From: Tubulanus polymorphus | Taxonomy: Eukaryota; Nemertea; Palaeonemertea; Tubulaniformes; Tubulanidae | NCBI RefSeq assembly: GCF_964204645.1 | Contig: NC_134025.1 | Location: 26,442,001-26,506,000 of the forward strand | Reading direction: 5' to 3' | DNA length: 64,000 nt | Shown here: positions 1-64,000 of the stretch, piece by piece | Position numbering within the stretch: the stretch's first letter is position 1 | Layout: every line of letters begins with the position of its first letter | Program-made: the position numbers and the translations under genes | Notes under the pieces: model-generated | Seen by the model: only the letters and a program-made list of their open reading frames with translations | What the model was told of the DNA's origin: nothing | Databases searched by the model: none

Positions 1-1537
1 TGTTTCGTAATCCCAGTGGTACTGAGTTTCTGCATTAGTTTGTTGATTGAATGGCTGTGAATTTAGGTACGAACAAATTCGAGCAGATCATTACAAATAT
101 CAGTCGATGAATAAATCATTAGTTGCTCATGTATTTCGGATACTTCGTTTAATGAGAAATTATAATTGGAACCATTGATTTCTAGCTAGTCTGGAGGTAG
201 ATCTTCATAGTATAGTTTGAAGTACAATTCACATTACATTATTGATTAGTTTTTACGCTTAGTCTCTTCATTTTCGTGCAATTTCAAGATGGCTAACAGG
301 CAGCTGTATTGGCCCGCGGGTTTCAATTTGTCGTTCACTTCATTATTAGTTTCGGCGGTCGTGCCCATCATCTAACATTAATCATTATCAAAACATGTCT
401 CAGCTAAAGTTAAACGAGAAAATGTAGACTACTACAATGGCGTCTTTATTACAGTAGCAATGATCATTTTTAGAAGTACAGTGATTACATTTTTATGGCA
501 ATGTTCTGAGATACGTCCTGGGAGTAATTACTCAATTTTCTCATCTCCGATGATGATACAACGAGATGCATCGAACGTAGTTTCATACTGAACCATCGTC
601 ACTGGTTAATCTGTCTCGGTGTGCCATTAGCAACTCGGAAGGTATCAAGATGATTCACCTCTTGAGTTTTCTATAAACGGTTGTTATTTTCCGTTTATTT
701 TGCAATAATGATCACTTCTTTCCGTCGGATTTGTGTTCATTTGGATATTCCGCAAAGTTTTATGAGCGCCATTATCAGGCTCTGCGACATTTACAATCTC
801 GTGCAGCCAGATCTAACCGGCACGGAAAACAACAGTGTATCTATTCACTGTGGTCTTTACAGCACGCTTTATGTGGATCCCATGTCTTCGCTTTGATGTC
901 ATTGAGAAATCGGTGACATAAATGAATATGACAATGAGTTCAGTGAGTTGGTCAGCAGAATTAGTTGTCTCAGGGAGCGTGGTTGACGTATCTGATTACG
1001 AACGATCTCTAGAAAAATGCTACCTTCAATTGCACCTTACCAATAGTGATTAATATTGGCGCACCATAACCTATTGTGCTACAAAGCTTTCACAGGAAAT
1101 TAGACAATCTTTGATGAGGCCGATGATGTCAATACCTTTTAGCGATGACCGTACTTGGAGAGCAAGAATAGAAAGCCAACTACATTGCCATTGTTTCAGT
1201 GGATTCAAAGAGTGGATTACTGCACGCGTGTGTCTCTGTGGAGTTCTGTACACACAGGTTGTTCAGTAGTTGTTACTGGAATATACTGAGCGATTAAATT
1301 CAGACACTTTCGTCACCCCTTTTATCCCATGGTTTTTTCTAACACTACAAGTTCACTTTTGCAGCAGGTGCTGCCATAGTGTTCAGAAAAGGGTAGGGAG
1401 CATATAGATGTGTGACAGGTGGATTGCTTTTGCGAGGAAATGTTTGGGGAAAAGTGCTGTAAACAGTTGTAGAAACAAAGATCTACTCAAATGTCCATCG
1501 CTCGCACGTGGAATTATATTATGGATATGATATACCG
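1..1537. other. No gene seen
   Basis: AT-rich sequence with only short chance frames; upstream flank of candidate exon A. Confidence 0.6.
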
Positions 1538-1709
1538 ATGTCTACAAATATTATGGATAAAACCCCTGCAAAAAAGGAAGCAACTAAACACGAACCTGTT
1601 GAATCAATGATACTGCCAGCAGACGTCAAGCCGAAGATTTACAAATCGAAAAGCAAAGGTCATTACGTAGCTATTTTTCAAACCGAAAAAGGGACAAGAA
1701 GAGTTACAG
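1538..1709 (+). CDS. Candidate alternative first coding exon of PDE1 (isoform N-terminus A)
   Basis: An ATG at 1538 opens a lysine-rich 57-codon frame (begins MSTNIMDKTPAKKEATK; later KIYKSKSKGHYVAIFQTEKG) that runs to the donor ACAG|GTAATC. It ends in phase 1, the phase needed by the common PDE1 exon at 28752, so splicing would give ...RRVTGASSLTVLKR. The frame reaches a stop shortly after the donor, as expected for an exon. I find no similarity outside this locus. Alternative 5' exons encoding unrelated N-termini are known for PDE1 genes. The 27-kb distance makes the link an inference; it could also be the first exon of another gene or a chance frame. Confidence 0.45.
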
Positions 1710-11176
<9,467 letters not shown>

Positions 11177-11219
11177 ATGGATAAACTTGCTCTACTTCAG
11201 TCTCAAAGGATGAAGAAAG
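11177..11219 (+). CDS. Candidate short alternative first coding exon of PDE1 (isoform N-terminus B)
   Basis: ATG at 11177 has a favourable context (G at -3 and at +4). It encodes MDKLALLQSQRMKKG and meets the donor AAAG|GTACGT in phase 1, so it can join the 28752 exon in frame (MKKGASSLTVLKR). The peptide would form a short amphipathic basic helix. Evidence is limited to start context, donor quality and phase over 43 bases, so chance is not excluded. Confidence 0.3.
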
Positions 11220-12930
11220 GTACGTTCTTGAACCTTTTGGTTTATGAATTTGAGTTTCGTCTGTATTCTGGTACGGATAAGTGTTTTATAATGGATAGCA
11301 CCGGATAGCACTGAAGGTTCTCAAGATGTTGCTTTTTGTTTCTTGTGTTGCTTTCTGAACAGCGGTGATGTCTGATTATAAAGGGTCTTTCGGTTGTAGA
11401 CAAGGCCGATACTTTTCAGAAATGTCTTGTTTTTATTAGGTTTAAACGTAGACAGGTCATTATGGGTTATCAAACACTTTTCATCTCCTGTAAGTTATTT
11501 AGAGCAAGGCACTGTCTTTGATTTATTTATATGTTATACGAATTTGTCGCAGACTTCACGCACTGATTTTGGACATGTGTGTGCACTATCATTCCCAATT
11601 AGAATGGTCTGTACACATCGATTCTACCCGTCACTCGGAATTTAATGGAGATGACGAAAAGTGATGACGAGTAGAATTATTATTAACTAGTAATTAATCA
11701 TAATATTAGTAACAGCTGCATTTCATGCGGGATCATCAGCTTCGTTTTATGTCGGCACGAAATAATTTCCATAATGTGATATCTATTGAACTGAAAATCG
11801 ATGAAGGATGTGGTGTAGAAATTGTTTTATTCACTAGATATTGAAAAACGATTTAAACCGTACTCTTTATGGCGTTATAAGTAATGCTTTCCTTGTAAAT
11901 CTGTTTAAGTGTACAACTCGTAACAGTTCGGATATCGGCCCCCATCTTCGATAAACGACGTTGTCACTTGTACTGATGAATGTACTCTCGTCAATTTGCG
12001 GCTGAGGAGCTTAAGATTTATATCCATAATGACCATATCCTCCGAGTCAACTCGATGGAATGCGTGTTTTGAAATTGAATTTCATCGAATCCCCGCGTAG
12101 TAAATGTATATGTTCAAGTGTGATGTACAAATCCTTGTCCCAAATAGCCTCGATTGTTATTGTGGATTTCTCACTGCGTTGAAATGGAATTGCCACGCAT
12201 TTACCATTTCATCAAAGTAATTACAGAGTAGAATATCATTGCAGTTATGGAAATATTTCTGCAGATGGGTGAATTTGGTCTGTGATTTGGCGATATTAGC
12301 ACACGGCTACCATAACATCGAGTTGCGTAGCTCGAAGGGATCGCCGAGTTAAACCGTATAATCAGGATTAAAGTTGCCCGCGTGTTGCTGGTTCGGTCAT
12401 TACCAAAGAGAAATGCTTACGAGATGCGGAACTGCTGTTGGCAATGACAAGCAAGAAATATATGTGCAAATTGACCGCCTCGTGTACACTGTCTGCCACC
12501 CCCTTATTATAGGTATATAGATGAAATATCTTATGCTAACAAAATACCGTTCGCGAAAAGAAAATTTTACGATATTTTCATTAAAAACCGTTTAAAGACA
12601 AAATGGCTATCCTATTTAAAAGGTTATTTTCGAAATAATTTATCACGTCCGACCTCATTTATAATTAGCAGAAGCGGGAAACAATGTGTCATCTACACTT
12701 CACTGGATTTCCAACTATTCTTTAATGAAGATGTGTCAAATATGTGGTTCCCTCCATTAATCATTTTGATTAATTTCACGGTGTTATGCAGTAAAAATGG
12801 ACGAACATTTGTTAAACTGGCAAGGAAAATTTCTTTCGAACCTATCATGGTTATAGCGTCATAGTAACGATCAATAGTGAGTTCATGTACATATAATAAC
12901 ACGTATAAGCTAATTTTCTCTGAATTGCAG

Positions 12931-12967
12931 CAGACAGTATGGGTCAGCTGCTGAACTGTTCAAATTG
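12931..12967 (+). CDS. Candidate alternative first coding exon with a myristoylation/palmitoylation-type start
   Basis: A good acceptor (TCTGAATTGCAG) is followed 8 bases on by ATG 12939, with A at -3 and G at +4. It encodes MGQLLNCSN plus two bases, then the donor GTAAGG. Phase is 2, so it cannot join the 28752 exon in frame but fits the next exon (29167) exactly, giving MGQLLNCSNWLKYLVKRLEK. Gly2 and Cys7 resemble N-myristoylation plus palmitoylation signals, and the junction creates a Trp at the head of the calmodulin-binding helix. The acceptor implies an upstream noncoding exon, which I cannot locate. Confidence 0.35.
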
Positions 12968-14695
12968 GTAAGGTAATAATTTTAGTCGACTGATTGGTGA
13001 TTTCATAGAGATTTGATTTGGATGATTGAGTGGAAACGAGAAAACTCTATTCAGTCAGAAGTTGCATATAATGTTTACTGATTTCACTTATATATATTTG
13101 AATGGTTGCTCTCTTCAAAATAGTGAATAGGTCCATCTCTAGTCCGCTGTATTTGACATCTCTAGTCCACTCGTTGTGTGTCTATTTCATGATGAATTCA
13201 CTATCCGATGCGCTAGCTGACAATACTGCGACTTGATTATCCATTTTGCTCTGCTCAAGATATTTATTACCCTCTGCAATTTCATCAAAGATACTAGTGT
13301 CCAATAAAAGAGGTGTCGTCACTGCATTCAATAGAAAGGCCAAGCAATATCCTGAAGCCCATATTGAATTGAGCATGATTTTCTTCATTCAGACGAGTAA
13401 TGGTTTTTATGGCTATATTTTGAGACCAGTGGTTCCGATTAGATTTGCTCGGCTTGATATATACATGCATTTGTCAGTGGCCCTCTGTGTCAAAAGGTGT
13501 CGTGTGAAAGTATGGAACGTCACAGACACGGCCTGCGTCTTAAAGCGTCGTGTGAAAGTTTGGAAAATTCAAAATAAACTGAATTTTGAAAAGTATTAAT
13601 TGCTTCTCGGAGTGAACGACTCCTCTAATGATTATATATGGCTTCCGTTCAGATTTGTGAAGCCAATAGAGTTTGACCTTTATTCTTTTTCATTTGAAGC
13701 CATATATGATTTCAAACGCAGATAAGGCTGGGAATTTTATTTGATTTCTTTTGAAAGTCTTCGCTGCATGTCGCAGTTTCCTACAGATATTTTATTTCCA
13801 CATTGTAACTCATATGATATTACTTTTGATTTCCTGAGCTGTCAATTTTACTGATCCATTTTCATGTGTTCCGGAAATTTAGTCAATGTATGAGCTCGAT
13901 GTATGCAATAAATAATTATATAATGTCCTCTGGTCCATTCACAATTTAAAGAGGCTATTCATTGAACTTGACACTTATATGTGATTCATCTTGGATTTAC
14001 TGGAATAAAAATTCATCGGCATCTTATCTTGCTAGGGACCTTATGAATAGAATTACGAATCATGCTTTCTTCGTATCCCACTATCTAATTATATATAATA
14101 CGTAAATATATGTTGCCAAAGTTACACGTATCGGTAAATTATGAAAGTTGCTAGGATATATCGAAAGACAATGTTGTTAGTTCTGCGATAGGGCGAGCGC
14201 GATCGAGTCCGATACCTCGATCAGAAATGACCGCTAGTGTGGTATATTTGACTTATGATTTATACCCTTTCTGACTAATATCACCATCATTAGGTTATAA
14301 CCGTTATCACGCTTTTGTTTTTAAACAATCACTACCCGATCCATGTTACCGATCAATGGTTTCCATGCAGTACGCTTATACGTATTTCCTTTCGGTGTCT
14401 GATGCCCATTTCCTCCCTTTCCAATATGGACGTCAATCGGATGAACTGAATCGTATCCAGTGGAAGATACTATGAATGTATAATTCATTCAGAACATGAC
14501 GGATTTAAGTACTAGTTTATATAGTGTGTTTTGTTGTTCTATCTGGCGAAGTGTGGATTCTATCTGAAATATTATATTCAAAAAAGATGTGTTTGATTCT
14601 GTCATGCTAATTGGATTCGCAATTTTCTCTTGTGAATGAAGTTGTACAAATAATTAAGGGATTATAAAACTACGGCGTCGTATGCATTTGAAATA

Positions 14696-15059
14696 ATGGA
14701 TAATGTGAGGAAAGTGCGGGCGAATTATCATCCAGAGTTGAATAAAGATGATTCTAACTTACACAACGATATTCGGTTCAGACACCATAATTCGATTGAT
14801 GAAGTTCCACCGGAAGCGTCCTGGGCTGCCAGTCGTAATATAGAACGGAAGCGTCAGCGAACTTTATCGCGAACGATTTCATTGAAAAAAGAAACAAACG
14901 ATAATCAAATCAGTGAAGTCAAAAGCCACGTGTCGAAATCGAGAAATGGGAAATTAAAAGAACCCATAGGTCATGGAAGAAATCTCAAATTACCAGATAT
15001 CAACAAAAAGCCAAATCGCATCGGTCGAAGTTTTAGTACAACTAAAAGGAGCCCTAAAG
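14696..15059 (+). CDS. Candidate long first coding exon of PDE1 (isoform N-terminus C, basic 121 aa)
   Basis: ATG 14696 (MDNVRKVRANYHPELNK...) opens 121 codons that end at AAAG|GTAAAG in phase 1, matching the common exon at 28752. The peptide is hydrophilic and strongly basic, with clusters such as ERKRQRTLSRTISLKKE and TTKRSPKG, potential nuclear-localisation and basophilic-kinase sites. The length, lack of hydrophobic junk and the donor exactly where coding character ends make it the best-supported upstream exon. Joined to the body, directly or through the 17118 and 18910 cassettes, it yields a 748-789 aa PDE1. No family domain is recognisable in it, as expected for a variable PDE1 N-terminus. 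Confidence 0.62.
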
Positions 15060-17117
15060 GTAAAGCTAGGGTTTATAGTGCTGTAGATTCCTAATAGTTG
15101 GAGTTGATATTAAATTAGAGTTTGCAGCACGGAATAAAGCCCCCCGCACACAAGCAATTTGCGCTGCTTCAAGTTCATACGCACTTGGTTTGGAATTTTG
15201 GCAAAAGATGTGCAACATATGAGCTGCGGCAAGTGATGTATACACCATATGTAAAATATTCTGAAATACGTTTTGAAAAGTCCTTGCCGAAAATACATTG
15301 TATTCAAAATATACATTTCGACACCTGGTCACGTTATTTCGTTATGCTCGGTCGTAAATCAGCTGGGCGTTTAGCCGAGTGGTTAGAGTTCGGTTTCGAA
15401 AGGTCAGGTCAGGTTTCATTTTTCTCATTTAATTAGCATGCTTCCTCGATATGAATTAATTAATCCTTTTTTTCTTTTTGCCAATAGGCTATTTCGCTAG
15501 TTTTCGACGTACGGAATTTATCGACCAGAAGGCAACAATATTTCGATTTAATTGCGTAGCCCACTTCCACCCCCATTTCCACCATTGCTCAGTGACAGAG
15601 GCAAAATTGGATTGTGTCTTAAGTACCTTATTGGTGGTGATTTCTATGCAAGTCACATCCATGATGATGAGAATTAAGATATGTCCTGTTTGGGGAAAGT
15701 GCTTACTGCGAAATACAGGACATTCCGGTATAATACGAAAATATATCAGGGAATCGGAATTTGACACGGGAACAGCGTCAATTAGACACACACACACATG
15801 TAATCAGTTTGATATCTGTGCTCTTAGCGTCATTCAGCTATATACAAAACGTCGCTGGCATGAACGATATTCGTGGAAATCTAGAAATATAAGAAAATGG
15901 CTTCTATTTCTTCTATAGTACTGCGGTGCTTTTCAAATAGAACCACGCTCGTCTGATTTGTCTATATTACATTTATTATGCAAGAGATATGTTATCCATA
16001 TTTATAAACCCAGACTCCGAGTCTTATATTGTGTCTGGGCGAAATAAACAATATATCCATTGTATCTGCATGTATATGTGTATATCCCTTTTTGACCCAC
16101 CCATCAAAGATATTAATAGATGCCGTGTGATCTTTGCCATCTTTGAAATCATCGACATCGATTTCGTATTGATCTTGAAGACAGTTTATTTATTACCTCA
16201 TAGATACATTACATATATGTATTTATAGAAAGCGTTTTGTACTGGTAACTCGTAGATAATGAAATGTGTTCTGCAAATGCCTCACTTTATTCATGTTTTC
16301 CATTCAGTATCGCGATATTAAGGATCGATTTTCATTTCTTGCTTGCGTTCGTGGTTAGCTTTTAGATATCAATGCGACGCTTTCGTAGGCCTGGTAATTC
16401 ATATAGTTTTGTGAATTTTTTCCTGATTTTAAGACGACGAACGACACAATATTGTAATCTCTTTTGAGATATGCATCTGTCTCTGGTATGCCCCGTCTAG
16501 TCGAAATGCAAACGATTGAAAGTAAAGAAATTCCATCGCCAATCGATTTACCTACTAGAATACATCGCTCATTTTATCCATTTCAATATTAATACGATAT
16601 GAGATATGTTCAAATATTCTTTTTTTTATGATATTATCATCTGCGTAAACTATGAAGAAATGATATCAATCATGTTCCGCTGCTATTGAAGCTCGTGGCC
16701 TGTAACGAATTTTATGGATGATAATTTCAAAATTGTCCAACACGGCTGTCCATTTAATCATTTAATTCACAATTGATTACCTATATTTCCTAGACTCTCA
16801 TCGGATTGGATTATGAACCATATTATTCACGATTCATTAACGAGTGATTAACGTCAGAAATGAAATGACCGATGAAGTGTGCATTTTCTCATCGATAATA
16901 CACGTTCGCGCATAAAACGGTTTATCTATGATGATAATAATTGACAATCGGGGGCGAGGGAGCGTTAGCGGATCGGTTTTTAATGGTTAGTTACACAAAC
17001 AACAAAAAATAACACAAGAGAAAAATGTGTTAATGGGTTGATGAAAAATTTGCATTGTATTGAAAATATTTCTATCTGACTTTTAAGTATATTTCTTACA
17101 TATGTTATATCTTGCAG
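15060..17117. other. Intronic DNA; no gene seen
   Basis: Contains the possible tRNA-like relic and a 146-codon frame (15478-15918) with no protein-like features. Otherwise featureless. Confidence 0.55.
15361..15405 (+). repeat. Possible tRNA-derived (SINE-like) relic
   Basis: TAGCCGAGTGG at 15372-15382 is a near-perfect pol III A box of the kind in tRNA-Ser/Leu and derived SINEs. GGTTTCGAAAG follows only about 9 bases later as a degraded B box. Spacing is too short for a tRNA gene, so at best this is a deleted relic. Confidence 0.25.
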
Positions 17118-17183
17118 TTGCGAACCCTCCAGATCGTGCCAAGGATGACTCCACAGTTGGAGCCAAGAATGGACAATTAGCAA
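17118..17183 (+). CDS. Candidate phase 1-1 cassette exon of the PDE1 N-terminal region (22 codons)
   Basis: The acceptor TATCTTGCAG and donor GCAA|GTAAGG enclose 66 bases, open in the frame set by upstream phase-1 exons. The segment reads VANPPDRAKDDSTVGAKNGQLA and leaves phase 1, so it can be included or skipped without changing frame. Its PDRAK peptide recurs in the candidate first exon at 26275. The hydrophilic composition suits a disordered N-terminal tail. Confidence 0.5.
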
Positions 17184-18909
17184 GTAAGGTTTGATGTTTG
17201 TGATTGAATTCAATTTATGGAAAAAAAAAAGGTTTTTAACTTATTCCATTGAAGATGTTGGTATACGATTACCTAATCGAACATCTGAAGAAATTTTGAC
17301 TGCAGCAAAGCTTGAAATTTCATGGTCTCGATGTTTCGTAGACTTCACAATTAATTGTCGGTGATTCAATTACGTGTTTGCCATTGGCTTCCTTTACTAT
17401 AGTAAAGCAACAGTTGATTCAATTAATCGAACAGTAATGCCTAGTGGCTGCGTAGCCAGTCAGGAAAAGGTTGTGGGTGAATGAATGAACTGGTCTGTGA
17501 ACATTGCGTCAATATTCTTCATATTGTGTGGAAGTACTTGATTAGCAAGTTCGAATAGAAACGTAGATTTCTGTATCGTGATATTAATCAATTTCCCTTG
17601 TACATAGAAGATGGTATTCTCATTCACAGGGAATTTGTATTTCGAGTTATTGAAAATAATTCTTATCGTGGAAAAATCCCTACTCGAAAAGACTTGCTTA
17701 AGTTCATCCTTCTCTTCTGAATGCCAATTTAGTTGAAAGCACAATCTTGTCACCGTCGTCTGCGATTACAAATCTGAAATTTAGTCGACAGAATGTCGTA
17801 AATTTTTCATTATCTCAAAGAATACTTTGCCGAATAAGATATCTGATGACCTAGTCGTGCTTACTGTGCTTTTTGTGTGTTTTATTCAATTTCAAACTTC
17901 AGCGTTGAAGTTTAATCCGTAAAGCTCTAACCGAAAATTTCATGGTTCGAGCGAAACCGCACCAAGATCTCCCGAGATACTATTCATGGGTTTTAGATTT
18001 TATTTACGTTTTTATAACTCCTTTTTATTCCTGAGGCAATATTAATTTTCTGTTGCATAAAATGCAATGTGAGCAACTTGCCGTCACGTTCTAGTCTACA
18101 CTGACGCCACGAAACATTGCAATCAGCAAACTCGTCAATTTTCTTTTCATTGCTTGGGTGACTGGTTTGTTTCCAGTGAATGATTTCGTATCCGCAGAGA
18201 ATTGAAAACAATCACCAATTATTAGCGAGTTCACTGATCAGAAATTTCCATTCCGAATTTTTTAATGTTACTCGCACAATAGCCTGAAATGAAGAATGAA
18301 CTTATTAATGCTTGTTAGACTAAAAACCGTTGCCACCATGAAGAGGTATGGATAACCCTGGAGAAAAATTGAATGTTTAACGTTAAGACACTCCGCAGTT
18401 TACTAGGTGAAGTGAGAAAGATTTTATTTTCACCTTCTCTGGATAGCACCCAGAGCAGAATAACTGAATTAACTATTGTTAATTGAAATTCATGTAGCAT
18501 TCAATCGCATCGATTTCTCTCGGCTAATAGCCAGTTCTGTTCTGAGATCGTATGTCCCGGAAAGTTGAACTCTGAAAGATATCTGAAATGAATTTCATCG
18601 ATTCCAGCTCGAGCCATATTTTCTCTGACATTTTATCTCCTTTGACTGATTGGCTTTTTCACATGGCTTGCAACTCTGACAGTTTGTAATTGTCGAGAAC
18701 ACTATAATTATGTTGACTGCTTGATATCCATCCGAGCAACTGCATTTCCCCCGATGTTATTAGTGGTTGCACTGGAATGTGCATTCTCAGTCAGTTTTAC
18801 ATGTTTTCTGGTCCGTTCATCTGAAAAATCGCTCGATATTCAATGCCTAGGGGTTAGAAAAATTCGAAAACCAGCATAGCGATGATGATGAATAAAATTA
18901 CCATTTTAG

Positions 18910-18966
18910 GAGGAACAGGTCAACAGACAAGATGGACTCGCGGTACCTCATTAACCTCATCACCAG
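18910..18966 (+). CDS. Candidate phase 1-1 cassette exon of the PDE1 N-terminal region (19 codons)
   Basis: The segment lies between the acceptor TACCATTTTAG and the donor CCAG|GTTTGT. Its 57 bases are in frame with the 17118 and 28752 exons and encode RGTGQQTRWTRGTSLTSSP, continuing into GASSLTVLKRSNSR. Ser/Thr/Arg-rich character continues smoothly into the next exon. An internal GT could serve as an earlier donor. Support comes from phase and composition only. Confidence 0.42.
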
Positions 18967-21900
18967 GTTTGTTAGTATGCAGCATGCGAACATAATCAGC
19001 ATTTCTTTTTTAAGATTATTTCAAAAACATGATCTCGCTGAATTATTTCGTGCATAATACAATTAAATCGCCTTTTTCAGTTCGATCCAATGTTGAATTA
19101 ATCATTCGTCATTTCTAATCAGAACTTGTCATTTCAATATACGATTTTTCATACGGTTGTAAAATGCTCTGTACATAACTTTTTCATTTAATTTAGGCGC
19201 CGATTTCTGATTTATTACTGCTCGTTTCGTGTATTTTTTCTAAGCTCTAGAAAATAATTGCATGTTCTGTTGCATGGCAGTTGATGAGAGAAGTCGGTTT
19301 TTAAAGAGACTGACTTCGTAATTAAAGCAGACACTAGGCAGCGCATGTGCAATTAAAACTTCTTTCCTGTGAGACTGTATAATTGCAGTATGCTTGCATT
19401 GTCATTAAATTTGTTGACGCTGGATGGTATCTCCGAAGATACTGTGTGAGAAAAGATGAGGTGATAATTCAACAGCTATTTCACAAGCTCAGCCACTAAA
19501 TCACACTTAATAACACAGCATTTTGGGAGTTGTGACATTTGCAACCTGTAAAAGAAGAAGTGTTGCCCTAGATTTGAATATATTGCCCACAGTTTTATTG
19601 ATAAACTCCATTTGAATGTGCTTTGTTTGTAGAGGGAGATGTAGATTACTTGCTCCAAGACATAAAGATTAACATTTTATCGACGATCAAATGGTAATCT
19701 GAAAATAGGAATTGCACGATTCACTCGAACAATTGGCATTTCCGTGTTAACGCATAAAGCCATGGATGATACTATTTCACTGTTGAATTTAAACCAAGCG
19801 GTTTTTAAATTCTGTTTGATCTTGAATCACCAATAATGCCATACAGACATAAGATGATCTCTATCATCACTCCCACCAAATGCCACAAAAATACCAGATC
19901 TAAGGCTTGCCCTTTGAGCATGATCATCTTGACATCAACGTGAACTTCTTCCGATACGTTTACCCTAACAACCACTGGTGGGTGTTCCTTTTGTAAACTA
20001 GTAATCCAATGCTATAATAGCATCCAGAGGGACTTCATTGGAAAGCTTTAGTTAACGTATCAGTTGGATACCGAGTGTGTCAATAAGGGATGAAAGCGCT
20101 CTAACTCTACCGCGCACGTATATATGTATATTTAATATGATAAAGGTTGTTATAGAAAAGCATGCTCTCCATTTCATAAAATGCTGTCTAGAGATGATGA
20201 AAGTGCTATCGCAATCAGGTTTTACATTGATCTCGCTCTATCGTTGCCGGTGCTCGGCGTTTTGTTTTTTACTTGTTCACCGTATCGATCTATTGGTAGT
20301 GCATCAGCTCATCGGTGGCGTAAAACATCAGAAATAACAATTCGCGAAGATTGTTTGTGAGCAAAACATTAACCACGAGGAGCAAAGATAATTAAGCTGA
20401 CATGACAGCCAATTGATCAATGACCAATTCTGATAAGTTGCAAATTCGGTAACGCTAATTTCCCTTTCCTGATTACCAGCCATTGAACAGCAATGCGGCG
20501 AATCGATAATGGTTCGCAAATCAATCCTTTTGATTGACAGCTTTACAAGAATACGCGGCCAACGAAAGCGTTATTCAATTTTGTTGTGAACCGGTCTCTT
20601 ATAATCAGAATCGCGTTATTGAACTGAGTTTTTATGCTGAAATTCAATACTGATCCGTCGGGATACGAAGCCATATATTACTTGACATTTTGCATCAGAA
20701 AGTAAACCTCGCGTCTTCGACATCATCGAAATGTCAAGATAGCGCTCGAAACTGCAACCTTAAAACTGACTGTCTCAGTTTAAATCAGTGTTTCCCGAAT
20801 CTATTTTTTCTATATTGATGAGCGTGACAGACACTGATTAACCCAAACTTGCGTATGCGTCAGATTCTTCTTACACATGATGCATAGATTGCTTTTATAG
20901 ATTCTTGATATTTATTGATGTTACCTTGGGTGCTTGCAACACAACCATTGGTTATCGATGTTGCCATAAGAAAGTGAATGTTGTTGATGTATATGTGATA
21001 TTATACACAATCTTATACTTTTCTCGCATGCAAAATCGGTTGATTTCATCGGCGGCATTAGATTTATTTCAAAAAATCACACCACAGCTTACGAACATTT
21101 CTCCATCGTTATTGCTGTTCTACATCATTTTCCAATAGCTCGACTAAACGTTTATTCGTGTTCGATTATACAATTCGTGTATTGAATTTTACTTTAATTG
21201 CTCTGTAGAAATCTTTCATCAGCATTCATCTTCAACAAAAGTACCTTTCTCGTACAGAAGGTTTCTCATCTGCAAAGAGGATTTAGGACATTGTTTTCTC
21301 TTTGTGCCATTTTCAGCGTAGAAGGTTGGATTAAAATCCATTTGTTTGAGGATGGGTTAAGTAATAAAACTGTCTTCAACCGTCTTAATATTCTAGTTTG
21401 ATAAGTTAAGAATCGATAATTTATTAGATCTATGATCTAATGATAATGTCTTATACTGTCGCTGAGCTATTCCAATAATCGGATACTGAGTACTTAGAGG
21501 TTGTACATAGGCACACGTATATACAAGTTCTGTCATGAATCCCAGGGAGGCCGTCGCTTATGGCTCGATTTATTGTAGAACAAATTTCAGACTTCAACGC
21601 AATTTCACTGTAATTACGCAATAAAGAGACATTGTAATCTATGTGATATAATGCCCAAGGGATACCGTAGTAATTGCCCAATTAGAATGCCTTTGCAGAG
21701 TTCTTTCCCAGTGGTTTTCTTGTGCTAAATCATTCTGACAACAGAAACCAATCCTTAATCTTTATGAAAGTGGAAAATCAGATGAAGGGTTTCTGTTGGA
21801 AGTAGTGAAGAGTTTTTCTTTATAATCACCGGGAACCCAGTCTTTCATCGTGGGGAAGCATTCTATGAACCTTACGTATCCAAAATGTTTTTTCTTCTTG

Positions 21901-23599
21901 GAATTAGGTCTTAAAAACGTCGAGATACTGCGTTTGAAGAATACTGTTTTGAATGAAATATTCCCCATGTGGAAATGATTAGAAGTTATAACAATACGAA
22001 TGAACGAATTGTGTTTACAATCTTTGAAGGTTTCGTAGAGTAAGCTTACAGTCAGGCAGGTGTACAAATCTACCAGTTGATGAGGTTCCTTCATCTCATT
22101 CACCAGTGGTGCATCAGTGGTGTTAAATCGCATGGTAGAATCACGAAAGTTGAAAGTACCGCAGGCACTACTCTCAAATGAAGAACATCTTTGATTAGAT
22201 TTCATCATATTTTCCGGTTTGAAATAGACATCTCCTGTTCGGCATTTAAAGTAACATTCGAAGGATTTTTTGAGTAGTGTGTCTTGTTATAGTATTTCTA
22301 GGTGGTAAAGAAGTTACGGAAGAACCACACGTGGATTTGGATGCGTCTGATGAATAATCGTTTCGATACGATTAACATTGAGATATAATACAGTTTGAGA
22401 ATGATTTTTCAGAGAATCTCACTGAATAAATTAATGTTGTGTTTATGCATCGACACGAGGTTGTATGTACTTCACCATATGCTTAGGGCAATTGTTTGGA
22501 CAGGGAAGCGCTAGATGGAAATTGTAATGCGTTGATGTACATTTTCGAGCGGCAATCGATTTGAAAGTGAATGTTCGATTCATCGGAGGATATGTATCAA
22601 TTTCAGTGCATATTACATATAATTGATCTCGAGCGTAATACCAATCTAAATAGTAGTTCTCAAACCTTACCGCGATGACCAGATCGGCGAAGAATGCAAC
22701 CAGATGCGTTTCGGTTATGTCAATGATGTCACGAGAAGAAATCTGAGATACCCAAAACCTCGAGGATAACTTCGTGATAAGCTTTGCATGGAATTATTGA
22801 CAACTGTTTCTTCGATTAATGAAATCGAACAATTTGCTTCCATATATTGGATTAGAGAAAATTGATTCCAGCGATGTTTCTGAAAGGTAGGCAGTAATTA
22901 CATGATCGCAGACGTGCTACTGCCAGGAGTAGTATGTATGTGGCCAAATCTAACGAGAAATGGTTGAAAATATTCACTTGTTTCAGTGTAGATTCTCTGA
23001 AAGGCTTTACGCAATAGATCTCTTTCTGCCAGGTACTTAATCTCACGCTAACGGGTAATATATTGATTTGAGCCACGCATTTCTATTTAGGTGAAATATG
23101 CAATCGACTGACTTTGAATCTAACTTTTAAGTATACATATGTTAGCTAGGTCAATGTAATGAGAGTTTCAATTGACAGACATTATATTTTGAAGCGCCAG
23201 ATGAACGAATTGATACGCGTGTATAAGTAGTATCATTGCCATGCGAGAATCTTTACGTCGCTTCATATGTTTCGGGATGAAAAAGTTTGTAAATACTGTA
23301 TTTATTCGCGATGAAATCAACTGCAATCACTGACCATTGGGAAATCTCTGATAGATTAATGTGTAATAGAGTTAATTCAGTGGTTCCGTTGTTATTTGAC
23401 CTCACGATAAGATGCGGTCAATAATTCCCCATCCGATTCCAATGAGAATACTAATCAATTCTAATCAGACAATACATATACATCGAAAGACCTTGAGAAG
23501 TAATACTGCTAATAAGTCCATTCTTCCTCATGGAACACTATTCCTTCCTTGCTGCTGCAGCAGGATCTTTATGGTCAGGGTACGCGCTACGTACGTCGT

Positions 23600-23632
23600 C
23601 GCTGCTGCTACTGCTGCTGCCGCTGCTGCTGG
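23600..23632. repeat. Imperfect (CTG/GCT)n trinucleotide tract
   Basis: GCTGCTGCTACTGCTGCTGC-type sequence inside the long PDE1 5' region. The frame across it (VAAATAAAAAAG) is a repeat artefact rather than a gene. Confidence 0.75.
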
Positions 23633-24006
23633 TGTATTGGGAAGTTTACCAGTTGAGATTTCACGCTTGAATTGTCGATACGTTTTACTTTCGCGACTTA
23701 GAAAGACAAATTGTTCTATAGATTTAACTCAGCCGATATAGGTATTACGGCTATTATCCAGGCCATTAAATCGAGGTTGATAAGTCGTATGACATTCTCT
23801 CAACGCTTTGCACAGCAAAACGAGAGTTCCACACATAAAACATCAATTACCATGGCAACCCTTGTAGGACTTGGCTTTAGTGATGGGCAGAGTTGCAGAG
23901 TTTACAAGTGAAAGAACGTGTGGTACCACCATGTGCGTGGGGCTGATATGTGCGGTTTAGTGGATTATAGTGGAATATTTTCGGTGAAAATTGGAAATAA
24001 CATATT

Positions 24007-24031
24007 ATGACATCCAAATCGAGTCCCGCAA
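24007..24031 (+). CDS. Candidate very short alternative first coding exon of PDE1
   Basis: ATG 24007 (A at -3) encodes MTSKSSPA and meets a strong donor, A|GTGAGT, in phase 1. Joined to 28752 it would give MTSKSSPARASSLTVLKR. At 25 bases this is weak evidence on its own; it is listed because phase, donor and Ser/Lys composition agree with the other candidates. Confidence 0.25.
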
Positions 24032-26274
24032 GTGAGTAGTTGCTTAGTTTATCTAGATCATTCAATTGCTGGTCCTTCGAAACTTTTTATCGCTCTTCGA
24101 GTAACGTACTTTATTTTCATGTATAGCCTTCAGTCATTCGTTTCGTAGATACCGTATCATTGCACCTATTTGCTCTCAGAAGTTTGATGCCTCGCAAAAG
24201 AGCAAAATGTGCTGGTTGCAGGTGGCGTTTTCACATTTATGGCCAGTTGGGTAATATTAAACTATCAAAGAATACGGCCAATATTCATCATTACAGTCCC
24301 CTTAAAGTTTTTCGAGTTTTTCATTTTTGAGGCGAACGACTGCAGAGTTTTTCGGTACTCTCTTACATGGTGAATTATATTGGAAAGTCGAAAACCCAAC
24401 TTCTCTCACTCAGTCACTTGTGAAAACATCCATTAGCGATGCGAGAAAAACAGCCACCGATCTGAATGATAATTCAGAACATGAAGAAATTGGTCAAGAT
24501 GATCACTATCACCAGACCACCAAACTAATAATGACGCAGACAGTATACAATCAGTTGAAGTAATACCAAGAATTGACTCGCGTACTGAAAAATAATGAAA
24601 GTATTCATCGACGAGAATGTCGGCGTTGTGAGACTGGATTCTGACGAGATTGACGATTTCTCCGCGCGTTAACCATCGCGGTGACCTCGTGGGTTTCTAG
24701 TTTGTTAGACAATGACGCTTTTATCAGCGCCTGTCAATATCATCTTATAATGAATTTGGCCTCTGCTGCTCCAGATGAGTAACTTTGACACTTCTCTTGT
24801 GATCACTGCTATGTATGATTACGTGCGTGATTTCGGTCGACTGTCACGTTCAATGTTACACTTCCTGTGGAGCGCTTCCTCAATTTCAGTGTCTATCTCC
24901 CGGAAATTTGTGCATTTCCTTTCCCTGCATCTCGAACCGCGATACTATATTTCACGCAGTTGCTATCAGTTTGTTATCTGTGAAGTATAACCACCGACGT
25001 ACCAACCCGATTTTTGAGTCATTAAGATCTGAAATAATCACAATGAAATCTCATTATACCGTCTCCGTAAAAAAATTAGTTTATTCTATGCCAAAAATGG
25101 ATGAAAATCTCACGAGACAACTCCCTGACGATTTTGCAAAATATCTCTGCGCTGATTGCTCGTCATTATGTCACTTTCCATCGAACCAAAAGCTGCTATA
25201 CTATGCGGGAAACGGTAGGAGGTTCGCGGAGCTTCTTTCCACTATAACAATCCTGCATAATGATGATATCATTAAATCCATTAAGGAATCGTAGCTACCA
25301 GACGTGTTTGCTATTAGCAACAAGTGCGCACAAAACTTATCTTCGTTGAAAATAGGGTTTCTTTGAGACATGCATTATTTCATCGGTTCGGTCAGATTTA
25401 AGTGGTCGAACATTTCGGAAGGGGTGATTATCAGATGGACCAAATTATCGCTTACCAAACATCTTTCAATAGCTTGCAGCAGTTATGCCCATGGTTTATG
25501 CATAGATTTGCATCACTGAATACTTCTCTGAGATGATTCAATGCGCACATTTAGCAACCCTAAAGATTTCAGTTATTCATGAGCTGTATTATGCATACTA
25601 CGAGCAATGTCTGTCCTATCAATTCGAATTGAATAGACAATAAACCGAAAAATTATATTATTGATGTCATGATTATTGTGAAGAATTCAGTCCTGTTTCT
25701 ATCGAAATTGAAGCAATCGCGTATTTACCTTATAAAGCAATCTGAGATACATATGTTCGTTTGTATAAAGCAGATATTTATTGATTGTGCCTAGAAGCAT
25801 AAAATTGCCATAAACTAGCCATCATCGCAGATAATCCCCGAGGATTTGCATCGTTGATATGCGGTGTTCATTTAATGTTGTATCTTTATCATTGTGTATT
25901 TGAAATTGAGACATATCTACTGATTGACATTTATGTTTTAGGGATTCACACCCACTGCTTGGCCTGCTTGAATGCCACGCGACACATTGTCATTCAAAGG
26001 AAAACTGAATTTGATCGTTTTATCTCTTTTTTATGAATGATGCAATATTGTTTTTGAAATATTCGTATGAGGTTTCTAGATTCATGCAAGGTTTATTGCC
26101 AGTCGTGCAATATTTTTACAACTGAGTTTGAATTCTGTTCTAATTATATGATATTAACAGCTGCGTACTTACGGACAGCTGTATCCTTTGAACCATATAT
26201 GCATGCACGGACCTTTTTATATATCAGATTTTTGCAATATAGAGCTTTCTGGTGATACTGAATAAGATTCATTG

Positions 26275-26311
26275 ATGATTGAATCTAGCAAGCAGCCTGA
26301 TCGGGCTAAGG
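26275..26311 (+). CDS. Candidate short alternative first coding exon of PDE1
   Basis: ATG 26275 encodes MIESSKQPDRAKG and ends at AAGG|GTATGT in phase 1, in frame with 28752 (RAKGASSLTVLKR). The start context is poor (T at -3). The PDRAK peptide matches the cassette at 17118, with about 11 of 15 bases alike, which suggests either a duplicated exon or a functional short motif. Confidence 0.33.
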
Positions 26312-28751
26312 GTATGTGATTTCTCTTTTTTTAACTGATATAACTGTGAACCGGTTCTTTATGCGTCATTATATCGTCACAACTAATCAGTCTTAATGAC
26401 ATCAGAAGTCTGTCATCTTTTCCTCAGTTTAGAGTATCTGTAAATAAACTTTTGAGCTATTTTAGAGGACTAGTCAAATATATTCAGGAGCAAATGATTT
26501 CCTGCACTTGCGGTGTAATATTCCACACTTTACTTGGTTTTGATGTTGACTTGTCTTCTTGCGTTCAATGCTCGAATGGAAGTTAGAGAGTTAAATTGAT
26601 ATTTCAAGTTCGTTAATGAAATGATAAATATCAGAATATCAGAAATTTTCAGGTACCACCACGATGTACTTTTTTATATGTGTTGTATCACAAATGAAAA
26701 TCATTATGTATACGGACGAATATATTCATGATTAGCCATTCATACTGTGTCTCGGTAACATTGGCCTCATATGGGCAATAATATAACCCGCTCAATCTGA
26801 TAGATTACTTCTGATAGAAAAATCATAAAAATGTCACCTCCGCCAATGTCACCATAGCGCCGTCTCATTTCCACTATCGAGATTTAATCGTTACAAAAAG
26901 ATGAAACTTAGCAGTTTTTGTCGTGACATACTTTGATGATCTTATCCGGGCATTAAGACCGTAGATGCCAACCCTTTGAGGAATGCACCACGATTTGAGG
27001 AATAGTTTTTTTGGGGGAAATATTTTTTTGCCTTGCTGAGCCTCTCTTAGTCTACAGAAATTTTCATCTAGTAACCCCAACATTAATTATTCTTTGAAGA
27101 TGTGTTTGGCTGACGGTTCAGTGATTTTCTAGCTATTTTTGAGTGTACTTTAGTTCCTTCTATCAAACATTTGAATTGACATGAGTGCTATTAAAATGTG
27201 TTGGCTGAACTGCAATGATGTTTGTAGAATTATTGTAAGAGAAATAAACATGTCTCAATTATTTGCTTCATATTTTCCATGCATTCATTAATTACCAGTT
27301 TTTATGTATGTTTTTCTCCTAAATCAAATAAAATGCATGATGAGAGACAAGCGATGGAATATGTACTGATAAATACCAATATTCTAAAATCGCAATGCAT
27401 TGTCGGATCTTTCCCATGCGAAGGATTAATCGTAATACGTGTTTATGCTACTGTGTCCTACGGATTGCAGGTGTAACTCGCTGGACTTATAAAGTATTCA
27501 TATGCAGACTACATGCTGTGTGATTGTTTGTTTTCCATGATTATATCACCTGTAAATATATGACGCGTTCTATTACTGTTTTACGTGCAATCTCATTTGA
27601 GACATTCTGGACGTGTTCGATGATGAACAACATTGACTCACTGTCGGTTAATGTGTCCACGGGAAATCTTGATCATAGAAATATGAATGATGGATGACCA
27701 GATATGATGGATCATCATCCGGTATAGGATAAGAAGCACACTATAGACGATGGTATGCTAAGAATTCACTTGTTTGGGTTAATTAGCAGTGGACAATCAT
27801 ATATTCAAAGAACATTTTTAGTTATCGTTATATATCTTAGCTAAAAGACTGCATTTTGCAAAGAGATTCTGTATTACCTCCGGTTTTACTTCATTGCTTT
27901 AAATGATGCCCGAAGCAATTATCATCTATTTGATGCAGCTCTACAGCAGCAGCAGCACTATTTTTAATAACAATACTGAGAGTCATCTTGCGTCGGCCAT
28001 TTTTCTGTGGGGCCCTTCAATGGACATTTCAAATGTGACAACCGAGGCAATTAGTGGATAGTTCTGTTGCTGACAGGTTCTTTCAAGTACCATACATTCT
28101 ATGCTCCTTTTGTCATTTTTTGTGTCTGTCAGTAAAAAAATCCTGATGTAGAGATGACATTTGTACAATGAGCATTTCGTATAGACCATGTTTTAATGAC
28201 ACACAATGTATCCTGGTGGTTGATGCCTATTTAGCATCACCCTTTGAGGGCCATTACTCGGAGCCATTTACCATTACCTGCTGAATTATTCGTCTTCGTT
28301 GAATTTGCAAATTTTGTTAGAAGTATCTGAGAAATGATGCCTTCCAAAATGTGTAATTATGTAAGTGTGTATCTTTATAAAAACTATAAATCAGTCCACA
28401 TATAATAGATATGATTGTATTTGATTTGTATGATGTATGAACCATACCCCTGCAGCTTACCATGACACGATGTGAACAACATCATCCCTTACTGTGGTCA
28501 ATAATCTACCAATAAATTACACATGGATCAGCTGGATCAACAGTCCCTGCAGCGGAAGCTTTAATACTGATTAAACTTGAATGAACGCAATCTAATATAT
28601 CCTTGTTTAAGTAGTCGACTACACAAAGATCCGTTGCGAGAAGACTTTTCATTATTATCCCCTTTTCAGGTTCTTCTGATTTGAAGCGATAACAATCAAT
28701 ATATATGATGATTGAAATTCATTTGCTTTATATTATTTTATTCTATTTTAG

Positions 28752-28932
28752 GGGCTTCGTCCCTAACAGTCTTAAAACGCTCGAACTCACGGTGCAAAAA
28801 TCCGACAACTTCACGTACACCCAGTGAAGTCAGTATCGACAGCGATAGCCAAACCTATGCAACTCTCGACTTGGGGACTGAGAAATTACCTCCAATAGAT
28901 ACCCCAGAAGCATCACACGTATGCTCAATAAG
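28752..28932 (+). CDS. PDE1: PDE1 first common exon (Ser/Thr-rich linker)
   Basis: The acceptor TTCTATTTTAG is followed by an open segment starting ASSLTVLKRSNSR and ending HVCSIR at ATAAG|GTAAAC. It enters in phase 1 and leaves in phase 2. It is rich in Ser, Thr and Pro with several possible proline-directed and basophilic phosphorylation sites (TSRTPS, KRSNS). It has no counterpart that I recognise in vertebrate PDE1, but it splices in frame into the conserved calmodulin-binding exon. Confidence 0.75.
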
Positions 28933-31900
28933 GTAAACAATAGTTCATTGTATCTATACTGCATTGAATATTAATTATGAAGATCATACACAATGCTTCT
29001 ATCATTTCAAACAAAAGCCCTTTAGTACAAATGTAGAAAGTGCTCCTTGATTTATTGATGACGTAAATGATATCGTGCTGTCCCAGTCTTCGATTAGTTT
29101 CAATAAATCGTTCCTCCGTATATAGTCCGTAGAAAACAAGCGTTGAATGACTTTATTTTATTACAGGTTAAAATATTTAGTAAAACGATTAGAAAAAGAT
29201 GATTTATCAAAAGAGGATATAATAAAGAATTTGGTATACGCGGCATCAGTATTAGAAACTGTGTACATAGATGAAACCAGGTACAGTATACTATGCATGT
29301 GTACTATATGCATGTCTGAATTATCATATCTTTGCTATTCCTCTCCACCCAATCCGATCTTGCAAATTCTGTGCTCTATTCAACGAACTGTTAAGTGATA
29401 AAAAGGTTACTTTCTTAAATACCGTGATTTAGTAGCTTTAATGGAAGCAATGCGAATTATACACATTAATGAAAGTTAAAGCATTATTATCGAGCAAAAA
29501 GAGGTTCTATGAAATGCATTCATTCTGCGATATTTATTATCTGTCGCCACTTTTGATTTCCCTTCGTTATTGTTCCGCGGACTCTTATCGAGGATAAGAA
29601 CGAACCATTCTAAAAACACATTTTCTCCAGAGATCATTGTTTCAAATGCACATTAGCTGTTCCTTGATATGTTAGTGATGTAAATAAATCTCTCTGAGCA
29701 AAATCCACCTCGCATTCCCTTGCATCAAAGCACAATGAAACTGTTGTTGTCTTGTTGGCATGGCAACAATATTGGTCATGTGACCAAGCACATCTCCTCT
29801 TAAAGCACTTAAACTTTTAGCATATTCATTTTCCATTAAAGAATGCATCCGATTAAAGATATATAGATATATCAGTAGTAGCCTCCTCTTTTTGCAACTT
29901 TCTATGATATCACACTTTCTAAATATCTGATCTTAGCTGCAATTGTCACTTAAATGGCTCTCATTTTTAGGTTCTGTAAAAAGTGATATTCTTTCAAATA
30001 GCGCGATTGCATGATTACGTCAATATATCATACATATATCTGCTTTATGTCACTTATATTTAGGGAGAACGTGCATGCTAGTTATGCTGATGACACATCC
30101 CAAGATGGCACGACTTCCGACCCCGCTGATGATTCTAAACCCATCGGTCTTTCCCGTGTAACATTCCAGTTAGTTACACCACAGAAGAGTACAAGGAGAA
30201 GGTGTTCCATCATTTCTTGCTTTGCACTAATATTCCCTTAACCAATTTATCATTATCATTTAATTACTATTAATCAATATTGGTATATCAACATTGCCAT
30301 TATAACAGTTATATCTTCTCGATTCATTCTTTTCACTTTGTTGCACTGTTTGCTGGTTTATCTTGATTGGACAAATCTCTATATACCTGTAGTTTCGTTA
30401 TCACTATCTTCATTTATCATTTTATCAACAAAACTTCTTTTACTTTCGTATCTTGACTTCCGCTGGTCCACCTGTTTTACGCTTTTGCAAAAAGTATTAT
30501 CCCTTTGCTAACCTATGTCATTTCACTTCCCGATTAATTATCATTATAAATTCCTTTCCAATTGTGTATAAAACCCTTAGTACAAAAAATCGTTGTTTAT
30601 ATCTGCTATGATTCGACTTAACTGGCGTAATGACGTATTTTTGCATTAAAAATGATGGATTTCTTGTTACGGCTGGATATTGCCGTAGAACGCCCAACTA
30701 ATAGCACCAATCTTGAAACCAATTGTGGCAAATGGCCATCCTAATCCGTCCCGCCACTTAGTATGTATGCAAGGTACATGGACTGCATCCTAATTCTTGA
30801 TTGGCGAAAACAGCTTAAAAACATCGGTTCTAGTGAGCACATATCACTCATAAATGCATTATAAGTCTTATTGAAGATATTTCCGTGGAACGAAAAAAAT
30901 TGTTAAAAGAAAGAATCCAGTTACTCCTTTAGATAATATTTTCTTGCAGACATCTATGGAAACCAATGTTATCTGTGTCCGGGTATGTGGTGGTATTCAT
31001 TTCTCTTCACATGCTTTTTCACGTTAAAATGCCATCATACAAAAGGTTTCACGCAGTTCAGTGTGGTGGTGTAATTTTTCAGTAAAAGTTGTACGTACAG
31101 TGTGAACGTGTTGTCATGACTTCGTACACTTTTTAATGGTGTCTTGTCCGGTGATGATAGTGAAGTGCTCAATGATGACGTCCAGACATTAATGAACAAA
31201 TATCATTAACTAACGTGCTAAGAACCCCTTCATCTAAACCCCTCTACCGACCATTATGATTTTGATCTCAGATTTTATCAATTTTCATCTGAATTGCTGC
31301 TTCTCAAAGCTATCCAAACTATCTCCCAACTATTTCTCTGTAGCATAGCATAATCTTTTTTTCAACAGCATCTAATACAAACGCTTCCGACTTCTATTCT
31401 TTTCACCAACAAAAATCAGTGACGTCGTTCTAACCGCTATTAGAAATATTTTCCTTCTTGAATATTAACTTGTTATTATCTTAAGTCTCATTGTTGTTCC
31501 TACTTGGATTCCATGTGTTCTCTTCCACATCGTTATCCAGATCATTTGAATCATAAAGCAGGCTGATCAGTGGACATGGAACAACCCTATCTATTCCATT
31601 CTGTGGTTCAACTAACAGTAACTTCCTTGTGGTTGTCTCTTTTATACTAACCCAAATGTCTTTCAATAGGTTCGCCGATAATCTTATGTTTTATTACGTT
31701 CTTTTTTGTCTGCCATGATGATCGGATAAGGACAAGCATGGACTACTATCTCTTCTCATTTTATGGCAGCTTACTAACTGATTCTATGATGAAAAAGTAC
31801 ATTTTGGTCAAATGCTTGTCCTGTTCCTGTGGCATATCATAGTATGGTATCCTGTGAACAAGTACAGTACAGTGCGTCTTGGCTTAAGGATTTTGTTTTT

Positions 31901-34900
31901 GTTGTTGTTTCGCATAGTCCTATAAGATTTCAATCCATTTTGCGAAAGTCTGATTTGGTAGGTATGTTGATTATTTGAACTGAATTGAATCATCACACAA
32001 GAGATGTCCTCTTTTTCCTGGCCATATCATTCTACTCTCATTCATGTTGAATTATATTTTTGTTTGTACTAAACATTTGTTCTTATAAGGATTTGATTTA
32101 TATACAACCATTTTGTAGTTTATTTAGCACATAAATGCATCATGAAAAAGAACTTGTTTAACCTTTTTTTTTCTCATAACACTTTACTCACTGATGGTTT
32201 TCTACTAATATATAACTGGAATGAAAAGTCTGGCATTTCAACTTTCATAAATTAAGTATATACATGCATGCATGCCTTTGTACTCGTAATATCTAAATAA
32301 GGATAATGAAAATAATCTAAAACGCAATTTAGTCTTGAAAACCTTTCTGATAATACTATTTGTATGATATGACATCATGGTTTTGAGTTCACGCTTCTGT
32401 GATTTAATATTAACCTACGTGATATGCTTTTAGTGTCACAAGCCTGTTAGGGCTATGAAATGTATCTTCTTCCTTCTAAGATCAACGCAGAGAATCATAG
32501 ATAAAATATGAGATAAACTGCTTTAGTTCTATAATTGATAATTGATGAATAAAATATGTTAACGATATTCAAGAAAACAAAGAAATAAAATTCTTTTCAT
32601 TGTTGAAGACAATACCTATTTAAACGTTCTATTTTTGCTTTTCAGGAGGCTTTGCGATGAAGATGACGAGCTATCAGAAGTTGAACCCGATGCAGTGCCA
32701 ACGGAAGTGCGGGATTGGTTAGCCTTGACTTTCACTCGCTCGATGAGCAATATGAAGAGACGCGGCGAAGAAAAGCCCAAATTTCGTAGCGTCGCGCATG
32801 CTATACGAGCTGGCATCATGGTTGATAGGTAGTTTGATGTATCCTATTTATCATTGAGACCGAATCAACCTACCTCATTGTACTGACTTAATCGTTCTTC
32901 ACAAGAAAGAAATTAAAAATCTTCATTAGATTAAATCGTCATTTTCTCATTTGCGTCGGCTTTGAAGTTAGTTAATGGAGTTAATCCTTTTTTGTTTTTC
33001 AGAATATACCGACGAATGTCTAGTTCTGTTGGGTTACACGTTCCACCTACTGTATTAATTCATCTAAAGGTAGCGCTATATTCTTCCCATTTGGCTTTTC
33101 ATTCATTTCATATAAAAAATATTTTCTTCCTATGATGTACCCTTCCCTCAATATATCATACAAAATACAAAATGATTAGTAATTTCATGCAATGGCAAAA
33201 AGTCCCCCACACGTTCATAGATACGAATACATATTACCGTTTGAAGGACTATTGTGGGTGCAATTTCCATTAACGGTTTGCCTTTGGACCAAATACTTTT
33301 CACGTTTTAGAGTATGGATGAGTGGTCATTTGACGTTTTTGCTGCAAACGACTCAGGAGATGGACATGTACTCAAATATATTGGTTACGAACTGCTTCAA
33401 AGATATGATTTAATACATAAATACAAGGTACTGGTGCGATTATTGATGATCTACAGTCCCCGCGTCCTGGCTATATTCATGATATAGGAAAATGTATTGC
33501 ATCACTTGTTGCACATGTATTGATTGAAATTCTAGATTATCAGATTGTATAAGGCATAAATCAATGCAATCTGCTTACATGGCTAAACACAACATATAGT
33601 TTGTAACTGCTGGCATCTAACTTATAAAGGAGAACATATTGTAAATTTAATAGCTCACTTTTGCTGACAACTTACTGAATTGTATGCGTTTCACGTTGCG
33701 GATCGAGGGGCGATATCTGTCGCAATCAAAAAATGGTTTAAAATTGCCTTTTATCAGACAGTATCGATTATTAAGCATTGATCGTGGCATTATTTACGAC
33801 CAGTTTTGTTTTTTCTTATGTTTTCCAACTATTGATGTATTACAGATCAATACCAACACATTAGAGAACTTCCTAGGTGCGTTAGAAACCGGTTACAGCA
33901 AGCATAAAAACCCGTACCACAACCTTATTCATGCTGCAGATGTGGCACAGACGACATACCATATCATATCACACAGTCGATTAGTGGTAAGTTGCCCATA
34001 TCGATATGGCTTACCGTTTTACCTCGTCGATTAGCTTCTTATTCTTTTATTCATGACTTTGTCGGAAAGCTCTCCATACTTTGTAGCGTGGTGGCTTTCT
34101 TGAGCTTTACATATAGAACACCCTGTCTGGTGTCATGCATCGGAATGAGATACTTGTAAAAACCTTGGCTTTATACTTGTATTATTGTTGATGTTTCTTT
34201 TCACAGCATTGGCTAACAGATCTAGAAATCTTCGCTGTGATAGTTGCTGCTTGCATCCATGATTATGAACACACGGGAACGACAAATAATTTCCATATAA
34301 ATACGAAGTATGGCGTTTAAACCTACATAGCTCATGCCAGATAAACCTGAGAAATGTTTATCTTGTATATCATGCTCGTGTCGTTTCAGTTCTGATGTAG
34401 CCTTACTTTACAACGACCGAGCTGTTTTAGAAAATCATCACATCAGCGCTTCATTCAAAATGATGCGGGAAGATGATCATAATATCCTTACAAACCTCAG
34501 TCGAGAAGAATACAGGTTTGTTTACATTGTCACAGATCGTATAAGATCTACTGTTATTTCAGGCAAATGTGAATACATTTCTCATTAATTTCATTTCCAT
34601 TACAGAGAGTTCCGCTCTTTAGTCATAGAAATGGTTTTAGCCACGGATATGTCTTACCATTTCCAACAAATAAAAAATATGAAGAATCTCCTTAGTATGC
34701 CAGAAAAGTAAGCATTAATTCTGTCTGATATGATTGAATGGCACAATGTCCATGCCCATCTTCTTCTTATTCCTGCTCTACGTATGAACCTCTGTGAAAG
34801 TTTGGTAAAAGATTACCCTTTGTACATAAACATCATTACTTATATGTATTTGGCTATGCGTTTATACGTGTGTGCACAATTTCTTCTCGCTCACATTAAC

Positions 34901-37900
34901 TGTAAGATATACATATGAATATATATCTTGAATTTGCACAATTTTAACCTTCGTTTTTCAAGCTTCACTCAGCACATGACTACCTAATGAAACTGCTGTA
35001 TACTGTGTACAAACTGTCCTTTCAATAAAACGTATACATGTAAATTTCTTTATGTACTTTAACATTTGTAATCCTCCATCTACTTTTAGAATGGATTACA
35101 TCACATCAATTTTTAAGAACGATATCAATGTTTTCTGCATTTTTTAAAATATCTACCATATGAATGTGTTCATAATATTGCTGATTGGTCCTCCTTACAG
35201 GCGAAATATTCAAGTGAACAGTTTCACATCATGGGAAACCTTACTGCCACAGGGGTATATTAACACAAACCTCGTATACTTTTTCAATTTTTCTTCATAG
35301 AAATCATTCAGCCCAAGTTGATTTAATCTGCTTTAATCTGTGGTTTTTTGAATTAGGTTTTTATCATTGCTGTCCTCAATGGGTTAGTTGCTTGTGAATA
35401 TCATTTTTCAAGTTCTGCGCTAATGTGCAACAACTTTTTGAGGACAGCGTTAATTGTCTGTCTGTTGAAAGAAATACAATATTTTTAGAGTTAGGTAGGG
35501 TGTATGTACTTTGATTTTATCGAAAGTTAAGTGTTAAAGTAAGAGCTATTTACTTTGCATTTTAACATTCCGTTGCTGTACTTTTTGTAACATCTAAGTA
35601 TAGATTCAAAGAACAGTCTTAAGTGATTTACCGCTTTCTTGGGTTGAATGATAGATTCACATCACACCATTTCAATTTCAAATTTCATTTCACAGTCAGT
35701 ATTACGGACACTAAGTTCATCAGTATCTGTCTACTACAGAACTGCTCAACACTAGCTACCTCATTCATTCCATATTCGCTGTAACACCTTTCCTGCCTTG
35801 TACATATATTACCTCAACTAACAACTATCAATTCAAACATTCACTTTGAATATTCACAGGCTTTTTCAGCCTTTTTATATAGCCATTATGCATAGCATAA
35901 TCGCTGACTGCATTACATTCTCATTCGACTGTAACACTTTGCAATATGATGCCATCACAACTTGCAAATGTCACCATTTTTAAGCTCTTCTCTAAAAATG
36001 TTCAACAATTCTTTCAATAAATATTTTTTTATTTTGTGTATGCATCGAACCAACTGGAATGATAGTGTAGGAAATTAATTTTGCCACCTTATTTGATTAC
36101 TTATCGGGTAAACCCTTTACTCTGAAGTTTGATATTTACCAGTAACATGTCTATCATAAGTCTAGATTAGGAGAATTTGGTTTATTTCTTGAATTGCATG
36201 ATACGTTTTGTATATATTGACTCTTACGGTAGATTTGTTGAACTACTATAGCTGTAGCGTCTTGTATATATTAATCATTAAATCATAAGATATATATTTA
36301 CAATATTCTACGATGGAAATATTTGGAAAATTTACATATAAGATTATGTATTTTGTACTTATATTTGAATATTTTGTCATGTTCTAGCATCGATAAGGGT
36401 AAAGCATTATCCCTAGTTCTCCACTGTGCTGATATAAGCCACCCAGCAAAAGACTGGGGTCTTCACCACCGATGGACATCACTACTGCTGGAAGAATTCT
36501 TCAGACAGGTACAGGTTTTTCATTTACGAATATTTCAAGTTGATTGTTATGGCTTGTGATTGACGGCTTATCTATGAATGGAGCATAATCTACTGTGAAT
36601 GTATTTCTGTGTACGCGCATCATCATTATTTAATTCATCTTTCTACAGGGTGATAGAGAACAAGAATTGGGACTTCCATTTTCACCATTGTGTGACAGGA
36701 AAAATACATTAGTCGCTGAATCTCAAATAGGTAAATCCATTGTATAAATCCTCTTGGGCCGCTGGAGTGGAATAACTTTAGGACTTACTTTGAACGAAAT
36801 CCAAGTCTGTTTCATCATTTGCCAATGGTTCTTGATTATCCAATCTAAGCCCAAGCATTAACAATGAAATCAACCTTTCCTGACAAGCAATGAAAGAATG
36901 AGTGTCGACCCTTTTAGGTTTCATTGACTTCATCGTGGATCCTAGTTTCCAAGTGATGGGCGATATGCTAGAGAAGATTTTAGTACCGTTACACCAGCCA
37001 CATATGTCAACTCGTCAGGTATCTGGGGCAATCGAAGAGATTCCTGAGAAACAAGATCGCAGCACTAGTACTACGAGCTTAGGTAGCCGTCCGAATACGC
37101 CTAAATCGGCGTTAGGTAGGTTTGGTAAGTAACACAAGTTTTCAACAGCTCTGCTCTGTGGCACTTGTGGTACTAACCCTTCCTTACTTTATTTAAACCT
37201 AACCTATTATGCGCCGCTTGCAAATGATTTTTATCTAGAAATGTTAATTTGAAATATAATCGAATGAAGATTATTAATTATCATGTCTTCGTTTACGTAT
37301 TTTTTAGTTTTTGTTGTGTTTTTTTTAACTGTATTTATACTAATACCTGCATTGATTATAATGTATGTTTGTTTTGATAATTATATTATAAATAAACTGA
37401 TGAATGAATCATGCATGTGTCTTAGCTAGAAAATATATGTGGTATACTGCTACTGACCTGAAATGATTAAGGAATCTGGCAAAAATATTTATTTACGTTT
37501 TATTGTCTTATATGTTGTCATCTATGAAAGCTTTCTATAGAGTAATGTATGAGTGCGTATGTATGTTTCAGTTCTAACATCCATGAAACGATTTCAAATG
37601 AGAGGACAACTCTCTCCAAGACAAATCAAGGGTCTGGATCAATATCTCAATGTTAAATATCACCTATTTTAGAATTCTAATCACTTACGATGTACTGTAC
37701 TCGGAATGTATAGGATTTTGATTTTAATACGGGCATCGATCTTACATAATTCTAGATGTTTAGGCCTAATTGGGAACTTCGGCATTTACTTCTCACTTAG
37801 ATTTGGCTGGCACAATCTAATTGGAAATTAGTGAGATGTAGTTAAATTCGTGTTAAGATAGATATTTCGTATGTGTTGCTGAGAGATTTTCTGATTCCAA

Positions 37901-39291
37901 AGTAAATCTTCAAGACGAAACTTGATACCTTGCAGATATAGAACGTGTGTGTGTGCTTCATTGTATATCACTGATGTATGACATATTCATTTTCATGGAT
38001 TTCAGGTGGTCGATATGAATTAGATCGTTGTTGGACACCACCTCTGTTACACAATAAAGGTCTATGGAAAGAACGAGCTATAAAAGGTACTTGTTCTTCA
38101 AGTTGCGGAATGTACAGTTCCATCTTTTTTCCATTTGTCCTTTGAACCGCTGGGCCCTCTTACAAATTATTGCTGTTTACAGATGCATCACTAAGAACGC
38201 CTAGCTCAGGAGATCCACCTGCCAACTTAAGTACCAATGCCAAAGAAAAAGTTGCCGACAATAAGGCGGTTACCAATTCGCAGCCCGTTGCCGCCGGTGA
38301 CGCTGATTCAGGAGTAGATTCCCCTAAAGATACTGACGAAAAGCAGCCTGATACCACACACACAACAAAAGGTAATGCTATTCTAATAGATACATGTAAC
38401 TTATTAGATGTGACCATTTTATGAATATATAATTGAAACAGATAATTGAATGAATGAACTTCCGGAATTTGATAATATTACTATGTTATTTAATACTCTT
38501 CAAGAGTCATAGTGCTCCATACCAAGGCATCGTATTCACCGATATACATTTCTCTTATTGCAAACTACGTGCATCAGATTAGAAACAAATGCCTGGACCC
38601 TAATAAAAGTATGATATGAGAATAGTAACCTGTAGAACACATTCTTGAACGTTTGCGTCACTAGAGCTTGAATCATTTCGTACTCCGACGATATGTAAAT
38701 GAGCAAAAAACTTTTTTCACATCAAATGCTGGCTCTAATTCACCATGTAGATGAAATCATATTTATTTGTTTCTATGTGGATCTCTCACACTGCATGGAC
38801 TCAATGTTTGAAATGCACATTACCGCTATATTGAGTACAGTTTATATGAAATATAGATACCGATGTAATCCCGTTACTATTTTATACATTTTTAAATAAG
38901 TGTATAACACCTTTCACACCTTCCTTCCAATGTATATAGATAATTCGTAGAATTCTCCTACGTGGGCACTACCTTCTCAAATTGAACGGTAAGTTGTGCA
39001 TGTTGCTCTTAATTCACTGCTTAATTATTTACAACTCCTGGTAATTATCCACATTTTTACATACGTAATACGATTAATACGATCTAAGAACTGCCGTTGA
39101 TGTAATTGCCAAATCTATCTTAATACTTACAAACAATATTTCCATACCCAGTTTTGAGTATGGGACCAGTTTTGGATGCGTTTCATGCATATTCTATGTG
39201 GTTTGCTTATTTCATTACAGTTAGCCGCCCGACATCAGTGACAGGACTCCGAGATGAGCTAGATAGGCCAGACTCTACTGATGACAATTAG
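28752..39291 (+). CDS. PDE1: PDE1, calcium/calmodulin-dependent 3',5'-cyclic nucleotide phosphodiesterase: conserved gene body
   Basis: Hydrolyses cAMP/cGMP to 5'-nucleotides when Ca2+/calmodulin binds its N-terminal region. Coding exons read from GT-AG sites with matching phase: 28752-28932, 29167-29280, 32646-32828, 33003-33069, 33311-33427, 33846-33986, 34207-34307, 34390-34515, 34606-34707, 36388-36508, 36649-36730, 36918-37124, 38006-38086, 38183-38371, 39221-39291 (TAG). Joined to the 14696 first exon they give 748 aa in one open frame. Visible PDE class I marks are HNLIH, HDYEHTGTTNNFH, ENHH, HCADISHPAK and the nucleotide-selecting Gln in SQIGFIDF. Order and spacing follow vertebrate PDE1A/PDE1C closely, and the pre-catalytic segment YIDETR...DELSEVEPDAVPTEVRDWL is PDE1-specific. 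Introns are short in the body and very long 5', as in mammalian PDE1 genes with alternative promoters. The assignment is certain at family level; I cannot say which vertebrate paralogue it is closest to. Confidence 0.97.
29167..29280 (+). CDS. PDE1: PDE1 calmodulin-binding exon
   Basis: The acceptor TTATTACAG and donor ACCAG|GTACAG bound an exon encoding (R)LKYLVKRLEKDDLSKEDI, then NLVYAASVLETVYIDET, both closely matching the vertebrate segment that follows the first calmodulin-binding site. The start is a basic amphipathic helix of calmodulin-binding type. The exon enters and leaves in phase 2, so the 30064 cassette can be inserted after it. Confidence 0.95.
30064..30201 (+). CDS. PDE1: Candidate phase 2-2 cassette exon of PDE1 (46 codons)
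   Basis: The acceptor CTTATATTTAG and donor GAAG|GTGTTC enclose 138 bases, open in the PDE1 frame, entering after DET(R) and leaving with an Arg codon split the same way. The product is an acidic Ser/Thr/Asp-rich stretch (ENVHASYADDTSQDGTTSD) followed by GLSRVTFQLVTPQKSTRRR. Inclusion puts 46 residues between the first calmodulin-binding helix and the DELSEVEPD pre-catalytic segment. Vertebrate PDE1 proteins I know lack this insert. Skipping is also possible, because 29167 and 32646 join perfectly. Confidence 0.6.
32646..32828 (+). CDS. PDE1: PDE1 pre-catalytic regulatory exon
   Basis: The acceptor TTGCTTTTCAG begins RLCDEDDELSEVEPDAVPTE, followed by VRDWLALTFTRSMSNMKRRG and EKPKFRSVAHAIRAGIMVD, ending at GATAG|GTAGTT. 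This aligns residue for residue with the vertebrate PDE1 segment holding the second calmodulin-binding/autoinhibitory helix (EVRDWLAxTFTR). Entry and exit are in phase 2. Confidence 0.96.
33003..34707 (+). CDS. PDE1: PDE1 catalytic domain, N-terminal exon group (metal-binding half)
   Basis: Six exons (33003-33069, 33311-33427, 33846-33986, 34207-34307, 34390-34515, 34606-34707) encode RIYRRMSSSVGLHVPPTV, MDEWSFDVFAAND, GYSKHKNPYHNLIHAADVAQ, LTDLEIFAVIVAACIHDYEH, ALLYNDRAVLENHHISASF and VIEMVLATDMSYHFQQIKNM. The catalytic-acid His of HNLIH and the Zn/Mg ligands of HNLIH and HDYEH are all intact. Phases run 2-0-0-0-2-2-2. The intron after FHINT has the donor AA|GTATGG; using it gives INTNSDVALLYND, matching the family. 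Confidence 0.96.
35201..35254 (+). CDS. PDE1: Candidate in-frame cassette exon inside the PDE1 catalytic domain (18 codons)
   Basis: A strong acceptor (GGTCCTCCTTACAG) and a moderate donor (AGGG|GTATAT) bound 54 open bases in phase 2-2, between exons 34606-34707 and 36388-36508. Inclusion changes PENIDKGKAL to PEKRNIQVNSFTSW followed by ETLLPQGIDKGKAL. The site is the loop between the helix carrying TDMSYHFQQI and the HCADISHP helix. The flanking exons also join directly, so it would be optional. I know of no such insert in vertebrate PDE1. Confidence 0.48.
36388..37124 (+). CDS. PDE1: PDE1 catalytic domain, C-terminal exon group (M-loop and invariant Gln)
   Basis: Exons 36388-36508, 36649-36730 and 36918-37124 encode KALSLVLHCADISHPAKDWG, LLLEEFFRQGDREQELGLPF, SPLCDRKNTLVAESQIG and FIDFIVDPSFQVMGDMLEKI. 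They carry the last metal-ligand Asp (HCAD) and the invariant purine-binding Gln (SQIGF), so the enzyme should be active. After the fold ends, the third exon runs into a Ser/Thr tail (QDRSTSTTSLGSRPNTPKSA) with proline-directed phosphorylation sites. The exit is in phase 1 (TTTG|GTAAGT). Confidence 0.96.
37572..37672 (+). CDS. PDE1: Candidate alternative terminal exon of PDE1
   Basis: The acceptor ATGTATGTTTCAG follows the 37124 donor. Read in phase 1 it stays open for 33 codons (VLTSMKRFQMRGQLSPRQ, then IKGLDQYLNVKYHLF) to TAG at 37670. Use of this exon would replace the WTPPLLHNKG...-type tail with a short basic C-terminus. No polyadenylation hexamer is obvious just downstream, so the call rests on acceptor and frame alone. 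Confidence 0.3.
38006..39291 (+). CDS. PDE1: PDE1 C-terminal tail exons and stop
   Basis: Exons 38006-38086, 38183-38371 and 39221-39291, all in phase 1. The first encodes GRYELDRCWTPPLLHNKGLW then KERAIK, corresponding to the W...NxxRWxxxA segment that follows the catalytic domain in vertebrate PDE1. The second is a disordered, Ala/Asp/Ser/Thr-rich tail. The last ends LRDELDRPDSTDDN-stop, an acidic terminus. The 3' UTR starts at 39292; I could not identify its poly(A) signal with confidence. Confidence 0.9.
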
Positions 39292-40095
39292 TCAGATATG
39301 AGCGTGGAGTATAGTGCATCTTGATCTTGAAACATACAAAATAATAATAGAAAACGTTGTTAGACGTCATGGATGTGGTGTTCCTGGTATGAAAATACAT
39401 ATACCGAATGCAGAGACTGTGATACAATACCATGAATACATTTCTTGAAATTGCATGTATGCTAGCTTAGGATACAATATGTTATCGTATCCAAGTTTAA
39501 TTCATTCAGGAAAACAGGGTATAATTTACATTGTGTGCCGTATCTAGATTTACTGAAATTCCGTTGATTATGTTAATACACTTATTCTACAATCAATTAT
39601 ACGAAGATTTGTGCATATATATTAGGATTATATTTCATTTCATTACATATATTCGATTTACTATCTTTCCAATTTGGTTGCAGGTAATGCGAGAGGAACA
39701 TTTTCAAACATTAAAGATATATCAAATCATTATATGAACATTGTACCAACGACGTAGCTCAGTATTAAGTTGGATTTGAAAAGGGAATCTCAGCGTCATA
39801 ATTGAATTAGTAATAAGCAGCCAAAAAATATCGAACCTTGTTTTCCTGAATGTTTCACAGTAACTACTTTCATCGTATACGATGCGATGATCGTGGGCAC
39901 AGTTACGTATATCGAATGTATGAATATAGATTTGCTCTTCTTCATACATTGCTGTCCTCGCGGAAAGAATTGTCAATGATGAGTGTGTCATTATACAGAT
40001 ATAGAATTTGATGTGTTGTTGGTAAATAAGTGAGACAAATCATAAGAATGTTGGATTCTGCTGCTGCTTATACATAAATGAAACGAATATATAGT

Positions 40096-40098
<3 letters not shown>

Positions 40099-40136
<38 letters not shown>
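40099..40136. repeat. (TA)n microsatellite, about 38 bp
   Basis: A short pure TA tract downstream of PDE1. Confidence 0.95.
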
Positions 40137-40139
<3 letters not shown>

Positions 40140-40924
40140 TTTGTGATATTTTTGACAAATACAATCCCAGCACTGTAATACATGTGTCTCGCAGAGGATT
40201 TTTTAGAGGAAATTGAAGTCCCGGTTTTGTTGAAAAAATCGTCCCTAGTTCTCGTATTTTGCGTTAGCATTGCATTTGAACGTTTTGAAAATCGAAATTG
40301 ACTCGATAAAGCGACGATCCAGGAACTGACCCGATTCGCAAAAGTGTCTGCCTTGTATTTGTTAAAATTGTCTAGTATCGTGTAACAATGAATTGTTATT
40401 ACGTTAGTGTAAAACAAAATCTATGACGCAGATACACACACAAAAATGATGGGAAAAATACGATAAATTATAATTAAAATCATAATTTCACGGTACGTCA
40501 TTATTGCTCAGAAGGTCCCTTTGTGGAAGCTGAAATTCAATCAGTTTTTGAAATATTTTTCATAGAAATTGAGCTTTTGGTAGTATATGAGAAGAGTTTG
40601 TTTTATCAATCACTTTTGTGTGCGCAGTCTTGACTAATCCCGTATGAAACTCCTGATTATATAGTTAAATATACGTGTTTGTTTTTTCAATCCACATTTG
40701 TTATTTGTTATAATCAATTGTGTATTTTTATTGTATTCTTTGTTATGAAGTCGTTTTGGAGTCATAATGTTATAACTTCAAATCATGAACCATATGATTT
40801 AGAAGTGCTTTTTAGATGTCACCAACATGAAACAAATAACCCTCACATTTTATTCCCGAGTGTAGTTGACAGTCCAAAAGATAGTTTGCAAATAATCATG
40901 CCGCCGAAATTTATATATATAATT

Positions 40925-41199
<275 letters not shown>

Positions 41200-42113
41200 A
41201 TATGCCATCTATGTGATAGTAATAAATTCTAGAAGAGTTCATCTAATGATTGTTGCTGTTAACAATTGAGGTCATCTTGTGTTTATTCCGAATTGTAATT
41301 TTTGGTGATGTTTTAGTATTGAACATTGATTTCTTTTAAGATATTTTACCGGACTCTGAAAATCGTACACTGTAGGGTCTGTACTGTGAATCGTTATAAA
41401 CCAAATCAGGGAACCTTCATGTGCAGCTGTAGATGTATGGTGATATACCAAGCTCTTGTTTTATTCAGGAAGGTTATTATAGTGCCTCCTGTTTTTATTT
41501 CGACCTTCTTTTTAATTCCCTATTAGTCTTAGCGATATTCTATGGCTCTCGCGAATCTTTTACCTGACATCGAATCCGCATATTGTCATTTCTGTATTCA
41601 TAACTAAAGGCTGAAGTTTCTATTTTGGGCACTGAAAATAAATGAATGTATAGCCTTTTTTGTTTTCTCTTGAAAAAAAGGAAACGATTTTCTCCGTTTG
41701 AAATTCACCAGTCAAAGTATTCGCTTACAATCAATGCACTGACTTATTATTTATATGCATAATATTTATGCTTTTGTATTAATTGCTTAGTTTCTGCTTA
41801 GATTCGAAACCAAAATAACGTCTTAATTTCAGCGCGCTGGAGTCTCGCTCCCTACGATCAGTGTGACTGATGCTAATAAAACGTGATTGTTTCCATCGAT
41901 GTTTAGGATAATCGTTCAATTAAATGCTTGATTTGGTTAGCTTTTTGAGATCACCTGCTGACTGTCCTCGCATTGCTAGACACATGTACACTTGTAATAT
42001 AGATTAAACAAAAAATTTCGGATAAAATAAGAATGAGTATAACGGTATTCATAATGATGTAATTAATACTAAAACAAAGATGTCTATTCTTTGTTATCGC
42101 ACTGGTTAAAAAC

Positions 42114-42114
<1 letters not shown>

Positions 42115-42177
<63 letters not shown>
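42115..42177. repeat. (TA)n microsatellite, about 63 bp
   Basis: A pure TA tract in the PDE1-ZFYVE1 intergenic region. Confidence 0.95.
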
Positions 42178-42183
<6 letters not shown>

Positions 42184-45100
42184 GATAGGGTACTTGTAAA
42201 ATATGAATATTATAACGAATATAATCAAAACCCTTGATGGTAAGGTTTTGTTTGTAGCGATATCGATGTACTACTGCCCCGTGGAATCAGAAAGATTTCA
42301 TTCTCATTAGTATTCACGTCTTAGAAAATAAATGCATGCATATTTGTGTACCCTTCATTTTATTATGTGTGACACGAGAACATAATTGGTTCTTGTGTAA
42401 CATGGTTTAACCATAGACTTATACTAATGGTATGGTTTTTAGAATGAACTAATATCTAATATGTTATTTGATAATTACATAAATAAAGGCAACAAAGTAT
42501 TGGTATTATCAAACGTGATTTTCTAATAACGGCATTTATTAGAAATGAGACAATATTCATATTCGGGGATTCTTCTGGTTCGTTGGATTTCATAAAACAT
42601 TCCTGAATTACTACCTGAGATAAAAATGAATTGATAATAGCCTTTATTAGATGTAATAGTTACAGTATGTGAGAGTTAGGAATTCTTCAGAATGTTTACT
42701 GCTCTGTGTGTTGGTTGGTTTGTATGATTGCTGATATTCATATCGATGATATCGAAAGATTGTTTGAAAGAAATCCAAAAACAAATTCCATAGATTATAG
42801 ATTTTGATAATCCAATCGCTTAGTGTGAAAAAGCTACGAAGTACATACATATATAAAGTATGTATAGGCCGACTTATAAAAATAAAACAAAGAGATTTTA
42901 TGAAATTCATTTCAGTATGAATTCTTGATCGTTAGGCGTTGGTGATGTATACGTCGATAACGATGTGGTTGTGAAATGAATAAACGCATCAAAAAAGGAT
43001 TGCCTATTTTTGAACCGTTTCTGAGACTTCTATTATACCGGTTTAGTAGAACTACGTGTAAACTGACGACTTGCAAATACATCATTTGGTTATGGCTATT
43101 TACTTGACAATAATCAACTTAGGTATAGATAATTGCCTCAAATGAAGTTCCCTAAAGACCTGTTATTGGAACGTTCTCAGAAATTTGAACACAGATTGAG
43201 CTAATAGTCACTTATATGAAATCTGTGTATGGTTGTGAATCATTGAAAGTAGGTATGATTCTGAGTGAGAAGTGAGATTTGAATCCGTACGTTTTAATTC
43301 AACCGAATGAAATGAATGGTGCATGTGTGTGAACAAGAAGGGCCTTACATACGCGCCCGCATACGCGAGAGAGCGCACCCCTTGCATAACCCCTAAGATA
43401 TCTTTGTGGCTCCTTATACGTGGTGATCTAAAGGATAACTCTTCTACCGACATTTATTACTCCAAGTGACATACGTAACTGATTAAAACTGAAGGAAATC
43501 AGCTAAAGAAAACATAAAAACCGGTTGTAGTTCATTTTACTGCAAGCATTATATATACCTATATATCACATTTTATCTTATGCAACGGTTTAAAATCCCA
43601 TGTCTAATGCATTCTCCTTGATACATTTAAGGAAGCAATGCATTAGCTTGATGAGTGTCATTTCTTTGCATTCGATTTCTTTTTGTATGCCGTATTCATA
43701 ATGTTTCATATATTTGGAACGTATATTTGTATATAGGTCAAGAAAAGACATATTTCGATTTAACTAATACCGAATATCAGATCGAAACGTATATCTAAAT
43801 AGATTATTAATGAAATCACACATGTTGGGATTATTTATCACATCATATGAAATGAGAAATAATTTGTTACGACAATGGCAGACAGACTATCTGGGTGACT
43901 CCAGCATCTGTTATATATGTTTGTTTTTTTCTTTTCTCTCAAAATTTCTTCTAAGTTATGTCTTGCTTCTTGCAAATAATGTATTGTTCTTCAAGAATCG
44001 TTCTCCTTGGCTTGTTTACATTCATTCCATGTGCTTGATTCCTATGCAGAGCCTATTGACTACGTACATAAACACAACTATTGTGTACTTCTTTTTTACA
44101 GATGATACGCTTAGGTTTTTGCCAGTTGTTGATATAATTGTATTCTATTTATCCTTAACTACTTTTAAATCGTCAAATTGTTTATATCTAATACTTAACC
44201 AAGTGGACAATCCTTTCGCTCACTTTCGTTGAATCGTATTAAGTGATACGTACTCCCTTCGAAGATTATCTTCTAAAGCTTCATTGAGTGCAAATTGTTC
44301 CCGTGTTTCCAATATTATCATGGATTGTTTTATTGTTGCTTATCTTGTTGAATTGGAAGAAAAATCTAATAACCGAAAAAAAAACAATCTAGATGTGTAT
44401 AATTTTTTAGTCACTGTTCAAAACCACTTTTTCACTGAAGATGCCTAAAGTGATCTGCTATACACAAAAATAAATCTGTGGTTTTTCTCTATTTTCCAAA
44501 AATGGAGAGCCTGTAAATTAAAGAAATTGTGCAGAGACTTTTATGTATTGATGTGTATAGAGAAACCATGTGAAAATAAATGTCCACCAATCGAGGACCA
44601 TAGTATCTGACTTCATATATTCGTTTTGATTCATTGAATTTTTACTTTGCATCGAACCAATCGGTGGCTATACCCCATACCATAGACCTACCATATCCAC
44701 CCAGATGTTCTTGGTTAATAAATACGTACGTTTTGAGAACGCCTAAAACTATGACATACAATCTTGGATGTGTTTATGACGTTTCACCTCATCGAGTGTC
44801 CCCCATATAATATAAACAAATCTAGGTAAAGACGTGTAGTCTTTGTTTCCTGAGTTAATTGTATCCAATCATATTTACTGCCGACTTAGACGGTTTTGGT
44901 AGTTCATTCATCAGGTTGTAGAGTTATTAGTTTCCTAAATGAGGTTGTCTTTCTGGATCCACAATCTAATTAACCGTCTGTGATGGTATACCGAACGAAC
45001 TTATTGCGAGGATGTTGCTTCATGCACAAAAAGAGAGAGGCATAGCCGAATACAAGAACTAACAATCGCATACGCACAATTATTATTCATCTATATATTT

Positions 45101-45724
45101 TCTTAACAACACGGTCATTAACCAGAAATTTGAATTCAACGTTAGTTTTTATTTTTGCACGTATTGCACTTTTAACATGGGAAAAGATGCCAAATATTTT
45201 CGTTGGCAACATATCAATAAAATTATAAACATATATATTCATGTATCATCGGAATAAATAGCAATGATTCTCCGCAAGATTTTCCCTAGTCCGATAAGAA
45301 TATGCGATCAATTTAAAGTTTTCAGTGAAAAAAGAACAGTACATATTATACATAGAAATGTGGAAACTTTTTGTTGCGTTAACAATATCGTACTATATAT
45401 TTCATTGGCACTATAGCAACCGAGAACGATATATTATATTCTAAAATTTGGAAGCATAAAACATTCAAGGTAATACATACAAGAAGATGTACGATAAAAG
45501 TCACAAAGATAACGTATCTCATTTACACTTCTCTACCGACATTACTTGCAGTTAACATGTACACCAGTTTTTGCTAGATATAGTGAGGACTACGACGGAC
45601 GCATGAATTACATTTCAATTAATAATTTCAATCATTAAATTTATATTCTCATGATTGGTAATTTCTAATCTTAAATCTGGACACGATTGAGACATCATTA
45701 TAACTTATCATTGATAATTTCGTT

Positions 45725-45874
45725 TACAGTGGAACGCTATTATAACGATTCATCAGATACCAGTAACAAATCTAGGATTTTCTCCTTTGTATCATATCAG
45801 ATAGGACAAACTATTAGTTATAACAAATAGATTAGCTGGTCCCCTGAAGTTCGTTGTAATGAGGTTCCACCGTA
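45725..45874. mobile_element. pogo/Tigger-like MITE downstream of ZFYVE1
   Basis: TA dinucleotides flank a 146-base element. The left end CAGTGGAACGCTATTATAAC and the complement of the right end (CGGTGGAACCTCATTACAAC) form imperfect inverted repeats of over 20 bases. TA duplication and a CAGTGGAAC terminus are typical of pogo-group Tc1/mariner elements. No transposase remains. Confidence 0.6.
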
Positions 45875-46200
45875 TGTAATTTTTAAATGCTGGCCATCCA
45901 AAAAAACATGAAAATAAAGAGTCATCAGTACATAAAACGTAAAAGCCAACGATTACAATTCAATCAAATTATCAAAACTATAAATATTTTGGGTGCTTAC
46001 TAGTTGCTACGCCTTACTATTTTAGACTTAAGAAGGTTAGTCTGAGAGTAACCACCCGGAATATTTCACTTTTGATAAATTTTTTAGTTCAATTACAATT
46101 TTAGGATTTTACGTTTTGTTACTGCATCACGGATATTGCAATTTCAAGCGAGTTATCAGTACATTATTCACAACAATACAGTCGGATTGATGAAACCACA

Positions 46201-47337
46201 TTACAACTCATCTTTATTCTTATCACAGTTTTTGCACACTCGCACAGGTTCATCCCAGCCTCGTGAAGGAACTCGTCTGAGAGCGGGAGAACATTCATCG
46301 CAAACACCTTCACCGCACGACCGACAGTGATGGATACGAAGTTTCGGCCCGAACTCACTTTTACACACACAACAATTCTTGATCAACTCGTCAGCGACCC
46401 AATAAGCCGGTCGAGCAGATTCTTTCAGAAATTCTGGAAAAATCAACGGCAATATTTATCATAAAATAAGATTCAACCCAATGGAATACTCCTCACAAGA
46501 CAAAATATACTTGAAAATGATTCTGTTTATGACGAAACCCGTCTATTACTAAGATTTCCAGCAAGTCCCAGCTACTATATTTATATCAATCCAGATTTGA
46601 TTAATACAAATTAAATAATGTAATATGAAATATGACAATTTATAGATTGTATAACAAACTAACCCATAGGGTAATCTATAGCCGATGCTAATACGCCAAC
46701 AGTACTACCCACAGCTTCAGTGACCTTCCTCGCAGTAACCTGTATATCATCTGTATCTGGAATTTCAACTAGCCAATGAAAAACAGGAAAATTCAATTGA
46801 ATGATATAAAATTTATCAACAGGTCCCAGCATGAATCCCTATAGTGTTAGTCATTCTTCACTGCAAGATTCTTAGGTTTAGGTTCGATTTTTCAAAACTC
46901 ACCATCGACGTTTTTCTCGTAGCAATCATCACACACTCGTACTAATGCTTCGCCCCAACCTCGCTCGGGTACCGCTCGTCTTTTAGTTGAACAATCATCA
47001 CAGAAACCGTGACCACATGCGCGGCAATGATGCTTAGTATCAGTCGGAGTAAACATCTCTTTACATTTAAAACACTCCTGAAAAGAAAATTAGTTGAATT
47101 CTAGTTGAATTTGAAAGCCGGTAATTCATTTTAGAGAAACACCATTATTGCTTTGAGATAACTTACAAAAATTTCCGAATTTGGGACCCAGTATGGTGGA
47201 GCTATTTGATCAGCCATCCAGCTAGATATGAATCTAGTTGGTTTCGCACTGACCGATGTAACCGCACCAGAAACATAACCTACTCCCTCTAAAAGCTTAC
47301 GAGCTGCATTGTGTGTTCCTTGTAGAACAGTAGGACC
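46201..47337 (-). CDS. ZFYVE1: ZFYVE1 exons 8-11: tandem FYVE domains
   Basis: Exons 47337-47167, 47077-46903, 46768-46664 and 46433-46201. FYVE 1 spans PPYWVPNSEIFECFKCKEMF, TKHHCRACGHGFCDDCS and RVCDDC. FYVE 2 spans ARPAYWVADELIKNCCVCKS, RIHHCRSCGEGVCDECS and PVRVCKNC. Both keep the zinc ligands and the HHCRxCG PI3P-binding core. A conserved helix (VTARKVTEAVGSTVGVLASA) links them, as in human DFCP1. The protein ends DKNKDEL, as human ends KKPGDL. Confidence 0.95.
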
Positions 47338-50300
47338 CTGGAATTAAATCAGTTCAAATTGCTAAAACTAACAGATAATAGGCTTTACAAGATTTATACG
47401 TGTAGTTTTAACTTACCCCAGGCCAGACATGTCGGATTTCAGGTCTCACCGCTGCATCCTCAGGTTCTTTATTTCCGAGCCAATGTTGTCTACTTCGATA
47501 AATAATGCCACAGCGTTTACACTCCAGCACATATCTATAAAATAATTCAAAAACTAACTGGTCATTATATCTACAAACTTAGCAAAGATGCAGAATAAGG
47601 CCAAAATATATACTGACCCTGACCAAGCGTATTTTGCCAAACCAAACCAGCTATTATCCTGCGCTGAATAAGATTTTGGCACGACAATCTCCTCTCGGCC
47701 GGCGTTAAAGCATTTCTGCAATGGAACGAATCTAATTGTATCAGCAATCAACACTCTTCAAGACAATGTACCCTTGTAGTAACTTTTTCGAATAAATGCT
47801 GGTTTACATACTTTGCAGATGTAAACTTTGTTATCATACTGATGTTGATATTTACATCGCATGTGAAGATCAGCTTCATGACTGAGATCATCTTTAAAAT
47901 GATTCATAGTTCTTGTACAGCGACAACTTTTTAAAAAGAAAATTCAGAACAATTCCTTCATAGCAATTACACACACTACATATCAGAATACAGGCTAACA
48001 CCAGCTAAGTCAAGTTACCCGCATGACAGACATCGAGAAGTACAAGTAAAATACTGATCTGGAAACATTTGCGGCACTGATTCTTCTATTTCACCAGAAA
48101 ATTTAGTATTGAGTACCTGCAATTGAACAATCACACGCAACACTGACTACTGTCGGCTAAAATAGTTTTCTATATCTTTCAAATAGTTTCCGAGTTCATA
48201 CGCACCTGCAAAGCGTTTAAAACAACTTGCGGGGTTCGAGGAGATCTGACTGTCATGTTTTTTAATTGATCTTTAGTAGCATGAAGAAGCTGACTGAAAT
48301 CAGTCGGAGGATGTATCGTTCTAGTACCGCAGTAATGAAGCGAGGAAAACGCATCCACGGCGATCTTCAGCGCTTGAAACCGGTCTTTCAGGACCTGAGT
48401 CGGTGTTTTGTGCGCTGGACTAGTATCACGCCCTGTATTCAAAAGTACTCAAAGTTTGAGAATAAACTTTATTAACCCTTTCAGTGCTGACTAATCAATA
48501 CCCTATTGTGCTGGAGATAATTTGAAAATTTTAAAAAATTCCACCCTAGTGTGTTGAATAACGGGAATACCACTACAATGCGTCTACACCGCGGCGCAGT
48601 GTATCGTTAGTTACTAGTATTTGACTATGTCTGACAGGTGCTGCCATTTTTCAAGAAATAATTACTAATTACTGATATCATCAATACACCGCATTGCGGT
48701 GTACTAGCAAAATCCATCACCGATTTGTACACCGCACTGCGGTGTAGATGCACTGAAAGGGTTAAGTAAATCGTCATTTTTCGGAAACTTAAGGACTTAC
48801 CTTCACAAAGAATGTCTGTATGGGTCGTTTCATGAAATATAATAACAGCCGGGCCTAATGTAGATAGAGGAACATCTAAATTTCTTCTTTTCGAAGCTTC
48901 TTTTAATTCGTTTGCGAAATGCTTCACGTAGGCTTTCGACGCATCGCCGAGAAAATGGAACAAGTCATTATGAAGTCGATCGGCTCTCGTACGATAAATA
49001 ATAACATCAGATATAGCCAACACCTTTAATAGTAAACGCGTACGCTGGTTCTGATTACCAGTAACACCCAACAAGCCTTCAGTGTCTATAACAATTGCGT
49101 TATGTACCGGATCGAGAGCCGCCCAAACTCCGACCGTACAAGAACTCTGACTCGGTGACGTTTTGAAAACTTCTTTTCCGCCGAAAAACGTATGATTTAA
49201 TGTATGCGATTTCCCATCACCGGTATTACCAAATATGGATACAACTTTATACACGAGTCCAGCTTCAGCTCCGAGTTTTTCCAAGAAATTTTCTTCATTT
49301 TCTACCTGAAAGATAGGAAAATTTGATTCAAATATTGATTTTTCAAACTTCAAATGTCATAGTATATAACATAGGCCCCGAAGACTGGGTCTGTAGTCTG
49401 TAGCAGCAAGGCCGAGGCAAAAGTCAGAGAATTCAGAGCCCAGTTCCCAGTGTGGATCCATGGTCCTCCAATTGACATTTCTAAAAATTAACATCCTCAG
49501 ATTCTATATCATTGTCTATCTGGCATTGAAACATTTATCATTATCCCCTATCTACACATTTACAGTAAAAGAACTTTTTTAAAGACTTTGAGGATTTTTG
49601 TTTTTAAAATAAGTGCTTTAGATATTTTACCAGATACCGCTACAAATACCCTGATGGAATCCATATTAACCTGCAGTTCTTCCTGATCATCGACGAGCAT
49701 GAAACTATGACAAGCAGCATAAGCATCCTCGGATAGAGAACTGTTCGTACAGTTTGTAATATCTGGTAAACTCGTCTGTCCGCTTGAGGTCGAATGAGTT
49801 GACATTCTATCTTGATCGTACAACGTAACGAATTTCAAATCTGACGAATAATCCATACAATCGTGATCGGCGTTTGAGACGCAGGATTCGGTTTTATTTG
49901 AACGACTCGTGCTAGGTTGTGGTTGGTTTTGAATAACAGTTTCGTTGAAATCGGCCGCGGTTTCGAAAGGGTTCGTGAGGCTCAAATCTAAATCGAGCGG
50001 CGACAGTTTTGAGACTCGTTCATCCAATTCGGGTGAAAATTCTTTCATCGCCTGTTCGAGTTCTTCGTTGCGCTTTTCCTTCGCACGCGCTGCTAGGAAT
50101 TCTTTGTATGACTGGCGCTTGTGACTTTTTCGACGTCCTTGGACGTGGATTTTTGAATCACACGAAAAACAGTAGTTTACTTCACATTCAACGCAGTGAA
50201 CATCGGCGTAGTTACGATCTTCGCATGACATTTGACATAACAAACTTTCAGGGGGTGGTTCCAGGCGTCTTCGTTCGTGGTGTAAAAATTTGGCAAAACT

Positions 50301-50453
50301 GTGCAATCTAGCATCACAAGCTGAACATTGAACTGTCTTACATTCTTCACACGTAAACGACGCCTCTGTCTTTAAACCAGTGCACGCGTACTTCTCCTGA
50401 CAGAATCGTTTCGATGTCTGGGTCTTCTGGATTCTTTTCGAGCCAGTCGACAT
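46201..50453 (-). CDS. ZFYVE1: ZFYVE1 / DFCP1, double FYVE domain-containing protein 1 (complete, 11 coding exons, 875 aa)
   Basis: PI3P-binding NTPase that marks omegasomes (ER sites of autophagosome formation), Golgi and lipid droplets. Coding exons in transcription order: 50453-49671, 49305-48801, 48432-48206, 48116-48019, 47926-47812, 47715-47618, 47534-47417, 47337-47167, 47077-46903, 46768-46664, 46433-46201 (TAA). All junctions are GT-AG and phases sum to 2628 bases. Domain order is two B-box-like Cys/His fingers (about residues 18-115), a P-loop NTPase (GNTGDGKS at 287-294, DTEG at 335-338), a Cys-rich middle region, then FYVE 1 (about 694-762) and FYVE 2 (about 806-872). Similarity to human ZFYVE1 (777 aa) is continuous; the extra length is mostly a Ser-rich stretch between the fingers and the NTPase. 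Intron 2 holds a MITE. Confidence 0.97.
47417..48432 (-). CDS. ZFYVE1: ZFYVE1 exons 3-7: linker and Cys-rich middle region
   Basis: Exons 48432-48206, 48116-48019, 47926-47812, 47715-47618 and 47534-47417 encode DRFQALKIAVDAFSSLHYCG, the FPDQYFTCTSRCLSCG segment, CKYQHQYDNKVYICKKCF, SWFGLAKYAWSGYVLECKRC and RSRQHWLGNKEPEDAAVRPE. Paired CxxC motifs suggest an extra zinc-binding module between the NTPase and the FYVE domains, also present in human. The shortest intron is 83 bases. Confidence 0.92.
48472..48765. mobile_element. piggyBac-type MITE in ZFYVE1 intron 2
   Basis: TTAA (48472-48475) and TTAA (48762-48765) flank a 286-base element with perfect 12-base terminal inverted repeats, CCCTTTCAGTGC at 48476-48487 and its complement GCACTGAAAGGG at 48750-48761. 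TTAA target duplication plus a CCC start is the piggyBac hallmark. The inside carries several hairpin-forming copies of TACACCGC..GCGGTGTA and no coding capacity. It lies wholly between exons 2 and 3. Confidence 0.8.
48801..49305 (-). CDS. ZFYVE1: ZFYVE1 exon 2: P-loop NTPase domain
   Basis: The acceptor TATCTTTCAG precedes VENEENFLEKLG, and the exon ends at GAAG|GTAAGT. It carries KVVSIFGNTGDGKSHTLNHT, the Walker A motif of a septin/dynamin-like NTPase, then TVGVWAA, VIDTEGLLG and RTRLLLKVLAISDVIIYRT. Lys and Ser of Walker A and the Asp of DTEG are intact, so nucleotide binding should be preserved. This is the most conserved part of the protein. Confidence 0.96.
49671..50453 (-). CDS. ZFYVE1: ZFYVE1 exon 1: B-box-like zinc fingers and low-complexity linker
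   Basis: This 261-codon exon runs from ATG 50453 to the donor CTGCAG|GTTAAT. Finger 1 follows CQEKYAC...CEEC..VQCSACDARLH; finger 2 follows CQMSCED...HCVECEVNYCFSCDSKIH. A basic segment (GRRKSHKRQSYKEFLAARAK) and then about 130 acidic, Ser/Thr-rich residues lead to SFMLVDDQEELQ, which matches the human SFLLVDENEEIQ just before the NTPase fold. The linker is much longer than in human. Confidence 0.93.
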
Positions 50454-50540
50454 AACAATCCGGCGTGGTAAAATGGCGTTTTTAATCGAAAAGATTGTGA
50501 AATTTCGTGAATTTCAACCCAGCCATCGCTTAGTCACGAC

Positions 50541-50640
50541 CCGGAAGTGTAATGGAGGTGAATGATTAGAGTATTCTGATTGGTGGATTCGTCGGTATTT
50601 GTTTATAGATGGCGCTGTAAATTTGCGGGAAATTTGCACA
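50541..50640 (-). promoter_or_regulatory. Putative ZFYVE1 proximal promoter
   Basis: Within 200 bases upstream of the ZFYVE1 ATG lie an ETS-type site (CCGGAAGTG at 50541-50549), a CCAAT box in minus orientation (CACCAATCAG, about 50576-50585) and an E2F-like TTTCCCGC (complement of 50625-50632). The cluster is typical of a housekeeping promoter and is the only such cluster I noticed in the roughly 1 kb between ZFYVE1 and the divergent ankyrin gene. No transcript start is visible from sequence. Confidence 0.35.
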
Positions 50641-51261
50641 TGCGTTTGTTTATAAACACATTTTATCTGTCACAGACACAGAATTCAACAACTTTTTCGT
50701 GTTTTCTTTTCTTTTTGATTTTAGTGATTATGATTTTAAAATTCAAAACAGTGTAAATTGGATTTTTATATTATACTATCATTGCAATCTCGAGTACCAA
50801 ACTCAAAAGTTATACCAAACTTATAGGCCTATATCAAATGGATACTTTGTTCTTGTCATTCAAACGGTTGTGATTCGACATTGTTGTCCAAGTAATATAA
50901 TTTCAACTGCATATTCCGGGATATGTTCCTAATTCAGATCTTAATTTCCCAGAAATTTCCAAAATACAATAGGCCTACCGTGTTGATCCAGACATCCAGT
51001 TCTAAATGAAGGAACTGGCGTATTAAACTCGACTTCTGTGTAATTGCAGTGTATGTGTGGAAATTTCTGTGTCGAAATCTCAGGATTCAATTAAGGTTTT
51101 TTTATTCAAATGATTTTTTGGAGCTCTAAGAACATTAAGACTATTAATTCCACTTTGGTTATATATTTTTTGCGTTTAGTTCTATAAAACTTACCGGGTT
51201 CTCTTGACTTCGAAAAACTATATTCTTCCTATTTTCTGGGTGTACCGGCATTGATATATGT

Positions 51262-51278
51262 GAGTGTGTGTGTGTGTA
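51262..51278. repeat. (GT)n short tract upstream of the ankyrin/SOCS gene
   Basis: A run of GT dinucleotides about 200 bases upstream of ATG 51474. A similar short GT run lies near 3424-3440. Confidence 0.8.
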
Positions 51279-51473
51279 CTTTAAGTTGATGAGATTTGTT
51301 GTATTGTCTTGATTAGATTAAGTTTCTTGAATCTTAAGAAATTCCTTCTAGGTAATTTATCCAGGAGTTCTAGGAAGACTTGACAACAGATCTAACAGCG
51401 ATCTTTGTTGAGAGATTTCTAGGAAAACATAGGCCTATGTAGTAAGTGACTTAGCAGCATCGAACTGGCAATC

Positions 51474-52826
51474 ATGGAAAAGAAAAAATCTTCATTCCAC
51501 GATTACCTCCGTCGTCGTGAATCGAGGGATGATACAGGCGAGGAAATGGCGCGGTGTTTAGAATTGCACGACGCAATTGTCAGAAATGAACCACGAACAG
51601 TAGAACGGCTTGTATCGAATGGGATGAATGTAAATTCGGGACTGCACTTTGCAAATCATAGCTATACACCAGATAGAACCCTCATTTCACGAGATATCAT
51701 CGCACTTCCTCTTCATGTTGCCTGCATTTATCGCCGTCCCAGAATAGTCGAGGTCTTGTTGAAATGCGGGGCCGATTACAACACGAAGGACTACTACGGA
51801 CGGACACCAATCCAGCTGGTGATCCATTACTGGCCAAGGCTCATGCACTCAACCGATTACAAAAACCTAACCAAGGCTGATATCGAGTATCAAGAATATC
51901 TGAGGAGTCAGCACGAAAAATGTCACCGCAGTCTCGAATTACTTTGCTCCCATGGAGCTGTGATTGACGATGCAGTAAATGCGGATAGAGAGACCGTGGT
52001 GCACCTTGCAGCAAAATTTAACATCTGGAGAAGCATCGCTCTACTGGTTGCGCACGGCACAGAAAAAATCTTGGAGACACGAGATCTTTACGGTAAGGAA
52101 TATGTGCAGCTGTTATTCTAGCTATCTTGCATGAATAGGCTTTGGGAGTTCATGAGAAAACGTTTTATTTTGATTAAAGGTAATACGCCAGTCCTGACTG
52201 CGAGTAAATATGGTAGGTTTGAGGTGCTACGCGAGATGTTATCGCACGGAGCAATGGTCGATGCTACCGAAAATTCCGGCAAGAATATTCTCCATTTTGC
52301 CGCTTACAGCGACACTACGCCGCACGCCACCGAGGTAGCGAGTTTACTCAAAGACCAACGGATCTCACTGATGATAAATTCCACGGACAAAAATCTAGAG
52401 ACTGCTTTGCATATCGCTGCTCGAAACGGACGAGAAGCGATAATTCATGTTCTCCTTGAAAAGGGAGCTAATCCCGATTTATTAAACGTACAGGCTTTGT
52501 CACCGTTATACCTGCTTTTAGATGACGTCGACCATTCGCAGTTTATTTGCACCATCGACAAGTTGATAAACGAAACGACACAGTTATCCGTATACAGCTC
52601 TACGCACGAACTGCCGAAACTGCTGAATCTCGCGGAGAACGAGTCCCTGAGAGATTATCTGGTGATATCGTCGACGTCGCCGACGTCGCTTCAATTTATC
52701 TGTCGACAAAAGATCAGACGGTGCTTGGGTAAATTGAGAATTAATACGCCGTTTATAGATCAGCTGCCGTGTCCCAGAAAAATGAAAAACTATATTTTAC
52801 TCAACAATATCAAATTAGTGCAATGA
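51474..52826 (+). CDS. ANKRD61: ANKRD61-like ankyrin-repeat protein with C-terminal SOCS box (2 exons, 421 aa)
   Basis: Exon 51474-52092 (phase 1 at TACG|GTAAGG) joins 52180-52826 across an 87-base intron. Ankyrin repeats are plain: IIALPLHVACIYRRPRIVEV, ETVVHLAAKFNIWRSIALLV, NTPVLTASKYGRFEVLREML, KNILHFAAYSD and ETALHIAARNGREAIIHVLL. The order, length (human about 418 aa) and interrupted first repeats match ANKRD61. The C-terminus (about 376-415) reads SLQFICRQKIRRCLG...LPCPRKMKNYIL, a SOCS box with an elongin-BC motif (LxxxCxxxI) and a Cul5-type LPxP, so an E3-ligase substrate-receptor role, as in ASB proteins, is inferred. Substrate unknown. An ASB-family name is the main alternative. Confidence 0.85.
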
Positions 52827-54455
52827 TTAAGACATTAAGGAATATAGGAATGGGTGTCGAGATGCTGATCACCTGATCACCATGAGCAGCCGATACACTG
52901 CGGTGACCCAGTGGGTAATTCTGAATGCACAACATTTCAGTATTTCGGCGAAATGTCTTGAATTCGTTGCGTATATAACGGCTGGTAAGAATCAGAATGA
53001 AAAGTAAAAACGTTTCACCAGCCGCAGGCTATCATTAATTCACATATCCAGCTGAATATTGATATTTCTGACGTCTTGTTTGATGCACGACGCAATTCTA
53101 CGAATGATCAGATATATGTATATATATTTTCCTACGAAAACCAACTCATTTGAATAATTGCTACGCCTTGTAATGAATCTATATGTGTATTATGTCTACA
53201 TCCATTTGGCCATGTGATTTTTCCATTAAAACCTTAATTCAGAATTCTAAATGCGGTGACAAATCATCATTCTATATCTTATTTCGAAAGGACTGTAATC
53301 AAATCCATGTCAGAACCAGATTACCGTAAGTTTTTTCGTTTATCCTCTTAATTGTATCTACCGGCGACTTACCATAAAAAACTTGGCATTTTTAAGTTTT
53401 AAACAGAATCTGCCTCTTTCAACAGGGTTCGACTCTCTTGATGTTGCCAGCATCTCGTTTAGAGCACTTCAATTTAAATTTACATGTTCTAGCGGCGCGA
53501 AAGTTTGAAGTAAAGCCTTTTGCTTTTAGCCTCGAGTCTTAATAATCGCAAAATTACCTGTCGCCGCGTCGTAATTGTTTCAGAAAAACGAAGGTGATAT
53601 TGAAAAACCGCCGTATCCCTGATTCAATTACCGAACGCGGTAAGTTTGAGAGTAGCTCTGAGGTTGTAATCATGATACGGAATCCGATTAAATAACTTTA
53701 CCTCGAGCGTGGTAAAAGCTTCTTTGATACAAGGAATGTTCGCCAGTGACATAATAAGAACGCAGATGGGAATTCCTGTCGTCTGTTTGCCAATGATTAT
53801 TAAAGCTCAATGTGTCTAGAATCGTACGCAGAGATGCAGGTTTCCGATCACGCGGGATCATGATTATGTTTCATATGCTTCACAATATTCCCCCCACGAT
53901 ACGAGAATTCCCAATGATTTTCGAGCTTTTAGAGTCGCTTTCACCTTTTTTCTTTTGGAATGTCTCAGTAGACAACATTCCTACTGTATAGCTTCAAATT
54001 CGGTCGATTTATTGTGCACTAAAGAACAAAAAAGAATATAAACACCAGTGCAAATATCACTCTTTAGATACTATTTATTATTTCAAATCAGACTTTCTGT
54101 TTTTCTTTGTAATAAACCTGTTCATTTAACAATGATTTGTGTTGATAATTTTTCGAAGTGTCCGTGATTTTACCATATAGATAGACAGTTAATATCAGGC
54201 AAAAATTCTGTAAACTATCATACAGATGAACATTATGAAGTTCAAATAAAAAACCGTTTCTTATTGATTTGGAATGATTAGATGGATGAATGATAAAAGA
54301 GGAACAATAATCATCTGAAAAAATATATCGAAACTTTTTACATTTTTTTCATATTTCTCCAGCTTAGATGCACTTATCAATGGGGAAAGCGAAAGTATTT
54401 ATTGCGTTCGGTGTTTACTCTCGTTCATCAATTCCATAACGGATTTAGTGTGTAA
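52827..54455. other. Intergenic between convergent ankyrin genes; no gene seen
   Basis: Must contain the 3' UTRs of the SOCS-box ankyrin gene (+) and the PPP1R27-like gene (-). An ATTAAA at about 53225 is a possible + strand poly(A) signal. Confidence 0.5.
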
Positions 54456-55130
54456 CTAATCCAGTTTTGGACGATTTGATCTATTGTTATTTACAACCTG
54501 AGATGTGTTATTCGCCAGGACAGACGACGGCGAAGGGCAAACTTCGCTGTTGGAAGTTTCTCGGTGTTGCAGTATTAACTGCGCAATTCCGTTCATCGAC
54601 GATTGAACTAAAATACACAAAGCACTGAACAATTCCTTTAACTTGTGTTTGAAGAAACTCAGCAGCGAGTTCAGTTGGTAAATAATCCAAGATTGCCACA
54701 TCATCTGTTTGTGGATTTCGGAGCACATTTGTTCAGCGAGAAACGTAGCCGTCTTCACGTCTGTCGACAAATCCACGGCCAAATCTCCGTCGTTCGTTTT
54801 TATGAATAAATTTCCCCCAAATAGAAGCAGAAAACTGGCGACGAGAATGAAACCACAACCCGCGGCTGCATGTAATGGCGTTACTCCGTGTATATCCTGC
54901 ATATTAACATCGGCACCGTAGCAAAGAAGGATTTTTACAGCGTCCAAATTGTTTGCTAGAACACCTTGATGTAGCGCAGTTAATCCTACGTGATTTTTCT
55001 GATTGATGTTTATATCCGTACCTGACTCTAAAATCCTCAGCAGCTCCATTATATCCCCTTCCTGTACAACTGCATGTAGCACAGCGTCAGCAGGGAAACT
55101 TATCCGCCTTTTTAGTTGAGATGTCGACAT
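54456..55130 (-). CDS. PPP1R27-like ankyrin protein, probable PP1 regulatory subunit (224 aa)
   Basis: This is a single coding exon from ATG 55130 to TAG 54456. Residues 7-12 (KRRISF) fit the RVxF docking motif for protein phosphatase 1. They are followed by PADAVLHAVVQEGDIMELLR and ankyrin repeats LTALHQGVLANNLDAVKILL, VTPLHAAAGCGFILVASFLL, then NDGDLAVDLS. The layout 'basic-RxxF, FP-AV, two to three ankyrins, DGDL-x-DL' is that of PPP1R27 and of MYPT/PPP1R12-16 N-termini. Vertebrate PPP1R27 (about 154 aa) ends soon after; here about 90 residues follow, including hydrophobic amphipathic helices (WIIYQLNSLLSFFKHKLKEL). An acceptor-like TTTTTAGCATTTAG abuts the ATG, so a 5' UTR intron is possible. 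Confidence 0.82.
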   Translation of the reverse strand: MSTSQLKRRISFPADAVLHAVVQEGDIMELLRILESGTDININQKNHVGLTALHQGVLANNLDAVKILLCYGADVNMQDIHGVTPLHAAAGCGFILVASFLLLFGGNLFIKTNDGDLAVDLSTDVKTATFLAEQMCSEIHKQMMWQSWIIYQLNSLLSFFKHKLKELFSALCILVQSSMNGIAQLILQHRETSNSEVCPSPSSVLANNTSQVVNNNRSNRPKLD

Positions 55131-58100
55131 CTAAATGCTAAAAATATAGAGAAATGCAACGTATGAATTAATCCCGGTATTTTCAGATTCATTTTATTTC
55201 AACCAATATTTTGATTTACTTCAGTTTTAAAATGCTTTTCATTTTACCTATTTCTATGCTCGCATTTAAAAAAAAGATACACACGGATACACCTGTTGTA
55301 AAACAAGCGATCTGAAGAACGTTGAACATTTCCATACTGAATAACAATTGTTTATCGGTTATGCAATGAGTTTAGATTTTTTTAAATTTCAGCATGCATT
55401 ATCAACTTGAGATGGCTCTTAATCTACATAATAGTATATCATATATACGTTAGTCGTTAGTCTGGAAGCACGTCTGAATGTGGCGGACAACGATACAACA
55501 CGATAATGATTCGATGTGCGAAAGTGCGCCATTTCTGCTTAGCATCACGTAAAAAAATCCTCGAACAAATCATGCTAGTTAGCTTGCTGTTTGTGTATAG
55601 ATAACTTGTCGACATCGAGACGCATGCTGTGCTGGGATCTCTTCAATTAATTCTCTCGGCGTCTTCAATTTTATCATCGGAAACAAAACTTAAGAGACGC
55701 GGCAATACCTCGTGATTATATGTAAAAAGCAAACACGATTTGAACCACACTCGATTTTCCACCTGAATTACTATGTAAAGACTAAACCAAATAAACCGTG
55801 CGCTCAAGGTATGTGGATAACTCTCATTAGCGCTTGTAGAGATCCGTGACAGTACCGATAAGTTAACATAGCCGGAAGCTGCAATAAAGTCACCCCACTG
55901 CTCGCCTGTCAACCAGTCATTATATTAATTAATATATCGTAATCAAATAAAGAACGGGTAGAATGTAATCCACCGCTCTTACCGTTTGCGATACCTGTAG
56001 CGTTGAGCACGCGCTCTTGTAGTCGATAGAGCGATCGTTTATAAATAATTTAACTCATTTCGTCGCAATGAGATTTATTGCTTATTTTCAACGTTTTCGC
56101 CAATTCGATTTATTTTCACGTTAAGGCCATTTCTTCCGGTGACGCTGTAAAAATGTTTGATCGGAATTGGTATTGAAATTGCCATTAAATCCATTTTCAA
56201 TAGCGTAGAATATTTTTCATTTTCCATGGCACATTTTCTATATGAAAGGTTGGAAAAAACGTTATTTTCAGACGCGTATTCTACGATTCTGTTTGTGGAA
56301 ACTAGATTTAGATGTCTTAATGATAAGAAAAGTTGAGTTGAGGAACGGAGGCCACAGGTTCTATAATTATCCATGTAACGTATAAGAGACAGGGCTTAAC
56401 AGGTTTGATGATTCTATTCTAACTTATGAGAAAACAAACGATCGAAATACAATATTCCGTGATTTATCCATCGGAAATAATGAAAAGCCACACAAGTTAT
56501 GAGTGTATTTTACAACCATTGTCGAGACTATAACGTGGAGGTATACGTTGTTGCCATAACGACATGCGAATATTTTTTGTGATAAGACCATTTCGTCCGG
56601 CTTTTTCTGCTCAAGTTTAAAAACAATTTTCTCTGTTCAAACAAGATATAGATTTAAAGCTATACCACAATGATATAGATTGATAGCAGACCACATACTG
56701 TCGTGCTAAGGTTGACAGTGCGTGCTCATGATGTGAATGCGAAATTCGCATGTTATGTTCGAGGACACCGTCAGAGACAGGGACGCTACGTGCTACCGAA
56801 TTAACCTGAAATATTAATCAACGAAGCCATAAAAAATCATTTTCCTTCTATGTAACAGCGTTTCCGAAAATGATAAGGTGCTTTATGCGTTATTTATTGC
56901 AATATATTCGAAAAATTAATGCAACGGAGTTCTAGTCGATTCAGATTAGACAGTGTCTCGTAGGCTTATTACTTCCTAAAAGATGTTTACAGGATTTCCG
57001 TATGACGTCGCGAATTGTCTTTTCATCAAACGGTTATTAACATCCGGTATGTAATGGAAAAGAATCGCTGTTCCCTTTTAGAGCTGTCTATCGTCGTAGT
57101 AACGAGTAATCTTCTGAATTGTCTAGCAGTAGGCCACCTATATCCATTATATCCATTAACTTTTGATGGTAGCACATCGCTTCCACATTATATTCTGCAT
57201 TACTTTAACCGTAATGTTTACCTGACATGCCCAGCAGATTTTGTGCCATTTTTGTGAAAGTATATATAACCTATTCTGTCGTGATTAAACTATGCGGATC
57301 GGTCTCATCATCGAATCAACCACATGTAATTTCTGCTAAACGGTAGAATATATTCATTACAAAATCAGGCCCATATTTAGAGGGTCCGACTCCCCTCCCG
57401 CTCATTGACGAAGTTCCACCCAGATGCAGGCATTAAGAAAATTTGAGCATCAATTTCAAAAGATTCACTCAAATTTTCTGCGTGAGTACTCAGGACCCGA
57501 CATTTTGCGTGGGTTACCTTACAAAAAGTTCCACTTTCAAGTAAAAAGTCCCCCAAGACGTGGCTGACCATGGCCCCTGAAGATGATACGGAACTGCGAG
57601 GACTCACCGCTGAAACTTGAAACAACATTCCATTCCTGTACGTGGGTACTTGCTTCATATATATTCTCAATACGTAATAGCATAATATGTAATACGGTTA
57701 ATCATCAAGGCGCTATTATTATATTCTAGTGCTATGAATTCATTAAATCGAATACTGCGCAATAACCCGATGTTAACCTTTAAATGAGGTTGTAAGAAAA
57801 AAATTAGATTGCATCCCTGGGAATTCTAAAATTCATGGATGTGAAAAAGAAGCATTATACAAATAGGGCACATCAAATTGGATTTGTTTCGAGTGTCAGA
57901 TGCTGATACCGTCAACTCTCCCAGATCACTTTCTCCCCAGAATAATCATTCTGTAAATCTCTACAATTGAGATGTTTTCAAAATAAACGGAATCGACACA
58001 AACCAACGTAAACATTGATATCTTTATATTGATATTTTGCGCGTAGAAATTATTTATTAGGTTATGCGAAGGAAAAAGAAGCCTTTGTGTCGCGGAGCGA

Positions 58101-60111
58101 AACGAAATATGATTTTCAGTCCGCCTTTGATGTGCGCTCTGATTCTGGTAAGTAATGGTTCACCGCGGAAATGCTATGAACTGTCAGCTTATGGTCAACT
58201 TCAGAACCGACTAATGAGCCTTTTATTACTCAGATTCTTGATACGAATATGACATGTATCCACAGGCCGTATGGTGATATACCTTTTTGCTGTCATAACC
58301 GTGATTTCGATACGTAACGAGTGAATGTGATAACACCTGATAACTATAGGCGAGGTTCAGGCATATATTATCATCATATCTTAAATAAATAATAAAAATC
58401 AAATCAACTCAGCAATTAAAAGATTTGTGAATAGAGCGGTGTTTTATGTGATTAAGTTTATAGCTGTGATCGCTTTTTGAGCAGCGAAGAAAAGACGCAC
58501 GGTGATGGCTTAAAGGGATGTATATGCGATTTATTCATTTTTTTGTTCGTTGAGAGGATGATTATATTCGAATGACATTTCTCTTCGTTTGAAGTCACTG
58601 TGGGATTTATCAATTTTGTCGTCGTTTTGTCACTTATATGAATTACGAAACGCGACACTCGTCGCGATGGAAAAATACTGATGTATAATCTTGGATGTGT
58701 CATTCTGGAAAACTGGCGTCATCTATAATCAGTCGAATAATCGAAACGAAAGAAACGCGCATAGCCCTTCTTTATATTAATCGTTTTAGATTCGATGGTT
58801 AAATATGATCAATATATTTTTTAGACAAATATTCACGTTTGCGAAATCAATACCCTTAATTTATTCACTTGGATATAATATGTTGGCTTTTCTCCTGGCA
58901 TGGCTTCGCGATGGATCTGATTTGCTTGCGATCTCATTACATTCAATTCCGACCGATGGATTTCAAAATAAATATAATCTAGCGATTAATTTTCAGAAAA
59001 TGATTAAAAATTGAATTAAGCGTTGTTTAATCATGAAGATGATATTGTGCTAAGCAGCCTGAAGACAGGTCGGTTTGCACCATAACCTTAACAACGACAA
59101 ACTCTATCTAGAGAAATAAACCTACGAATTTTCAACGATCTATGTGTTCGTCTGTACGTATGAGAATTCAATCAAATGTATATGCATAAAGAGAACTTTT
59201 TAGCTCCGAAACATGAATGAAATGCAGTGATATGGGCTTTGTGTCACTACCATGCTTTTTAATATTGGTTTAACGCGTAATTCCCTTTTCAGTGCTATGT
59301 GTATTATGAATCGCTCTGAACTCTGCTCGAGATGCAATTTATCATGATCACTTCTATATCTATTGATTCCTATGAACTGAAGTCCGTGAAGTTAAAAAAA
59401 CTGATATATCGTATCGTAGGCTCTTCGGTATTTTTCAACGCTCATGTAAAAACTTCATATACAATGCACAACAAAACATATGAGAATATCGTGATTCTGT
59501 ATAAGTGAATAGAATGCGAAAAAGATGAAAATGCTCTTGTTTCAATGAAGTGGCCAAGCACTAAAAGCGTATGTCGAAACCATTGTATTTAGACATTAGA
59601 AAGGCTTTCCTTACAATGTAAGGATGTTTACCATCTTTGACACCACGATGATGAGACAAGGAGAAGGTAGAAAGTGAGAACTGTTGAAATGAGATGTTTG
59701 GTACGTACAAGATGACACTGCACAGCCTTTCGACTTGTCGGTTGGCTCTACTTTTGTCTAAGAATTCCCTTAAACTGAAGAACAATTTGCGCTTCAATCG
59801 TATTTCGTAATTCAAACTCACAATAGTTGCTAATAAATCCTATAAATTTGATAACTTTGAGTCATATAAAATGCAATGCTTGAGTGCGGTAAAGACTGTG
59901 GAATGAGTTAGGTGTTATTTGGTATAAGACCAGTATCACGCGCTACCCGTATTGGGTATCGGGTATACTGCACGCTGAGTTCTATCAGCGGATGGTTTCC
60001 GAGGTGCAGACAGCAATTCGGGATAGAAGATAAGTATTTACACGACGAAATGAATTAAAGCTCGATTTCACGCAGAATCCAAAGTCATTCTCTCGCTTTA
60101 CCGCCTCTAAA

Positions 60112-60369
60112 ATGCAAAAAAAAAATTCGCAGCAACTCGCGAAGCTTGAAGCATTTTTGAACGCCAAACACTTTCACAAACGAAGATTGATTACCACTCT
60201 GCAGTGGTTAAACTCGTCGGGCATTTTGCAACATCTGAACGTTTCATTTAGTGCAATAGATTTATTGGCCGTTGAAAAAGGTTCGTTTCAGCATTTTACT
60301 TTTACAAACGTAGTATTGTGTGCATGGAATCTCTACAATGAATTACAAAATCCAATGAAACGGATATAA
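60112..60369 (+). CDS. Unassigned 85-codon open frame
   Basis: ATG 60112 (A at -3) encodes MQKKNSQQLAKLEAFLNAKH, FHKRRLITTLQWLNSSGILQ and onward to TAA at 60367. The first 55 residues have protein-like alternation and less AT-biased codons than the surroundings. A donor-like AAAG|GTTCGT near 60281 could end an exon there. I recognise no family. It may be a chance frame or an exon of an unseen gene. Confidence 0.18.
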   Translation: MQKKNSQQLAKLEAFLNAKHFHKRRLITTLQWLNSSGILQHLNVSFSAIDLLAVEKGSFQHFTFTNVVLCAWNLYNELQNPMKRI

Positions 60370-61504
60370 TATTTCACTGATGGATCATTTCAAATTAATA
60401 CCTTAGAATAATCCGACTGCGGTACTAATTGTCATTTCTGTAATGCCTCCTTTACATTCGTATTTGAATTCTTAATATAATTGACCTTAAGTATTTAATC
60501 GGAATCCTGCTGTTTTGCCACATATCCTTTGATTCTCTGCCGACTCGAAAACAAGATACGCATACACAGTCTAGAGTTTCATTAACATATCTTTTATTAT
60601 TTAACGTACGTTCGTATTCACCAGATAAAGTAGTTTACTTGAAAAGCCTGGAAGAACGGAAGCCTGATATGAATGTCATATATCAAGAGGAATCCGAGTG
60701 AAATGAAACTTACTTGATAGAAACATCACGTAAATGTATTGGCCAATATGCACAGCTTATAGATATAATTATTTTGAGATTTTTCTCAGCGGGATGGTTT
60801 CGGTTACTGTCTATGTAACGTAATTCAACACATCCTCTGAGGTTCTAAGTACATCTTTTACGGTGATCGGCTTAAAGATAATCCTGTGTCAGTTCTGCCA
60901 GATCCAGTCGGGTAAACTGAAGTAGATAAGTGCACGAAGAAAAAAACTAACAACGACACACTTACCTTTTAACAATAACATGCACCATCGACCATCAGTC
61001 CTGAAATATCCTTGTTATAGACGATCAATGATGCATCGCTCAGCACAATCTCGGACCTGGGTTCGCGAACAGTTTCAGATCCTCGCGTTCAATACCAGCG
61101 ACATCCATCAGCCGTGATCGCGTTCGAAATCAAATAACTTCTGGCGCGTAAAGCATCAGTGACAATCATCCCGAAACTAGTGAGTACTATACTAACAGCG
61201 CGTATATCTAACGAATGCCAGGACGTGATTGCGCTCCTTTAGAAATATCGTCTGCATCGCGAGACGAAAGTCTGCACCAATCACAAACAGCAAATTCTCC
61301 GGCTCAACACTGTTATAAATTCACGTGCCATTTGATGCGTATTAAATTCCCGGTTTTAATAGGATGAAAAGAAATCTCGTAAAAACGAAATAATCAGGCA
61401 ACGTCTGGTTTCCACGAAAGACGTATCATTTTTTAATCACAGAATTCTAAATACCATTAGATTCATGTTTAAAAGATCAAATGTATACAACGTACTAGAG
61501 AAAT

Positions 61505-61696
61505 CTTAATCCAGGAGCCAGGTGCAGGGAAACCCTGTTAGTGCTAACCATGTGGTTAGGTGAATGGGCTCAGGAAAACGCTGTTAGCTAACCACGATTT
61601 CGTGCGGCCTACTATTCTAAGCCGGTTAGTCTAACCACGGTTATTAGCAACTGCGGTTAGGCTAACAGGGTTTTCCTGGGTCCACCCCTGGTTAAG
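61505..61696. mobile_element. Hairpin-rich MITE-like inverted repeat
   Basis: The ends CTTAATCCAGG (61505) and CCTGGTTAAG (to 61696) are inverted. Inside, AGGGAAACCCTGTTAG (61527 on) is mirrored by CTAACAGGGTTTTCCT (61662 on), and a third related copy, CAGGAAAACGCTGTTAGC, starts at 61571. Several GGTTAG/CTAACC motifs allow alternative stems. It could be a MITE with TTAA target duplication or a composite palindrome; no coding capacity. Confidence 0.5.
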
Positions 61697-62493
61697 TAGA
61701 AGCAGAGAGATAGTCATAGTTTGTGGTTACCCTTCATCTTTAGAAAATATAATATAGAATATTTACAATGAACTCATATTTTATGACGCGGTTTTATAGG
61801 TTATGATACTAATCATATGATTGTAGTTTGCCTTATTACTGTAACTGGCAATGTATATTGATGGGACCAGGGTTGAATAGTCGATTCAACCCTCCAGGTT
61901 TCAGTAAAAAGTGCTTAACGTCAGCCCCCAGTTAAGTGACAGTACACACCAACGTATAGTCGAGACTTAAGTAAATCCGTCGTTTTTTGCTAATGGCAAC
62001 TTTATCTATACTAGATCCATTATATTAGCACGATTACTGGAGGGGAATTCTAATAGTATACTGTTCCAGTATACTACTTAATGACAGAGTTGCACACGGG
62101 GTCGGAAATGGCTATTTTTTACTCACTTCATTCCATTACTTTTCAGTCGTTTTAGAAAACACCTCACCTTTGCCATAGTCTGACCAGATTACTGTGTGTA
62201 TTTGGGAAATTACATAACTGTGTGGACTTGATGTGGTGATATTTGCATCAAAAATTTGACCGAATTGACTGATATAAGATATGAACATTGCTTGATCGAT
62301 GGAGGGAAAGCTTTGTTGACCTTACGTATTGTATTTACCAGTAATACAATGTCCCGGGAACATCTCGTGAGACATTTTCTTTGCGTATGGTCAGATCATG
62401 TTCATTGGTCGTCACTAAAACTGGTCAAAACCCTGGATTTATGCAAATCCGTACAAACGAATAAACAAATGATAAGTAAATAATCTGGGGGTT

Positions 62494-63065
62494 CTATCGT
62501 TTTTTCATTTTGAAGCCCCCTTTCCGCTTTTTTATTCCACCAGATTTTTTCATTCCACCCATTTTTTTCTTCGTAGCAGGTGATTTCGATCTGGATCGAC
62601 TGCCAGCCTTTGATCTGGGTGATCTTGGGCTTTTAGTGCTTCTCGGTGACTTCGATTTCGATCTGGACTTTTTGTTGGGGGATTTCGATCTGGACTTCTT
62701 ATCGGGGGATTTCGATCTGGACTTTTTATCACGGGATTTTGATTTTGATTTCTTATCAGGAGATTTTGATTGTTTATCTTTAGATTTAGAGTCTTTTTTG
62801 TTTTTTCTATCGGATGATTGTTCATGTTTTTCTTTACGCGATTTTCGTTCATCTTTGCCCTGTTTATTTTTCGATGATTTCTCTTTCTCTTTATTTTTCC
62901 GGTCATTTTTATCCTTGTCTTTACTTTCTTTTTCTTTGCCCTTTTCTTTTTCTTTCTTCTTTGATTTCTCTTCGGGTTGGAGCCCAGAACCCTGACCTTG
63001 ACCCTCTTCTTGTCCAAAGCTTTCCATGTTTCCAGCTTCGCCAACATCGTCCCAGACTCCGTGAC
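62494..63065 (-). CDS. Last exon of the tetraspanin gene: KE/KS/KSP-rich extension
   Basis: This 572-base exon is open throughout. Its layout is an acidic start (HGVWDDVGEAGNMESFGQEE), a K/E/D block (KKKEKEKGKEKESKDKDK), a K/S/D block, tandem nine-residue units of the type KSRSKSPDK, then RSPRS repeats and a basic Gly/Lys end (KKMGGMKKSGGIKKRKGG). The composition resembles neurofilament KSP tails and SR-type proteins and predicts a disordered, heavily phosphorylatable polycation. If the splice to 63313 were wrong, it would be the end of a separate Lys-rich gene, but no other start fits as well. Confidence 0.7.
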
Positions 63066-64000
63066 CTGAAAATTCAGATGTTCTTTTATTCCACAGCTTT
63101 CGGATACTACGAGACATTTCGTAACACGAATAAATCCGATGATAAACTAACGATGCCGATAAGCGTATCATGTCTAATTTATCATGATTTCGTCTGAGTT
63201 AATCGTCTTCTATATAATCAAATGGGTATTCGCCTGTTACATCTCAAACATATCAAAATATATAGTTCGACTTTCCGTGTAATGATAGCGCTATACGTGC
63301 TCTAATACGAACCTTCATCGACGTCATCGAAATTATTTCCTCCTCCGCCGGTTTCAGCGCCATCTTCTGCTAGTAACGGTTCATTATACTCGTCATCGTA
63401 ATCTTGTAGAGTATTCATGGGCTGGTAGCTACAACATGGTAATCGCTCGAGCAACCAGCCAGGTGCTGAAGCACTCACGTTGCCTTTGTCAACAGCATTT
63501 TTTATTGATGTACGGAGATATTGGGCTAAGATAATCATTATCAACTGAAACACGAACATATCGTACGCTCATTGCCGTTTACATATATATCCACAGTAAA
63601 TCCTTTTCCATCATAATTATTCTAATCATGATACACGCAAATTCAAAGTGAATCTGATTAACGCCTATACAATAGTAATTTCAATTCATTCAATATGAAA
63701 TTGAAATTTGACATTTAAAATTGAATTAGCAGTTTTAATTTGATTTGTTGTAATTGGTTATAATGATACTCACATTAAAAGCCCAGATAATTAAGACGAG
63801 AATGCCGCTGGGTTTCAAGATTATTTTCTCTAAGTGATTTCGAAGTGCGTCGGCGCATCCAGTTTTGTACAAAGTGACTGATGTATATTTCTTGCCGTGT
63901 AGAGATTTATTGCGAACGAAACGATCAACGCACGGTCGCATCGAACTCGGGTCACAACAACTGAACGGTACGTGGTCGAGAAAAACCTCGTCGTGTTTCA
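62494..64000 (-). CDS. Peripherin-like tetraspanin with Lys/Ser-rich KSP tail (3' part; runs off the window)
   Basis: Three exons, 64000-63774 (incomplete 5'), 63544-63313 and 63065-62494 (TAG). Exon 1 holds the end of the large extracellular loop (VPFSCCDPSSMRPCVDRF, with the CC motif and paired Cys of tetraspanins; closest in wording to peripherin/ROM1). It then begins the last membrane helix, ILVLIIWAFN, which continues as LIMIILAQYL in exon 2. Exon 2 then gives an acidic cytoplasmic tail (PCCSYQPMNTLQDYDDEYNE...). Its donor GAAG|GTTCGT (phase 1) joins the acceptor GAATTTTCAG to make DVDEGHGVWDD and about 190 more residues dominated by Lys, Ser and Arg. Reading through the donor instead gives DEGSY-stop at 63302. 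The family call is firm; the tail junction is inferred from phase and splice signals. Confidence 0.85.
62646..62772 (-). repeat. Coding 27-bp minisatellite in the tetraspanin tail exon
   Basis: About four imperfect 27-base units (core on + strand GGGGATTTCGATCTGGACTT) encode KSRSKSPDK-type nonapeptides on the minus strand. Unit length divisible by three keeps the frame, so copy number could vary between alleles without breaking the protein. Confidence 0.7.

Follow-up and report, generated by a model that had tools for sequence, protein, structure and literature searches.

Among solved structures, the best match of the gene reported here is peripherin-2 (PRPH2, rds), which shapes the discs of photoreceptors and, like ROM1, is a tetraspanin of the disc rim in vertebrates. 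The short tail of PRPH2 is presented in two papers as a site of targeting and membrane remodelling (PMC9645710, PMC3544770), with an amphipathic helix at residues 312-321 (PMC9645710) and with V332 inside a targeting region (PMC3544770). The disulfides of its EC2 are given in PMC9645710, and that paper and another describe C150 as the free or oligomer-forming cysteine that makes an intermolecular disulfide (PMC9645710, PMC8758146). The intron positions of the human gene can be read from the names of two variants: c.582-1G>A and c.828+3A>T place introns at c.581/582 and after c.828, which corresponds to codon 194 in phase 2 and codon 276 in phase 0. Exon 2 of PRPH2 encodes the part that corresponds to exon 2 of the gene described below (PMC4722987). 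In vertebrate discs, the GARP proteins, which CNGB1 encodes, have been put forward as connectors of the rims; for the connectors that they see, the authors of one study report no direct contact with the rim scaffold (PMC8758146). A survey of the family counts RDS/peripherin among 12 tetraspanin lineages that are shared with deuterostomes among the invertebrates; the lineages for which it names reliable orthologues in protostomes are three others (PMC2965184).

The 3' part of a gene related to PRPH2 lies on the minus strand at the right end of the window, by which we mean the whole stretch of 64,000 nucleotides that was analysed; the remainder of the gene was taken from adjoining sequence of the same genome. 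The resulting tetraspanin model has four exons separated by introns of 178, 229 and 247 nt. Its long product, from exons 1-4, would comprise 534 aa, and the product of reading through the third donor 347 aa. The initial annotation of this DNA had placed the end of exon 3 at 63313 (phase 1), the start of exon 4 at 63065, its stop at 62494 and a DEGSY-stop end at 63302, and all of these exons, phases and coordinates recur in the complete model. The features are as follows, in window numbering.

64752-64184, past the window end, minus strand: exon 1, from adjoining genomic sequence
64005-63774 (in the window 63774..64000; the start lies 5 bases outside), minus strand: exon 2, distal EC2 loop, whose cysteines lie in SCC, RPC and TGC, plus the first half of membrane helix 4
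63545..63773, minus strand: intron 2 (229 nt, phase 0), matching in position intron 2 of PRPH2, which follows codon 276
63313..63544, minus strand: exon 3, encoding the remaining half of membrane helix 4, then GWLLE, CC and an acidic tail to FDDVDE and the G at the splice point
63066..63312, minus strand: intron 3 of the putative long form, 247 nt, donor GAAG/GTTCGT (slash, splice point)
62494..63065, minus strand: probable exon 4, which begins acidic (WDDVGE) and continues through a Lys/Glu block and KSP/RS repeats to a basic C-terminal KMKKR and the stop
63302..63312, minus strand: end of the read-through (retained-intron) form, DEGSY-stop
63199..63233, minus strand: candidate alternative terminal exon, in-phase acceptor, GEYPFDYIEDD and then a stop
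63085..63090, minus strand: AATAAA, possible poly(A) signal of the short forms, weak (chance 0.29)
62654..62770, minus strand: 27-bp repeat array encoding [QKR]SKS[PR][DN]KKS units
62438..62443, minus strand: CATAAA, 51 nt past the exon 4 stop, a possible poly(A) signal of variant form

That this gene is an animal tetraspanin of the PRPH2/ROM1 (RDS) clade is strongly supported by its predicted protein and by its introns. The 347-aa form matches the Pfam family Tetraspanin (PF00335) at 8.3e-25, with 88.2 bits against a cut-off of 32.1 and with positions 4-222 of the 225 in the profile covered, and the CCG motif is present in its EC2. Among solved structures, the 347-aa core finds PRPH2 with an E value of 1.2e-46 and ROM1 with 2.3e-21, the next being TSPAN15 with 5.9e-8. 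The window portion of the gene on its own, with exon 4 attached, reaches 26.9 bits, below the Pfam cut-off, and matches PRPH2 at 9.8e-16. Identity to PRPH2 is 31% (92 of 299 aligned positions). Intron 1 splits residue 190 in phase 2, and this residue aligns with D194 of PRPH2; intron 2 follows residue 267 in phase 0, aligned with E276, so that PRPH2 has both of its intron positions, and their phases, in common with the window gene. VPFSCC, RPC and GWLLE are likewise found in both proteins. The six structural EC2 cysteines (165, 166, 213, 214, 222 and 250 of PRPH2) are all in the window protein, which matches six of the seven EC2 cysteines in total. A difference lies in the loop of C150, which is absent here: five columns around position 150 are empty in both the window protein and the paralogue discussed below; the solved PRPH2 chain in that alignment shows Ser at 150. 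The peripherin-like identity, first proposed from the end of the gene, now extends across the whole of it, on the strength of the PRPH2 match at 1.2e-46 and the two conserved intron positions. Gamma-tubulin complex components also appeared as candidate relatives of the core, at E values of 0.027 to 0.16 only, and were taken as chance.

The tail is a different matter. Similarity to PRPH2 stops one residue after GWLLE, where the window tail begins with RLPCCSYQPMN. The tail of PRPH2 after GWLLE has 37 residues (346 minus 309), whereas that of the putative long form has 234, and intron 3 and exon 4 of the window gene are extra in comparison with PRPH2. These 234 residues divide into 75 with a net charge of -17, followed by 159 with a net charge of +50. 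Exon 4 itself would contribute 190 residues, of which 71 are basic and 27 acidic (K 56, S 35, R 15, E 15, D 12). It opens with an acidic start (GHGVWDDVGEAGNMESFGQEEGQ...), continues with a Lys/Glu/Asp block of 67 residues (net +13), and then turns into a Lys/Ser/Arg block of 92 residues (net +37) with 24 serines and the KSP repeats. Six of its seven SP dipeptides are KSP, and the DNA contains a tandem array of 4.3 copies of a 27-bp unit. The description of this tail as a polycation of about 190 residues holds for the length of the exon; the polycationic character is confined to the last 159 residues, the first 31 not sharing it and the first 20 having a net charge of -5. Its composition leads one to expect a disordered, basic long tail that phosphorylation could tune. 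The KSP tails of neurofilament proteins and the RS domains of SR proteins are rich in KSP or RS and can be phosphorylated; the likeness of exon 4 to them is one of composition only, and a Pfam search with the exon 4 frame at E values up to 1 returned no family. The DASH subunit DAD2, considered as a relative of the tail at 0.39, was taken as chance. When the exon 4 protein was searched against the genome, which comprises 267.8 Mb in 77 contigs, at E values up to 0.1 and with the 96 best candidates scored, there was a single match, namely exon 4 itself; as only the best candidates were scored, this does not prove its absence elsewhere. KxKxx is a pattern of ER retrieval. KMKKR at the C-terminus was considered as such a signal, and KKxx or KxKxx occurs in 25% of shuffles of the last 30 residues, so no claim is made for it.

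How unusual is a long tail in this genome? A search of the genome with the Tetraspanin profile gave 26 exon-level matches. Seven of the loci with profile matches were scanned for long frames, from which one further tetraspanin frame was recovered, and tails were read in the window gene and in two others. One of these two came from a search with the 152-aa protein of window exons 2-3 at E values up to 1, which returned three matches: exons 2 and 3 themselves, and a further copy that lies on contig C7 (E 3.7e-17). This copy (C7:17730898-17731674, minus strand) encodes 409 aa, is intronless as far as it was read, and is 29% identical to the window protein over 342 aligned columns; it looks like an old retrocopy or a paralogue that has lost its introns. 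Its tail carries FDDIDE and runs on past it to a length of 106 residues with a net charge of -1, without the Lys/Glu block or the KSP repeat array of the window gene. The other intronless tetraspanin (C9:13710764-13711462, minus strand) has a tail of 161 residues, also with a net charge of -1. The view, taken in the initial annotation, that tetraspanin tails are normally short therefore needs qualifying for this genome, since tails of 106 and 161 residues mean that long tails are not unique to the window gene. Among the three tails read, only that of the window gene is polycationic with a KSP repeat array. As separate observations, the tail of the C7 paralogue contains a polyproline stretch, and at a locus beside that paralogue (L006:2-259, minus strand) there is a frame with a secreted-like start (MSNTGWIVCILTLFIVSSSA) and a run of 14 aspartates, which extends off the locus.

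We infer that exon 4 is joined to exon 3, and that the long tail probably, though not certainly, belongs to the tetraspanin gene, from the matching phase of the two exons (a 1 in 3 event by chance) and from an echo across the junction: FDDVDE at the end of exon 3 is answered by WDDVGE at the start of exon 4, and acidity spans the junction. When the first 25 residues of exon 4 are shuffled, DDVxE arises in a fraction of 0.0011, in a test that was picked post hoc. The donor of intron 3 is weak, with a matrix score of 1.39 where donor 1 has 3.44 and donor 2 has 3.87, and is within the top 6.3% of the 476 GT sites on the minus strand of the 10-kb locus. The acceptor at 63065 is unremarkable; 42% of the AGs in 10 kb score equally well. 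The exact acceptor of exon 4 is uncertain, since two other in-phase acceptors, 63146 and 62969, outscore it slightly (11 against 10), and both open into the exon 4 frame.

Fourteen acceptors between 63290 and 62969 would keep the phase, and one of them would give the gene a second kind of ending. Splicing to 63233, within intron 3, would add GEYPFDYIEDD and a stop, and splicing to 63242 the same end with three more residues. GEYPFDYIEDD is a third copy of the aromatic-Asp theme. A short acidic peptide of this kind, defined as at least 9 aa with at least 5/11 Asp/Glu (a criterion fixed after GEYPFDYIEDD had been seen), arose in 0.0015 of 4000 simulated introns and in none of 1778 GT-starting stretches of neighbouring real sequence. 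AATAAA is also found in intron 3, at a place where it could serve the short forms; it is expected by chance in 0.29 of such introns and is not significant alone. Between the exon 4 stop and 61200, a stretch that holds the CATAAA listed above, AATAAA was not found. Taken together, the anatomy of the gene suggests alternative terminal exons that share one common weak donor and lead to a short acidic or a long basic end. It had been proposed earlier that retention of intron 3, ending at DEGSY-stop, could switch the tail off. The switch itself is plausible; plain retention is the less likely form of it, because the acceptor at 63233 with its in-phase GEYPFDYIEDD-stop makes a switch between a short and a long tail the likelier one.

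Any reading with a long tail depends on exon 4 being coding, which is probably the case, in the KSP frame and with modest signs of constraint at the protein level. An open frame of the length of exon 4 appears in a fraction of 0.0006 of 5000 order-1 Markov copies of the exon, and the repeats have diverged in a manner that is consistent with coding: in the four in-register units (62772-62665), 9 of the 14 base changes between adjacent units affect the third position of a codon (P 0.017), and among the 12 altered codons 7 are synonymous (P 0.016 in a placement test). With the out-of-register fifth unit added, third-position changes become 14 of 28 and the bias drops to P 0.050, so the coding signal derived from the repeats is modest. 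It could be argued from the same weakening that exon 4 is a noncoding, purine-rich repeat in which the scarcity of T keeps frames open; 50% of its main part is A, and a second frame across it (62550-63146, minus strand, 198 codons) is open as well. Set against the in-register bias, the synonymous excess and the low chance of the open frame, we regard this noncoding reading as very improbable. A donor-like site at 63479 in exon 3 (phase 0, score 3.07, hence stronger than donor 3) that would lead into the second frame was rejected: using it would cost the protein its conserved GWLLE, and the KSP frame is mildly favoured by the differences among repeats.

Two further explanations accept a coding exon 4 and dispute its place. 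The tetraspanin could have short acidic tails only (GEYPFDYIEDD-stop or DEGSY-stop) and end at the AATAAA at 63090, with exon 4 being a separate small gene for a basic protein. Such a gene would use the exon 4 frame, which is open upstream to 63198 and contains Met codons there, the first at about 63171. The weakness of donor 3, the position of the AATAAA between the short-form stop and exon 4, and the improbability of the short acidic end would all fit with this. However, the base composition shifts near the exon 4 acceptor, so that 63198-63067 (A 0.33, T 0.32) is unlike the main part of exon 4 (A 0.50); DDVxE and acidity carry across the junction; the phases match; and some 250 bp would have to accommodate a promoter, unless this overlapped the tetraspanin gene. 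We consider a separate gene unlikely. The opposite explanation is that exon 4 is constitutive and the long form the sole product, the short ends being splicing noise or chance, and the intronless C7 paralogue, whose tail likewise extends past FDD[VI]DE, speaks in its favour. It does not sit well with so weak a donor, nor with an acidic end that is so improbable by chance (0.0015; 0/1778), and it too seems to us rather doubtful. The reading that we prefer, and to which we give about an even chance of being right, is that of a PRPH2/ROM1-clade tetraspanin with alternative tails, either short and acidic (from 63233 or through DEGSY-stop) or a long polycation (from 63065), all of them from the weak donor at 63313.

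For a tetraspanin with alternative tails, the following mechanism may be considered. By homology, the core would oligomerise into dimers and bent oligomers and bend the membrane as PRPH2 does. The long tail would be basic when unphosphorylated, and proline-directed or SR-type kinases acting at its many serines could neutralise it. It might bind acidic partners over the cytosolic gap, be it the facing membrane, microtubules or the acidic tails of neighbouring molecules, and would then be a built-in electrostatic spacer or tether on the cytosolic face. This tether mechanism is a conjecture, and probably not the right one in our estimate. The wider scheme is similarly speculative, and we consider it unlikely: a membrane-bending tetraspanin of the peripherin clade would be toggled, by its weak donor and by the competition of acceptors on either side of a poly(A) signal, between a short acidic tail and a phosphorylatable polycation of about 190 residues, the long form would supply in cis a charged spacer for which vertebrate disc rims are proposed to rely on separate GARP proteins, and splicing and phosphorylation would set the spacing of membranes.

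There is a known element with which such a tail can be compared. The GARP part of CNGB1 and GARP2 are partners rich in glutamic acid that have been proposed at PRPH2 rims, and are described as a partly disordered and highly charged element proposed at disc rims (PMC8758146); the likeness to the window tail is a functional analogy only. GARP2 and the GARP part of CNGB1 are separate, acidic proteins, whereas the window tail is basic and encoded within the tetraspanin, and no homology is claimed. In our literature searches on long or Lys-rich tetraspanin tails and on invertebrate peripherin, nothing evidently pertinent was found, an absence that we claim for those searches only. If the preferred reading is true, this relative of PRPH2 has kept the core and introns and carries in addition a long charged tail, perhaps a switchable one. 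It would then help to identify the ancestral parts of the rim machinery, and would amount to a natural experiment on the role of the tail. It also makes a precise prediction, that of competing splice junctions from the single donor at 63313.

Several other features were observed elsewhere in the window. On the minus strand, 48625-50513 contains an ANCHR-like B-box (1.7e-7) and a GTPase domain of the guanylate-binding-protein type just under the cut-off, possibly in one gene. On the plus strand, 51450-52826 encodes ankyrin repeats followed by a SOCS box (1.4e-9), a frame which we take to be ASB-like, and an ankyrin-repeat frame (Ank_4, 1.8e-14) is found at 54456-55130 on the minus strand. The window also includes long AT/TA dinucleotide arrays at 8050-8199 (75 copies) and 40912-41195 (143 copies).
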